Shown here one piece after another: positions 1 through 64,000 of a stretch of DNA of 64,000 bases. The notes beneath the pieces were generated by a model. The model was not told the DNA's origin, searched no databases, and saw nothing but the letters and a program-made list of their open reading frames with translations. Position numbers and translations under genes: made by a program. Origin of the DNA: Artemia franciscana (Eukaryota > Arthropoda > Branchiopoda > Anostraca > Artemiidae); contig NC_088880.1 in NCBI RefSeq assembly GCF_032884065.1, positions 34,536,008 to 34,600,007 of the forward strand. The letters are read 5' to 3'. The stretch's first letter is position 1; every line of letters begins with the position of its first letter.

Positions 1-340
1 CTCCCTCTATCACTCCCTTAAAACCGCCTCTGAAGATATTCCACAATATCAAAAATGTATGTATTGAACGCAACACATTCCAGACTGAGGGATCATAGTA
101 GGAATTCCTTATACAGAAGTCAAATCCATTTGTAGGGGTCAGAATAACAGCAATATAAATGGTTCTAGAAAGCTCAATATACACAAAAGCTTTACCCACT
201 TTCTGGGGTTAAGAATCTCAGTGTAAAAAGGGTCTTGTTTTAAAGTGGTTTTTCCTAATTGTTTAGGGTTTCATTGTGCCCCTTATCTGCACTTTTGCTA
301 ATTTTATGTTGACTTTTGTTACATTGGATTGTTGTTACAG

Positions 341-378
341 GTTCAGCGCCAGTTGGAGGCAGCAGCTATGGTCGTTAA
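341..378 (+). CDS. Candidate last coding exon of a plus-strand host gene (partial)
   Basis: A pyrimidine-rich tract ending in ttgttgttacag (to 340) looks like a 3' splice site. If the exon is entered with two bases left over from the previous codon, it reads SAPVGGSSYGR and stops at TAA 376-378. A canonical AATAAA follows at 457-462, about 80 bases after the stop, as expected for a terminal exon. The Gly/Ser/Tyr/Arg-rich tail resembles the ends of some RNA-binding proteins, but it is far too short to name a family. An alternative frame from 341 also stays open to a TAG near 418 and cannot be excluded. The rest of the gene would lie left of the window. It would be convergent with the CaMKII gene on the other strand. 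Confidence 0.35.
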
Positions 379-456
379 GTTCCCAAATCTACACTTGTTG
401 TTCAACTCACCTATTGTTTAGTTATGATTGAGTTTTTATACCGAAGCGTGAAATAT

Positions 457-462
457 AATAAA
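457..462 (+). terminator. Candidate poly(A) signal AATAAA
   Basis: AATAAA lies about 80 bases after the TAA of the candidate terminal exon at 341-378. The position suits cleavage a few tens of bases downstream. AATAAA is common by chance in AT-rich DNA, so the support is positional only. Confidence 0.35.
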
Positions 463-478
463 GAGTTATTTTAGCTAC

Positions 479-3404
479 AAAGGCGTAAATTTTATAAAGG
501 CAATTTTATGGTTGAGAGGAAGGCTTCACAGTATTAATCAATCACAAACATGTTCAAGGAAGACTTCATTTTATTATGATGAAGAAATTACAAAAGATTG
601 ATTTTGAAGGTTATTTAAGCCACTCATCTAGAAATGATTAAAGACAGAAATTAAACATTAGTTTTTTGGAGTGTTTTCCAGGTGGAAATTCCAATTCAAT
701 TCGTGTTTCATATTTAATGTGAAATAACTACGAACCTGGAACAATTTGTTTTCTAATACCTTAATACGCATTAAAATTTATTATCAAAATATGAATAATA
801 CTAAAGAGTAAAATATGAAAAATATGAGTGTTGATGCATTAATACTCATCAATTCTCCTCAAATAGGTCATTTGTCTCTAGTTTTCTCAATTTGAGGATG
901 CAGAAGTTAATAACCTGGAATGAAAAATTTAATTTTAGTTAATATAAGTATTATTAGCTTTTTGTCAACCCCGGAACACCCTCTTGGTTTGGAAGCTGCC
1001 GTGGATCAGAATTTCAACTGGAAACGGCAAAAGGGTGAGCTAAATAATTTAGAAAAATACGTACAGAGGAAGTATTGATCAGGCCTACAACGATTATCTT
1101 TTATGTTTAAAAAGTACATATTTATAGGTATGTTTTTTGATTGGATAGGGCTTCAGAAATATCCCCACCTCTGGCTACACCACTGACGATTTTAATAGAA
1201 ACTAAATACGCACGAACGTGCGTATGTATACGAATAGCTTTAGGACAGGTACCCCGAAATATTTTTTAACATGATGTAATTTTTTGACCATGCATGTTCT
1301 ACAGGCTAAACACGAATTTTGTCCTTCTCGCCTTGCGACTGTAATTTTTTTAAACAAATATTTACCTTACAGCTGATTTCAACGGTGTTGAACATAGAAA
1401 TTGCGAGATATAAATTAACTCTTCTAATGAAATTTATTCAAAATTTCTAGAACAGAAGATATTCTTAAGGAGGTCAGAAGGATAAAGATGCTATGATCTT
1501 AATTTCTTTGTAATATATTCCAGATGGGGAAAAAGAACCTGATAATTGGAAATTTTGGGCTTTTTTAAATTTTGGCACCCTCTCTTTCTATCAATTACTG
1601 TAGTTCTCACAAAAGGGAAAAAAACACATAAACACATACGTGAATTACAAAGAGCAACTATCAATATAATATACATGCTTTATTTTTCTTTCCTTGGTTT
1701 TTAGCAAGCAGGTTTTACCAGACAAACCGAAGATGGTTTTAAACATAAAAGTCCCAAAGAATAGGTTAAAATTTCTAATGAAGGTCATTTCAGCATTTAT
1801 AATATAGTGAAGGCCTTTTCTTAAAGTTCTGGCCCTGATATGACTATTACATTATAAATGAAAAATTTTCCCATAGTCAAAACATAGATTTTTCCAGTTT
1901 CGATCCCTCCGTTTGTGTAAGAATATTGGTACTTGTTTCCCCCCCCTAAATCTATCAATTTAGTATGAAAATTAGGCACCTGAGTTAAAAACTAGTTTGA
2001 CCTATTTTGCAGTTCAATAAAATTAACCAATAAAACCTTTGCAATAGAGTTTCAAAAACTTCATTTCCCATAGGTATCTTGTGACACTACGCTTTTTGTA
2101 ATACTTGATATTTTTAACACCTCATCCCTATTAGAAAATTAGTTGAAGACTTTTCTATGAGGACTGATTGGAAAGTTTAACTTTTAAATTTGAACATATC
2201 ATGTGCCTATTTTTGCCCTTTTAAAATCGATACCTAAGTAACATTTATTCTCCTTAAATCGTACAGATAACTTCGAAGACAACACTGCCTTTCCATGACA
2301 AAAAATATAACAGTTCAAAATAGGGATGAAACCTTTTAATCGACAGTAAAATAAATATAAAATTTTTAACTGAATATTTCGGACACATATACAATGTCCA
2401 ACATCAGCAGTAAAACTAAAAGTGTTTACTGCTCGATATAGAGTAAGTCTGAATAACGGTACTGCTGAGTGATAAATCTTTTTATTGCAAAAAAAAATGT
2501 TGCTGACGTTTGTTTAAAGTTATATCCATTTATATACATATATCCAGTTTACAACAAGAAAAAAATTAGGTCCAAGCAGCAGAATACACATAGATTAAAA
2601 CTAATGATAGCTTCAGGTGATCAAATTTGATATCAAAATTCAATAAACAAACCTGAATAATATTTCTAAGTTCTGAATATTGTTTTGCTTCTCAATAATT
2701 CGCTCTAAAATTTAAAGTGTGCGTAAATACGTATATGAATCACATTGTACCCGATTCACAGTATTCGTTGATGAGCATCCAAAGTAAATGCTCTATCGGA
2801 GTTTCCGAAGAAATTGTGGAAAAAAGTTTCAACTTCGTTCTTCTCTATGGAAAACTACCAATCAGAACCTCTGAAGTTACAACCTGTGTCTACTAGCCTA
2901 CGCTATAGTCTACCGTCGATTGGATATGGATGGGTAAAATTGCTGCCGCACAATTCAAACCAAAATTGTCCGTCGGAATTGAAGTTGTCTGTGCGCATTT
3001 GTGTGGTTTAGTTTCACCAAAATTGTATTATTTGGGGCCTCAATAGGGGAAATCTAACTCTTAATTCCCCCTTAATACATCATTTCACTGTTTATTTGAA
3101 GATTCCTATAAGAATTTTAAAGTCAACATTAATAATTGCTTAAATTACTTTCAGTCGTATCTAAAAGTTTGATCTTTAAACATAAATAGTATTATTTTGC
3201 GACTATGGCATTCTTTTAAATCAAAATTGGACAAAAAAGAGCCAACTATGCCGAAAACGTCAATAGGATTTGATAAAATGTAACTGAGCTTGATACTTTC
3301 GTCGCTTGTATTTTTTTCTTTCCTTCGCAAACACGAGATACAACTATTGAGAGGCAAGAATGATAGTTTGTAGCCGAGATTCTAATGAACAACAAAGTCA
3401 CCGA
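479..3404. other. Unassigned AT-rich intergenic DNA
   Basis: I see no gene, recognisable transposon protein or clear tandem repeat here. The only reading frames are short and low in information. A hammerhead-like hairpin at 2372-2407 is listed separately. Confidence 0.5.
2372..2407 (-). other. Hammerhead-like hairpin motif, copy 1
   Basis: Read on the minus strand, a CTGATG box is followed by GGACA, a short AT-rich loop and TGTCC, then GAAATATTC. The layout matches two other sites (37253-37287 and 47592-47627). CTGATGA, a stem and GAAA form the hammerhead ribozyme core, and Penelope-like retroelements are known to carry hammerheads. Here the sixth and seventh core positions deviate and no stem I/III was demonstrated, so catalytic activity is not claimed. 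Confidence 0.3.
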
Positions 3405-3480
3405 GAAATACAAAAAAAAAGAAATACAAAATACAAAAATACAAAAAAACTACAAAAATACAAAATACAAAGACTACAAC
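3405..3480. repeat. A-rich (AAATAC)-like simple repeat
   Basis: Runs of aaatac, aaaaatac and aaaaaaac alternate for about 75 bases. The two overlapping short frames here are artefacts of this low-complexity tract. Confidence 0.7.
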
Positions 3481-3516
3481 ACTTTATACAATTGGCTTGA
3501 TTCAAATTTAAAGTGC

Positions 3517-3658
3517 GGGTGCCCGAAGGGCACCCCCATAGGTCGCAAAAAAACATCAAAATTGCTGCTTGAGCTTGGCAAGCACAAAAAAGGACAGAAA
3601 AGGGAATAACGAGTTCCCCGTTCACTGCCCGTGTCAAGACATTCCCCAGTCTTGACAC
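3517..3658. repeat. Two perfect GC-rich hairpins in an unclassified unit
   Basis: At 3517-3535, gggtgccc and gggcaccc pair perfectly around a GAA loop. At 3631-3658, gtgtcaagac and gtcttgacac form a perfect 10-bp stem with an 8-base loop. The local GC content is much higher than in the flanks, which suggests an inserted unit of about 250 bp (roughly 3481-3740). Terminators, small RNAs or transposon termini are all possible; nothing here decides between them. Confidence 0.5.
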
Positions 3659-3769
3659 TCTCGCCCCGAGTCAATCGAATGTCACGGAAGACGGCGGCAG
3701 AACTTATCAGCCCTGATTTTAACAAAATTTTCATTTGTGTACAAATATTTTCATTTGTTTAAATATGAC

Positions 3770-4010
3770 TCTCCTTACTTTATACGGAAAAAGATATGGG
3801 AAAAATGAAAATTTCGGATTCAATTTGCATATACGTTCTGCCATCTGCGCTATCTACTTTATTTTATTTGAAATAAATTACAAAAAAAACTACAAAATGA
3901 TTATAAATGTTAGACTATTTATTTAAAATATTCCAGCCCCAAAATTTCTGCGATCAGGTTAAGTGCTCCATCTGCCCCCAAGGGGCAAAGGGGGTCTGCA
4001 TCTGGAGAGC
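3770..4010. repeat. Dispersed repeat family R-A, copy 1
   Basis: The phrase gatatgggaaaaatgaaaat, the following stretch to ctactttattttat, and caaaatgattataaatgtta recur in the same order at 38660-38890 and in part at 30135-30290. The copies are diverged. No coding content is seen. Confidence 0.55.
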
Positions 4011-5189
4011 CAAGGGTATGGTCTATATAATAATTTTTCTCCAAATTATTTGAAGAGGGGGCAACTGCCCACCCTTCCCCTCCCAGACGACACCGCTGTC
4101 TGCCCCTCCCCTCAGAAAAAACTTATGCTCTCTCCTAACTACCCACACAAAAATATGACATGTATTTTCAGTCTTTTTTTTAATGTTGATAATTTTGCCT
4201 TTTTTGACTAAGAATAGAGGAGGGGATCCTATTTTAGTATTTTCTCATTTTTTCATTAGTTAATACCCAAAATGTTAAAGGCAAATAAAAATGTTGAACA
4301 AAGAAAATGATATAAATTAATCGGCATGGTGACGGTAAACTAGAACATGGTTGATTTAAAAAGTACATTGCTTGTCGATTTTATTCAAAATCTTAGATTG
4401 CGTTGATTCTCTTTAGAGGAATTTAAAGATCCTCAATTATCTTCTCTGGAAAGTGGGGGTTCTAAAAATTGAAAAATAGCTTCTAATAATTAGTTGTATT
4501 GCACAAAAAATCTAAGTTATGCCAAAACATTAAAAATACAGGGTGAGAATTTCAAAGTAGGTTCAATGTCAGCGATAAGTGAAATTTCTTTAGGTTTTAA
4601 GCGACAATTCCTGTATTCTGAGCTCCATTTCAAACTCTCGATAAACCATTTTTTTTATATGTGTATGATCATTTTTTTACTGGGAATCTCAGCTACTTTT
4701 CTAGCAATCTCAGTTGGGTTTCGTGCATTCTCGGTGACATTTCTTGGAATTTTCGGCAAGATTTCTTGTAGTCTTGACACCAAATTGTATAACTCAAGTG
4801 CGAGTTTTTTTTTATATCGGCAACGTTTGAATATTCCTAGTTTACAGATTTGGGGGGGGGGGGCTCACCTCTAATATTGTCACTTTCAGCTTCAACAGAG
4901 TATAAACTTGGGTACACAAAAAAAAGACCTGAGAAGCAGAAACAGTAATCTTGTTTACAGTTTACGTGATCTGGATAACATCTTGTGCATTCTCAGCTCC
5001 TTTCTATCCAATTTTGATCCAAAAGGAATCCTACATAATAATATTTTTCAATCCAGAACAAACACAAATAAATGAAAAAAAAGTTTAAAAAAATCATTGG
5101 GGAATCTACTTAGCCTCTTTGCCCTCTACCTATATCGGTTAGTATATTGATAAACACCTCCTTTGCTCTAGACCTACTGCAAATTGAAG
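4011..5189. other. Unassigned non-coding DNA
   Basis: No gene is recognised. A 126-codon frame at 4494-4874 on the plus strand is AT-rich, ends in a G homopolymer and has no recognisable motif; I treat it as chance. Confidence 0.45.
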
Positions 5190-5540
5190 ATTTTAGTTTA
5201 GCAGGGTCAAAACGCATGTATATACTACTAGTACTATAACTGCTACTACTACTACTACCACTAGTAACTCACTGCAAGACCAAGTAACCCAAGGCCACCA
5301 CATTTACGCATGCTCTTCCTCCATCCTAATCTATTCAAAGCCTTCCTCTTTACGCACTTCCAAAAGATTTCTATTTCCCTTAAATCTTTCCCTACGACAT
5401 CTTCCCACTCCATTCGGGGACCGCCTACTTTTCGTTTTTACCACAAACGGTTGACCAACAAAGACAATCTTTGCCAATCTGTCATCCTATATTCGGAGAC
5501 CGTGTTAAACTTTCCCTCATTATAGTCCTAGAAAACGCAA
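5190..5540 (-). pseudogene. LINE ORF2 C-terminal tail fragment, copy 1
   Basis: The minus strand decodes, with frameshifts, to pieces such as DDRLAKIVFVGQPF followed by a region rich in Lys, Arg, Glu and Trp. This corresponds to the end of a non-LTR retrotransposon ORF2, after the reverse transcriptase. The same order is better preserved in the related fragment at 34870-35400. Only the C-terminus is present, consistent with 5' truncation during target-primed integration. It is multiply broken and cannot be functional. Confidence 0.55.
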
Positions 5541-5666
5541 GCATGTTGGGAATTATTTCCCAATAGCATGTTGGGAATTATTTCCCAATAGCATGTTGGG
5601 AACAATTCCCAACAAGCATGTTGGGAATTGTTATCATAAATGATAACAATCAATGTTCTCATTGAT
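5541..5666. repeat. 25-bp tandem hairpin array plus two further perfect hairpins
   Basis: Units start at 5541, 5566, 5591 and 5616 (last one partial). Each contains ttgggaa and ttcccaa around a short loop, so each unit can fold on itself. Two different perfect stems follow directly: attgttatca/tgataacaat at 5627-5650, and atcaatg/cattgat at 5649-5666. No coding potential. Confidence 0.8.
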
Positions 5667-5852
5667 TGACCGCAGCATTATAATACTGACTATTGATAAA
5701 AATTGTTTCACTCAAGTTATACAAAATCAATTTTTAGAAAACACAAAACGGTTTTACTTGGTTGTTTTACATTTGCTGTTTTTTTTTCATAGGCATGTAT
5801 TTTGGGGGTGATACCTGACGCGGGGATGCCATGGATATTCTGTGGTAGCCAC
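5667..5852. other. Unassigned spacer
   Basis: Short AT-rich stretch between the hairpin array and a dispersed repeat. Nothing recognised. Confidence 0.5.
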
Positions 5853-6216
5853 AACACTGTGCTGGGTAGAGAATTTAGAGTGGCGAAACCCTATATAGGC
5901 CAGTGTATTCTCCTGATGAGCCCTTATGTTGGGTGTTGCCTCTGAATTATTTGTCTATATTATTTTTTCTATTGTTTGGTAAATGACGACTTATACTTAT
6001 TGACGACATGACTGCCTGTCCATGGATTATTCTTTATGGTTGATTGTGTGTGGCTATGCTGTTTGACCTATGTGATTGTATGGATGAGTAGGGTTAAGGC
6101 CTCATTCAAGTGCTGGTCTATATTAATCACTAATTTAGGAAAACAGTCTTCCTTTTCTCCTTCTGTCTCTCTTTTTTTTTTTTTTTGTGCTGTAGCATTG
6201 GTGATTTCTCTTTTCA

Positions 6217-6218
<2 letters not shown>
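5853..6218 (+). repeat. Dispersed repeat family R-B, copy 1
   Basis: About 365 bp that recur in reverse orientation at 57432-57800 with high similarity. Blocks such as ctgatgagcccttatgttgg and gactgcctgtccatggatta are near-identical. It ends at tttcatgat, where the (TA)n run begins. Both copies keep a short frame reading VKASFKCWSILITNLGKQSS on the plus strand here, but no protein family is recognised and the frame may be incidental. Confidence 0.75.

Positions 6219-6309
<91 letters not shown>
6219..6309. repeat. (TA)n microsatellite
   Basis: An uninterrupted AT dinucleotide run of about 91 bases following the end of repeat R-B. Confidence 0.95.
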
Positions 6310-6311
<2 letters not shown>

Positions 6312-7810
6312 ATATAGTTACTATATGCTTTATACTATACTGAAAAAAGTGATCTGAAAGTTTTATTAATTTATTCCGAACACTTTGTAGCCCTTGTAAA
6401 CTCCTCATAATTCTGTATCAAACAGTTCGTGGTAACGAACTGTAGTAAGGAGCGACCCGGCTCAATAGTAACCAAAACTCTAAAAAATGGAATTTTGATA
6501 CCAATAGCTACATCAAAAGAATCGCATTTTAATGCTGGTGTTAAATATATAAGTTTCATCAAGTTTAGTCTTACCCATCAAAAGTTACGAGCCTGAGGAA
6601 ATTTGCGTTATTTTAGAAAATAGATTCATAGAATCTTAACGAAAATCACACCATCAGACTCAGCGTATCAGAGAACCCAACTGTAGAAGTTTCGAGCTCT
6701 TATCTACAAAAATGTGGAATTTTGCATTTTTTGCCAGAAGGCAGATCACGGATGCGTGTTTATTTGTTTGTTTTTTTTTGTTTTTTTTTCCCAGGGGTGA
6801 TCGTATCGACCCAGTTGTCCTAGAATGTTGCAAGAGGGCTCATTCTAACGGAAATTAAAAGTTCTAGTGCCCTTTTTAAGTGCCCAAACAAATTGGAGGG
6901 CATCTAGGCCCCCTCCCACGCTAATTTTTTTCCCAAAGTCAACGGATCAAAATTCTGAGATAGCCATTTTATTCAGCGTAGTCGAAAAACCTTATAACTA
7001 TGTCTTTGGGGACGACTTATTCCCCCACAGTCCCCTTGGGAGGGGCAACAAGTTACAAACTTTGACCTGTGCTTACATATAGTAATGGTTATTGGGAAGT
7101 ATACAGGCGTTTTCAGGAGGATTTTTTTGGTTTGGGGGAGGGGTTGAGAAGAGGGGGATATGCTGGGGGAACTTTCCTTCGAGAATTTGTAATGGGAGAA
7201 GAAAATTTCCATGAAGGGAGAGCAGGATTTACTAGCATTATTTAAAAAAAAACAATTAAAAAATAAAAGTGAAAAAGCTTTTTCAGCTGGAAGTAAGGAA
7301 CAGCAATAAAACTTAAAACAAACAGAAATTATTACCCATATGAGGGGCTCACCTCCTTCTAATACCTCGCTCTTTACGCTAAAGTATTTTCGGTAATTTC
7401 AACTACTTATTCTACGGCTTTTGTGATTCAGGGGGTCATTCTTAATGAATTGGGATAAAATTTAAGCTTTAGTGTAAAGAGCGAGGTACTGACGATGGGC
7501 GAATCCCCTCATATATGTAATAAAAACATGAGAATACAAAAGTTCTTTACGTAAGCTAATTTATAAGTTACGTAAATCTTTTACCAATAAAAAGATTCGT
7601 AAAAAATTAAAAGTTCTAGTTGCCTTTTTAATTAACCAAAAAATCGGGGGGCAACTAGGCTTCGTCCCCCGCTCTTTTTTCTCAAAATCATTCGATCAAA
7701 ATTATGAGAAAGCCATTAAGCCAAAAATAAAAATATGCAAATTTCGTTTAGATTATTCCTCTGCGGAGAGCCAAAATCAAAACATGCATTGATTCAAAAA
7801 CGTTCAGAAA

Positions 7811-8107
7811 TTAAATAAAAAAAACAAGTTTTTTCAACTGAAAGTAAGGAGTGACATCAAAAATTAAAACGCACAGAAATTACTTCGTATATGAAAGAGG
7901 CTGCTTCCTCATCAACGCCCCGCTCTTTACGCTAAAGTTTTTTACTGTTTTAGAAAGAAGAATTGAGAGAAAGAGTCAAACTTTAGCGGAAAGAGTGGGG
8001 CGTTGATGAGGAAGCAGCCTCTTTCATATACGAAGTAATTTCTGTGCGTTTTAAGTTTTGATGTCACTCCTTACTTTCAGTTGAAAAAACTTGTTTTTTT
8101 TATTTAA
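7811..8107. repeat. Inner hairpin I of foldback element
   Basis: The left arm begins ttaaataaaaaaaacaag and the right arm ends with its near-complement. The fold centre lies near 7960. Nearly the whole 297 bp pairs with few mismatches. Confidence 0.85.
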
Positions 8108-8149
8108 TCGAAATAAAAGCTTCGATTTTATATTCGATTTTTATATATT

Positions 8150-8448
8150 ATTAAACAAAAAAAAAACAAGTTTTTAAATGAAAGTAAGGAGCGACATTAA
8201 AACTTAAAACGAACAGAAATTACTCCGTATATGAAAGGGGCTTTTCCTCCTCGACACCCCGCTCCTTGCGCTAAACTTTGACTCTTTCTCTTAGCTCTAC
8301 TTTTTAAAAAATGAAAAAACTTTAGCGTAAAGAGCGGGGCGTTGAGGAAGAAAAGCCCCTTTCATATATGGGTTAATTTCTGTTCGTTTTAAGTTTTAAT
8401 GTCGCTCCTTACTTTCATTTTAAAAAACTTGTTTTTTTTATTTAATTT
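8150..8448. repeat. Inner hairpin II of foldback element
   Basis: This is a second hairpin of about 300 bp, related to hairpin I but with a different tip. It contains gcggggcgttgagg and its near-complement near the centre. It lies tandem to hairpin I, not nested within it. Confidence 0.85.
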
Positions 8449-9837
8449 CTGGACGTTTTTTAATTCATGCATGTTTTGATCTTGGCTCTCCGCACATAAA
8501 TAATTAAAACGAAATTTGCATATTAATTTTCATTTGGCTAAATGGCTTTCTCAAAGTTTTAATCGGAAGATTTTGAGAAAAAAGGAGAGAGGGAGGAAGC
8601 CTAGCTGCCCTCTAATTTTTTGATTACTTAAAAAGGCAACTCAAACTTTTAATTGTTTTACGAACATTTTCATTAGTAAAAAATGTACGTAATTTACGAA
8701 TTAACTTTCGTAACGAACTTCTATATTAGTATATTTTTATTGCGTAAATGAGGGAGTTCACCCCTCGTCGACACCTCGCTCTTTACACTAAAGCTTAAAT
8801 TCTGTCCCAATTCCTTAAGAATGACCCTTGAATCACAAAGGCCATAGCATAAATAGCTGAAATTACTAAAAATTCTTTCCCGTAAAGAGCGAGGTATTAC
8901 GAGGAGGTAAACCCCTCATATGCGCAATAATTTCTCCTCGTTTTAAGTTTTAATGCTGCTCCTCACTTTCAGTAGAAAAAACTTCCCATATTTATTTTTT
9001 CCTTGTTTTTTTGAATAATGCAAAAAATCCTGCACCCCCTTCATTGAAAGTCTCTTCCCCCATGAGAAGTTTTTCCACGGAAATATCCTTCCGCATAAGC
9101 CCCCCTCCCGCGTAACCCCCCCCCCCCCCGCCTCAAATCTCCCTCCCAAACCAAAAAAAAAATCCCCCTGAAAACGTCTGTACACTTCCCAGTAACCATT
9201 ACTATATGTAAACACAGGTCAAAGTTTGTAACTTGCAACCCCTCCTAGGGAGACTGTAGGGTAGTAAGTCGTCCCCAAAGACATAGTTATTAGGTTTTTT
9301 GACTATGGTGAATAAAATGACTATCTCAGAATTTTGATCCGGTGACTTTTGGGAAAAATGAGCGTGGGAGGGGGCCTAGGTGCCCTCCAGTTTTTTTGTC
9401 CCTTAAAAAGGGCACTAGAACTTTTAATTTCCGTTAGAATGAGCCCTCCCGCGACATTCTAGGACGAATGGGTCGATACGATCACCCCTGGGGGAAAAAA
9501 AACAACAAAAAAACTAATAAACACGCATCCGTGATCTGTCTTCTTGCAAAAAATGCGAAATTCCACATTTTTGTAGATAGGAGCTTGAAACTTCTATCTA
9601 CAGATTGTATGACTTGTAGGGGGTGTTTTTCCCTATTTTCTAAAATGAGGCAAATTTTCTCAGGCTCGTAACTTTTGATAGGTCAGACTAATCTTGATGA
9701 AAGTTATATATTTGAAATCAGCATTAAAATACGATTTTTTTTATGTAGCTATTGGTATCAAAATTTCATTTTTTAGAGTTTTGATTACTATTGAGCCGGG
9801 TCGCTCCTTACTACAGTTCGTTACCACGAACTGTATG

Positions 9838-10030
9838 AAAGGACCAATTTCCTGGTCAAGAAAAAAAGTCTCAGTCAGACAAGGAGAGTGGCTGCTTATG
9901 TATTAAAGGACCAAACTCCTGGTCAAGCAAGAAATTCCCAGACAGACAAGGTAAATGGCAGCTTACGTGTAAAGGACCAAACTCCTGGTCAAGGAAGAAA
10001 GTCCCAGATAGATAAGTAAGAACTGGTCCT
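9838..10030. repeat. 66-bp tandem repeat, three units
   Basis: Units begin at about 9838, 9905 and 9971 with aaaggaccaa, then cctggtcaag and a cagacagacaagg-like block. It abuts the right end of the foldback element, whose expected flanking bases are replaced here. The array closes with ctggtcctt, an inverted copy of its opening words. Confidence 0.8.
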
Positions 10031-11759
10031 TAAGCATTTTTTCACTTTGTGCAGATACATGACGTGGGAAAACCATTTGGCTTCTAAATTCTTTAAACAA
10101 AGGTTTGACGGTTGGCAATCGTCCAAGAATTGACTTCTAAATACATTAGCTCCGGTTCACATAGCTTTGAAACATCAGTCATTTGATTTATCTTTTTTCT
10201 TGTTATATATTATAAGTATTATAATACAATATGCTATAATGTAATTAGAAAGATATTACTAGAAAAATTCGTGTTCTAAAAACCTGAAGGAAAACTATTC
10301 AATGTGAATTTGGCCATAAATACAGTCAATATTTTTCTAGCAGAATGTCCGAGATGAAAAGAAAAATTCTGTCTTGGAATGCAATTTACTCTGTATACCC
10401 TGTTTTTACAAGGCTTTGAAAAATTCCCCCCCCCCCTGTACTCATAAGGCATGAGCTTTCGGCTGCAATTCTACATTTCATTGACACAAAGAGTTAGGAA
10501 GAGTATCTTAAGGAATCTAAAAAGTAATCTAAAAAAAGTAATCTAGAAAGCCCCTAAGTTCGATTTCCAAAGTGATATTACATTATCCATGTAATGTCCC
10601 CAATAAATATGCTGAAACAAATACGAATCTGCGGCCAAATTTTCAGGGTGTTCTGCATAGATACTTGCCAGTAAACCTGATAGAGGTGCACCTATGGTCA
10701 GAACTTTTATTTGCTGATAAAAAACCTCACAATTTATCCCTGTTGCCTAATTTTCAATTAAATAATTTCAATAAAATAAAATAATTAATATAAATAAAAA
10801 TTATAAATAAGGTTAATAATTAAAGTAAAACAGTTCAAAATAGGGATGATACCTTTTCTATTATTATATAATAATAATGATGATACTCTATTATTTTAAT
10901 AATTAAAATAATAAAATTAATAATTAAAAATAAAATAATTATATTTTAATTGAAATAATTGAAAATTCTCAATTTTCAAAAATTTTGCTCAATTTTATTT
11001 TTCAATAATTGCTCAGATTCAGCTACTTACTACAGTATTTTCTGATATATTCGTATTTCTAAGTTTTTCAGCTAAATCTACGGAGTTACTTCTGTAGGAA
11101 TTTTGTGAATTAAGTAAAAGTTCAAAGAATGTTACTAAATCAAAGGGGTGATAAAGAGGTGCCTGGCATCTTCATACTTTTGCATAGAGACAAACACAAA
11201 ACTTTTAAACTCCGTGAGGACAGAATAATTTGTTACATTATTCAGTGGCATACATATGTATAAAAACCAATTTTGATGGTAGAAATTTGAAAAATTTTCA
11301 TATGAATCTTCAGGGGTGGATTAAGAGCAAAATCTTGGGGGGGGGGGTAATGTGACAGGGGCGCAAATGAGCAACATATTGGAGGGCCAAAGTGACAAAG
11401 GTGCCAATAATTGACCAAACTGACAGAATTTATTGTAAAAAAGGCAAAAAGAAAAAAAAACACGGAAAGTGGGTGGCAGAAAAAAATCTTGGGGGGGCAG
11501 TATTCCCCCTGGATCAGCCACTGTGAATCTTCCAGCGCAAACTAACCCATAGATAGTGTACAAAAAGATAGATATAAAAGAGTAAATTTGCCCTGTTCAG
11601 ATATTTTGTTATATTGGAAAGTTTTCAAGTTCAATGAATGAAACTTCGAATATCTTGTCCATAGCCTAGATTATGTTGCAACAATGTGGAGTATATTCTT
11701 TTATTTATTCCGGCTATGAAATAAATTATAATATTTTCAAGAGATATTTAAGAGAAAAA
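10031..11759. other. Unassigned AT-rich DNA
   Basis: No gene found. 10770-11000 is low-complexity AT (repeated aataat/ttaataa words). C and G homopolymers occur at 10427-10436 and 11338-11347. Confidence 0.5.
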
Positions 11760-12755
11760 TCCTGAGAAAACAGTAGATACGATTTTAGCGCTTTATGAAG
11801 AATCGGAATGCTGCGTAAAGACCAAAACGGTTCAACCAGATTTTTCAAGATCATGGCTGGTGTTCGTCAAGGGTGTGTACTTTCACCCATGCTCTTTATA
11901 ATTATAATGGATTATGGCCTGAGATTCGCATCGGATTACGGGGTAAAAGTGAACAATAAGCAATTGTTAGATTTGGACTTCGCAGACGACGTTATCCTTC
12001 TCGAAGAGTCTAAAGGACTGTTGCAGCAGCTACTCAACTATATCACTGAGAATGTAGAGAATGTCAGGCTAAAGATAAACATTGACAACTTGTCAATGCC
12101 ATCGCAAGCTCGGCACTTGTTCTCCATTGCAAGAACAAGGATCTAGAACAAGTTCGGGAGTTCAAGTACCTGGGTAACTGAATTGACTGTGATGGAGAGA
12201 TTTCGACCAAGAATAAACGTAGAAATGGACAAGTTACTGGTTCCTTCAATAGATTGAAGCCTATTTGGAGAAGTAACAACTATTCAATGTACTCTCAATT
12301 CTCCTTTACGCAAGTAATTGTTGGAAAATAAACACCTAGCTTGAGAAAAGGATCTTTGCATTTGAAAATATGAGCCTCAGAAGAATGTTGAATAAAAGCT
12401 GGCAACAAATAATTACAAATGCAGAAATACGCAGAAAAACAGGTCAACCTCCAGTCATTGAGTTGCTGAAAAGAAGACGGTGGACATACCTGAGACACGT
12501 TCTTCGCATGGAAGAGAGCCGCCTTCCTCGAACAACCTATGAATGGAAGTCAGACGGTAGAAGAAAGCGAGGACGCCCCCCAAATACATTGAGACGAACA
12601 TATGACCGAGATCTGAGGACGTCTAGCACCTCACTACTACCTGAATGGGAAAACGTCATCGCTACTGCATCAATGCAGGACGAATGGAGAGGCTTTGTCG
12701 GCGCCCTATGCGCCACCGATGGCTCTGGAGGAACTAAGGTATAAAGTAAAGTCTA
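11760..12755 (+). pseudogene. 5'-truncated LINE: reverse transcriptase and C-terminal tail
   Basis: Non-LTR retrotransposon ORF2 remnant. Around 11780-11810 ILALYEESECCVK is seen in one frame. The frame at 11808-12146 continues with AGVRQGCVLSPMLF (RT core) and LDFADDVILL, where FADD is the catalytic Asp pair. After frameshifts (12147-12369, FKYLG and KNKRRNGQV) the frame 12370-12744 gives LLKRRRWTYLRHVLRM and RKRGRPPNTLRRTYDRDL, the typical end of RTE-type and related ORF2 proteins, then WRGFVGALC and a stop. The start of the RT and the endonuclease are missing, as usual after 5' truncation. The tail ggtataaagtaaagtctag may be the 3' end. It lies downstream of the CaMKII gene, not in an intron. 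Not functional. Confidence 0.85.
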
Positions 12756-13886
12756 GAGATGTAATGGCTTGGCCATAGACCTGTGCGGTAGGACCTGAAG
12801 CTGTTTTCATCAATGAGAAATAGGGACTTAATTTTGGCTTAGTTGATGAAACACTTATGCAATTAGTGACTATCAGGAAAAATCTTACAAGGTGTAAACA
12901 CTGACCGAATCTTATAATATTGTCATTTCAGTTTTTACCATATAGGAATGATGTAGGAAAATCTAATAGGACTAAAACAAAGGCTAATATTCAGCTTTCT
13001 TTACGACAATAATTCTGCTTCAAAAGTTTTATTATACATCTTTTTATATTTTTTATTATAATCTTTTTTAACGTAGAATAGTTTTGAGTCATAAAATTAT
13101 GTTATTAAATTCGTCTTTCGTATATTGGTTACAAATTAGAAACGAAATTCAGTTCTGTCTGTAAGGAATAATTTGCATATAGCATATCTCTCTGGGATCA
13201 ATACAACAAAGAAACCTAGAGGAGCTTCGGACACTGACTCACACATTGGGAGGGAGAGAGATTGGAGTTTACCCTGACACACGGCTAGTAAAGACTGAGA
13301 CATCAAAAGAGAGTGAAAGTCTTCTGACAAATTCACAAGCTATAATTGTTTCTAGTGAATGTATAGTTTAGTTTGGAAACAAGCTCAGAAGGACGTATTC
13401 ATCCGTATCCCTATATGGAAAATGTAAAAAATTACGGATTCATTTCCGTTTGATTGTTTTTCTGGTTGTTCAAAGACGTGGGGGGAAGGCTATGGTTTTC
13501 TAAAATCACTAGAGAGAGGAAAATTGACGAAGAAGATATATCTAAAAAACACACTTTATTTAGACTGCTACGAGGCCAATCTTACCAAGTCAATAGGTAG
13601 AACGGTCAAGAAAACCCAAAGGAAAATCTTCTTGCTGCTCTGGTTGAGGTTCGCCAGTCATATGGGGATGCAAATTGCAAGTGCTGCATTTTGTTTCCTT
13701 GACAAATTATACGGAGAACATAATTTTACACGAAGAAAATATAGTTTAATTTGGAGCTTAGGGAAATTAGCTTTTGAAAATAAGTTATCTAATATTTAAT
13801 GGCGACAATTTTGTATTTTATACGTTGTACGTCCTGACCTTCTCAAAACTGGTTTTACAAAAATAATACATTAAATAATTTATCTG
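12756..13886. other. Unassigned; may include CaMKII 3' UTR
   Basis: No recognisable protein. A 91-codon frame at 13524-13799 (+) and a 66-codon frame at 13136-13336 (-) show no motif I know. Part of this stretch could be minus-strand 3' untranslated sequence if the poly(A) signal at 13887 is not the one used. Confidence 0.4.
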
Positions 13887-13892
13887 TTTATT
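13887..13892 (-). terminator. Candidate poly(A) signal of the CaMKII gene
   Basis: AATAAA on the minus strand, about 78 bases after the TGA of the last hub exon. It is the first such hexamer downstream; other AT-rich candidates follow, so its use is uncertain. Confidence 0.4.
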
Positions 13893-13969
13893 TAATTTTA
13901 CCTTAGATAGACAAAGAGTTACATTAATACTTTAGTTAGTATTTGATAGGTCCCACAGACAAAAAAAAT

Positions 13970-14081
13970 TCATTTATTTGGACTGGAACGGTGAAAATGA
14001 AGTTGCTGCCACTTAAAGGGGTCGCCTTTCCGCTGCCATATCCTTGTTTCCTCAGATTGCTGAGTGTGAAATTGACCATGT
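13970..14081 (-). CDS. CaMKII: CaMKII hub domain, last coding exon
   Basis: A minus-strand exon entered after ttttattttcag. Its first base completes a Lys codon (AA from the previous exon plus A). It then reads HGQFHTQQSEETRIWQRK, a further segment ending KWQQLHFHRSSPNK, and TGA at 13970-13972. This matches the end of the CaMKII association domain, whose family pattern is H-T-x-Q-S-E-E-T-R-x-W ... W-Q-x-x-H-F-H. Exon length (1 + 36 codons + stop = 112) and phase agree with the upstream exon. The SEETR and HFH signature positions are kept, while the Arg-Asp-Gly-Lys segment of better-known CaMKIIs is altered to Lys-Gly-Asp-Pro-Phe-Lys, so the protein is somewhat divergent. The hub assembles the kinase into 12- or 14-subunit rings. 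Called by eye, without a database search. Confidence 0.9.
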
Positions 14082-15353
14082 CTGAAAATAAAATTTAAAT
14101 CGTCAATATATCATACTGAGATAAAGCTTTAAAAATAATACTGAGATTTAGCTTTAAAAATAATAACCCTCTTTTTGTACACCCCTTTCCCACCCGATAT
14201 CATGTTTTGCTGTGTCAGAAAGAGAGCTGACAGAAAGGTTGTTACTTATATCGAACACTGTGGAACATCGCGTAAAATATAGTGTAAATAGTAGGCTAGT
14301 TGAAAAAGACTCGCGTCCCGCATTAGACCGTATTGTAGATGAGGAAGGAACGTCTTTATTGAAGTAGTTTTTTTTTTCTCTAACTAAGAATTTTCAAGTT
14401 CTATTACTGTGCGAACATCAGATTCGGTATTGGAACTCCAAGCCAAATCAAGTCCAGAATAAACCAGTTTGGTTTGTAAGTTCCATAGCAATAATGGAGG
14501 GTATTAAGAAAAATCAAACGCCTACCTAGCATACAAAGACAGCGGTTTTAAACGCTGATGATGGTAGATTTTTGAAACAACACGATTTCATGTATTAATA
14601 GTACATTGAACAGCGGTTCACAACCAATCTCTTTTTCGGCTATATATTACAGCCAGTGTTACTAGATAATTGGTTTAAAGTTGCGCGAATCTAAAAGTGA
14701 AAATGTGCCAAATTAACGATTCCCCCCCCCCACAAAAAACTCACCGATTCGGAAAATTAAATGAGCAATTGTTTAGAAAACTAATGCTACTTTGGTACTT
14801 TGTGCCAAAGTAGCTTTGGCAACCCGAATTCTAGTTTTACTTTGGCAACCAGAATTCACACCCACCCGACGAAGACAAAATGTCTTTACATAAACCAATA
14901 TAAGTTTATTTTAATATTTTGGATCAGGGACCAAAAATAAATCTTTTTCTGGCTAGAGCAACTATGTTTAGTGTAACTAAAAGTTCTTGCTTATACAATA
15001 GCAAAACCGTATTGAAACAAGACTTTTTAACAAATCATCTTTAATTTACGTTTTTGTTCTTACCACGCTATACTAATCTTACTTTTATCACATTATTATT
15101 AGCTTTTATTGTTAGATTTTAATGTTTATTGTTGAATATTTATCTCAAATACCTATCTAAAATGAAATCAATGCCATTTTTGGATATTGAATTTTGTTTC
15201 GCAGTTGGTATCTTACGTCAATTATGATGACATCGCCTGGTCGTTTCCACTTAATAAATTTGCCAGAAATTAACTAAGGACGAATATTATAATATGACTT
15301 TTCTTGCTGTTAATGGTAATGCAATTAACGAGACACCATTCCTGTACTCTATT

Positions 15354-16155
15354 CAGAAGGGTTTGAGTAGAGACGACGACGGATGGTAATTAGGACCGGT
15401 GATGAAAAAGTTGTTATCGTCAGCAAAAAGTACTGGGTGCATTGATGGACCCAGGTCCGTAACCAAATCATTAATATAAAGGAGAAAAAGTATTGGATCA
15501 AGAACAGAGCCCTGTGGGACGCCTCTCCGGACACAGAAGGAGATGTGAAGTCACCCCACCCAGACTCACACTCTGTACTCTACCAGAGAGATAAGAGCCA
15601 AACCATGAGAAAGGAACTCCACGAATCCCTAAGTTGTTGAGTTTACTTAATAAAACACCGTGATCAACCATAAGGCCTTAGAAAAATCCAGAAATAAGCC
15701 CAATACAGTATTTTTAAGGTCTAACTGGGAACGTATAAACTGTGTGGCGTCTATTAGTGCATGAGCAGTTGAAAATTTGGAACGGAAGCCATATTGATGA
15801 GGAGAAACCAACGAATCTGAAGAATGAATCACAAACAAAAAGGGAGAAAGACGTCGGAATATAATTCTCTCGATCACTTTAGATATAACTGGGAGAAGTG
15901 AGATTGGACGATAATTACTTATCTCAGACAGATCGCCTTTTTATGAATCGGGATAACAATTGCTGATTTAAATATTTCTGGGAAGACTCCATTGGTCATA
16001 GACAGGTTTGCTATGTGCACAATGGGTTCACAAACATAGGAAGATACGGTCCTAAGAAGCTTGTTACTTATGCCAAAAAATTCAGGTGTACTACTATTCG
16101 AGAGACATTTGATAACTTGAAGCACCTCTTTGCGATCAGTTGGAGAGAAAAACAT
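15354..16155 (-). pseudogene. LINE-1 of window: ORF2 reverse transcriptase (decayed)
   Basis: Continuation of the ORF2 that begins at 17510. 16155-15919 carries DRKEVLQVIKCLSNSSTPE and NGVFPEIFKSAIVIPIHKK (RT N-terminal region). 15877-15647 carries SPHQYGFRSKFSTAHAL and GLFLDFSKA, where the Asp of FLDFSKA is the first catalytic acid. The next block is in another frame: GVPQGSVLDPILFLLYINDL at about 15530-15470, then VLFADDNNFF with the Asp-Asp catalytic pair, ending at a stop near 15354. Motif style fits the Jockey/CR1 group. Nothing after the FADD box (thumb, C-terminus, 3' UTR) is found downstream, so this copy lacks its 3' end. That is unusual for LINEs, which normally lose the 5' end. Lies inside a CaMKII intron in the same orientation as the gene. 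Confidence 0.88.
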
Positions 16156-16450
16156 GGATCCGTGATTCTTGCTAGAATGTACTGACTGGGAGAAGAAACA
16201 GGAGTTAGCATTTGGAATATTAGTGAAATAATTATTAAAAGCATCCGGTACCGAAATTAGGTCAATTAATATGCCGCTGATGTCCTGAAGGTTAATAGGT
16301 ACAGATCTTGAATTCCTTTTTTTTTTTAAAGAATTTCATTTATTGTGGATCAAATTTTTTGCAAGTTCCCTTTGCAGTGAGAGATTTTTGAATAATAATA
16401 ATTTTTTTGCTTCCCGGACGAGTTTGGTATATAAGTTTTTGTATTTTTTT
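16156..16450 (-). pseudogene. LINE-1 of window: linker between endonuclease and RT
   Basis: A degenerate stretch joining the two ORF2 domains of the same element, on the same strand and in the expected order. Short T-runs suggest slippage. No motif was identified. Confidence 0.5.
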
Positions 16451-17510
16451 TTAATTAGTCAGGTCAATAACGTTACTGGTTTTGCAAGCTAACTTACATA
16501 GGTCATTTTTTCGGTATGAAGAGATTATCAGGCTATTGGACATCCAGGGGCGTATATGGGTAGTTTTTCGTTTTGATTTACGAACTGGAAAGGTTGAACT
16601 GATAAGATCACTCAGTCCCTGTGTAAAACCATTTGTGGCTGAATTAACATCCTGACAATCTAAAACCTTGGACCAGTCGAAGGATTTCAAACGATCCGTG
16701 AACCGGTTCATATTCACAGTATTATATATTCTAGTATTCGTAGGAGTATTAGTTCTAGTGGTTTGAGTAGCTGGTAGTGAGGGCAGGGAGAGATAGATTA
16801 GAAAGTGATCTGACAGGTCAGAAAATATTATTTTGGAGGATAGGTAGTTTCCCAGGGAAGTGGATACAAAAAATGTTGTCAATTACAGTAGCTGTAGACC
16901 TCATAGGATCAACTCTAGTAGGAAAAAGGATTGTGGGAAGAAGACCACTTGAGGTGAATGTTTCAAAGAAGGTATCACAATCATCATTATTGCTAACATT
17001 TAGCAAATTACAATTGAAGTCCCCAAAAACTATTGCCTTCTTTTGGGGTAAATTAATAAAACTAGAAAAATCATCAAACAGATTACAAAAGAAAGGGGTC
17101 AGAAATGAGTGGGGTTTATAAAATAATGAAAAAATAAAAGAATTCTCTTCAACACTTTTGTCTACTATTGAATAAATTCATCTATTATTTATAGGTTGCG
17201 AGAATAAGGATTCACAGTCTAATAGCCTGGTGAATTTTAGACTTGACCGGATGTAAAGAGAAATGCCGCCAGAGGACTTGGTTAATTTTCTTTCAATATG
17301 AATAGCTTGAAAGCCAGGGAGGGAAAATTCATTAGTATCATCAATTTCTGAAAGCCACGTTTCAGTTATTCCAATTACGTCGAAAGGGCAGTAACCATTA
17401 ATTAAAATCAAGTCTTTAAAATTAGCCCACTTATCCCGTATACTTCTTATGTTAAAGCAAATTACATTATGTTTGGTCTCTTCCATTAGCTTAGCTTTCA
17501 TATTTTTCAC
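16451..17510 (-). pseudogene. LINE-1 of window: ORF2 apurinic-like endonuclease domain
   Basis: 17510-17178 reads NVICFNIRSIRDKWANFKDL and DVIGITETWLSE, the first two endonuclease signatures (Asn near the start; Glu in TETWL). The segment at 17006-16818 has CDTFFETFTSSGLLPTILFP, then DPMRSTATVIDNIF, the usual Thr-Arg/Asp-Asn block. 16882-16451 has SDLSDHFLIYLSL, where SDH is the final catalytic Asp-His. At least two frameshifts separate these blocks. This domain nicks target DNA to prime reverse transcription in this class of element. It is broken here. Confidence 0.88.
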
Positions 17511-17751
17511 AAAATCAAAAGTGTCGAGATATTCACAGTTAATTTGGTTTAAAGGGCTATCGGGGCTAGCTTAGGGACTGGTGGGCAAATTATTTTGGTC
17601 ATCGTAATAGTTAAAAACAACATTATTGCACAGTGATAAATTCGTGAGAAACGTAAAATCTGGTATAGTGAACATTTGAATACTCATTGCGGTCTGAGTT
17701 TCATCATCTCCTTGATTAGAATATTGGAAATCTTCTTCAGCCGACGAAATA

Positions 17752-19154
17752 TCATTTGTGGTAATTTTGGATTGGATGGAAAGTTTGCCGTTTTTTCTTA
17801 GATTTCTTGCCTTTGACTAGGGCAGTAGCACCGACCACCGTCTTAGGGGTTGTGGCATTGTCAGAGCCTGTATTAGCTTGATTTGCAGTTGAGTCTACAG
17901 GTTTAACTAGCTTTGATGTGGAATCTATGTCCTTTTTCATGGAGGATAATTGAGCTATAGCTGTTTGTAAGATGTCCTCACCTAGAAGTTTAGTGATAGC
18001 TTTCTTCTTGAGAATATTTTTGGTTTCCTCAGCTTCATTACTAACCTCAATTAAGTGACTGACTGTGAGATAAGTTGCAAGCCTTTGCCATTCTTGGCTA
18101 CTTTAGATGAATCTTTTGGAGGACAGGATGTTGAAGTAAACTTAGGTAAGGGATGGGGGGAGTGACTAGAACCTTGAGTATGCACATTATTTGCCTCTTT
18201 TGGAAATGATACTGCCTTTGCATCTTCTACAGCAACTGTTGCTTGGCTTCTACTGGGCCGATGGGCTGTGGGTTGCCAAGGGATTCTTACAGCTACAACT
18301 GAGTAGGGTAGGTTCATTTTATCAGATGTTCTAAGGATTACGACTCGCTTTTGGTGAGCCAGGAAAGATTGTTTTTGGAGGGCTGTGTGTCCCTTACGGT
18401 TACAATTTCTGCAGAAAGGGTCTGACTCAGGGCATTCACTAATTGCGTGGCTTGTTTTCCCACACTTAAGGCAAGACGGATGGGACTCTTTGCAGTGTTT
18501 TTTGCTGTGGCCGTGGGCCAGACAAGTGGAGCATTGTAGGGGCTTGGGCTTAAAATTATTGTAAAAAGGGACATACCGTACAAGAATATTTCTCTACTTA
18601 GCTCAACTTTGCACGAGATGAGGATTGAACAGCTTGAGTGAAGAAAACCTTCTTTGTTTAAACTTAACCTTATATCAGTTGAAGGATTGATGAGAAGTCC
18701 TGAAGAATCTATTAATTCAGTTTGTATTTCCTCTACTTTTACACTGATATCAAACACCATACAGCACGTACTTGTGTAACTTTTCCACATCTTTTTTTGT
18801 GGCTAAAATTTTTGAGCAATCAAGAATTATTTCTTTGGATTTTGACAGGACATGGTCTGCCTCCTGAGAAGACGTAAAGTAAATACCAATAGACTCGTAC
18901 TGCTTGAAAACAAGTTCAAAATTTACCTTGGTGATCAGAAAGACAGCTTTCCTAATTTGCATTATTCGATATTTTGAAAAGGGTTGGCCATTGGTTTTCT
19001 TGATTGAGACAGTATAATAATTGGGGTAATCGTTAGCACTAGTTTCTGGGACACTTGAAGAGAGGGGTTGTACTATCACTGGCGAACGAGTTTCATCCTT
19101 TTTCCTCTTTTTGCCAGGCGTCTCACCTTTTTCATTGTGTTGCGAGAGCAGCAC
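17752..19154 (-). pseudogene. LINE-1 of window: ORF1 (gag-like, three CCHC knuckles)
   Basis: 19154-18750 begins with a basic segment (GKKRKKDETRSP) and continues through an uncharacterised domain. After frameshifts the minus strand at about 18530-18400 reads CSTCLAHGHSKKHC and CLKCGKTSHAISEC, two perfect CX2CX4HX4C zinc knuckles. A third, CRNCNRKGHTALQK, lies in the next frame and has lost its last Cys. The segment continues to 18051 and, in a further frame, to 17752 (KGKKSKKKRQTFHP). An ORF1 with several knuckles followed by endonuclease-RT is typical of Jockey/I-group LINEs, where it binds the RNA template. At least two frameshifts make it non-functional. Its position 5' of the endonuclease confirms a nearly full-length 5' side. 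Confidence 0.82.
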
Positions 19155-19497
19155 TTTGGTTTTGTCCCGTTTTTTTTTCCTATGCCGCCGACCTCAGCTT
19201 ATTCCTGGAAACTGGTAAGGGTCTAACCTGTGCGGTTTTTACGGAAAGTTTGGACCTCAGGCTGGATTAATGAACATGACATTACATTTTGGAAAGCTCC
19301 GCAGAACTCTTGCCTGGGGCAAAAAAGGATGGTTTTTGCTTGTCCACGAGCCAGAGCCTATGGCGTGCGAAGTGAAGTGGAGTTATATAGCCTATGTCAG
19401 AGAGGAGTATCTGAAGTTGTGCAGCCAAGCTTTCGTTTCATCAAACCATGTTTCTGCTTTCGAGTGGAAAGCTCCGTTCTAGCAGGCAAGCAGGCAG

Positions 19498-19724
19498 GTA
19501 AAAAAAAAAAAGGTAAAGGATACGGCATTAGACTTTACAGTCCCTACCGGCGGTGCTGATCTCCGTTTCTTGGCCCTTCAGCCAGGAAGTGCAATGGGGG
19601 GTTGGGGGCCAGCCATCCTGTGCTTTCACACACCCTTCCTGTTTACCTTCCCCAGATTTCTCCAGGTACCCATTTAGAGCTGGGTTGACTCTGGCTAAGC
19701 TTACAGAGTCACGCCACTAAAATC
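19498..19724 (-). repeat. Candidate SINE with T-run tail
   Basis: About 225 bp of unusually GC-rich, well-preserved sequence. On the minus strand it starts gtggcgtgactctgtaagct, passes through cagctctaaatgggtacctg, and ends cctttacc plus a T-run. Defined ends, a homopolymer tail and base composition unlike the flanks suggest a short interspersed element. I did not identify a convincing tRNA cloverleaf in it. It lies just upstream of the LINE on the same strand. The class remains unverified. Confidence 0.45.
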
Positions 19725-20246
19725 TATAAGTGATAAATATATGCAATAGTTACCCGGCCCCACAGCCAATATATCTTCTTTGAGTGATAAATAGAAAAAT
19801 TTACAGAAGCAAAATGTGGCATTTTCTCACGGGTCCGAAAGTGCTGCCATCTATTGTTTCTACCCATTTCTATTCGTGATTTCAGCTGAGTTTATCATTA
19901 GGTTTTTCGGACTTGGGATTGCTGTAGAGAAATGGTATCAGATGTGCCTAATAAACTTTAAAAGTTCTTTAATTGCTGAAGAAATTGGAGCTTGTCCTTT
20001 GCTCCTTTCTAAGTGGTGACGTTTGAAGTTTGGCCTATGGAAAAAAAAAATCAACTTTTGAAATAAGACAGGTAGATTTTTTTTTCGACGGCAATCGATA
20101 GCTCTTGATGAGCTGATCAAAGTACGACATCAATTTTTTAGTGCAAAAATTCCTTCATGAGGTATACCAGTTTGAAAGTTTCAAGGGGTTGTCAACTTCA
20201 GTAGTAAGGTACACACTGAAACGAAATCTAGGCTGATACAAATTGT

Positions 20247-20690
20247 GAGACATATAGAGGACTTGTAAGCAATAGTCGGCTGTTAGGTAATAATCACCTT
20301 CGACAATGAGGGGTTAGCAACTTTTACTATTTGGGGTATCTACTATTTGTTTCCAGTGTATTTGATGGTAAAACCAATTTGGTTCCAGTGGTAAGACATG
20401 TAGAGGACTTGTAAGTAATAATCTGCTGTTAGGCTACAATCAACTTCAGCGATGAGGGGTTTGCCACTTTTGCTAGTTGGTGTACCCATTTATTTGTTTC
20501 CGGTGAACTTGATGGTTAAACCAATTTGGCTCCAGTGGTGAGACATGTAGGGGACTTGTAAATAATAATCGGCTGTTGGGCTACAATCATCTTCAGGGAT
20601 GAGGGGTCTGCAACTTTTGCTAGTTTATGTATCCATTTATTTGTTTCCGGTGATCTTGATGTCTCTCACGGGAGAGGGACTTGTAAGTAA
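20247..20690. repeat. 146-bp tandem repeat, three units
   Basis: Units start at 20247, 20393 and 20540 with (g/a)agacatrtag(a/g)ggacttgtaa, then a cggctgtt(a/g)gg block, an atgaggggt block and catttatttgtttccggtga. The third unit is truncated. Copies are diverged by point changes and small indels. Non-coding. Confidence 0.8.
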
Positions 20691-20779
20691 GAATCTGTTC
20701 ACTTTTGGGCTAGAAATTTGTGCAAATTGGTGCACTTTGTATTCGATCTCTTTAAATCTGACAAAATTGAGTGTTTATG

Positions 20780-21415
20780 CAACGGGCACAAACGATAACG
20801 TAAAACAATGAGGTAGTTTCGTAATAATTAGTGTCACCTATGGTTTTTAATCCTGAAAAGTTACGGATAGCTTTATAATACCAACTAGATTATAAAAGAT
20901 ATTGTTCCAAGTTTTCATCCGTCACGATGTCTACGATTGAAAAGGATAAAGTTCAACTGGCTGCAAAGTCAATTTAGTCCCTTCTTTCGATATTATTTTG
21001 TAGTTGTTGTTTTTCAACGCTGAGGAATAGCCTTTGTTCATGTGATAACTGATTGCGTTCTTGTTTGAACATACCGTTTTAAAAACTTTGATAGGCTGAC
21101 AACTTCATCATTTAACCGATAGTGAAGAAACAAGCACAAACGAGAATGTAAAACAATGAGATAATTTCGTAATAATTAATAGAATGTCATCTATGGTATT
21201 TTGATCCTGAAAAGTTAGGGATAGCTTTATAATACCAACTATATTATATAAGATATTGTTCCGAGTTTTCATCCGTCACGATGTCTACGATTGAAAAGGA
21301 TAAAGTTCAACTGGCTGCAAAGTCCATTTAGTCCCTTCTTTCAATACTATTTTGTTGTTGTTTTTTCAACGCTTAGGAATAGCCTTTGATCATGTGATTA
21401 CTGATCGATAGCGAA
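20780..21415. repeat. 354-bp tandem duplication
   Basis: Two copies (about 20780-21060 and 21125-21415), offset by 354 bases when anchored on gtctacgattgaaaagg at 20929 and 21283. They share most words, including ttcatccgtcacgatgt and cttaggaatagcctttg-like blocks. Confidence 0.8.
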
Positions 21416-21426
21416 GAAACAAAACC

Positions 21427-21505
21427 AAAGTGTTGCTCTCGCAACACTTTAGTCGGTGAAGCCGGACAAAGGTTGCCGCAACACTTCACGTTGCCCGGGC
21501 AACGT
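21427..21505. repeat. Perfect hairpin plus 18-bp palindrome
   Basis: aaagtgttgc and gcaacacttt form a perfect 10-bp stem with loop tctc at 21427-21450. At 21488-21505 acgttgcccgggcaacgt is its own reverse complement. A related gttgcgagagcagcacttt word lies at 19140, at the start of the LINE ORF1 region. Confidence 0.75.
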
Positions 21506-22079
21506 AGGTCTAGTTGGAGTTAGTTTTGGCTAAGGCCTGAAATCCTGACAAGTGGCTAACTGTTTTGGGTTACATAGTTGGAGGGGTTCTAGGAAGAGTT
21601 TTAGAGGTAGGTTGAAATGGCGACTGGCTAATGGTTTTAGTAGGAGTATCCTTCTCGGGTGGTAGCCTTAGGGGCTTTTTTCCCGTCATTTATTCCGCTG
21701 AGACACTGCAGATTCACGAACTGTTAATCAGTCTTAATTCAAGGTTACTTGACCAAAAGTAAATATGACAGTTTTTAATCAGCGATAACACCAATATATT
21801 CAATGTTAAGTAGGTTAATCACTGGCACACAATATCCATGGGGGCTTGCAGATGGCAACAATCAACTAATATTCAGTTATGGAACTAAATTATACCCTAT
21901 GAAAAATAATAACTCACTTTGTATGAAGTCAGCAATCCCTCACCATTAAATCCGCAAGTTGATTGCGCAATCTAACACAATACAGTACAAAAATAATCCG
22001 ATTAGGTTCATAAGCTAGTTCTTTTAGTTCAGATGCCAAACTCATACTGATTCAGATACTAAACTCATACTGTTTTGAT
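21506..22079. other. Unassigned intronic DNA
   Basis: No gene, transposon protein or obvious repeat was identified. Confidence 0.5.
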
Positions 22080-24490
22080 ACTAAACTCATACTGAGTTGA
22101 AAAGTAACTGTGAAGTAACTTTGTGGACTGGAAAATAACTGGAAAGTAACTGTGAAGTAACTTTGTGGACTGGAAAGTAACTGGAAAGTAACTGTGAAAG
22201 TAACTTGAAAGTGAGTTGGAAGAGTTTTATTGCAGCATAGGGGATCGAGGAGGTTAGAAGTAATTTAGAAGAATTTAACAAACACATAGAATTGAAGTTG
22301 GAAAGTAACTTAGAATTTTGTAACAACACGGGGAATCGAGGAGGCTTAAAGAAATTTAGAAGTATTTAACAAAGACGTAAGGAATTGAAGTTGGAAAGAA
22401 ACTTAGAGTTTTATTGCAATTCGAGGGATCGAGGAGGTTAGAAACAATTTAGAAGTATTTAGCAAAGACACATAGAATTGAAGTTGGAAAGTAACTTAGA
22501 ATTTTATTTCAACACGGGGAATCGAAAAAACTAGAACCAGTTTAGAAGTATTTAAAAAACACACATAGAATGAAGTTGGAAAATAAGTTGGAGTTTTATT
22601 GCACCACAGGGGATCGAGAAGATTAGAACCAGCTTAGTAGTATTTAACAATGACGTATAGAATTGAAGTTGGCAAGTAACTTAGAGTTTTATTGCAACAC
22701 GGGGAATCAAACAAGTTAGAACCAATTTAGAAGTATTTAAAAAACACACATAGAATGAAGTTGGAAAATAAGTTAGAGTTTTATTCCACCACGGGGGATC
22801 GAGAAGATTAGAACCAATTAAGTAGTATTTAACAATGATGTATAGAATTGAAGTTGGCAAGTAACTTAGAGGTTTATTACAACACGGGGAATCAAACAAG
22901 TTAGAAGCAATTTAGAAGTATTTAAAAAACACACAAAATGAAGCTGGAAAGTACTTTAGAGTTTTATTGCAACATGGTGAATCAAGGAGGTTAGCAGCGA
23001 TTTAGAAGTATTTAAAAAACACATATAGAGTTGAAGTTGGACAGAAAACTAGAGTTTTATTGCAACACTGGGGATTGAGGAGGGTAGAAGTAATTAACAA
23101 ACACACATAGAATTAAAGTTGGAAAGTAACTTAGAGTTGTGTAGCATCACGGAGAATCGAAGAGGTTAAAAGCAATTTAGAAGTATTTAACAAACACATA
23201 TAGAATTGCAGTTGGAAAGTAATTTAGAGTTTTATTACAACACGGGGAATCGAGAAGGTTAGAAGCAATTTAGAAGTATTTAACAAACACGTATAGAGTT
23301 CAAGTTGGAAAGTAACTTAGAGTTTTATTGCAGCACGGGGGATCGAGGAGGTTAGAAGTAATTTAGAAGTATTTAACAAACACACAGAAAGGAAGTTGGA
23401 AAGTAACTTAGAATTTTGTAGCAACACGGAGAATCGAGGTGGTTAAAAGCAATTTAGAAGTATTTAACAAAGACAAATAGAATTAGAGTTAGAAAGAAAC
23501 TTAGAGTTTTATTTCAACAAGGGGAATCGAAGAAGCTAGAACCAGTTTAGAAGTATTTAAAAAACACACATAGAATGAAGTTGGAAAGTAAGTTAAGGAT
23601 TTATTGCATCACGGGGGATCAAGGAGGTTAGAACCAATTTAGTAGTATTTAACAATGACATATAAATTTGAAGTTGGCAAGTAACTTAGAGTTTTATTGC
23701 AACACGGGGAATCAAAGAAGTTAAAACCAATTTAGAAGTATTTAAAAACACATATAGGATTGAGGTTTGAAAGTATCTTCGAGTTTTATTGCAACACGGG
23801 GAATCAAAGAAGTTAAAACCAATTTAGAAGTATTTAAAAACACACATACAATGAAGTCGAAAGGTAAGTTAGAGTTTTATTGCGACACGGGAAATCCAGG
23901 AGGTTAGAAGCAATTTAGAAGTATTTAACAAACACATATAGGATTGAGGTTTGAAAGTATCTTCGAGTTTTATTGCAATACGGGGAATCAAGGAGGTTAG
24001 AAGCAATATAGAAGTATTTAACAAACACATATAGGATTGAGGTTGAAAGTATCTTCGAGTTTTATTGTAATACGGGGAATCAAGAAGGTTAGAAGTAATT
24101 TAGAAGTATTTAACAAAGACATATAGAATTGAAGTTGGGAAGTAATTTAGAGTTTTATTGCAACACGGGGAATCGAGGAGGTTAGAAGTAATTTAGAAGT
24201 ATTTAACAATGAGTTTTATTTCAGCACGGGGGATCGAGGAGTTTAGAAGTAATTTAGAAGTATTTAACAATGAGACATAGAATTGAAGTTGAAAAGTAAC
24301 TTGGAGTTTTACTGCAACACGGGGGATCGAGGAGGTTAGAAGCAATTTAGAAGTATTTAAAAATGAATAGAGGTTTGAAAGTAGCTTTGAGTTTTATTGC
24401 AGCACGGGGAATCGAGGAGGTTAGAAGAAATTTAAACTATTTAACAATGATATATGGCATAAAGTTCGAAAGAAATTTAAGAGTTTTATT
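22080..24490. repeat. Satellite array, ~93-bp monomer, about 24 copies
   Basis: After a short lead of smaller repeats (ggaaagtaactgtgaagtaa, 22095-22215), a monomer of about 93 bp repeats to 24490. The anchor gttggaaagtaacttag occurs at 22297, 22390 and 22483, and so on. Conserved internal words are gagttttattgcaacac, ggggaatcgaggaggttaga and atttagaagtatttaaca. Some monomers are shortened or merged near 24200. The array lies in a CaMKII intron and ends next to a (TA)n run. Short minus-strand frames across it are artefacts. Confidence 0.93.
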
Positions 24491-24520
24491 GTAATACATG
24501 AAATCAATATATATTATATT

Positions 24521-24666
<146 letters not shown>

Positions 24667-24724
24667 GATTTAAGACGGATATGGAACCCAAATAAGAAAC
24701 AAAAAATAAATTAAGTCAACTCAC

Positions 24725-24839
24725 TTGTCAACATATTGAGTCAACCTCGTATAAGCTATATAAGCGGCATCTTCTCCAAGTAGATGAACGTGTGGGTTCA
24801 AGATGTGAGTATTCATCACTTTACCATCACTTCCTGAAG
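24725..24839 (-). CDS. CaMKII: CaMKII hub domain, penultimate coding exon
   Basis: Minus-strand exon between catttctccag and gtgagt. Two leading bases complete an Ala codon begun by the previous exon. It then encodes [20 protein letters not shown] and [17 protein letters not shown], and the final AA starts a Lys codon. The run N-P-H-V-H-x-x-G-E-D-A-A-x-I-A-Y-x-R-L-T-Q-Y is a hallmark of the CaMKII association domain. Length is 2 + 37 codons + 2 = 115, so phases agree on both sides. In the hub this segment forms part of the beta-sheet and the inter-subunit interface. The Ser-Gly-Ser-Asp-Gly start, where other CaMKIIs have a variable loop, is the least conserved part. Confidence 0.93.
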
Positions 24840-25689
24840 CTGGAGAAATGAAATGCATCAGTTTAGAAATTCACTTCTTAGAATTAAAAGAAACATATCA
24901 AAATCGGTCTCTTATAATAGAAAGCCAAAAGCTTCATATGCATATTTCAACAGAAGGAGGGACAACTTACACTGTTAAAATCAAAATAATTCTACAATTT
25001 TCAATCCTCGTGTCCGGAGGGTGAAAAGTCTGGACATTACCATCGACGGACATGGACTTGGACATGGGCGTGACATTCAACGGACATGGACAATTCCCTC
25101 AGTACCAGTGTCTAATTAAACTTAGCACAAATCCAAGTCAAAAAAGGATATTAAATTTGTATGTTCGGGGGAACTTAACGGTAGGTTTCAAACCCGTACC
25201 CTTTACTCGTGAACATTCTCTTCAATATCAGCTTACTGAGCAATAATGTGTGTTTTTCCGAAAGTGTGTTTCAGGAAATTCGACTTAATAATTGTTTTAA
25301 ATCAAATAATAAGTATATACCCTCAAAATTCAGTGTAAATGAGGCAGACATAATCTCAAGCTGAGCAAGGTCAGCTTAGGATTGTGTTTACAAATTAAAC
25401 AGCTTAGGTTTGTTGGCTGTTTTTACTCCTCAATATTTTAGTGTCTAAAACACCTACCATCTAATAGCACCTATCTAAAAAATTTGATACGTCCAGGGCC
25501 CCTAATTTTTGATGATGCTCAAAAACGATTTAAGGGTAAAATCGAATAACAGATTCTTTTCTCAATCAGTTGGATAATAATTAAATACACGACTAATGAT
25601 TGTTTTATCGCAGACACTCTTAATTATGACAATATTATATCTAATTATGATTTTTAGTTACCCGTTTGACTGACCGTGTGCCAATCAAC

Positions 25690-26010
25690 AACCTGCACAG
25701 CGGTTCATACCCACTTTCTATGGCTATGATCCAAATGGTCTAGATGGCTAGGACACACTTTACAAACGAAGAATGGCATATTGCCAAAGATTGTGCTTTT
25801 TCGTCATCCACCTGAGGCCAAAGCAGGTCTTCCGTCTAGGGCCAAAGAGGGAGAAAAGGGGTCCGTAGGGAAGATTTTAAGGAAATTGTAGCTTCATACA
25901 CGGGGTTATAAGTGAAGCTTTGAATGAGTTGGGGTGGAGAAGTCAATGCAACTGTGTCGGCCTCAGGTGTCTTGGTGCCACAGTATGTTGGTGGTTGGTA
26001 ATATTAATAT
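25690..26010 (+). pseudogene. LINE ORF2 C-terminal tail fragment (plus strand)
   Basis: The broken translation includes KRRMAYCQRLCFF, then ALNELGWRSQCNCVGLRCLG. This is the same ending as in the tail at 34870-35400, where it reads REALNR-GWSRSVYSCVGF across a stop. Stops and frameshifts are frequent. Only the extreme C-terminus remains. Confidence 0.55.
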
Positions 26011-26403
26011 TTTGGTTCTATTCAATTTAACAGAATTTTCAGTATTGACACTCTGTTGTTTATATGTGTCTATTTAGTTGCTTAATATGTACAAACGTGT
26101 CGCAACTACAGTTGCTCATTCTAAGCAAAACAAATTACTTTACAAAAAGCTAAGAATTCTACAGTTGTTATTTTTGGATGTTTTGCTTTGCAGGAGCTTG
26201 AGAAATTAACATGGAATACAGTTTAATATGAGAGAAAATTGTGACAAAATTGTATGAGTAGTTAAAATAAATTCACAATATAAAGCATACATAATCAGCA
26301 TTGTCAAGACACCTCTAAAGACCCCATAAATAGCAAATGATTCAAGCCTGAATGATGCAAACAATCACACATGCATACTGTTAATATTTATGCACTGAAA
26401 TTT

Positions 26404-27060
26404 CCATTCGTTTATTTCATTTCATTTACTTAAGACTATAGAATCTAGCCCTAATACAACGATATACAAAAAATAGTAAAACGAAATAGGACATACAAAC
26501 GGCGGATATTGCAGCCCCAAAACGGCGGATATTGCAGCCCCAGGAGCTGAGTTTGTATGGGAATTAATCACTTCAACAACATTACAAACACGGGCAAAAC
26601 AACAACTAATATAAAATACATAACAGAAAAGTGGCAAATCTTACAGGCGAAAATCAAAAATACAGACAAAGATTAAGATTCGGAAATCTTACTCCAGCTC
26701 AAAAAAACCTAGCAGATTTAAATTATATGGGAAAAAACTTCTCACACGTTATATTGGAGTAAAGAGAATTCCATAGCTTAGTGGCTAGATAAACTGGGGA
26801 ACGCTGGGAAAAAGCGATTCGAAACAGTGAAAGTTCGATGGATAGATGGGACTTACGGAGGGACAGGGTAAGATTTGAAGAAGGAGCTTTTTCGAGAATC
26901 TACATAGGCCTGTAGGAAGGGAACAATGCAACAATTTATTAGCAAGGAGGAGAAATTTCATTTTTTACCAAGGAGTTCAATTTTTTAATACCAGTATTAT
27001 TATGCAAATCAAGAGAGGGGTACCTTGGAGGAAAGCCAAACACAGCTTTACAAAAACTAA
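26404..27060 (-). pseudogene. CR1-like LINE 3' end: C-terminus and 3' UTR
   Basis: From 27058 downward the minus strand reads CKAVFGFPPRYPSLDL, HNNTGIKKLNSLVKNE and, further on, SQRSPVYLATKLWNSLYSNI. This is the usual end of CR1/Jockey-type ORF2 (the SxxxxGPxLWNSLP-like block). An untranslated tail follows, with an AATAAA at about 26413-26408. It includes a 21-bp tandem duplication, acggcggatattgcagcccc, near 26500-26542. It abuts a different LINE at 27085, so two elements sit end to end on the same strand. Confidence 0.7.
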
Positions 27061-27084
27061 ACTAAGACAATATGTTCTTATAGC

Positions 27085-28741
27085 CGATACATAGGTAGAT
27101 ACTTTATTTCGTGATTAAACCAAAAACAGGTATTTCACAAAAAAAACAAGTACACACTACACAAAAAAGAAAAAGAAAAAAAGAATACACACTATCTAAA
27201 ACAAAACATAAACACTAACAAAAAGTCAAGTTTATTCGTGCGGGATACAACTCTGTTTACAATATTCCGAACTCTATTATTTCTAATTATCAGCGATAAA
27301 GGAAACTTCATCCTTATTTCATATTCACTTAATTTGAACTCCATTACTATAGGTGGTCAACAATAAACAGGTCAATATAATAGAAGATGATTACATGTTT
27401 TCATTAGACCGCACAAGCACAATGAAGAATCAGTTTTCCCAATCCTATTTAAAAAATTAAGCAATATGATATGCCCTGTAATAAGCTGTGTTAATCTGCT
27501 ATTTGGATGGATTTTTGATGCAGACACAAGGTCATCTTTATTTTCAAAAAAGTTGACCGGCTATGTGCTAACAGAAATTTTTAACTCATCAAACCATTTT
27601 ACATACAAAAACTCATTTAAAGATTTACGGTCTAAATGAAAGGGCTGAGATGCACTAAAGTCATTAAAGGAAGGAGCCAAAAAATTTTCAATAATTTGGT
27701 CAGTATAATGGCTATGATGTGCCGAATAGCTAATTCCACTCACGGTAGGACTAAAAACCCTCGGCCAATTTTAAGGTCGACCATGTTTCCCGTATTTTAA
27801 TATACTTGATTCCAATGCTCTGAAATCCATTGGAAACACTCCTGTGAGAGCGATTACCACATGCGTTTGAGCTGTGTTAAAAAATTGAGAAATTATGATC
27901 ATAGAAGATCTTTGAGCCGACCGTAGATCTCTACGCCATTCACTGAATGTTTTTTTTCTCACTGCAGAGATCCAAATATGACACACATATAAAATATGGC
28001 TTTCGATTACTGGTTTATATAGCATCCTCAATGATTCAGGTATCAAGTACTCTTGGTGACCGTTAAAAAATGAGCAGAATATTGTTTTGCAGAGTTAAAT
28101 TTATGTCTAACATGGTCAGTCCATAATAATTTTCTATCAAGAATAACACCCAAATATTTAAACTTATTTTTAACAGGTATCTCAATACCATCATAAATTA
28201 GCCTTACTGTCGGAAGCTGATGCTTCCTTTAGAATAAAATTGCTTCTCTCTTGGATTTGTCAAACACAAGCTTAATATCTACTGACCAAATTTGGAAAAA
28301 CGAAAATACCCTTGATGACAAGGATTCTAAAGTTGCTATTTTACTTGATGTGATAATCGCAAAAACATCATCAGCATATGCCTGAATTTTTACATTAGAA
28401 ATGTTTAGGTCTTGAAGATCATTTATATTAATCAACCATAACAAGGGGGATAACATTCCACCTTGAGGACATGATCGCTCTAAAATGCATAAATATTCAA
28501 CCTTATTCGTAACAACTCTATCTGAAAAGTGACTATAAATTCAATTTAAAAGCCAGCCTTTAGCTTTTTCAGCATTCTAGGGTACCACGCGGCGTCAAAT
28601 GGGTCTTTTATAGAAAACAAAATATGCATAAAGAAAAGATTTTTTCTGCATGTTTTCCTCCACCGTGGTAACAATACTATCAATTGCATCAATAGTACTT
28701 TTCCCACTACGGAAGCCAAACTGCAGGGAGCGAAAGAAAGC
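27085..28741 (-). pseudogene. R1-like LINE: reverse transcriptase to 3' end
   Basis: 28741-28546 gives GKSTIDAIDSIVTTVEE-like sequence after frame correction, then FSIKDPFDAAWYPRML. Next come SCPQGGMLSPLLWLININDL and IQAYADDVFAII (28456-28229), where YADD is the catalytic pair. KPVIESHILYVCHIW and RSAQRSSMIIISQFFNTAQT follow (28046-27771), then a C-terminal segment at 27743-27561. CPQGG-x-LSPLLW with YADD resembles the R1/LOA group. Several frameshifts separate the blocks, and the endonuclease is absent (5' truncation at 28741). The minus-strand end near 27085 has cgaaataaagtatctac, a plausible 3' terminus. It lies within a CaMKII intron in gene orientation. Confidence 0.85.
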
Positions 28742-29520
28742 CGACATATCCTAAGCACAATAATTCTCGTTTTGGTAAACCCAGATTCATCAAAAAATAT
28801 TGACCAAGGTCTTTGTTTGGCCGTTACATTTGCTTGTTAAGCATTTTTGGTCAGGAGCTATATTTGACGGCATATTTTCTGTTACAGAGTTTGTTCAAGC
28901 GTTTCTTTTTATTATTTTTTTTTTTTTTTTTTTCACAGCAACATTTGTCAATACTTTTTTGCCAAAGGCTTTAGAAGGGTTTTTATAACGTATTATTAAC
29001 CATTTTAACGCGAATTACTCATATTTATGCATAGAAACTGCCGTAAAAACTAAATTAAAGCAATATTGTCCAATAACCGACATATCTTAAGCCAGTCCTG
29101 ATTCGTCAAAAATTTTGACCAAAGTCCTTTTGGCCGTGACTTTTTTTTGTCAAGCAGTTTTTGCTCAAGAGCTATTTTAATAGGGTAATTTTTGGTCACA
29201 GCGTTTTGTTCAAGAGTTTTTTTCTTCAAAGCACTCCTGTCAATACTTTTTATAGCTAAGACATTATAAAGGTTTTGTTTTTAACGTATTACTTATAAAA
29301 TGATTTTGTGAAGGCTTGGATGTAAAAATGTTTTACTCAAGCGCAGTAATTCCCGTTTTAGTAAAACATCTTTTGGTAAAGCCCAGCAATGTCAAGGATT
29401 TTTCCAAGGTCTATTTGATCGTGGTATTTTTCGTCCAGTATTTTTGGTCAAGAGTAACTTCTGTCAAAGTCGATTTTAAGCTACAGTGAGTTTTTTTCCA
29501 AGGGCTTCTTTTTCCTTTTC
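28742..29520. repeat. ~300-bp diverged tandem repeat, about 2.6 units
   Basis: The unit contains gacatatcytaagc, a tgaccaagg/tgaccaaag word, ttggccgt and ttttggtcaagagct. It recurs from about 28742, 29076 and 29341. The first unit starts exactly where the truncated LINE ends. T-rich and non-coding. Confidence 0.7.
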
Positions 29521-30134
29521 TTCTTTGTTTCAAGGCAGTTTAGAAGTCCAACACCAAACAATAGATGGCAAACCCAGTGGCAGTTCACCAGTGGCAGAAT
29601 TACGGCCAAGATAGACAGATTATGTAAGAGGCAAAACTGGCATAGCTTTTCAGAGTTGTATAAAAATGATTCTTTTCATCTCTTGATGATCACATCTATT
29701 AGCCATCCTAGGGCAGAACTAAGGTAGATAGGTATACACTAAGGGTAATTCAAATAGTATCATCAAATGGTCTACTCTGGGCCACTTGAAAGGTAATTGG
29801 AGAGAAAAAAAGATTCACATATTTATGACCGACCACGTTCGAGTTCGTTGATTTTTGAATTGTCAACTTGGTGGAAGTTGTGAAAGACTTGAGAGCCTAT
29901 AAAATTTACAGGCTAAATTTCAACAAAACTATCATTTATTAACAAAATATTTTAAACTTGAAAATCAATTAATAAGTTGTGTTTTTTATTTTTAATCTGT
30001 TATTTAAAGCATTGAATTATTATTAATTATTTTATCTATTATTATAAATATAATTTTTTATTTTTCTTTCATTTCTGATATTTATCTTTTTTTATTAATT
30101 AATAAATAACTTATTAATTATTTTCATTTAATAA
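29521..30134. other. Unassigned AT-rich intronic DNA
   Basis: Low-complexity TTAATTAATAA words near 29990-30130; no gene seen. Confidence 0.5.
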
Positions 30135-30290
30135 CTTAGGCCTTTACTTTATTTTAATAGAAATAAAAATTCAAAAAATTTCAAAATGATTATAACTGTT
30201 AGAATATTTATTTGAAATTTTGCACCCCTAAACTTTTGTGTTTGGGGCTAAGACCCCCTCTCCTCCCTTCCCCCTAAGACAGTTTCTGTA
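30135..30290. repeat. Dispersed repeat family R-A, copy 2 (partial)
   Basis: Shares ctttactttattttaatag, the aaaattcaaaa stretch and tcaaaatgattataactgtt with copies at 3770-4010 and 38660-38890. Confidence 0.5.
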
Positions 30291-30678
30291 TATACCTTTT
30301 CTTTTTTCAATCTAAAAATGGCTTTTATAGAACTTGTCGCGCAGGATTGATTGGTATATATGATGGTGTTGTATCTCTTATGTTTATGTATAACATTTTA
30401 CTTTAATATTTTAACTTTACATAGTATCTTCTGTTTTACCAGACTTACCAAACTACGTTTTTAAGAGCCAATCAGAAGCTGACATTTCCAGCAGACTCAT
30501 CACTCATGCCAACCTCATTATTAGTATTTACCTTTGATGCTGTTTTAATATATCTGACAAATCTTCCGTTTTTTTAAGCAGGGGCCAAAACTGACGACCC
30601 TCAACCCAGGTGGTTCTTGAAGAAGATGTGGAGTAACTTATGTGTACCGAAATTTCGCGAGTCTTCCAACCGTACCAA

Positions 30679-32515
30679 ACAGTTCGTGGTACCGAACTGT
30701 AAGTAGGGAGAAACTTGGCTCAATAGTAACCGAAACGCTAAAAGACGGAATTTCAATATCAATAGGTGCATCAAAAGAATCAGTTTATTATGTTGAATCC
30801 AAATATATGAGATTCGTCAAGTTTAGTGTTATCTATCAAAATTTACGAGCCTAAGAAAATTTGCCTGATTCGTGAAATAGGGGGGAAAACATCCTCTAAA
30901 GTTCAAGGAATCTTAATGAAAATGATATCATCATATTCAGTGTACCAGAGAACCCTACTGAAGAAGTTTCAAGCTCTTATATACAAAAATGTGGAATTTT
31001 ACCATTTTTGCCAGAAGACAGATCACGGATGCGTGCTTTTTTTCCCTAGGGGGTGATCATATTGAAATAATAGTCATGGAAGATTGGAAGAGGTTGCATC
31101 TGAACAGAAATTAAAAGTTCTAGTGTACTTTTTCAGTGAACAAAAGGAATGGAGGACAACCGACTCCCCTCCCACGCCCATTTTTTCACCAAAGTTTTCT
31201 GATCAAAAGTTTGAGATAGCCATTTTGTTCAGTATAGTTGAAAGAGCAAATAACTATATCTTTAGGTTTAAAACGACCCTCCACAGTCCATGAGGAGGGG
31301 CCTGTAACTTATAAAATTTGCCCGTTGTTTACGTTAGTATTTGTTATTGGGAAGTATACCAAATTTTTTTTTTTGTGGGAGGGCGGGTGTGCTTGAGGTG
31401 ATTTCTCTAGGGAGAGTCTTCTTTAGGGAGATTCCCAGGGTGGATTTTCCAGGAGAAATGTTACACGGAAGGGATTTGACAAAATTACTATTCGAAATTC
31501 TTTTTAATTGTCTTATAATCTCTTTGCCAAATTTTACATGTGAAGATATTCCCGGGGAATTTATCCGAGGGCTATTATCCGCTTGTTTTTATTTCTCGGA
31601 AATAAGTTCCACGGAAGGGGGCATTACTAGAGTTATCGAAAAACCGATTAACGATTAAAGTCTTATTCAAATGAACGAATGTTAAGGAGAAGTATTCAGG
31701 CTGAATCGTCCGCAAGCACAATTATGGGGGAGGGATTTTCAGCGAAGATAGAACTGTCTGGAGGGAATATGACGAGGGAGGGGGGTCCATTTTACTTTGG
31801 ATTAAAATTTTCAAGGAGTTTCCGTGAGGATAGGGGGCATATTTCATGGAGGGTGAGGCATATTTACCTGCATTCTTTGAAAAACAATCGAAATTAGATT
31901 TTTTAAAACAAGTTTTTCTTTACTGAAAGTAAGGAGTAACATTAAAAATCAAAAGGAACAGAAAATATTCAATATACGAAGGGTTACTCTCTCCTCAATA
32001 CCTTGCTGTTTACGCTAAAGATTGACAGTTTGTCCCAATTTTTTAAGAATGGCTACTGGAATACGGGGGCTGTTTAAGTAGAATAGGACGCTTTTTAAAA
32101 GTGCTAACAGCTTTAGCGTACAGAGCAAGGTACCAAGGAGGGGGCAACGTTTAACATACGGAATAAATCTGGCAAAATTAACATGCAAGCTTCTTTTTAA
32201 ATTTTAAATATTTTAATTTTAAAAAAAACTATTTTTTTTAAACTGTAAGTAAGGAGCGACATTAAAACTTAAAAAGAGCAGAAATTATTCCATATATGAA
32301 AGGGCCTGTCCCTCCACAACGCCTCGCTCTTTACGCTAAAGTTTGACTCCTTGTCCCAACTCTACTTTCTAAAACAATGGAAAAAATTAAGCGTAAAGAG
32401 CGGGGCGTTGAGTACGGGACAGCCTCTTTCACATATGGAATAATTTCTGCTTGTTTTAAGTTTTCATGTCTCTCCTTAATTTCAGTTAAACAAACTTGTT
32501 TTATTCTATTTAATC
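30679..32515. mobile_element. Foldback element, copy 2 (left arm and one inner hairpin)
   Basis: Opens with acagttcgtggtaccgaact, the same terminal hairpin as copy 1 but diverged, then follows the left arm of copy 1 in order. At 31985-32130 it has the small arm hairpin. At about 32235-32515 it has one inner hairpin built on gtaaggagcgacattaaaac and ending gtttaaacttgttttatt-like. The right arm is missing; a LINE fragment starts at 32517. Frames at 30642-31897 are shadows of the non-coding arm. Confidence 0.8.
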
Positions 32516-32516
32516 C

Positions 32517-34389
32517 TGGTGAAACTGAAGGTTCCATACCATCTGCTACAGCCAAGTATCAACCTAAGAGAAAATGGATTAAGGTTACAACTACACCTAT
32601 ACTGTGAGCAAACAATCCATGCACTGAAACATACTGGTAAGGCGGTGACTCCAGTGAGGTGGACACGTTGCAGTAATGAGAAACCCGGTGGTCTAGTAAC
32701 CCAGTCCTAGTGTTGATCTGTGCTGGGGCGATGGGCGGTTTCGGCTTTATTCAAATTTATTCTAAGAGAATATTTAGGAATGCTCTACAGGAGCATATAG
32801 TGGAGGTTAAGTCAGTTAAACTGAAAAGATTGTAAATTACCCTAATAATCTCTAGAAATCTCGTCCTCGTCCTGGGAAGCAGAAACATGAGGGCCCCGAT
32901 AACATCCCAGAGTCTGAGTGGGTTACCCCTTTCAAAAGTCACTATGTAAGCCTAATAGCAGTTTCGAAAGTTCTTTCGATAGTGAGATAGCTTCGTTGCT
33001 TGAATTCGATTCAGAAACCAAATTCTATTTTGATTACACCGACTGCTATTAAGGAGGCTGTGTTGAAGCTGAGAAAGAAGAAATTCGGCAGATGCTGACA
33101 GTATTTGTGCTGAGCATCTTATCGTTATCGGCGCAAGTGACCTTCTCTATAAGCACCTTGCATTACCTTTCCAAATGATTTTTAACGCTAGTGTCGTTCA
33201 GGATAGTTTATGCATTCGAGTGGTAACTCTGAAAAAGAAAAAAAAATCACCATATTCATTGTGTAGGCCAGTGACTTTATCAAGCATTTTTGCAAAAATA
33301 TTTAAGCTTCTGATTGCTGACCCATTTAAAAGAAAAGTGAATTATGCCTCTATTCCAGTTCGGGTTCCAGTCGGTTTTAGGTTGCTATCATGCCCTTAGA
33401 AGTTTTGGTAATATACTCAGAGATACAAAAGTATCTGGGAACACTCTTTGCTTTTGGTTCCCTTATCCACGCGCAGACCATGTTGAAGTTGCATAGCTGT
33501 GGTATTAGTCTCGATGTAATTTTCGAATTACATTATTTGTATAGGCATCTAAAAGTTTGTTTGCAGTTGAGAAAAGTAATTTCGGATAGAGAGCTCCCTA
33601 TATTCGTCAGAATAAAGCAAAGAGCCATCCCGTCCCCGATTATCAACAACAACGCGTCTCTTCCTGCGCAGATGGTCCTACTTATTAGTTGCATTTCAAA
33701 AGGGTTAGATACATCAGTGCTTTGTTATGCGGACGATCTGTTAAATCTCCGCAAGTCAATAGCTAGTCTTCAATGGAGTTTCGATAACCTATCTGTAAAA
33801 TATCTACAAATAGGACTAAGCATTAATGCTGTGAAGTCCCAAGTCCTCTTCTTTAATTTACACGGTAGTTTTGTGTCCGATAGTTTCTATCTAGGTGATA
33901 GTGAGGTGGCACCGACCACTTTACTCACATATTTAGGTCTCCCGATTGGGTCTTTGCTTAATCTGGAGCCTAATCTAGAATGGAAAGCCCTTTCTCGAAT
34001 ATATAATAGTGTAGCTCTCTCGCATATTCTATATTTGACCCATTTTGGGACATTTCTACGACATCTGATAGGCGGAAGTTGCAAAAGTGTTATTTTAAGC
34101 AAGCGAAGTTTTTGCTTCAGGCCCCTCGGTGTCTTAAGAAGAGGTATACTGTTAACCGTTTCGGTGTGGTGGAACCGCTTAAGACCGGGGATGAACAGTT
34201 TCAGAAACTGAGTAACCAGCCCTCTTCTCACCCGTGGAAGGCCACGCTAATTTAGTTATAGTGTTATTCGCAATTTGTTTTGTGTAATTTGCTTTATGTC
34301 GTGCTGGTTTTGTTTTCCTTCTTTTTCTTTTAGTGTAATCCATCGTCTTCTTATTTTCTTGATCTTAGATAGGTAATAAAGAAAATTCA
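32517..34389 (+). pseudogene. LINE: ORF2 linker, reverse transcriptase and 3' end
   Basis: 32517-33030 gives linker-like pieces in broken frames (ENGLRLQLHLY, ISSSSWEAET). 33030-33240 reads ITPTAIKEAVLKLRKKK, then after one frameshift near 33090 ADADSICAEHLI and DLLYKHLALPFQMIFN. 33175-33399 has SLCRPVTLSSIFAKIFKLLI and VPVGFRLL, the YRP(I/V)-x-L-x-S and xxQFGFR positions. 33390-34211 (273 codons) has TSVLCYADDLLNLRKS with the catalytic YADD, INAVKSQVLFF, and LSHILYLTHFGT. The usual PQGxxLSP block is eroded (RAIPSPIINNNA). A presumptive 3' UTR continues to taataaagaaaattcattca near 34389. CR1/L2-like by layout; broken. Confidence 0.8.
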
Positions 34390-34869
34390 TTCAGTTTTGG
34401 CCAGAAATGTGAGGGTTGACTTAAGTTTATATTGTGTTAAAGTAGCTGAAGGGAGTATCTTAAGGGAGGCCATTTTTGTATACTATATTTCTTATGTCAT
34501 CAAACAGTGTATCTGCATGAAAATTCCTAATCCACATTTTAGAAACAGTGTATATATAGCAAAGCCAATTTTCTTGAGAGATCAGCATATGCAAAATAAT
34601 CAGCTTGAATTCAATCAGCATAAATAACTAACATACAATTACTATTCATTTACACTTCATTTGAAGCCTGGTAAGTCCGGCTTTCACCCAAAATGTTAAC
34701 ACTATCATGAAAAATTTTGAAATTTTTTTGAAAATCTGAGGGTTGTAAGGAAGACAAGTATCAAAGCTTTTAGTGCCACAAACAACAAAGCTCAGTGTGA
34801 TTTCATTAAAAAAAGATTAAAAACTAATAAAATTGAATATCTGACACATTTAGTCTGCCATGTTGTAGG

Positions 34870-35400
34870 AACAAACTACTGACAACAGTTCACCACAGCA
34901 CCAAACCACATGAAGCCAACACAGCTATAAACGCTCCTACTCCATCCTTATCTATTCAAAGCCTCCCTCTTTACACCTTCCCAAGAAGCTCCCATTTCCC
35001 TCAAATCTTTGTTTAGGACATTCTCCCATCCCAACTGCAGGCAACCAGCTTTCTGTTTAGTCCTAGGCGGTTAGCCGAAAAAGACAACCTTTCACAGTCT
35101 GTCATCCTTGATCCAAAGAACGTACCCTATTCATCTCAACTTTTCTCTTCTTATTACCCTAGAAAGCGGGACTGGACCACACTTTTACAGCCTACTTTTG
35201 AAATACGGTCAGTAAGTCGGGTACCCAAAATAATGTGTATACAATTTCTCTCGAAAACATCTAGCAAATCTTCATCCATTTTTTGAAGCGCCCATGCTTA
35301 AGAGCCATGTTTAACCACTGACATTGCTATAGCTTCCAATATTCTAACTTTGGTTCGCAGACTTTTTATAGGATTAAATCTGATAATTCTATTTCAGTGA
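34870..35400 (-). pseudogene. LINE ORF2 C-terminal tail fragment, copy 2
   Basis: From 35360 downward the minus strand reads LRTKVRILEAIAMSVVKHGS, stop, AWALQKMDEDLLDVFERNCI, HIILGTRLTDRISK, then with frameshifts RREKLR-IGYVLWIKDDRL and WENVLNKDLREMGASWEGVK. This is the region after the RT thumb of RTE/Nimb-like ORF2s (AWxLxKxDExxLxxFxRxxLRxIxG; GHVLRMxDxR). The same ending is present at 5190-5540. Truncated at the 5' side and multiply broken. Confidence 0.7.
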
Positions 35401-35696
35401 TAATTTCTAAGTCTTTTTTTCAAAATCCAGTTTACGCAAAGAAAACCTTGTTTAGCTTCGGGAAATTTTGGCAGGTCTAATAGACCCTCAACAAGCAGGC
35501 CTAGTGGGGACAAAGTCATACTTTCTTTACTTTCCCCTAAATTGTAAAATAAATAAAAAATACAAGGATGGAACAGTTAAGAATAGGCTGAAAAATGAAA
35601 AAATTCTCAAATGATAAATGGCAATGGTCACTTTCCTTCTCATATCTAGGGTCATTTTCAACTGTGTTAAGTAGGTTGAAGAGGTAGGAATCTTAC

Positions 35697-35791
35697 CATT
35701 GTCAAAGTAGAATTTGTGGAATTTGATTCCCCGCACCAAGTTGCCGAGTGCCTCTGGTTCAAAAGCTGTTAATTGAGGGTCACAAAGTGCC
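35697..35791 (-). CDS. CaMKII: CaMKII hub domain exon (95 bp)
   Basis: Minus-strand exon between ttatatttcag and gtaaga. The leading G completes a Thr codon from the upstream exon. It reads [19 protein letters not shown], then [12 protein letters not shown], and ends with G, the first base of Ala. [29 protein letters not shown] is diagnostic of the CaMKII association domain. Arg in VRG replaces the Glu of many relatives. Length is 1 + 31 codons + 1 = 95, and the phases join both neighbours without a stop. A longer open frame across it (35527-35835) is only the exon plus intron read-through. Confidence 0.96.
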
Positions 35792-36130
35792 CTGAAATAT
35801 AAATAAGTTAAAATAATAGAGGAAATGGAATACAATCAAATAATTATACATTTAAGATTAGAATTAAAACAATAAAATGAAACGGAACACATATAAATTT
35901 AGACTAATAATCTAAGCAGCAAAACTGGCGAATCACCTTTGAAGAGGAGAATAAATTAAATGGTTTCGTAAGAATTTACTGTTTTAAAAATGAAAATTAT
36001 AAATTTGAAGGGGGAACTGAGATTTACAAGCAATAGTGAACAGTAAATGCGAAATAAGAGAGAAGTGGCAGTGGAAGTAAAAGTGAAAACTAAAATTTTA
36101 AATTGGAAAACTAAGTAACTGTTTAAAGAG

Positions 36131-36415
36131 TATGGGTAACTTATAAGAGTGGAAACTGGCGCTGGAGTCGAGAAAAAACTGCCAACGCCATCTGGCGTTT
36201 GGGGAAACTTGACGTTTTTTCCAAGTTTTCTAATCGTTTTTTTTTCAGGAACTGAGATCAGACACTTATTACTACCCTAATTTTACCAATTACACTAACC
36301 TAGTTAATTATACTTAATATAACCATGGAAAAAATGTAAAGTGTCACCAAAAGCTAGATGGCATTGATAGTTATGTCGACGCTAGCTCCAGTTTACGCTC
36401 TTAAAACTTACCTAT
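36131..36415. mobile_element. MITE-like element with ~75-bp TIRs and possible TA duplication
   Basis: The left end tatgggtaacttataagag and the following ggaaactggcgctggagtcg are mirrored by the right end, which reads cgacgctagctccagttta, then gctcttaaaacttacctata. The inner parts (gccatctggcgttt and aaagctagatggc) also pair. A TA flanks both ends, which would suit Tc1/mariner-type insertion. No transposase is present. 285 bp, within a CaMKII intron. Confidence 0.7.
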
Positions 36416-36983
36416 ATTCTCTTTAACTAACAATAACTAAAATAACTTATTAATTCCTGCTTTGAAAAATAAAATAAGTTTAAGCTATAAAATAATTTTA
36501 TGGCATAAAAAATCTTTAAAATCTTGAACTAAAAACTAAGACAATAGGAGAAGAAAATATACTTCAATGACGTGTTTTAAAAAATTGTTTCCGACATGAC
36601 GTGTTTGGAGTCAATGATAGAACAAATAAGAGGAAAGTTCCACAACCCTTGAAAATAGAAATAATCAAAGACAAAAAAATATTTAAACCAACTCAAAGAT
36701 AGTAGTGGACACATAAGAAAAATTTAAATAGTGTAAAGTAAAAAAATAGGTTTTTCAGGTATGGAACAGAGAGAAGTTTCAAACAAGTTTGGATGGAGGA
36801 TAAAGTTTTTAGTGTCAGTCACTGACAAGGCCGTATCCTAAGGGTGGATGAGGGGGTTTGAACAGTCCCATCCCCAAAAGATTCTTCGACTCACAAAAAA
36901 GTAGCAACAATGAATATAAAAAGAAATTTTATGTGTTTTTTAAGATTGGTCTTTGTAACCCTCTTCTCCCCAAAAAATCCTTT

Positions 36984-37095
36984 GGTAACCCCCCCCCCCC
37001 CCAAAAAAAAAATTCTAACCCCAGAACCCCCCCCCCCCCCGAGAAAAAAATTTATATGGCCCCGGTCACTGATATCAAGCCAAACGCCCCCCCCC
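36984..37095. repeat. C and A homopolymer cluster
   Basis: Alternating runs of 10-14 C and 7-10 A. Such tracts are error-prone in sequencing, so short frames over them are unreliable. Confidence 0.8.
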
Positions 37096-37252
37096 CTCAG
37101 GCAATACAGCGAAAAGTTTGCAGCAATAGAGGTGGCATGTAGCAGTACTAGCCGTATTAATGTAAGTTTCAGTAGAAAATTTATAAGATTGTTTCGTAGT
37201 AGTATTGATTTGAAAAGTGGTTTTAGGTTAACAATAAATTACTGATGTACTA

Positions 37253-37287
37253 CTGATGACGGTCACTGCATATACAACCGAAATATC
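37253..37287 (+). other. Hammerhead-like hairpin motif, copy 2
   Basis: CTGATGAC, then CGGT and ACCG as a short stem around an AT-rich loop, then GAAATATC. This is the closest of three copies to the hammerhead core (CTGATGA, stem II, GAAA), although here the stem may absorb the G of GAAA. What follows (37290-37400) is AT-rich and not recognised. Catalysis is not claimed. Confidence 0.35.
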
Positions 37288-37436
37288 TAGTATTTTTTTG
37301 AAACTTACCGCTGTTTATCAAAAGGATTTTATCCTTATTTGAGCTTTGATTTATTATGCAACGCAAACAAACAAAACCAAAAGACGTTAAGTTGTTACAT
37401 AATAAATGATGGATTTGTTACAACTTTTTTAAATTA

Positions 37437-37868
37437 GGGTACTTGTACGATATAGCGACCACAGCTATATCATACAAATACCATGTTAAGAAAACAATTC
37501 ATACTTCATAATATGCAGAATTTGGTTAACAATCATGGTTAACAATTTTGCATGCAGTGCCACTACATCACCACCCCCCTCCTCTGATGTTCAAATACAT
37601 GGCCCAAATTATAAATTTAATGTGTCTCAATTTTTTCAATCCGTGCATCTGTAAATTGAATCAACAGTGAAAAACAAGTTACAGGGGGCAGAATGCATTG
37701 AATATATACGTATTTTTGGTGCACATTAGGTGGTTGGGGGTAAAATATTGCAGGGCTGCATGTAAGATGTGTTAACTATGACTATTCTTCATATTATGAA
37801 GTAAGAATTGTTTTCTTAATATGGGTACTTGTATGATGTAGCTGAGGCTGTTATATTATTCAAGTACC
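37437..37868. mobile_element. MITE-like inverted-repeat element whose TIRs are themselves hairpins
   Basis: The left ~95 bp (gggtacttgtacgatatagc onward, through gttaagaaaacaattcatac) is repeated inverted at the right end, which finishes ttcaagtacc. Each terminus also folds on itself: gatatagc and gctatatc pair around gaccaca on the left. Possible short flanking repeat aaatta (37431-37436 and 37870-37875), offset by a base or two. The interior block with ttttgcatgcag and a C-run recurs, diverged, at about 56110-56200. No coding capacity. Confidence 0.72.
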
Positions 37869-38065
37869 AAAATTACAGTCACGCAAGGGTTTCCAATCTG
37901 CATAGTTTGATGGCCCTGTGTAGAGTCCTTGGGCCTGTGCCTAAGGACTGTCTTCTTCTTCTTCTTACGCTTCTTCCTCTTACGTTTTTCTTCTTACCAA
38001 ACTTAAGACGACCCTTCCAGAGCAAACCTTACATGAAAAGATGGGTTAGGTTGAAAATAACTTAC

Positions 38066-38141
38066 GTATAATTTTCGAAGTCTCTACAGCTAATGGCGTC
38101 AAGTAGCTGCTCAGTCACGTGTAAAATTTCTTGCTTTTGAG
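38066..38141 (-). CDS. CaMKII: CaMKII hub domain, first hub exon (76 bp)
   Basis: Minus-strand exon between gtattttcag and gtaagt. Two leading bases complete a codon from an exon not in this window. It reads QKQEILHVTEQLLDAIS, then CRDFENY, and AC joins the G of the next exon to give Thr. K-Q-E-I-I-x-x-T-E-Q-L-x-x-A-I-x-x-x-D-F-x-x-Y-T is the start of the CaMKII association domain, where the first helix packs across the sheet. Length is 2 + 24 codons + 2 = 76, a size I recall for this exon in vertebrate CaMKII genes. The Cys-Arg in place of the common Asn-Asn/Ser-Gly turn is unusual. The upstream variable linker and kinase exons were searched for by eye to the right edge and not found. Confidence 0.94.
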
Positions 38142-38659
38142 CTGAAAATACATAAGAAACTTATTTTAGCCTATTATGTAGAAGAAAATCATCAAGTCAA
38201 ATATAAATCATCATCTATCCTTAGTTAGAAAGTCATTTGACTGATACGGGATGGGCTTTCAGCCAATGGCGGCTCTGGCCTATTGAGCCCGGACCTTCAA
38301 TCTTAATTACCACCACCCCCCCTTTATCACCCAAAAATTTTAGGCCTAAATTTAAGAAAAATTAAGTTTATTAACCAAATTTACATTTAACTAAACCTGA
38401 CTTTTCTTACTTTAGCCTCTGCAAAACTATTAATTCATCTCGTCCTCGTTCCCATTCCCGATTGTGTACGACCTGAAAATCTTAGGATTAACTTTCACTA
38501 GTGACTGCAGTTTCAATATTTCCCAAGTCTCATATTAGTTTAACCGTCCACAATGCTAATGCAAGCCTTACCAAACACTTACCAAAATGAGGCGTATTGA
38601 TTGCTTCTTATTCTTTGATTCGGTCTGCTTACTTTTTGATTAAAATTCAATTTAAAATT

Positions 38660-38890
38660 AGTTAAATTCGGTCTACTTACTTTTGTCAAGGAAAGGCGAT
38701 GAAGATATGGGAAAAATGAAAATTTTGGATTCAATTTGCTTATATTGCTTATACAACCGCACCTTCTACTTTATTTTAATAAGAATAAAATTCAAAATTG
38801 CAAAATGATTAGAAATTTTTCGTTCCTAAAATTCATACGCCGAGGGCAATTGCCCCTCAGTTTTCCGCTAAAACCACCTCTGCCGCCGAC
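38660..38890. repeat. Dispersed repeat family R-A, copy 3
   Basis: gatatgggaaaaatgaaaat and the following lines match 3770-4010. The copies end in similar pyrimidine/purine-rich cgagggcaattgcccct-like DNA. Confidence 0.55.
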
Positions 38891-39197
38891 TCTCTGTCAC
38901 TCGATGTACATTTTGCACTTATTCTGCCACGCATGGCAAGTCCTTCCAGCCGAGCTTCATCTCGGGTTGCATGGCACACTTTAAAGCACGTATGCGGGTG
39001 GCAGTAGCACCTTGTTCACACGATTCTTAGAAGCGAATAATTCTAATCTTTAGCAGCAACCTCTAAAGCAATTACAATGTTATTGCTTGCATAAATCAAT
39101 AAGGGGAAAAAAGGAAGAGGGGGATATTTTCAAGTGAAAAGCATTTGATTATCATGTTTCTTTCCATTTTCATTCTATAGTTTTTTACTCATGATTC

Positions 39198-39500
39198 GTC
39201 CTGACCGAATGGTTAGAACTCTAGACTTGCAAGGGATGGGTCACGGGTTCGAGTCTCGATAGGGGCTAAAAGTTTGGTTTGGGCCAAGGGTTAGTGAGGC
39301 TTCCCTGTAAGACAAGCCAGAAGTCCATCTGGCTTCAGGTGTTTCCCTGAAGAATTTAGGAACACAGGAACCTACACATGATTTGCCCCAGACCGTGCAT
39401 GACACTCCCGGCCGAGAGCAGAGAATAAGGAGATCGGCACCATCGTTACGGTGATCTCAATAATCCTTACGCTAAACTCTTTTTGTTTAAGTTTTTTTAA
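39198..39500 (+). repeat. tRNA-derived SINE candidate
   Basis: 39198-39266 folds like a decayed tRNA. The acceptor strands gtcctga and taggggc pair at most positions. The A-box-like word is tggttagaactc. The T arm contains the B box ggttcgagtctc. The anticodon stem is degenerate. A tRNA-unrelated body follows to about 39500, with a T-rich end. This head-body plan is typical of SINEs transcribed by RNA polymerase III. Body similarity to other copies cannot be tested here. Confidence 0.6.
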
Positions 39501-39532
39501 CATTCCCTGATTAATGTTTATCACAGTTTCGA

Positions 39533-39720
39533 TTCTTTCGCAATGACGTAATTGACGCAATGACCGAAAGAGATTTTGTAACACCGTTACAGAGTTACAA
39601 CGTTCTTTCGCAATGACGTAATTGACGCAATGACCCAAAGAGGTTGCGTAACACCGTTAAAAAGTTACACCGTTACACATTTCTTTCGCAATGACGTAAT
39701 GCTGTTGATTAGAGGATATT
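39533..39720. repeat. ~70-78-bp tandem repeat rich in TGACGTAA
   Basis: ttctttcgcaatgacgtaat begins at 39533, 39603 and 39681, each followed by cgcaatgacc- and taacaccgtta-like blocks. TGACGTAA resembles CREB/ATF sites, but the clustering is explained by the repeat. Confidence 0.8.
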
Positions 39721-40064
39721 TTATAACACCGTTAGCAAAGAGAAACAACGATCCAATCAATAAAAAACAATGGTTGCATCTACATCTACCACCTTGTAAA
39801 AGACGAACACGGCCCACAACAAACCAAGAAAATCACCTGAAACCCCTAAAAATGTTGTCAGACTGAATCACAAAATACTTCATTAGAATTGTTTTGGCCG
39901 ATAACTTTATATAGAAACTAGCTTTTGGGGTGACGCTTCGCGCCACCCCAACACCTAGTTGGTGGGGGCGCTTCGCACAACCCCCCAAGCCCCCCCGCGC
40001 GCGTAAGTCGCTACGCGCCATATTAGTTACGCGCCATTGTAGTTGTGTCCTTTTGTATTAATGC

Positions 40065-40146
40065 TAAAGCCAAGGCTCGAACCTGGAACCTCTCGGACCT
40101 AGAACCTGGAACATAACGCTTTACCAACTCAGCTACTTCGGCTTGA
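40065..40146 (-). repeat. tRNA-like module inside Helitron B
   Basis: The minus strand contains tagctgagttggtaaagcg (A-box-like) and ggttcgagcctt (B-box-like), about 50 bases apart, with AGCC and GGCT able to pair at the ends. The module sits between two direct copies of ggacacaactacaatg. The same module is on the plus strand at 60742-60826. The cloverleaf is too decayed to call a tRNA gene; it looks like a pol III promoter unit or SINE head captured by the Helitron. Confidence 0.6.
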
Positions 40147-40303
40147 ATACGTTCGTTTTTGAATTGGTATATGATGAAATAATTCAGACGTCATAGGCGG
40201 ACACACATTGTAGTTGTGTCCCTGTGTCCAACCTGTGAATATAGATAGATAAATATATGTATTTATAACTACGTAAAACTACGTATTTTTCACTACGTAG
40301 AAC

Positions 40304-40573
40304 TTACGAATATACAACATTCTTTGCTGTCACATTGTCTGTCCACATAAATAGATTGTCAGGTTTACCAACTCTTGAACATGCAACATAATAATTGTCC
40401 ATGGGAAAACAATCCGTATTCAGATCTATACCGCATTTTTCTAACGATTGCCCTTGAGCTTTGTTGATGGTGATTGCTAATCGAACATTCCCTGTGTCCC
40501 CGTCGTCATTTATATACCCCCCTGTGCCCCCGGCGTCCCCGTTGTAGTTGTGTCCCTGTGTCCTGATCGTCAT
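40304..40573 (-). pseudogene. Helitron B: helicase C-terminal remnant fused to minisatellite
   Basis: The frame begins in minisatellite DNA (GGYINDDGDTGNVR), then reads LAITINKAQGQSLEKCGIDL (helicase motif V region), [15 protein letters not shown] (motif VI) and [10 protein letters not shown]. These are the last Pif1-like helicase motifs of Helitron proteins. No P-loop or Rep domain is linked to it. Small changes (FPMDNYYVA for FSHGQLYVA) show it is decayed. Confidence 0.75.
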
Positions 40574-40650
40574 TTATATTCCCTGTGTCCTGGTCGTCAT
40601 TTATATTCCCTGTGTCACGGTCGTCATTTGTGTCCCGGTATCCCAGTCTG
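40495..40650 (-). repeat. Minisatellite (GACGACCGGGACACAGGGA-type) in Helitron B
   Basis: On the minus strand, repeated words gacgacc(g/a)(t/g)gacacaggga with atataaat spacers. Same family as 61230-61455 and 62320-62550, always just upstream of the helicase remnant beginning cgattagcaatcac. Confidence 0.8.
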
Positions 40651-40894
40651 TAATTTCTCTTTGAGTGTTTTTTCTTTTTAGTTTTTTACCTTTTTTCTTT
40701 TTTCAGTTTTCTTTTTCTTCTTTATTTTTCAGCGTCACTATGAAATACATATCGCCGAACCTTTGTTTTTTTTTTAACTAAAATCTGGTAGGCATTGATG
40801 ACCTTATCCAAGTCAAAATCCCAAACCCAATCATCATCGCTATCATTTTCAGTTTTGATATGTTTTGACTTTCGCTGTCCATGTGGATTTTCAT

Positions 40895-41125
40895 CTAACT
40901 GCGCGATTTTGCGTTCTTTAGCCGCAAGCCTGTTTTCTTGCTGTTCTTGAGATTCCTCGGCACGCTTTCTTTTCTTACTTTCTCTATCAGCCGCAAGCCT
41001 GTTTTCTTGCTGTTCTTGTGATTCCTCGGCACGCTTTCTTTTCTGACTTTATCAGCCGCAAGTCTTTTGGCATAGACTCTTTGAGCAGTTTCCTCGGCTG
41101 TTGCCATTGTAGGTTCTTCAGTCAT
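40895..41125 (-). pseudogene. Helitron B: N-terminal remnant
   Basis: Starts MTEEPTMATAEETAQRVYAK, the family's N-terminus, followed by a frameshifted KR/ES-rich repeat (in frame it would continue as the AADRESKKRKRAEES-type repeat seen in Helitron A). Only two repeat units remain before the A/T-rich tract. No zinc-finger segment is kept. Confidence 0.75.
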
Positions 41126-41498
41126 TTTACAATTAAAAATGTCTCTTTCAACGATTTTCTTACAATTAAAAATTTGTCTTTGAATGATTTTTTTAAATAC
41201 TTATAATGACGTCATATACTAAACATCGTCATAACAAACATGACGACAACTAACTTCATGACGACATACAGCTCAAACATTATAATGACGTCAGTCGACA
41301 GACAGACAGACACATAAACAAACAACTTATCTATCTATATATATAAAAATAAGTTGTCTGTCTGTGTGTCTGTCTGTGGATCAGGTGACGTCATGTTTCT
41401 GTGTTGACTGACGTCATGAAATTAGTTGTCGTCATTTTTGCTTTGACGGTGACGTCATTCAAGATATTTAAGACATATGTTCACGTAGAAATCTATTA

Positions 41499-42272
41499 AT
41501 GTTTAAGTTTACAATGACTAATGAACTTACCATGGCAGAAGCCGATGAAGATGCTCAAAGAGTCTATGCCAAAAAACTTGCTGCTGATAGAGAAAGTCAG
41601 AAAAGAAAGCGTGCCGAGGAATCAAAAGAACAGCAAGGAAACAGGCTTGAGGCTGATAGAGAAAGAAAGAACAGAAAGCGTGCCGAGGAATCAAAAGAAC
41701 AGCAAGGAAACAGGCTTGAGGCTGATAGAGAAAGAAAGAACAGAAAGCGTGCCGAGGAATCAAAAGAACAGCAAGGAAACAGGCTTGAGGCTGATAGAGA
41801 AAAAAAGAACAGAAAGCGTACCGAGGAACTACCAGAGCAACGCGGAAGCAGACTTGCTGCTAAAAGAGAAAGTGAAAAAAGAAGGCGTGCCGAGGAATTA
41901 CAAGAACAGCAAGAAATCAGGCTTGCTGCTGATAGAGAAAGTAAGAAAAGAAAGTGTGCCGAGGAATCACAAGAACAGCAAGAAATCAGGCTTGCTGCTG
42001 ATAGAGAAAGTAAGAAAAGAAAGCGTGCCGAGGAATCAGAGCAACCTGAAAGTTATCGCCTGGCATTCAGGTACAACCCAGTCGATGATTATAGCTTGAG
42101 TAGATGTGTTCAAATCGGGACAATGTCTAAAATTTGTCCCTATTGCAAGGCCTTGAAATTCAATGGTGAAACAATGGGAATGTGTTGCGCCTCAGGAAAA
42201 GTTAAACTTCCTCTATTGGCTGCACCACCAGAGCCATTGAAGACGAATGAATGCTTGCCTGAAAAATTCTAA
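41499..42272 (+). pseudogene. Helitron A: N-terminal protein with KR/E-rich repeats and zinc motif
   Basis: 257 codons. Residues 1-20 read MFKFTMTNELTMAEADEDAQ. About residues 30-185 are tandem ~21-residue repeats of the type LEADRERKNRKRAEESKEQQ, likely coiled-coil or basic helices. A Cys-rich motif follows, CPYCKALKFNGETMGMCC, then ASGKVKLPLLAAPPEPLK, as in the Helitron N-terminal domain. The reading frame then jumps at about 42243 directly into the helicase C-terminal region in another frame, giving a short chimeric end (TNECLPEKF). Everything from here through the Rep nuclease to helicase motif III is deleted. The start was chosen because the homologous frame at 52965 carries the same MTDELTMA block. 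Confidence 0.82.
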
Positions 42273-43128
42273 TTTATGGGCACACGTAAAAATATTAAAA
42301 TTAACTACAAATATGCGTGTCCGATTGCAAAACGATGACTCTGGTCAAACATTTTCAGATCAATTGCTGACAATTGGAAACGGAAAGCTCCCAGTAGACT
42401 CAATTTCAGGGCGTATACAACTACCTGCTGATTTCTGTAATTTAGTGACGTCCAAAAATGAATTGATTGAAAAAGTATTTCCGAATATTCTAAAAAATTA
42501 TAAAAATAATAAATGACTAAGTGAAAGAGCGATTCTCGCACCCAAAAATATAGACGTCCACGAAATCAACAATATTGTTTTGACCAAGATTCGAGACCAG
42601 GCAGTCCTTTACAAGTCAGTCGACACAGTTTTGGAACCAAATGAAGCGGTTAATTATCCATCTGAATTTTTAAATTCCATAGATCTTTCAGGGTTTCCAC
42701 CACACGTGCTACAACTAAAAATAGGCGTACCAATAATACTTTTAAGAAATATAAACCCACCAAAGCTTTGCAAAGGCACTCGACTTGCCGTAAAAAAAAC
42801 AATGGAAAACCTAATAGAGGCCACAATCTTGACAGGGCCTTTTGAGGGTGAGGCTGTTCTTATTCCTCGCATTCTCATGATTCCAACGGATCTGCCTTTT
42901 CAATTTAAAAGATTGCAATTCCCAATTCGATTAGCATTTGCAATCACCATTAACAAAGCTCAAGGTCAATCATTAGAAAAATGTGGTATAGATCTTAATA
43001 CTGATTGTTTTTCCCATGGACAATTGTACGTTGCATGTTCGAGGGTCGGTAAACCTGACAATCTATTTATATGCAGCGACAATTGGACAGCGAAGAATGT
43101 TGTATATCCGCAAGTTTTACGCAGTTAA
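42247..43128 (+). pseudogene. Helitron A: helicase C-terminal block, copy 1
   Basis: Reads NACLKNSNLWAHVKILKLTT, NMRVRLQNDDSG, a stop after NILKNYKNNK (TGA where copy 2 has Trp), then KNIDVHEINNIVLTKIRDQA. It continues through IGVPIILLRNINPPKLCKGT, FAITINKAQGQSLEKCG (motif V) and [16 protein letters not shown] (motif VI), and ends at VLRS. These are the 2A/2B helicase regions of Pif1-like Helitron helicases. The P-loop and DE box are lacking. Confidence 0.85.
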
Positions 43129-43322
43129 TTTGTATTGTATCTATCTATCTATCTATCTATATAAAAACGAGTTGTGTGTATGCATGTTTGTTTGTTTGTA
43201 AAAAGAGCGTTTGCATATGATGTCATTACTAGTACATACGGCTTTGTATATGCAGAGACAATGGGAAAGCCAAGAATGTTGTATATTCGCAATTTTTACG
43301 TAGTTTAACTCCTGCAGACGAA

Positions 43323-44161
43323 ATGAATGCTTGCCTAAAAAATTCTAATTTATGGGCACACGTAAAAATATTAAAATTAACTACAAATATGCGTGTCCGA
43401 TTGCAAAACGATGACTCTGGTCAAACAGTAGACTCAATTTCAGGACGTATACAACTACCTGCTGATTTCTGTAATTTAGTGACGTCCAAAAATGAATTGA
43501 TTGAAAAAGTATTTCCGAATATTCTAAAAAATTATAAAAATAATAAATGGCTAAGTGAAAGAGCGATTCTCGCACCCAAAAATATAGATGTCCACGAAAT
43601 CAACAATATTGTTTTGACCAAGATTCGAGACCAGGCAGTCCTTTACAAGTCAGTCGACACAGTTTTGGAACCAAATGAAGCGGTTAATTATCCATCTGAA
43701 TTTCTAATTCCATAGATCCTTCAGGGTTTCCACCACACGTGCTACAACTAAAAATAGGCGTACCAATAATACTTTTAAAAAATATCAACCCACCAAAGCT
43801 TTGCAATGGCACGCGACTTGCCGTAAAAAAAACAAGGGAAAACCTAATAGAGGCCACAATCTTGACAGGGCCTTATGAGGGTGAGGCTGTTCTTATTCCT
43901 CGCATTCCCATGATTCCAACGGATCTGCTTTTTCAATTTAAAAGATTGCAATTCCCAATTCGATTAGTATTTGCAATCACCATTAACAAAGCTCAAGGTC
44001 AATCATTAGAAAAATGTGGTATAGATCTTAACACTGATTGTTTTTCCCATGGACAATTGTACGTTGCATGTTCGAGGGTCGGTAAACCTGACAATGTATT
44101 TATATGCAGCGACAATTGGGCAGCGAAGAATGTTGTATATTCGCAAGTTTTACGCAGTTAA
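43323..44161 (+). pseudogene. Helitron A: helicase C-terminal block, copy 2
   Basis: Nearly identical to copy 1 and offset by 1,076 bases at its start, but with a 42-base in-frame deletion (FSDQLLTIGNGKLP missing after GQT). It has Trp where copy 1 has a stop, and a one-base frameshift near 43712 that splits it into 43323-43715 and 43739-44161. Its left junction keeps slightly more upstream helicase sequence (ctcctgcagacgaaatgaat) than copy 1. It looks like a tandem duplication or a Helitron-in-Helitron insertion, since a 5'-end-like word tctatataaaaacgagttgt precedes it at about 43157. Confidence 0.85.
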
Positions 44162-44515
44162 TTTGTATTGTATCTATCTATCTATCTATCTATATAAAAA
44201 CGAGTTGTGTGGATGCATGTTTGTTTGTTTGTAAAAAGAGCGTTTGCATATGACGTCATTATTAGTACATACGGCTTAGTATATGCACAGACAATGGGAA
44301 AGCCAAGAATGTTGTTTATTCGCAATTTTTACGTAGTTTGAAACACATATATAAATCTATCTATATTCACAGGTGGGAAACAGGGACACAACTACAATGG
44401 CGCATAACTAATATGGCGCGTAACGACTTACGCGCGCGGGGGGGCTTGGGGGGGCGTGAAGCGCCCCACCAACTAGGTGTTGGGGTGGCGCAAAGCTCCA
44501 CCCCAACAGCTAGTT

Positions 44516-44539
44516 TATATATATATATATATATATATA
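44516..44539. repeat. Short (TA)n at Helitron A 3' flank
   Basis: Starts two bases after the terminal CTAG. The following gattaaacaataaaaaaaca resembles the AT spacer (8145-8165) between the two inner hairpins of the foldback element, so this may be the insertion target. Confidence 0.8.
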
Positions 44540-46149
44540 GATTAAACAATAAAAAAACATGTTTTTTTAACGGAAAGTAAGGAGCGACATTAAAAATTAA
44601 AATTAACAGAAATTACTTCGTATATGAAAGGAGATGAAAGGAGCGGGACGTTGATGAGGAATCAGGCCCTTTCATATACGAAGTAATTTCTGTTCGTTTT
44701 AAGTTTTAATGTCACTCCTTACTTTCAGTTTAAAAAAAACTTGTTTTTTTTTTATTTCTGAACGTTTTTGAATCAATGCATGATTTGATTTTGGCTCTCC
44801 GTAGAAAAATGATTAAAAAAAATTTGCGTTTTTTTTTTGCTAAATGGCTTTCTCATAATTTCGATCGAATGATTTTGAGAGAAAAGGAGCGGGGGAGGAG
44901 GCCTAGTTACCCTCCGATTTTTGGTTACTCAAAAAGGCAACTAGAACTTCTAATTTTTTTACGAATATTTTTATTAGTCAAAGATATACGTAACTTACAA
45001 ATAGCTTACATAGCGAACTTCTGTATTCTCATGTTTTTATCAAGTATACGAATGGGTTCATCCCCTCTTCAGAACCTCGCTCTTTACACTAAAGCTAAAA
45101 TTTTGTTCCAATTTCTTAAAAATGACCCCTGAATCACAAAAGCTGTAGAATAAATAGTTGAAATTACTAAAAATACTTTAGCTTTAAAAAGAGCGAGGCA
45201 TTAGGAGGAGGTGAGCCCATCGTAATAATTTCTGTTCGTTCTAAATTTTAGTGCTTCTCCTTACTTTCAGTTGAAGAAACTGTTTCATATTTATTTTTTT
45301 ATTGTATTTTTTTAAATAATGCTAGATAATCCTGCGCTCCCTTCATGAAAATTTTCTTCCCCCATAACAAATTCCTCCAAGGAAAGTTCCTTCAGCATAT
45401 ACCCCTCTTCTCAAACCCCCAACCTAAAAATCCCCCTGAAAACGTTAGTACACTTCCAAATAACCATTACTTTATGCAAGCACTGGTCGTAGTTTGTAAC
45501 TTGTGGCCCCTCCCACGGGGACTGTGGTGGAGTATGTCGTCTCCAAAGATAGTTATAAGGTTATTTGACTACGCTGAATATAATGGCTATCTCAGAATTT
45601 TTATCTGGTGACTTTGTGAAAATAATTAGCGTGGGAGGGGGCCTAAGTGCCCTCCAATTTTTTGGTCACTTAAAAATGGCACTAGAACTTTTCATTTCCG
45701 TTAGAATGAGCCCTCTCGCAAGATTCTAGGACCACTGGGTCGATACGATTACCCCTGGGAAAAAAAAAAAAAAAAAAAACAACAAACGAACAAATAAACA
45801 CGCATCCGTGATCTGCCTTCTGGCAAAAAATACAAAATTCCAAATTTTTGTAGATAGGAGCTTGAAACTTCTACAATAGGGTTCTCTGATACGCTGAATC
45901 TGATGGCGTGATTTTCGTTAAGATTCGACTTTTAGGGGTTGTTTTCTCCTATTTTCTAAAATAAGGCAAATTTTCTCAGGCTCGTAACTTTTATGGGTAA
46001 GACTAAACTTGATTAAACTTATATATTTGAAATCAGCATTAAAATGCGACTCTTTTGATGTAGCTATTGATATAAAAATTCCATTTTTTAGAGTTTTAGT
46101 TACTATTGAGCCGGGTCGCTCCTTACTACCGTTCGTTACCATGAACTAT
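44540..46149. mobile_element. Foldback element, copy 3 (one inner hairpin and right arm)
   Basis: 44560-44745 is an inner hairpin (aaagtaaggagcgacatt at both sides, tip shortened). The right arm then follows as in copy 1, including the small arm hairpin (cctcgctctttacactaaag at about 45075 and agagcgaggcatt at 45188). It ends with gttcgttaccatgaactatt near 46149. The left arm is absent; Helitron A lies there instead. Non-coding. Confidence 0.82.
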
Positions 46150-46859
46150 TTGATTTTATAGTTCTCTGGCATGAACAATAAAGGAAATCGATTTTCCTGA
46201 ACACAAGAAAATCCCTTTTTTATATGAGAAGCATCTTTTTTTCTTTTTTTGTTTTTTCTCGGCTAGCAGCAGGGCACTGATATATAAAAGAGAGCTTCTT
46301 AAGGGCTCATTTTTGAGAAAATTGCAACATCTAGTAATATTTGAAATTAATAAAACACAAATTAATAAAAATGTACAAAATGATCAATGAAGTCATAATC
46401 ATAGGTTACATTCGTGGTTGTAGAGGTATATGATGCAGCCTAGTAAAAGACGACATGGCCCATAGTTAAGCAAAAACGTTAGACTGAAACCCATTAAAAA
46501 TGGTGTCAGATTGAAAGAAAAATTAAACCATTGAAATTCCCTTGGTCGAAAACACTACAAAGGAAACTTAAAGTCCCTAGGGTTGAACAACCTGGCGAGC
46601 ATGTATCCCTGAGTGCTCTGGATTTCATGGTTGAGATTGGTCTTAGCGAAAAATATAATACATGGTTTAACCGAGATTCCTAAATATAGAACTGGTCAAA
46701 CCCAGATCTGCAACCACGACTACGTATATTGCAGTGGGCTATCGCAAACAGGTCCGTTTGGATGGTTGGTGGCCGGGCCTCAGGTCGTCTACAAAAACAC
46801 GCTGTTTGATCTGATGCTTCGTCACCGATCCCCAGCATTGCTAAACAGAAGGCTTATAT
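46150..46859. other. Unassigned
   Basis: 46430-46530 resembles 39795-39870 (gtaaaagacgac/aacacggccca, tgaaacccmttaaaaatggtgtcag), probably an old dispersed repeat. The frame at 46613-47146 (+) is largely antisense to a Helitron remnant and is not a gene. Confidence 0.45.
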
Positions 46860-47500
46860 ATACGGTTCTCATGGTCACTTTTCTTCTAACTGAGGCTGTT
46901 GTCCCAGTGAATCAGCACATGTATTTACATCATCTTCCAATTTCCGCATTTCCATGTAATCTTTCGCATAGTTGTTTATATCTCGCAATGTTTCTTCTAA
47001 GAGGGATCCATAATTTAAAGGATGTGCAAAGCATTCTTCAACAGCTTTCTCGGGGTTTAAAAAGAACATTTGGACATAAGAAGGCAGTTCAAAATCACCT
47101 TCAGGGGGTTTGTGATGGACGCGCAGCTAAATTTATTCTCTTTTAAATTTGTCCAGATACTTCGAAGCTGAAAACATTATGACTATTGATGGTTCGATCA
47201 TCACTTACGTTGAATGAAATTAAAGCAAAACATGAGTTCAAGATTCACATTTGTTCATAGAACTCTTTAAAGAGCGAGTGACGTCCTGTAAAGGCCAAAC
47301 CAATTCATTTAGAAATTGTGGAGATGACAATTCAATTCGACCAAGCAAGCATCAACCTTCAAACGAATCAACTATGTTGGTTAATCTTTCCTCGGGAAAA
47401 TAAAGGGCTCCACAGTGAATATATACAACGTTGAAGAGTCCCAATAACTAGTAATTAACACTTGTGTAGTTTACTGCATCCTCATAGGTTTAAATAATGA
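46860..47500 (-). pseudogene. Second Helitron lineage: N-terminal domain remnant, copy 1
   Basis: From 47480 downward the minus strand gives DAVNYTSVNY, CGALYFPEERLTNIVDSFEG, then DDRTINSHNVFSFEVSGQI, a stop, RINLAARPSQTPEGDFELPS, YVQMFFLNPEKAVEEC and LLEETLRDINNYAKDYMEMR. The order CGALxxxxE ... xFxxxGQIxHxI ... LPxxxQxxFxDxxxAVxxR ... NxYAxxY is that of the Helitron N-terminal domain. Sequence differs clearly from Helitrons A-C, so this is another family. It has several stops, with no Rep or helicase attached. Confidence 0.7.
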
Positions 47501-47591
47501 CCAAGGCCACACTGCCTTTCCATAATACAACAACAAAAAAGAGAATAATGTGGACTTTTTTCCCAAGTCAGTGAACCAACAAAACCTATTT

Positions 47592-47627
47592 GAATATTTC
47601 GGCCCTATATCTAAGGGCCGTCTTCAG
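47592..47627 (-). other. Hammerhead-like hairpin motif, copy 3
   Basis: Minus strand: CTGAAGA, C, GGCCCT, short loop, AGGGCC, then GAAATATTC. The stem is perfect and the CTGANGA and GAAA boxes are present, with one unpaired C after CTGAAGA. It lies about 40 bases upstream of a Penelope-like ORF but on the opposite strand, which weakens a direct link. Confidence 0.35.
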
Positions 47628-47665
47628 CAAAGAAAAAATAAAAAACAATAAAACACTTACAATAA

Positions 47666-48520
47666 AAGTTCTCAGTTAAAAATCCTTCTTTTTTTTGTTC
47701 AGAGCCGTATGTTAAAAAAGAATTAAATTTTATTACAGACAGACTTTTTGGCAACTGGTACCCAATTTCTCTCATAAATACTGTTATTGCTCAAAGTTTA
47801 ACGATGCATTCTTCTGAAGCCTTAAATCACATACCAGTAAATCATTCGAATAAACCCAAAAGCACGATTTACCTACCTTATATTCCGAAAATTACTTCAA
47901 AACTGAAAAAAGTTTGTTTAAAGAACAATTTACGTGTTGTATTCACAAGCAATTTAAGTATAATGAATCTTGTCAATTCTGGTAATGATAAAACCCCAAT
48001 TACTCGACTACGAGGGGTGTATCAAATACCATGTAGTTGTGGAAATTATTACATTGGTCGAATCCACCAAAATTTAGGAACAAGATTACAGCAACACAAA
48101 GAAAGTATTGAAAAAGCATTAAAATCTAAAAATAACTCCATATCTTCCGATTCAGCTTCAAGTAATCATATTTTTGAAAATCCAAACCATTATGTTCTAT
48201 TTGACGAAACAATTCAAATTAGCAATGACCTAGGAATCAAACAAACTGTCCCTGAGGCAATCGAAATCAAACGAAACTTAAATAATAATACATCCCTAAA
48301 TAGAGACTTGGGTGAATACACACTCAACCCTATGTACACAAAATTAATTATAGAAAATAATTCAATTCAAAATAAAACAAAAATAGGAACAAACAAAAAC
48401 AAGCCCAATATCAAAAGAACTATCAGATTAGCTGCAGAGAAGGCAGCTGCAGAGAATTTGGAACCATCCGTACTACTTGGCTCTTTTTTTAAATTGTTTT
48501 TTTCTAATTCTTATTCTTAA
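47666..48520 (+). pseudogene. Penelope-like retroelement C-terminus with GIY-YIG endonuclease
   Basis: A single open frame of 285 codons (first ATG 47804, but in-frame similarity extends upstream with KKELNFITDRLFGNWYPISL). About residue 105 onward reads RLRGVYQIPCSCGNYYIGRI, then HQNLGTRLQQHKESI: GVY ... YIG ... R ... H/E positions of the GIY-YIG nuclease found C-terminal to the reverse transcriptase in Penelope-like elements. IPCSCG is typical of the family. A Lys-rich tail ends at 48520. The RT itself is missing, so the copy is 5'-truncated, yet this part has no stop, suggesting a fairly recent insertion. It lies far from the host exons found. Confidence 0.82.
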
Positions 48521-49099
48521 AGCTTGGGGTACACTCATATATTTCGGGAAAGTTTCTAAATACAGTGAATACCTTTTTATTGAGTTTTAAACTGCGTATT
48601 TTTTTCCTTTTTGTAATTCCAGTTTTTATTGTTAGCTCCACCCCCTTCCCCCCCGGAACAAACCTGGATGCGCCCCTTGCCCATGACATGATAAAATCAG
48701 AAGAGCTTCACCAGGTCATTCAATAAAATTGCGGTACACATTATAGACAATAGATGTCTTGAAACAGTTTAATGATAGCTTATTTTTTATATTTCGGTAT
48801 ATATTGAAATGTTTGTCATACTGGTAATATATTGAAGGCCACTTTTTGCATCAAAAAGTACATATTTATCCATGCACATGACAAAATGAAGCGGGAATAT
48901 TCCATTCACTTATTGGAGTTCAGGAGTACTTTCAGAGATGTATGGCTATGAAAATCGAAATTCCTCAACCCCCATGCATGCCATGAAGCTCAGCCATGCA
49001 TCGCACTGTTCTGCCATGTGTGGCAAACTTTCCCAACGCTTGGCATGCACCATCTGGTGTAAGTGATTCCCAAAAGTTGGCGGTTTCTCGCTCATCATC
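48521..49099. other. Unassigned
   Basis: Presumably the 3' flank of the Penelope-like element, then unknown DNA. 48990-49040 (tctgccatgtgtggcaaact) resembles 38915-38945, a possible dispersed repeat. Confidence 0.45.
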
Positions 49100-49262
49100 C
49101 GTTCCATTCAACCGTCCTTTAACTCAATTCCATTAAATTCAACCCAACCTAATTTAACCTGTTGCTTGGGTTAAACTGAATTGAGGTTTAGTTGAATAAG
49201 GATTGAACTGAATAGGGGTTTAATTGTATGGGGGTTGAACTGAACGGGGGCTAAGATGTCAA
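49100..49262. repeat. Degenerate minisatellite (ggggttgaattgaa-type), copy 1
   Basis: Words such as ggtttagttgaataagg, gattgaactgaatagggg and gggggttgaactgaacgg repeat with a period near 20. A related tract lies at 54890-55028. Confidence 0.65.
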
Positions 49263-49360
49263 GTGGGCAGGCACGGATCAGCTAGGTGTGGGGCCCAATT
49301 GGAATTTTTTTTTGCGGGGCCCCCTCTATACAATACATTTTTAAGTAATATTCAAATCCA

Positions 49361-49464
<104 letters not shown>

Positions 49465-49770
49465 TAGCTGTTGGGGTAGCGCTTCGCGCCCCAAGCCCCC
49501 CCGCGCGCGTAAGTCGTTACGCGCCATATTAGTTACGCGCCATTGTAGTTGTGTCCCTGTGTCCCACCTGTGAATATAGATAGATTTATATATGTGTTTC
49601 AAACTACGTAAAAATTGCGAATATACAACATTCTTGGCTGTCCCATGGTCTGTGCATATACAAAGCCGTATGTACTAATAATGACGTCATATGCAAACGC
49701 TCTTTTTACGAACAAACAATCATGCATACACACAACTCGTTTTTATATAGATAGATAGATACAATACAAA

Positions 49771-50269
49771 TTAACTGCGTAAAACTTGCGAATATACAAC
49801 ATTCTTCGCTGTCCAATTGTCGCTGCATATAAATAGATTGTCAGGTTTACCGACCCTCGAACATGCAACGTACAATTGTCCATGGGAAAAACAATCAGTA
49901 TTAAGATCTATACCACATTTTTCTAATGATTGACCTTGAGCTTTGTTAATGGTGATTGCAAATGCTAATCGAATTAGGAATTGCAATCTTTTCAATTGAA
50001 AAGGCAGATCCGTTGGAATCATGGGAATGCGAGGAATAAGAACAGTCTCACCCTCAAAAGGCCCTGTCAAGATTGTGGCCTCTATTAGGTTTTCCATTGT
50101 TTTTTTTTACGGCAAGTCGCGTGCCATTGCAAAGCTTTGGTGGGTTGATATTTCTTAAAAGTATTATTGGTACGCCTATTTTTAGTTGTAGCACGTGTGG
50201 TGGAAACCCTGAAAGATCCACGGAATTTAAAAATTCAGATGGATAATTAACCGCTTCATTTGGTTCCAA
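49771..50269 (-). pseudogene. Helitron C: helicase C-terminal segment
   Basis: Two overlapping frames, 50269-50054 (EPNEAVNYPSEFLNSVDLSG) and 50097-49771 ([52 protein letters not shown]), separated by a one-base slip in a T/A homopolymer at about 50100. Contains helicase motifs V and VI. In order after the segment at 50300-50902. Confidence 0.87.
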
Positions 50270-50299
50270 AACTGTGTCGACTGACTTGTAAAGGACTGC

Positions 50300-51351
50300 C
50301 TAGTCTCGAATCTTGGTCAAAACAATATTGTTGATTTCGTGGACGTCTATATTTTTGGGTGCGAGAATCGCTCTTTCACTTAGCCATTTATTATTTTTAT
50401 AATTTTTTAGAATATTCGGAAATACTTTTTCAATCAATTCATTTTTGGACGTCACTAAATCACAGAAATCAGCAGGTAGTTGTATACGTCCTGAAATTGA
50501 GTCTACTGGGATCTTTCCTTTTCCAATTGCCAGCAATTGATCTGAAAATGTTTGACCAGAGTCATCGTTTTGCAATCGGACACGCATATTTGTAGTTAAT
50601 TTTAATGTTTTTACGTGTGCCCATAAATTAGAATTTTTCAGGCAAGCATTCATTTCGTCTGCAGGAGTTGATCTAGGTATTATAGGTAATGTTTGCCTGA
50701 AATCTCCCGCAAGCAATATTAATGTGCTGCCAAAGGGTTTCGACTTCCCTCGCAAATCTTTCAAGCATTGATCCAGAGCCTCGAGCGATTTTTTGTGTGA
50801 CATTGTGCACTCATCCCAAATAATAAGTTTGCATTGCTGCAATACTTTACCCATCCCAGATGATTTGGAAATATTGCACGTGGGAGTTTCTGTAGAATGC
50901 AATTCAGAGGCAATTTCAAAGCGGAATGAGCAGTTCTTCCACCAGGCAGCAATGTTGCGGCTATTCCGGACGACGCAATTGCCAACGCTATATCATTTTT
51001 TGATCGAATTGATGCCAGAATTAGTTTTATCACAAACGTTTTACCAGTACCTCCTGGCGCATCCAAAACGAAAATTTCTCCAACGTTGTTATTGACACAA
51101 TGCATTATCGTATCATAAATGTCTTTTTGTTCCGACGTTAACTTGGAAATGTTATTTTGTACATACGACAATAGATCAGTCGTACTGTAACTTTGTTCAC
51201 GATCCAATTCTACACATGTCGAAACAGCAGCGATACGGTTAGGTGAAGGCATTCCCAAATCCTGAAGAGGTTTGTTTGCCATACGTACGCACAAATCTTC
51301 TATAATAACTAAAGTGTAGTTATAAATTTCTGATGTAAAACCAAAAGTCAT
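50300..51351 (-). pseudogene. Helitron C: Pif1-like helicase core
   Basis: 51351-50761 reads TSEQKDIYDTIMHCVNNN, FVLDAPGGTGKTFVIKLILA (Walker A GGTGKT), and AIASSGIAATLLPGGRTAHS (motif Ia). A frameshift at about 50900 leads to 50902-50300: CKLIIWDECTMSHKKSLEAL (Walker B DE), LILLAGDFRQTLPIIPRST (motif III, GDxxQ-like), NMRVRLQNDDSG and KNIDVHEINNIVLTKIRD. This is the superfamily 1B helicase fused to Rep in Helitrons, which unwinds DNA during rolling-circle transposition. All ATPase motifs are recognisable, but the reading frame is broken. Confidence 0.9.
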
Positions 51352-51362
51352 ATCTGACGTCT

Positions 51363-52185
51363 CTAACTGTTTCGATGGAGTATATCTTCGGACATTTTTG
51401 ACTTATATTTTTCCCATAACTCTGTAGGAGCTGATGGAGAGCAAGTTGTTAAAATGATGCCAAACAATGCACGAATTTGACTTGGGGTTGACGTTTCGCA
51501 CGCGTCATTGGTGCAGTTATCCCAGTGTTGGTCATTCTCCAATAAATTCAGAGCTTGGCATGCACTACGGTAAGTGTCATGTATAGTACCGTTTACAGTT
51601 CTCATATACTCAAAGGATGTCGGACCGGGTACACTCATCAAAAGCAGGCGTAGAAAGAAGCATTCATGTTGATTGGGGTGAACGGTGTAGAGTCTTCCTA
51701 TCGTGGTATCTTTGAAGATGGTAGGTTGGCCGTCGACTGACTTACCCTGTTTTCGACGTTCAAATACTTTATTTTTAGTATTCCACGTGTAATACGAAGG
51801 CACTTCAGTATACAGCAGTTTTTTTGCAAAAGAATCATTTTTGCAAAGCGAAAAGAAAGCGGTTAACTTTGTATCCGGTGGATTCAGGGCTCTTTGTTGC
51901 ACGTTGGTTTCCGAGAAATAAACACGTTGACCATTCTGTAAATGTACCGCTAAGTGAACAACAGCTGGACTACGTTCATGTATCGGAAATGAAAGAATTC
52001 GCCAAACAGCTTCATTACTGCTTATGTATCTTCCAGCCTGATATTGTACGATTTCGTCGATATCTTTGATTTCGGGCTGCAAGCCAAAAACTGCCATGTC
52101 ACTGCCTTTGTTGACGTATTTACATATGTATTTGATTGCCTTTACGGAGTTACAGTATTCAACGTTTATGTGTGCATTAAATGTT
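51363..52185 (-). pseudogene. Helitron C: end of Rep (tyrosine motif) and Rep-helicase linker
   Basis: Continuous frame from about 52185: INVEYCNSVKAIKYICKYVN, KGSDMAVFGLQPEIKDIDEI, then QYQAGRYISSNEAVWRILSF, TIGRLYTVHPNQHECFFLRL. The block KYICKYVNKG carries the paired tyrosines of the Helitron Rep nuclease, which cut and join DNA. The HUH metal-binding motif that should lie upstream is missing: the N-terminal ORF ends in STFKVKGQIYN and joins this block by a deletion and frameshift near 52190. The rest is the conserved region between Rep and helicase. Confidence 0.88.
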
Positions 52186-52965
52186 ATAAATTTGCCCTTT
52201 TACTTTGAAAGTAGACATAAATTCATCTGGATTTTCGATTTGGGCTCCAAACGACGTCATTTGGAAACATGAGTTATATTTTTTGATTTGTGACAAAAAA
52301 CGCTTAGATTCTGACGTAGTTCCAGTAAGGAAAGTCTTCAATGGCTCTGGTGGTGCAGCCAATAGAGGAAGTTTAACTTTTCCTGAGGCGCAACACATTC
52401 CCATTGTTTCACCATTGAATTTCAAGGCCTTGCAATAGGGACAAATTTTAGACATAGTCCCAATTTGAACACATCTACTCAAGCTATAATCATCGACTGG
52501 GCTGTACCTGAATGCCAGGCGATAACTTTCAGGTTGCTCTGATTCCTCGGCACGCTTTCTTTTCTTACTTTCTCTATCAGCAGCAAGCCTGATTTCTTGC
52601 TGTTCTTGTGATTCCTCGGCACGCCTTCTTTTTTCACTTTCTCTTTTAGTAGCAAGTCTGGTTTCATGGTGCTCTGGTAGTTCCTCGGCACGCCTTCTTT
52701 TTTCACTTTCTCTTTTAGCAGCAAGTCTGCTTTCGCGTTGCTCTGGTGGTTCCTCGGCACGCTTTCTGTTCTTTCTTTCTCTATCAGCCTCAAGCTTGTT
52801 TTCTTGCTGTTCTTTTGATTCCTCGGCACGCTTTCTTTTCTGACTTTCTCTATCAGCAGCAAGTTTTTTGGCATAGACTCTTTGAGCATCTTCCTCGGCT
52901 GTTGCCATTGTAAGTTCATCAGTCATTTTAAAGTTAAACATTAATAAATTTCTACGTGAACGCAT
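52177..52965 (-). pseudogene. Helitron C: N-terminal protein with KR/E-rich repeats and zinc motif
   Basis: 262 codons. It starts MRSRRNLLMFNFKMTDELTM; a more likely native start is the inner MTDELTMATAEEDAQRVYAK, shared by Helitrons A, B and D. About residues 35-160 are ~21-residue repeats (RESRLAAKRESEKRRRAEEL and variants), fewer than in Helitron A. Then CPYCKALKFNGETMGMCC, KVKLPLLAAPPEPLK, SKRFLSQIKKYNSCFQMTSF and ENPDEFMSTFKVKGQIYN, the Helitron N-terminal domain. It is truncated by the Rep deletion. Confidence 0.87.
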
Positions 52966-53079
52966 GTCTTAAATATCTTTAATGACGTCACCGTCATAAC
53001 AAAAATGACGACAACTAACTTCATGACGTCAGTCAACACACAAACATGACGTCACCTGACAGACACATCCACAGACAAC

Positions 53080-53084
<5 letters not shown>

Positions 53085-53159
<75 letters not shown>
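53085..53159. repeat. (TA)n microsatellite at Helitron C 5' end
   Basis: A 75-base TA run directly adjoining the Helitron leader tttatataagttg-like sequence (minus strand). Confidence 0.95.
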
Positions 53160-53162
<3 letters not shown>

Positions 53163-54300
53163 TTTGCTCGTAACCTTTAGCATAAATGTTTGTGTCTCAC
53201 AATAATTCTTCAAAGAGATCTGACGGGTTACGACTGATCCAACAATTTAAAAGACGTGAAACGTGTTCTTTAACATCTCACTTGGGGTCTGAAAAGTACG
53301 TTTGGTCATATGAATACGGTTCAGAATCACCTTCAGGGGTCTGTGTTGAGTGTCCAACTGAATCGATTTTGTGAAAAACTTGTCCAGCTATTTTGAGGCT
53401 GAAAACATAACGACAATTTTTGGTTCGATCATCGGTCCAGTTTAGTATTTCCAGTGTAGTATCTGTTTGTAATACTCTTTAGAGCGCAAGTGATATCCTT
53501 TAACAGGCTAAACAAATTCATTTTGAAACTGTCTATGCAAGAATGCAATTCGACCAAGCAGGCAGTAGTCCTCACAATAAATCATCTTTGTTGACATCTT
53601 GTTGACTAGTTTTTCCTGAGGGAAAATAGAGGACTCCACAGTGAATACATACAGTTTTGAAGGATCCCAATGATTTGTAAATAACAATTGCGTAGTTTAC
53701 AGCATCTTCGGATGTTTTTACTCGGTTTGACGTCACAATTTGTTTGCATCAAAGGTTGTAATGGTGCTGTTCTCCTAACATAACATTTATTTCTTATACA
53801 CTTTCATTTTTGACTTGTTACGATTCTCGCTTTCCTTTAACAGCACAATCCAACGATCTTCATTTTCATTTTTGAAACTTTCTGATAGTCGCTATAGCGT
53901 GTCTGCTCACCCTGCAATTCTTTGTTCTTCACTTTCATTTATGACACATTCTGATTCCTACTATTGCTTGTAATTCTTGCTGCTTATTATCTTCTAACTT
54001 CTCTGCTCTCGCGGCCGTATATCTCCTAATCACACATTTCACTGTTCTTCATTTACATTTCGATTCATTCTGATCCTGACTGTCACTTGTCTTGTAGCCG
54101 CACATTTTTTTTTTCTTCTTCTTCTTCTTCGCTTTCGATCTGAGACGTGATTCTCGCTGCCGCTTACTCATGCATATTTTTATGTTCTTCAATTTCGTTT
54201 TTCACTTGTTCTAATCGGCGGTTTCGCTAATATACTAACTACATATCTTGTTGATCTTTCTTTTCGTTTATCATTGGCTCATACATTTTTTTTTAAGTGC
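53160..54300 (-). pseudogene. Second Helitron lineage: N-terminal remnant, copy 2
   Basis: Minus strand 53720 downward: DAVNYAIVIYKSLGSFKTV, CIHCGVLYFPSGKT, DDRTKNCRYVFSLKIAGQVF, HKIDSVGHSTQTPEGDSEPY, SYDQTYFSDPK, stop, VKEHVSRLLN and IYAKGYEQM. It aligns block by block with 46860-47500. Upstream (54300-53720) are basic, Lys/Arg/Glu-rich pieces (KRQRESRLRSKAKKKKKK) like the repeat region of other Helitron N-termini. It ends at the TA run where Helitron C begins, so Helitron C probably inserted into this older Helitron. Confidence 0.68.
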
Positions 54301-54589
54301 CTTTTGCCTTAGCTGCTTGGATTGGTCTTGTCACTTTTGATGGTCTAGGTTGTTCATTATCACCAGTCGTACATTTACATTTCTCAGGTTGTTCTCTTGA
54401 TCTATTTTCACTTAATTGTCCAGTTTGTTCATTTTGAGCCTACGATTTTGTCCTATTTGTTCTTATTTGTACTCATTTTGTGCTTTCGTTAATTTACGTT
54501 TATGTCCACTAGATATTATGAAACTGTTGAAAATGCCTTTTGATATTTACATCACCGAATATGAGCACATGAATTTACACATTTCTAAT

Positions 54590-54800
54590 TGTTTTTCTGC
54601 AAATGCTTCCAAAACGATTTTAAAATCTATTCTCCTTGTGTCTTCACTTTCAATCAACATAATTGCTAATCTATTTAGTCTTTCCTGATTTATTGTTGAT
54701 ATCAGATAGTCTTTTTTTTATTAAATTTATCCTGGAAATGATTTCTCTCCAAAAGCAACGCTTACTGGAACTGTTATGAACATTCGGAATTGCAAAAATC
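54590..54800 (-). pseudogene. hAT transposase C-terminal (dimerisation) remnant
   Basis: Minus strand: FITVPVSVAFGEKSF, then in the next frame RINLIKKRLSDINN, then in a third frame QERLNRLAIMLIESEDTRRI and DFKIVLEAFAEKQ. The order PVSxAxxERSFSxLxxIKxxLR ... QERLxxLAxLxIE is the hallmark of hAT transposase and ZMYM1-type C-termini. Two frameshifts within 40 codons. Nothing upstream is recognisable. Confidence 0.75.
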
Positions 54801-54889
54801 AATTGTTCATTTTGATGGTGGCATGGGGCCCTTTCAAACGCAAAGCCCGATTGGGCCCAACCATTCCAATCGCCTTTTCCCGGCCTGCA

Positions 54890-55028
54890 ACAGGGTTGAG
54901 TTAAAAGAGGGTTGAATTGTACAGGGATTTAGTTGAATAAGGGTCGAGTTACAGGGGGTTGAGTTGAAGAGGGGCAAGGCTGTATAGATTTTGAGTTGAC
55001 CCGTGATGAATTGAACGGGGTAGAGTTA
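54890..55028. repeat. Degenerate minisatellite (ggggttgaattgaa-type), copy 2
   Basis: Repeated ggttgagttaaaagagg, gggttgaattgtacaggg and agggggttgagttgaagagg words, as at 49100-49262. The two tracts bracket the stretch containing Helitron C, the second Helitron copy 2 and the hAT tail. Confidence 0.65.
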
Positions 55029-55600
55029 CATGGGGTAAAATTATAGCAGTTCATATAACTGGCTTACCAATAAAGTGAATACTCCACTCGATACCTTTTT
55101 TTTTGTTCTTTACGAATACAATAATCGCTTCTACTGTAAATTCAAATTTGAATACTTTTTAACCTAATCTAAACTAATATATAGATTCTAGCACTGAGAA
55201 AATGTAGCATTATTTTTTCGAAAACGATGGGAAAAGACGGCGGTGAGAAAACGTAGTATTACTTCGTGGAAAACGAACGATAACTCATACTTTAATTGAA
55301 AATTCGTCACTTTTAAGAGCTCAAAAAGTGCCTAAATTTGAGTTTGCGTAGAATCGATTATTATATTCGTAAAGAACATAAAAAAAGGCATCAAGTGATA
55401 TGTTCACTTTATTGGTAAGTTAGTTATATGAGCTGTCATAATTTTTTGAAAATTTGTCATTTTTAAGAGTTCAAAAAGTGCTTAAATTTGAATTTACGGT
55501 AGAAGTGATGATTATTTTCGCAAAGAACATAAAAAAGGCATCGAGTGGTATATTCACTTTATGCGTAAGTCATATGAACTGCTATAATTTTACCTACATG
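55029..55600. mobile_element. MITE-like element with one inverted and two direct arms
   Basis: The left end catggggtaaaattatagca (55029) matches, inverted, the right end atgaactgctataattttac plus ctacatg (to 55600). The ~130-bp arm (through cactttat, ggcatcgagtg and the gaagcgattattgtattcg-like block) occurs once inverted at the left and twice direct on the right (about 55290-55445 and 55446-55600). No transposase is seen. Confidence 0.75.
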
Positions 55601-55814
55601 AGAACCAGAAACAACTGCGACAAGACAATAATGATGCATAGAAATCACCTGAGAAGAAGGGAATTTTCAAATCAGCCCCATCTGGAGTTGTTGGCAGAGC
55701 TGCCAATCTGAACATCTGGAGTTGTTGACAGTGGCGATAATAAAGAATAAGTTGCAATGCTAAAAATAGAATGGCGATGCTAGGAGTATAGCAAATATTG
55801 AGATAATTAGAGTT

Positions 55815-56430
55815 AGTTCTTTTTCTCGAAGCTTTTTATGGTGTTTGATGGAAAATATAAAGAAAGTATACTGTTTATCTTTATCTTTTCTACAGACATG
55901 ATTTTCCATCACATGGCATAACAGACCCATCTTAAAATTTGTAAACTGGAATCTATCAAAGATACGCCAGTACACAAACGAAAATTTGGATCTATAAGAT
56001 CAGACAATAACCGGTTTATTGATCTTTGTGTTTGGACACCATTAGCTTCGGCTCTGTGGAAAACCATATTATAGCTATATTTTATTAAATACTTAGTTGG
56101 TATTTTGGTTAGGTTGCATTTTGCATGCAGGACCGCTATCATCAGCCCCCCCCCCTCGACTAATGTGCAAATATACAGCCAAAATTATATATATCCTATC
56201 TATCTCCCAAGCGTCTCACTTGTTTCACCCCTATACATGTAGATTATAATATTCGAGTGTGTACTGGCTAACAGATATGTACTTTCTTTTTCACAAGTTG
56301 TTATATTTTTTTGATGGAAAATATAACAAAAATACACAATCTACCTTTGCCTTTTAAAGATACATGATCTTCTATCATATTGCGCAATAGACACGTTCTT
56401 GGAATTTACAAACCTGGGATCTATAAAACC
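55815..56430. repeat. ~470-bp tandem duplication flanking a MITE-like interior
   Basis: ttgatggaaaatataa and the following ~110 bases at 55838 recur at about 56312 (ttgatggaaaatataacaaa; later gacacgttcttggaatttac). Between them, 56110-56200 (ttttgcatgcaggaccgcta, C-run, aatgtgcaaatata) is a diverged match to the interior of the element at 37437-37868. Confidence 0.6.
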
Positions 56431-57370
56431 CGATCGGTTAAAAATGAAAAATAGGCTAAGACAGATGACTGACTAGATATCTACCTCTTTGATCAACTTT
56501 TTCACTCGTTGAATGATTTAAAACAAAAACAAAGAAACACATCAATACTAGATGTTTCATCCTGATGCTTCAATCAACATTTGAACCTTAAAAGGTGCAT
56601 ATGCATGTACTCTCCTGAGTTAATTCAAACTAGGGGTTGCCCACTTCCAAATACCTTTAAAGCAAGTGACATCACACGAGGCAAAAGCGCACACGCATTG
56701 CATTAATGCAGGGCTCCAACGGTGTCAATAAAGTTATTCATGAAATTCCTCACCATAAAGTTTGTCCCGCTCACACACAAAAAAATCAGCTTTTTGATTA
56801 TACAACAACTTTTCATAACAAATAACTGAATTAATCAGACGTGCAACACAGGGAACAAACTTTTGTTTTAAGAAAAAACTTTTAATTAGCAAGGCTTAAA
56901 TAGAATTTTTTGTCTTATTCTTTTACCAAGGAAAATATATAACAAGTATACACTATTACATATGTAGACACTTATCTGTGTGTGGTTTATTTAAAATTCT
57001 TCAGAAGTGGACTTTCTTTAAAAAGTGAAACAAAGTTCAACTTTCTCCTAACAGATGTATAGTCAACAAAGCCGTGCGAGGTTGTTAACTTTATTGACGC
57101 CGTGAGAGCCCCTCATAAGGGTGTCATCCGTGGGGAATTGAGTAAAGCTGCGAAATCTATACTAGACGGAAGAGAGTGGGTGAACTCTCCAATTTAAAGG
57201 GGTTACTAGCTCACATTATTAACCTACCTTATCTGCCATCTGAAAAAGTAACACAACATGAAGTTTTCGATTGCACATCGTAATCTTAACACATAGGTCC
57301 TGAATGGAATAAAAACACAAGGATTTTGAAAAATAGCCTCGAATCATTGCAACACGAAATACTCATTTAC
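56431..57370. other. Unassigned
   Basis: No gene was recognised. A possible 12-base exon-like word (57228-57239, minus strand, between ttactttttcag and gtaggt) is discussed under rejected items. Confidence 0.45.
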
Positions 57371-57450
57371 ATATCATGAAAAGAGAAATCACCGAAAACG
57401 TCTCTACACTTCCCAGTAACCATTGCTATATCATGAAAAGAGAAATCACC
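57371..57450. repeat. 23-bp duplication flanking a 34-bp foldback fragment
   Basis: atatcatgaaaagagaaatcacc-type words at 57371-57393 and 57428-57450 flank 57394-57427, which matches the foldback right arm at about 9172-9205 (gaaaacgtctgtacacttcc, then cagtaaccatt). Confidence 0.75.
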
Positions 57451-57800
57451 AATGCAACAGCACAAACACACAAAAAAAAAAGAGAGACAGAAGGAGAAAA
57501 GGAAGACTGTTTTCCTAAATTAGTGATTAATATAGACCAGCACTTGAATGAGGCCTTAACCCTACTCATACATACAATCACATAGGTCAAACAGCATAGC
57601 GACACACAATCAACCATAAAGAATAATCCATGGACAGGCAGTCATGTCGTCAATAAGTATAAGTCGTCATTTACCAAACAATAGAAAAAATAATATAGAC
57701 AAATAATTCAGAGGCAACACCCAACACAAGGGCTCATCAGGAGAATACACTGGCCTATATAAGGTTTCGCCACTTTAAATTCTCTACCCAGCACAGTGTT
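57432..57800 (-). repeat. Dispersed repeat family R-B, copy 2
   Basis: Inverted, highly similar counterpart of 5853-6218, from tcatgaaaagagaaatcac to cagcacagtgtt. It lacks the (TA)n at the end that adjoins copy 1. Confidence 0.78.
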
Positions 57801-60228
57801 CGCCTATAAGATCTCCCCTCGGGTTTTTACAATTTCCCTTACAAAAATACACTAAGCTTCAGGCAACAGAACACAGCTTAAAAGAGACCTTTCCTTTAAA
57901 TAGCAAAAATTTTGAATAATTGGCAAAATAAACCTTTTTTACAGGGAAACTTTACCGTTGAAAACATTTTCACAATCTATCTCTAATCTTTAAAGAAATA
58001 ATACAACTTAATCGTGTAATGCCGAAAATTTTAAATACAAAATTTGTAGCGTATTCGCAAGGAGGGGGGAACAGTCATGACATTTATGAAACCTCTCTGG
58101 AGAAGATAAAGAAATGCAAAGCGCTGAAACATTTAGATACTTCATAGGAAGCTCTCAACTCCCCCCGGCCCCTCCCCTCGAACAGAGAAGACTTCATAGT
58201 CTTCTCCGCTGGTCTTTAGAAATATTTGCGTGTGCCCATTATACATAATTTACTAAACAAGATGTGTAGGCTATAGACCAAACAGATAGAATTTTGTATA
58301 AAAACTGGGCCAGAACGAAAGTCTATTCTCTTGACAAGTGAATACCGTCAATAGTGGCCGTACTTAGACATCAATGTTTAGCTAAAGTAGACATTTGAAT
58401 CGAGATTAAGGGAATTTGACACCATAATAATTATTTTGTCAGTCTTAGCGTCGGCTGACAGTCTCAAAGACAAAGGATCCATTAGGAAATTACCCAGCAC
58501 CAAAGGGAATTTCGGAAGCAATTTCCTTAAGAATTGATGGGGGAAAGGGTTTTAAATGTATTAACAGTTCGGAATGCTAACGAGAGGCTATTTAAAAATA
58601 AAGGAAATGAAAACGATCTGTAACTAATTGTTAAGCAAAACGGTGTCATTTCAATGTACATAGAGCACAAATAATATACACCCTAAGTTGGCAAGATTTC
58701 AATCATGGTGTTTAGCACAACAGGGAACTTCCAAAACTATCAAATTATTCAATGATACTTCTTTTGAGCTGATGTTTAATGTTTTACAAGCAGGTATGCT
58801 AGAATTTCTTAGGGACTACCCTTTCCTGAACTTTAAAAAGAAAATCCTGCTCCGTTCAATGGAAAAAAAGACTCACGCTTTCTAATGATGCTTTCTTTCT
58901 AATAATTCATTAAATCTTACTGTATTTATCTCCGGTACAGGACCTAAGAAGTTAAATAGTTTACATAAGATCAAGTTCACCCGTTTGGCCCTTGTTCAGA
59001 ATTTCGCAATAAAATGTCTGCCATATTCTTGTCTTTTGTGACAATAAATTGCTGTTTAACTGTTTTTACATTTGTACCTAGAACCGCTCCTGGGGTTGGT
59101 GGTGCCCGGGGAAAAATTAATTAGAGGGCCCCACTCCCGACTCAGATATAAGCAAAAAAGCCGAATCAAAGTGAAAAATTCGATCAAATGAGCAATTACC
59201 TAGCCACACTCTCTTAGAAACGACTCTATTTTATTAAAAAAATATTTTTATTAAAAAAGGAGCAAGTCATAGATTTTCCTCGTTGTTCCGCATACTCCGT
59301 CTTTATACCCTTGATTGCCATCCTATTTGAAGGGAATAAAAGAGTTTTCTGTTCATACTAATAAAGTATTGCAAGTACCTTCTTAATCTTCTACCTTGGA
59401 CCAATACTTCCAGAGTAACGGTATATTATTTGATAAATTATTTAATCAATAAAATACATTTAATAAATAACTTATCACTAATTTAATAAATTGTTTAAGC
59501 AAATAATCCTCTAATCATCGTCATTAAATGGCAGAGCAGATTTAGAGGTTTGCGTGATTGGAACCATAGATTTTGCGTGACATTTACTTAAAATGTATTC
59601 TATTTGTTTTGTTTTAGTTGTTTTGCTAGATTCTTTCAGTAGTGACGCATGACTGCTTCTAAGGAGACAGATAGGGGGTATATTATTAATTTTCTTCGAG
59701 ATGCAGATGCTTTTTACGCATTAAGGAAGGTTTTCTAAGTGACAGATGTGCTCGTTACATAATAAGGAGTGTTTTTCTTCGATTAATAAAAAACCTGAGA
59801 GAGCCTGGAAAAAACCCTCTGGGCCCCAAGTAGGGACATAGTCCAAATTGACCATAGCCCAATATTTTTCTGCTTGACAAACAGAGCCTTTTTTGTCATC
59901 AAACAAAGGATTTTTCCTGTATTTCCGGGAATAAGGAGTGAACCATTAAGTTACCCTCTATCAATTTTCTAGGAACGAAGGCTTATTATTCTTCTAGCCG
60001 GACCGAGTAATTTCCTTTGTTCTCGGGAGGTACAAAACCAGGTTTCGAACAAGCATTTTCATCAGTTTTATATTAAATATTGAAAGTAGACCAAGATATA
60101 CTACAACCAAATTGGAGCTACTACAGTTAACCATATTGGATTAATAACTAAAACCCCACCCCCACCCCATAAAATATCACTGACGAAATAATCTCATTTA
60201 TCACGTCAAAATATGTGCTTTCTCTGTC
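57801..60228. other. Unassigned, possibly upstream CaMKII intron
   Basis: I found no convincing exon. The frame 59721-59906 (-), with EKYWAMVNLDYVPTWGPEGF, and the frame 58688-58885 (+), with FQSWCLAQQGTSKTIKLFND, have balanced composition but no family I recognise and no clear splice context. They may be transposon debris. Confidence 0.4.
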
Positions 60229-60640
60229 TACATCTACATATATATAAATAAGTTGTCTGTGGGTTATGTCTGTCGAGTGACGTCATGTCATCATGTCATG
60301 TCGTCATGAAGTTAGTTGTCGTCATGTTTGTTATGACGATGACGTCATTAAAGGTATTTGAGAAAATCGTTCAAAGACAAATTTTTAATTGTAAGAAGAT
60401 CGTGAACGGAAAAATGTTTAATTGTAAAATGACTGAAGAACCTACAATGGCAACAGTCGAGGAGATCGAGCTGCTCAAAGAGTCTATGCCAAAAAACTTG
60501 CGGCTGATAGAGAAAGTAAGAAAAGAAAGCGTGCCGAGGAATCACAAGAACAGCAAGAAAACAGGCTTGCGGCTGCTAGAGAAAGTAAGAACAGAAAGCG
60601 TGCCGAGGAATCACAATATATATGTATATATCTTCTATAT
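60229..60640 (+). mobile_element. Helitron D: 5' end and N-terminal remnant
   Basis: tctacatatatataaataag and repeated tgtctgt at about 60235-60270 match the 5' leaders of Helitrons A-C, followed by the same cgtcatgaagttagttgtcg blocks. 60429 onward starts MTEEPTMATVEE and, after a frameshift at about 60465, the AQRVYAKKLAADRESKKRKR-type repeat. It breaks off at tcacaatatatatgtatata (about 60620), where another 5'-end-like sequence begins. No zinc motif, Rep or helicase remains. Confidence 0.8.
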
Positions 60641-60741
60641 ATATAAAAAAAAGTTGTTTGTGTGTTATGTCTGTCTGTCTGTCTGTCCGCATATGACGTC
60701 TGAATTATTTCATCATATACCAATTCAAAAACGAATGTATT

Positions 60742-60826
60742 CAAGCCCGAAGTAGCTGAGTTGGTAACGCGTTATGTTCCAGGTTCTAGGTCCGAGAGGT
60801 TGCAGGTTCGAACCTTGGCTAGGTAA
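60742..60826 (+). repeat. tRNA-like module inside Helitron E
   Basis: tagctgagttgg at 60753 and ggttcgaacct at 60804 act as A- and B-box-like words. Same module, including its leader gacgtctgaattatttcatc, as 40065-40146. The T arm has four of five pairs; the acceptor stem is not intact. Confidence 0.6.
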
Positions 60827-60829
60827 AAA

Positions 60830-60970
60830 CTACAAAAAAAAACTAAAAAGAAAAAACTAAAAACTAAAAAAAACTAAAAAAACTAAAAAAAGGTAAAAAC
60901 TACAAAAAAACTAAAAAAAAACTAAAAAACTAAAAAAGAAAAAAATAAAAAAGAAAAAAAATGAAAAATA
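60830..60970. repeat. (CTAAAAA)n A-rich simple repeat
   Basis: Repeated actaaaaaa and gaaaaaa words. Further tracts at 61070-61105, 61862-61985 and 62080-62128, and the complement in Helitron B at 40655-40740. Confidence 0.85.
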
Positions 60971-61229
60971 AAGAGGGGGATTATAAATGACGACGGGGAC
61001 ACAGTGAATTTTTGATTAGCAATCACCATCAACAAAGCTCAAGGGCAATCATTAGAATCATGAGGTATAACTAAAAAAAAAGCTAAAAAACTAAAAACTA
61101 AAAAAAGGCCAATTCAAAAACGAATGTATATACAGACGGGACACCGGGACACGGGTTTAACCAGATGCGACTAAAATCGGATCGTTGTGAGATCTATATA
61201 TATAAAAATAAGTTCAAAAACGAATGTAT

Positions 61230-61455
61230 ATACAGACCGGGACAAAAATGACGACCGGGACACCGGGACACAGGGAACATAAATGACGACCGGGACACTC
61301 GAAGAGAAATTACAGACTAGGACACCGGGACACAAATGACGACCGGGAAACAGGGAATATAAATGACGACCGGGACACAGGGACACAACTACAACGGGGA
61401 CGCCGGGGGGCACAGGGGGATATATAAATGACGACGGCGACACAGGGAGTATTCG
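61230..61455 (+). repeat. Minisatellite (GACGACCGGGACACAGGGA-type), copy in Helitron E
   Basis: At least six gacgaccgggac words separated by accgggacacaaat and agggaatataaat variants. The reverse-strand frame over it, rich in PVVIYVPCVP, is an artefact. Confidence 0.85.
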
Positions 61456-61646
61456 ATTAGCAATCACCATCAACAAAGCTCAAGGGCAATCATTAGAATC
61501 ATGAGGTATAGATCTGAATACGGATTTTTTTTTCCCATGGACAATTATATGTTGCATGTTCAAGAGTTGGTAAACCAATCTATTTATATGCACAGACAAT
61601 GGGACAGCGAAGAATGTTGTATATTCGCAAGTTTTACGTAGTTCAA

Positions 61647-61762
<116 letters not shown>

Positions 61763-62213
61763 AGGTGGGAAAAAGGGACACAACTACAATGGCGCGTAAC
61801 TAATATGGCGCGTAACGACTTACGCGCACGTGGGGGCTTGGGGGGCGTGAAGCGTCCCCACCAACTAAAAAACTAAAAAGAAAAAAACTAAAAACTAATA
61901 AAAAAAAACTAAAAAAGCTAAAAAAACTAAAAAAAAAACTAAAAAAGAAAAAAAATAAAAAAGGAAAAAACTGAAAAATAAAGAGTGGGACTATAAATGA
62001 CGACGGGGACACAGGGAATGTTCGATTAGCAATCACCATCAACAAAGCTCAAGGGCAATCATTAGAATCATGAGGTATAACTAAAAACAAAATAAAAAAA
62101 AGTAAAAAACTAAAAACTAAAAAAAAGACCAATTCAAAAACGAATGTATATACAGACCGGGACACCAGGACACGGGTTTAACCAGATGCGACTAAAATTC
62201 GATCGTTGCGAGA

Positions 62214-62215
<2 letters not shown>

Positions 62216-62299
<84 letters not shown>
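62216..62299. repeat. (TA)n microsatellite in fragment F
   Basis: An 84-base TA run at the position where the sister copy (61193-61212) has only tctatatatataaaaataag. Confidence 0.95.
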
Positions 62300-62301
<2 letters not shown>

Positions 62302-62319
62302 TTCAAAAACGAATGTATA

Positions 62320-62550
62320 TACAGACCGGGACACCGGGACAAAAACGACGACCGGGACACCAGGACACAGGGCATATAAATGACGACCGGGACACTCAAA
62401 GAGAAATTACAGACTGGGACACCGGGACACAAATGACGACCGGGACACAGGGAATATAAATGACAACCGGGACACAGGGACACAACTACAACGGGGACGC
62501 CGGGGGGCACAGGGGGATATATAAATGACGACGGCGACACAGGGAATATT
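62320..62550 (+). repeat. Minisatellite, copy in fragment F
   Basis: Same order and nearly the same words as 61230-61455, with small point differences. Confidence 0.85.
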
Positions 62551-62640
62551 CGATTAGCAATCACCATCAACAAAGCTCAAGGGCAATCATTAGAATCATG
62601 AGGTATAGATCTGAATACGGATTGTTTTGGACAAAAAGGG

Positions 62641-63240
62641 TAGCTTTTAACACATGTCTTCGTCTACAAAATTCACGACTTTTAGTGAGTTAAATCTTTG
62701 CATAGAATTATGTAAAAATCATGTTTTATTTACACTAAATCTTTGATTTTTTAGGGGGGAGGGAGGCGGAGCTGGTTGTGACTACTCTTTTCGTATGAAG
62801 AAATGCAATTAGATCTAATTTAACTAGTCAAAGTTTATTCGAGAGAGGGGGGGCACAGATCAAGCGTAAGTTATTAGCCGTTAGTTAATTGCGTTACAAA
62901 GGAGCGAATATTCAAGGGAAAAGCGTATGAAGTTCCCTTGGAAAATTTCGGTAAAGCACAATATTTATCTATACATCAATAAATATATTCAGAGAAAATA
63001 AGAAATTTTGGAAAGCGTTTTTGTGGACGAAAGGCTTTTTTTATTTTCATTGAAAACACTTGAAATGGCAAATCTTTTCCCCTAAACGTTAAAAATTGAT
63101 TTCCTGTCCCTGTATTGTTGCCAACTGACATCACATCTTCACCTTGGTGTAGTGAGGGAGAGGGGAACAGTTAGACCTAAGGTGACTTTGAGAGAGTAAT
63201 AAATAGGAATTTTGTGAATACTAAGGAATTAGAATTTTTA
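62641..63240. other. Unassigned
   Basis: No gene or repeat identified. Confidence 0.45.
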
Positions 63241-63740
63241 AGGGTCGAGTTATTTGGAAAAGTAAACAATTTAATTTTTTATTGAAAGAATTTTGATGAT
63301 ACGCTTGGGGGTATGGGTAGCTATGCGTGAGCTACTAGAAGCGAGTTTAACTGGGGACATGTTAAAATTAGGCTCAAGTTATATGGGAAAACTAATAAAT
63401 TTAATTTTTTATTACAAGAATTTTGATGATATGCTTGGGGACACCGTCAGCTTCTAGAAGCAAATTTAACTGGGGAACATGTTGAAATTAGGCTCAAATT
63501 ATTTGGGAAACTAAAAAAAAATATTTTTTTTACAGTTTTGATGATACGCTTGGGGACATGGACAGCTATGCGTAAGCTTCTAGAAGCGATTTAACTAGGG
63601 ATTGGTTAGAATTAGACTGAATTAGTCAATTTTTGGAAAACTAAAACATTTTAGTTTTATTACAACAATTTCTGATGATACGCTTGAGGTCATGGGCTAC
63701 TAGAAGTGAATTTAAGTGGAAACTATGATTTTTGAGGACA
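63241..63740. repeat. ~115-136-bp tandem repeat, four units
   Basis: gatgatacgcttgggg recurs at about 63295, 63425, 63540 and 63674, each followed by tagctatgcgt, a ctagaagcgaatttaact block and aattaggctcaa. Units vary in length by small indels. Confidence 0.8.
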
Positions 63741-64000
63741 ATTATTTGGAAAACCTAAAATTTTATTTCTATACAAGGAAAATTCTCACCAATTCTCCAA
63801 ATGACGATGGTATGCAATGACCCTAACCCTACCTATAAACAACATGACAGTTTTAGATCCTCTCAATAGAAGACTTCACATGTGGTGAGATTACCCCCCT
63901 CTCCTACTGCCTGAGATAGCCAAGTGTCTCGGGCTGGCCGGCCCTGGCTTCATAAATTGACTGAAGATACAAGACTAAAAATTAGAATACTAAAGATTTA
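63741..64000. other. Unassigned right edge
   Basis: Nothing recognised. Confidence 0.4.

Follow-up and report, generated by a model that had tools for sequence, protein, structure and literature searches.

We consider it very probable that the head-to-head pair of Helitrons described here is one Helitron, A, nested in opposite orientation within the 5′ leader of another, B (Table 1). The pair lies in the window, by which we mean the whole 64-kb stretch of DNA that was analysed. Direct observation covers the boundaries of A, copies of A without this B arm, the displaced 5′ end of B and the same pair of 5′ and 3′ junctions at other loci. The pair itself is real: as the first-pass annotation had noted, B (minus strand) and A (plus strand) abut at their 5′ leaders. 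The junction lies at 41329/41330 (a slash marks a junction throughout), and the arms of the unit are strong inverted repeats. That annotation placed the junction within one shared core, TCTATCTATATATATAAAAA (41330-41349); however, this core belongs to A alone, as its 5′ end, and the leader of B breaks off at ACAACTTA (41329). Its description of CTAG ends pointing outward on both sides of a 4.6-kb unit is correct for the hairpin and CTAG termini, at 39918 for B and at 44513 for A, but not for the right edge, which is B's 5′ TC rather than 44513. Its proposal of two insertions at the same TA core is retained as to the number of insertions, although these would be sequential, B first and then A into B's leader, and no core is shared.

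Table 1. Features of the nested Helitron pair (window positions).
Feature	Positions	Strand	Basis
Helitron B, outer element	39918..44541	-	boundary letters, lengths, remnant signature, 3′ hairpin
Helitron A, inserted element, TC...CTAG, 3184 bp	41330..44513	+	boundaries and matches at other loci
B's displaced 5′ leader end, minus-strand reading TCTATATATATATATATATATATATAAA	44514..44541	-	similar remnants at other loci
Remainder of B's leader, cut off at ACAACTTA	41141..41329	-	
A's 5′ leader, core TCTATCTATATATATAAAAA then TAAGTTGTCTG	41330..41500	+	
A's 3′ terminal hairpin and CTAG	44473..44513	+	folding versus shuffles
B's 3′ terminal hairpin and CTAG	39918..39958	-	folding versus shuffles
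A's open frame with 69-bp repeats	41472..42272	+	Pfam STPRs PF21107, E 1.4e-6
C-terminal helicase piece of A	42241..43128	+	Pif1 2B domain, E 1.7e-17
Helicase piece of A, second copy	43316..44161	+	direct repeat, spacing ~1033 bp
Helicase remnant of B	40281..40482	-	

Helitron A reads A41329/TCTAT...CTAG44513/T44514, its insertion point lying between A41329 and T44514 of B's leader. Read on the minus strand, B is A/TCTATATA...CTAG/T, with its 3′ CTAG at 39921-39918 and the host letters A at 39917 and T at 44542 on its borders; it measures 4624 bp with A and 1440 bp without it. Both elements have the termini of a canonical Helitron (Helitron1), namely a 5′ TC (41330-41331 in A and 44541-44540 in B), a 3′ CTRR (here CTAG) with a GC-rich hairpin just upstream, and insertion between A and T (A41329/T44514 for A and A39917/T44542 for B); no target-site duplication is visible by eye at the borders of either. 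The 74-nt stretch at the 3′ end of A (44440-44513) folds with a z of -6.9 and the 73-nt stretch at the 3′ end of B (39918-39990) with a z of -4.4, and 0 of 200 shuffles were as stable in either case. A Pfam scan of six open frames of A and B returned helicase pieces (matches to Pif1 2B, PIF1 and Herpes_Helicase), STPR repeats and a single weak, unrelated match. It detected no Rep domain in these frames, and hence not the RepHel combination of a Rep nuclease with a Pif1-like helicase that characterises a canonical Helitron. Because Rep is missing from the six scanned frames, A and B look, from their sequences, like non-autonomous derivatives. The frame of A that carries the 69-bp repeats may be the start of the Helitron open reading frame.

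The 28 bp that follow A's CTAG (44514-44541) read as a leader core in reverse, CTAG/TTTATATATATATATATATATATATAGA/T, and it is this reading that places B's 5′ TC beyond A. The outer element resumes past the insert, as in a nested (composite) Helitron, and similar arrangements occur at other loci. The step at which A enters B's leader is ACAACTTA/TTTATATA..., and related leaders without an interruption at this step exist, for example TATATAAATAAGTTGTTTG in locus L009, which are paralogous. Of the CTAG sites in the 64-kb window, 1 of 142 on the plus strand and 0 of 142 on the minus strand are followed by the leader-remnant signature. Within the window as a whole, the signature has one plus-strand occurrence (44514) and two on the minus strand, at 41349, which is A's own leader, and at 61208, amid other Helitron features. 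The signature was composed after the case had been seen, so that these counts measure rarity, and the prediction concerns other loci. The remnant of B is mostly (TA)n, and this single case alone could be a microsatellite target.

Other head-to-head copies, for which the first-pass annotation had suggested a search, do recur as exact junctions. The 5′ junction CAACTTA/TCTAT..AAAAATAAGTTGT has 393 exact matches genome-wide and the 3′ junction CTAG/TTTTTATATATA has 379, and the reversed-pattern controls for both gave 0 matches genome-wide. Head-to-head junctions elsewhere in the core gave 722 forward and 724 reverse matches, which correspond to about 725 sites, since the pattern is nearly palindromic and most of the listed places appear on both strands. 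For 25 of the 100 5′ junctions that head the listing, a listed 3′ junction lies less than 10 kb downstream in the same orientation, compared with control placements of 0 (upstream, same orientation), 0 (downstream, opposite) and 5 (upstream, opposite). For the other 75, no exact 3′ junction is listed as a partner within 10 kb, a figure obtained with an exact pattern that misses variants (including the window's own TTTATATA remnant) and longer elements. Ten 3′-junction loci were fetched; eight continue from the remnant to AGA like the end of a leader (the exceptions are L039 and L045), the sequence past the remnant varies between loci, and a head-to-head 5′ junction lies upstream in four. In L037 and L046 such a junction is found 7342 and 4723 bp upstream, outside the fetched stretch. 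Among 20 fetched head-to-head loci (L009-L028), in several of which the inserted partner extends past the end of the locus or meets additional nested copies so that partner 3′ ends are not all assignable, a clear remnant follows the 3′ end in L021 and another 3′ end in L010, and a compatible one is present in L024; past the 3′ end there is only (TA)n in L009 and N in L027. These 20 loci were picked with the window's junction as query and are biased towards its site, and the junction is exactly ACTTA/TCTAT in 13 of them, as it is in the window. One 3′-end pattern has 26,692 exact matches in the genome.

The frequency with which (TA)n follows 3′ ends in the fetched loci would also suit two independent, side-by-side insertions in a (TA)n microsatellite, with B truncated at its 5′ end and the (TA)nAGA tail belonging to the host. 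We consider this explanation highly improbable, because the tail ends in AGA/T as a leader does, and because remnants of this kind recur on the downstream side of the 5′ junction and in the orientation predicted (25 of 100, with 0, 0 and 5 in the control placements given above).

The first-pass annotation had also entertained a bidirectional replication product and had asked whether the 4.6-kb unit recurs as a block. With the whole unit as query (1-4624, of which A is 1413-4596), 39 loci were scored out of 13,785 first-look candidates; among them the window alone covers the full query, and no second block of the kind that defines a Helitron dimer was found. In the 38 other scored loci A is present at 97-99% identity, without this B arm among the matches listed; the best matches begin at query 1368-1582, and none of those listed continues colinearly into B beyond its leader. 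A dimer that arose in one step, through bidirectional or fold-back (hairpin) replication starting at a single core, and that is mobile as a 4.6-kb unit, would account for the strong hairpin formed at the junction (z -6.5) and for the hundreds of recurring head-to-head junctions. However, the arms are different elements, as indicated by the 38 loci in which A lacks this B arm among the matches listed, and their leaders are about 76% alike. Moreover, a two-way comparison of the arms of 25 head-to-head loci yields not one group but 14 groups (14 pairs) when both arms are colinear over at least 400 bp, and 20 groups (5 pairs) at 600 bp or more. Because these groupings differ, the number of independent head-to-head events depends on the threshold; a one-way comparison had given 8 pairs with both arms in common. 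Such a dimer is largely refuted by the displaced leader of B, whose missing end is found past A, and we regard it as scarcely credible.

An older composite, in which an A-like element was already nested in B and the two were amplified together, would make this locus a copy rather than the original insertion. With A inside it, B still has both of its termini, the 5′ TC and the 3′ CTAG, and could be mobile as one element, and the five pairs of other loci just mentioned share at least 600 bp of both arms. In addition, L010 and L011 have parts of both arms in common with the window, some 450 bp on the A side and 822 and 667 bp on the B side at 85% identity or more; this sharing was counted against simple nesting and leaves some chance of an older common composite for that group. 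However, no second locus with both arms was found among the 39 scored, and the other scored copies of A are 97-99% identical to it, whereas in L010 and L011 the B arm matches the window piecewise, at 83-89%. From these identities, A looks younger than the B lineage common to the three loci. Since the two-way recount ties L010 and L011 closer to the window, we slightly raised our very low estimate for this history, which we still judge quite unlikely.

B's own empty site was sought in the assembly with 35 nt of joined host flanks and up to 3 mismatches, which gave 0 matches, and no examined copy bridges the left flank, which resembles an old dispersed repeat, and the right flank, which resembles an abundant repeat. 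This result, the 75 unpartnered 5′ junctions and the (TA)n remnant were counted against nesting.

According to the nested reading, the canonical, non-autonomous Helitron B would have entered first, at a host A/T step and in minus orientation. The related young Helitron A would later have entered an A/T step of B's AT-rich 5′ leader in plus orientation; this order is suggested by which of the two leaders is interrupted. Either orientation is possible because A/T is palindromic, and an inverted entry would bring the leaders head to head and displace the last 28 bp of B's 5′ end past the 3′ end of A. Given the lack of a Rep domain in the six frames searched, we infer that the ordinary rolling-circle machinery acted in trans.

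The remark that rolling-circle models do not readily predict such a pair is not borne out, because insertion at A/T in either orientation predicts it. According to the available text of PMC5148889, composite Helitrons arising by self-insertion in opposite orientation have already been proposed, for the FoHelis of Fusarium oxysporum. The present case resembles that model in having a Helitron within a Helitron in opposite orientation and multiple 5′ termini that arise from nesting; unlike the Helitron2-like FoHelis, which have other termini, A and B have canonical TC and CTAG ends, and entry was in an AT-rich 5′ leader. The maize HelitronFinder study (PMC2267711, in the portions available) describes adjacent "head-to-head dissimilar" Helitrons as consecutive insertions, with line polymorphism as support. 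There, too, two unlike Helitrons abut, but despite the wording of the abstract the junction is head-to-tail (CTAG/TC), whereas A and B are truly inverted and nested. The tandem arrays of bat and silkworm, ascribed in the accessible part of PMC4067079 to bypass of the termination signal, likewise consist of clustered, abutting elements, but bypass would be expected to yield head-to-tail rather than inverted pairs. In a genome so full of Helitrons, nesting of this kind is nothing unusual, and the apparent challenge to rolling-circle models is removed. Before an inverted pair is called a dimer, a simple check is to seek the missing 5′ end past the 3′ end of the partner. This genome is a rich natural record of Helitron landing sites, and target choice could be measured in it, since the sequence of a leader target before insertion is known.

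At the leader step ACTTA/TTTTT, exact patterns count 379 inverted versus 1 tandem 3′ junction genome-wide, a contrast that is probably due mostly to composite amplification. It is doubtful, although a small chance is conceded, that entry into a relative's leader is guided in site and orientation. On the target strand, an inverted leader is complementary to the incoming one (TAAGTTGT complementarity), so that the site could be set by pairing or by a transposase docked on the resident leader. An orientation-specific hotspot was considered and rejected. There are 377 double-core 5′ junctions, TATAAAAA/TCTAT..AAAAATAAGTTGT, and identical strings recur in the portion displayed. Such repetition would be expected if a tandem composite transposed again as the segment between its outer TC and its first CTAG, an inverted composite moving whole; the two classes may therefore amplify differently. 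With 5199 3′ junctions at the leader or within it, the head-to-tail class outnumbers the head-to-head junctions (393 at this step and about 725 elsewhere in the core). The flank context also differs: in a set biased by the choice of loci, 72 leader-like matches in fetched loci, 26 of which were dropped, left 46 callable 5′ flanks, comprising 40 TA/T, 5 AA/T and 1 CA/T.

We consider the inverted pair at 39918-44541 of the window to be real and to have arisen in an ordinary way, with Helitron A nested in the leader (the AT-rich 5′ end) of Helitron B. Both are related canonical Helitrons, apparently non-autonomous, in an assembly of 1.27 Gb (contig C18:34536008-34600007). At the head-to-head junction, 41329/41330, the plus strand reads ...ACAAACAACTTA/TCTATCTATATATATAAAAATAAGTTGTCTG..., and the continuation expected of a reversed leader of B's type, ACAACTTA-TTTTTATATATATAGA-T, is not found there; it is present directly behind the final base of A, where the plus strand reads CTAG(44513)/TTTATATATATATATATATATATATAGA(44541)/T. 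Read on the minus strand, this stretch is the 5′ end of B, TCTATATATATATATATATATATATAAA, preceded by a host A. Across the window, such a leader remnant comes after 1 of 142 plus-strand and 0 of 142 minus-strand CTAG sites, and regardless of CTAG it has just three occurrences: behind A, on the minus strand at 61208, and in the leader of A itself. Because the missing leader end of B sits behind A's CTAG, the core at the junction belongs to A only; Helitron B itself spans the 4624-bp unit from its TC to its CTAG and carries A within its leader. The first-pass annotation was right about the inverted pair, with close coordinates; its core shared by both elements and its unit with two outward 3′ ends find no support.

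Features of the pair and its surroundings (window positions)
Feature	Position	Strand	Basis or remark
Helitron A	41330 (TC) to 44513 (CTAG)	+	terminal letters
Helitron B, 3′ end	39921-39918 (CTAG)	-	terminal letters
69-bp-repeat frame, 5′ side of A	41472-42272	+	repeats form most of the frame; match Pfam STPRs (PF21107, E 1.4e-6)
Leader-like copies within A	43138-43240; 44171-44273		TCTATCTATCTATCTATCTATATAAAAACGAGTTGTGTG
tRNA-like sequence in B	40062-40133	-	ARAGORN call tRNA-Pyl (cta)
Further Helitron copies or pieces, same families	49464-53104	-
Further Helitron copies or pieces, same families	60232-62628	+
Left host flank	39771-39917
Right host flank	44548-44751		inverted repeat, 84-nt arms

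Folding places a strong hairpin at the 3′ ends of both elements. Helitron A contains the 69-bp-repeat frame and a C-terminal Pif1-type helicase piece that is present twice; B contains similar, shorter pieces, and a scan of six frames found no Rep domain. The two leader-like copies in A lie right behind the helicase stop codon within a direct repeat (spacing ~1033 bp), and because this layout recurs in several relatives at other loci, A resembles a composite that has 5′-like ends in its interior. The tRNA-like sequence is probably a captured, degenerate tRNA-derived piece; its surrounding stretch is found again at other fetched loci.

The possibility that the whole unit recurs as a block found no support, as only the window covered the full query (1-4624) among 39 scored of 13,785 first-look candidates. 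The best match at the other 38 loci was A (query 1413-4596), at 97-99% identity and starting at query 1368-1582, and none of their listed matches ran on colinearly from A into B beyond B's leader. Other Helitron pieces adjoin some of these copies. Such identity suggests that A is of recent origin and is mobile independently of this B.

Other head-to-head copies do exist and follow the same scheme. The 5′ junction CAACTTA/TCTAT..AAAAATAAGTTGT has 393 exact matches genome-wide (204+189) and the predicted 3′ junction CAACAGCTAG/TTTTTATATATA has 379 (194+185; the window's own remnant, TTTATATA, is a variant outside this count), with 0 for either reversed-pattern control. Of the first 100 listed 5′ junctions, matched to the 91 3′ junctions listed for that range (10-kb limit), 25 had a 3′ junction downstream in the same orientation and 75 had no listed downstream partner; the control placements gave 0 (upstream-same), 0 (downstream-opposite) and 5 (upstream-opposite). 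In ten loci fetched from these 379 3′ junctions (L037-L046), the remnant continues to AGA in eight (exceptions L039 and L045), and the sequence beyond it varies. The head-to-head 5′ junction lies 1.5-2.3 kb upstream in four (L038, L040, L044, L045), three have a different leader context (L041-L043), and three lack such a leader within the sequence fetched; for two of these, L037 and L046, the head-to-head junction lies farther upstream. Arm-by-arm comparison of 25 head-to-head loci yielded 14 groups when joined at ≥400 bp of both arms and 20 at ≥600 bp; a one-way version gave 8 locus pairs. At 400 bp the window grouped with L010, L011 and L016, and against L010 and L011 it matched over ~450 bp on the A side and 822 and 667 bp, respectively, on the B side.

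The head-to-head arrangement is not special overall. Elsewhere in the core there are ~725 head-to-head junctions (strand counts 722+724, the pattern being nearly palindromic), head-to-tail junctions (CTAG/T, then AAAAATAAGTTGT within 24 bases) number 5199 (2600+2599), and one 3′-end pattern has 26,692 exact matches (13238+13454). Therefore, AT-rich leaders are frequent landing sites in both orientations. At the A/T step used by A in B, the tandem counterpart CTAG/TAAGTTGT has 1 match vs 379 for the inverted form, and two ordinary causes would act in this direction. First, an inverted composite would still be mobile as a single Helitron, and a tandem composite would be cut at the inner CTAG and yield a double-core element instead, an account that draws on the multiple-5′-terminus model in PMC5148889. 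Elements with two cores at the 5′ end (TATAAAAATCTAT..AAAAATAAGTTGT) number 377 genome-wide; the strings listed fall into a few recurring types and resemble Helitrons that have two 5′ termini and have been amplified. Second, TA/T flanks seem commoner than AA/T flanks (40 vs 5 among 46 callable leaders in a biased sample). Guidance of entry by complementarity between leaders is improbable; the junction folds strongly (z -6.5), which is not telling because any inverted pair would fold so.

For Fusarium, PMC5148889 describes or proposes that Helitrons insert into one another, including in opposite orientation; for maize, PMC2267711 argues that adjacent insertions occurred consecutively; and PMC4067079 mentions clustering in bat and silkworm. 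No description of a leader hotspot for inverted insertion was recognised in a search of mainly open-access literature. Leaders at four separate loci (L009, L017, L043 and L045) have a common 5′ flank (a long A run, then CTA/TCTATATATATA), which points to either a further recurrent target or a composite that has been amplified. Around the pair, the right host flank belongs to a dispersed repeat that is highly abundant (13,815 first-look candidates, of which 40 were scored), and the left resembles an old dispersed repeat, with 40 further matches at 70-82% identity, mostly within that stretch.
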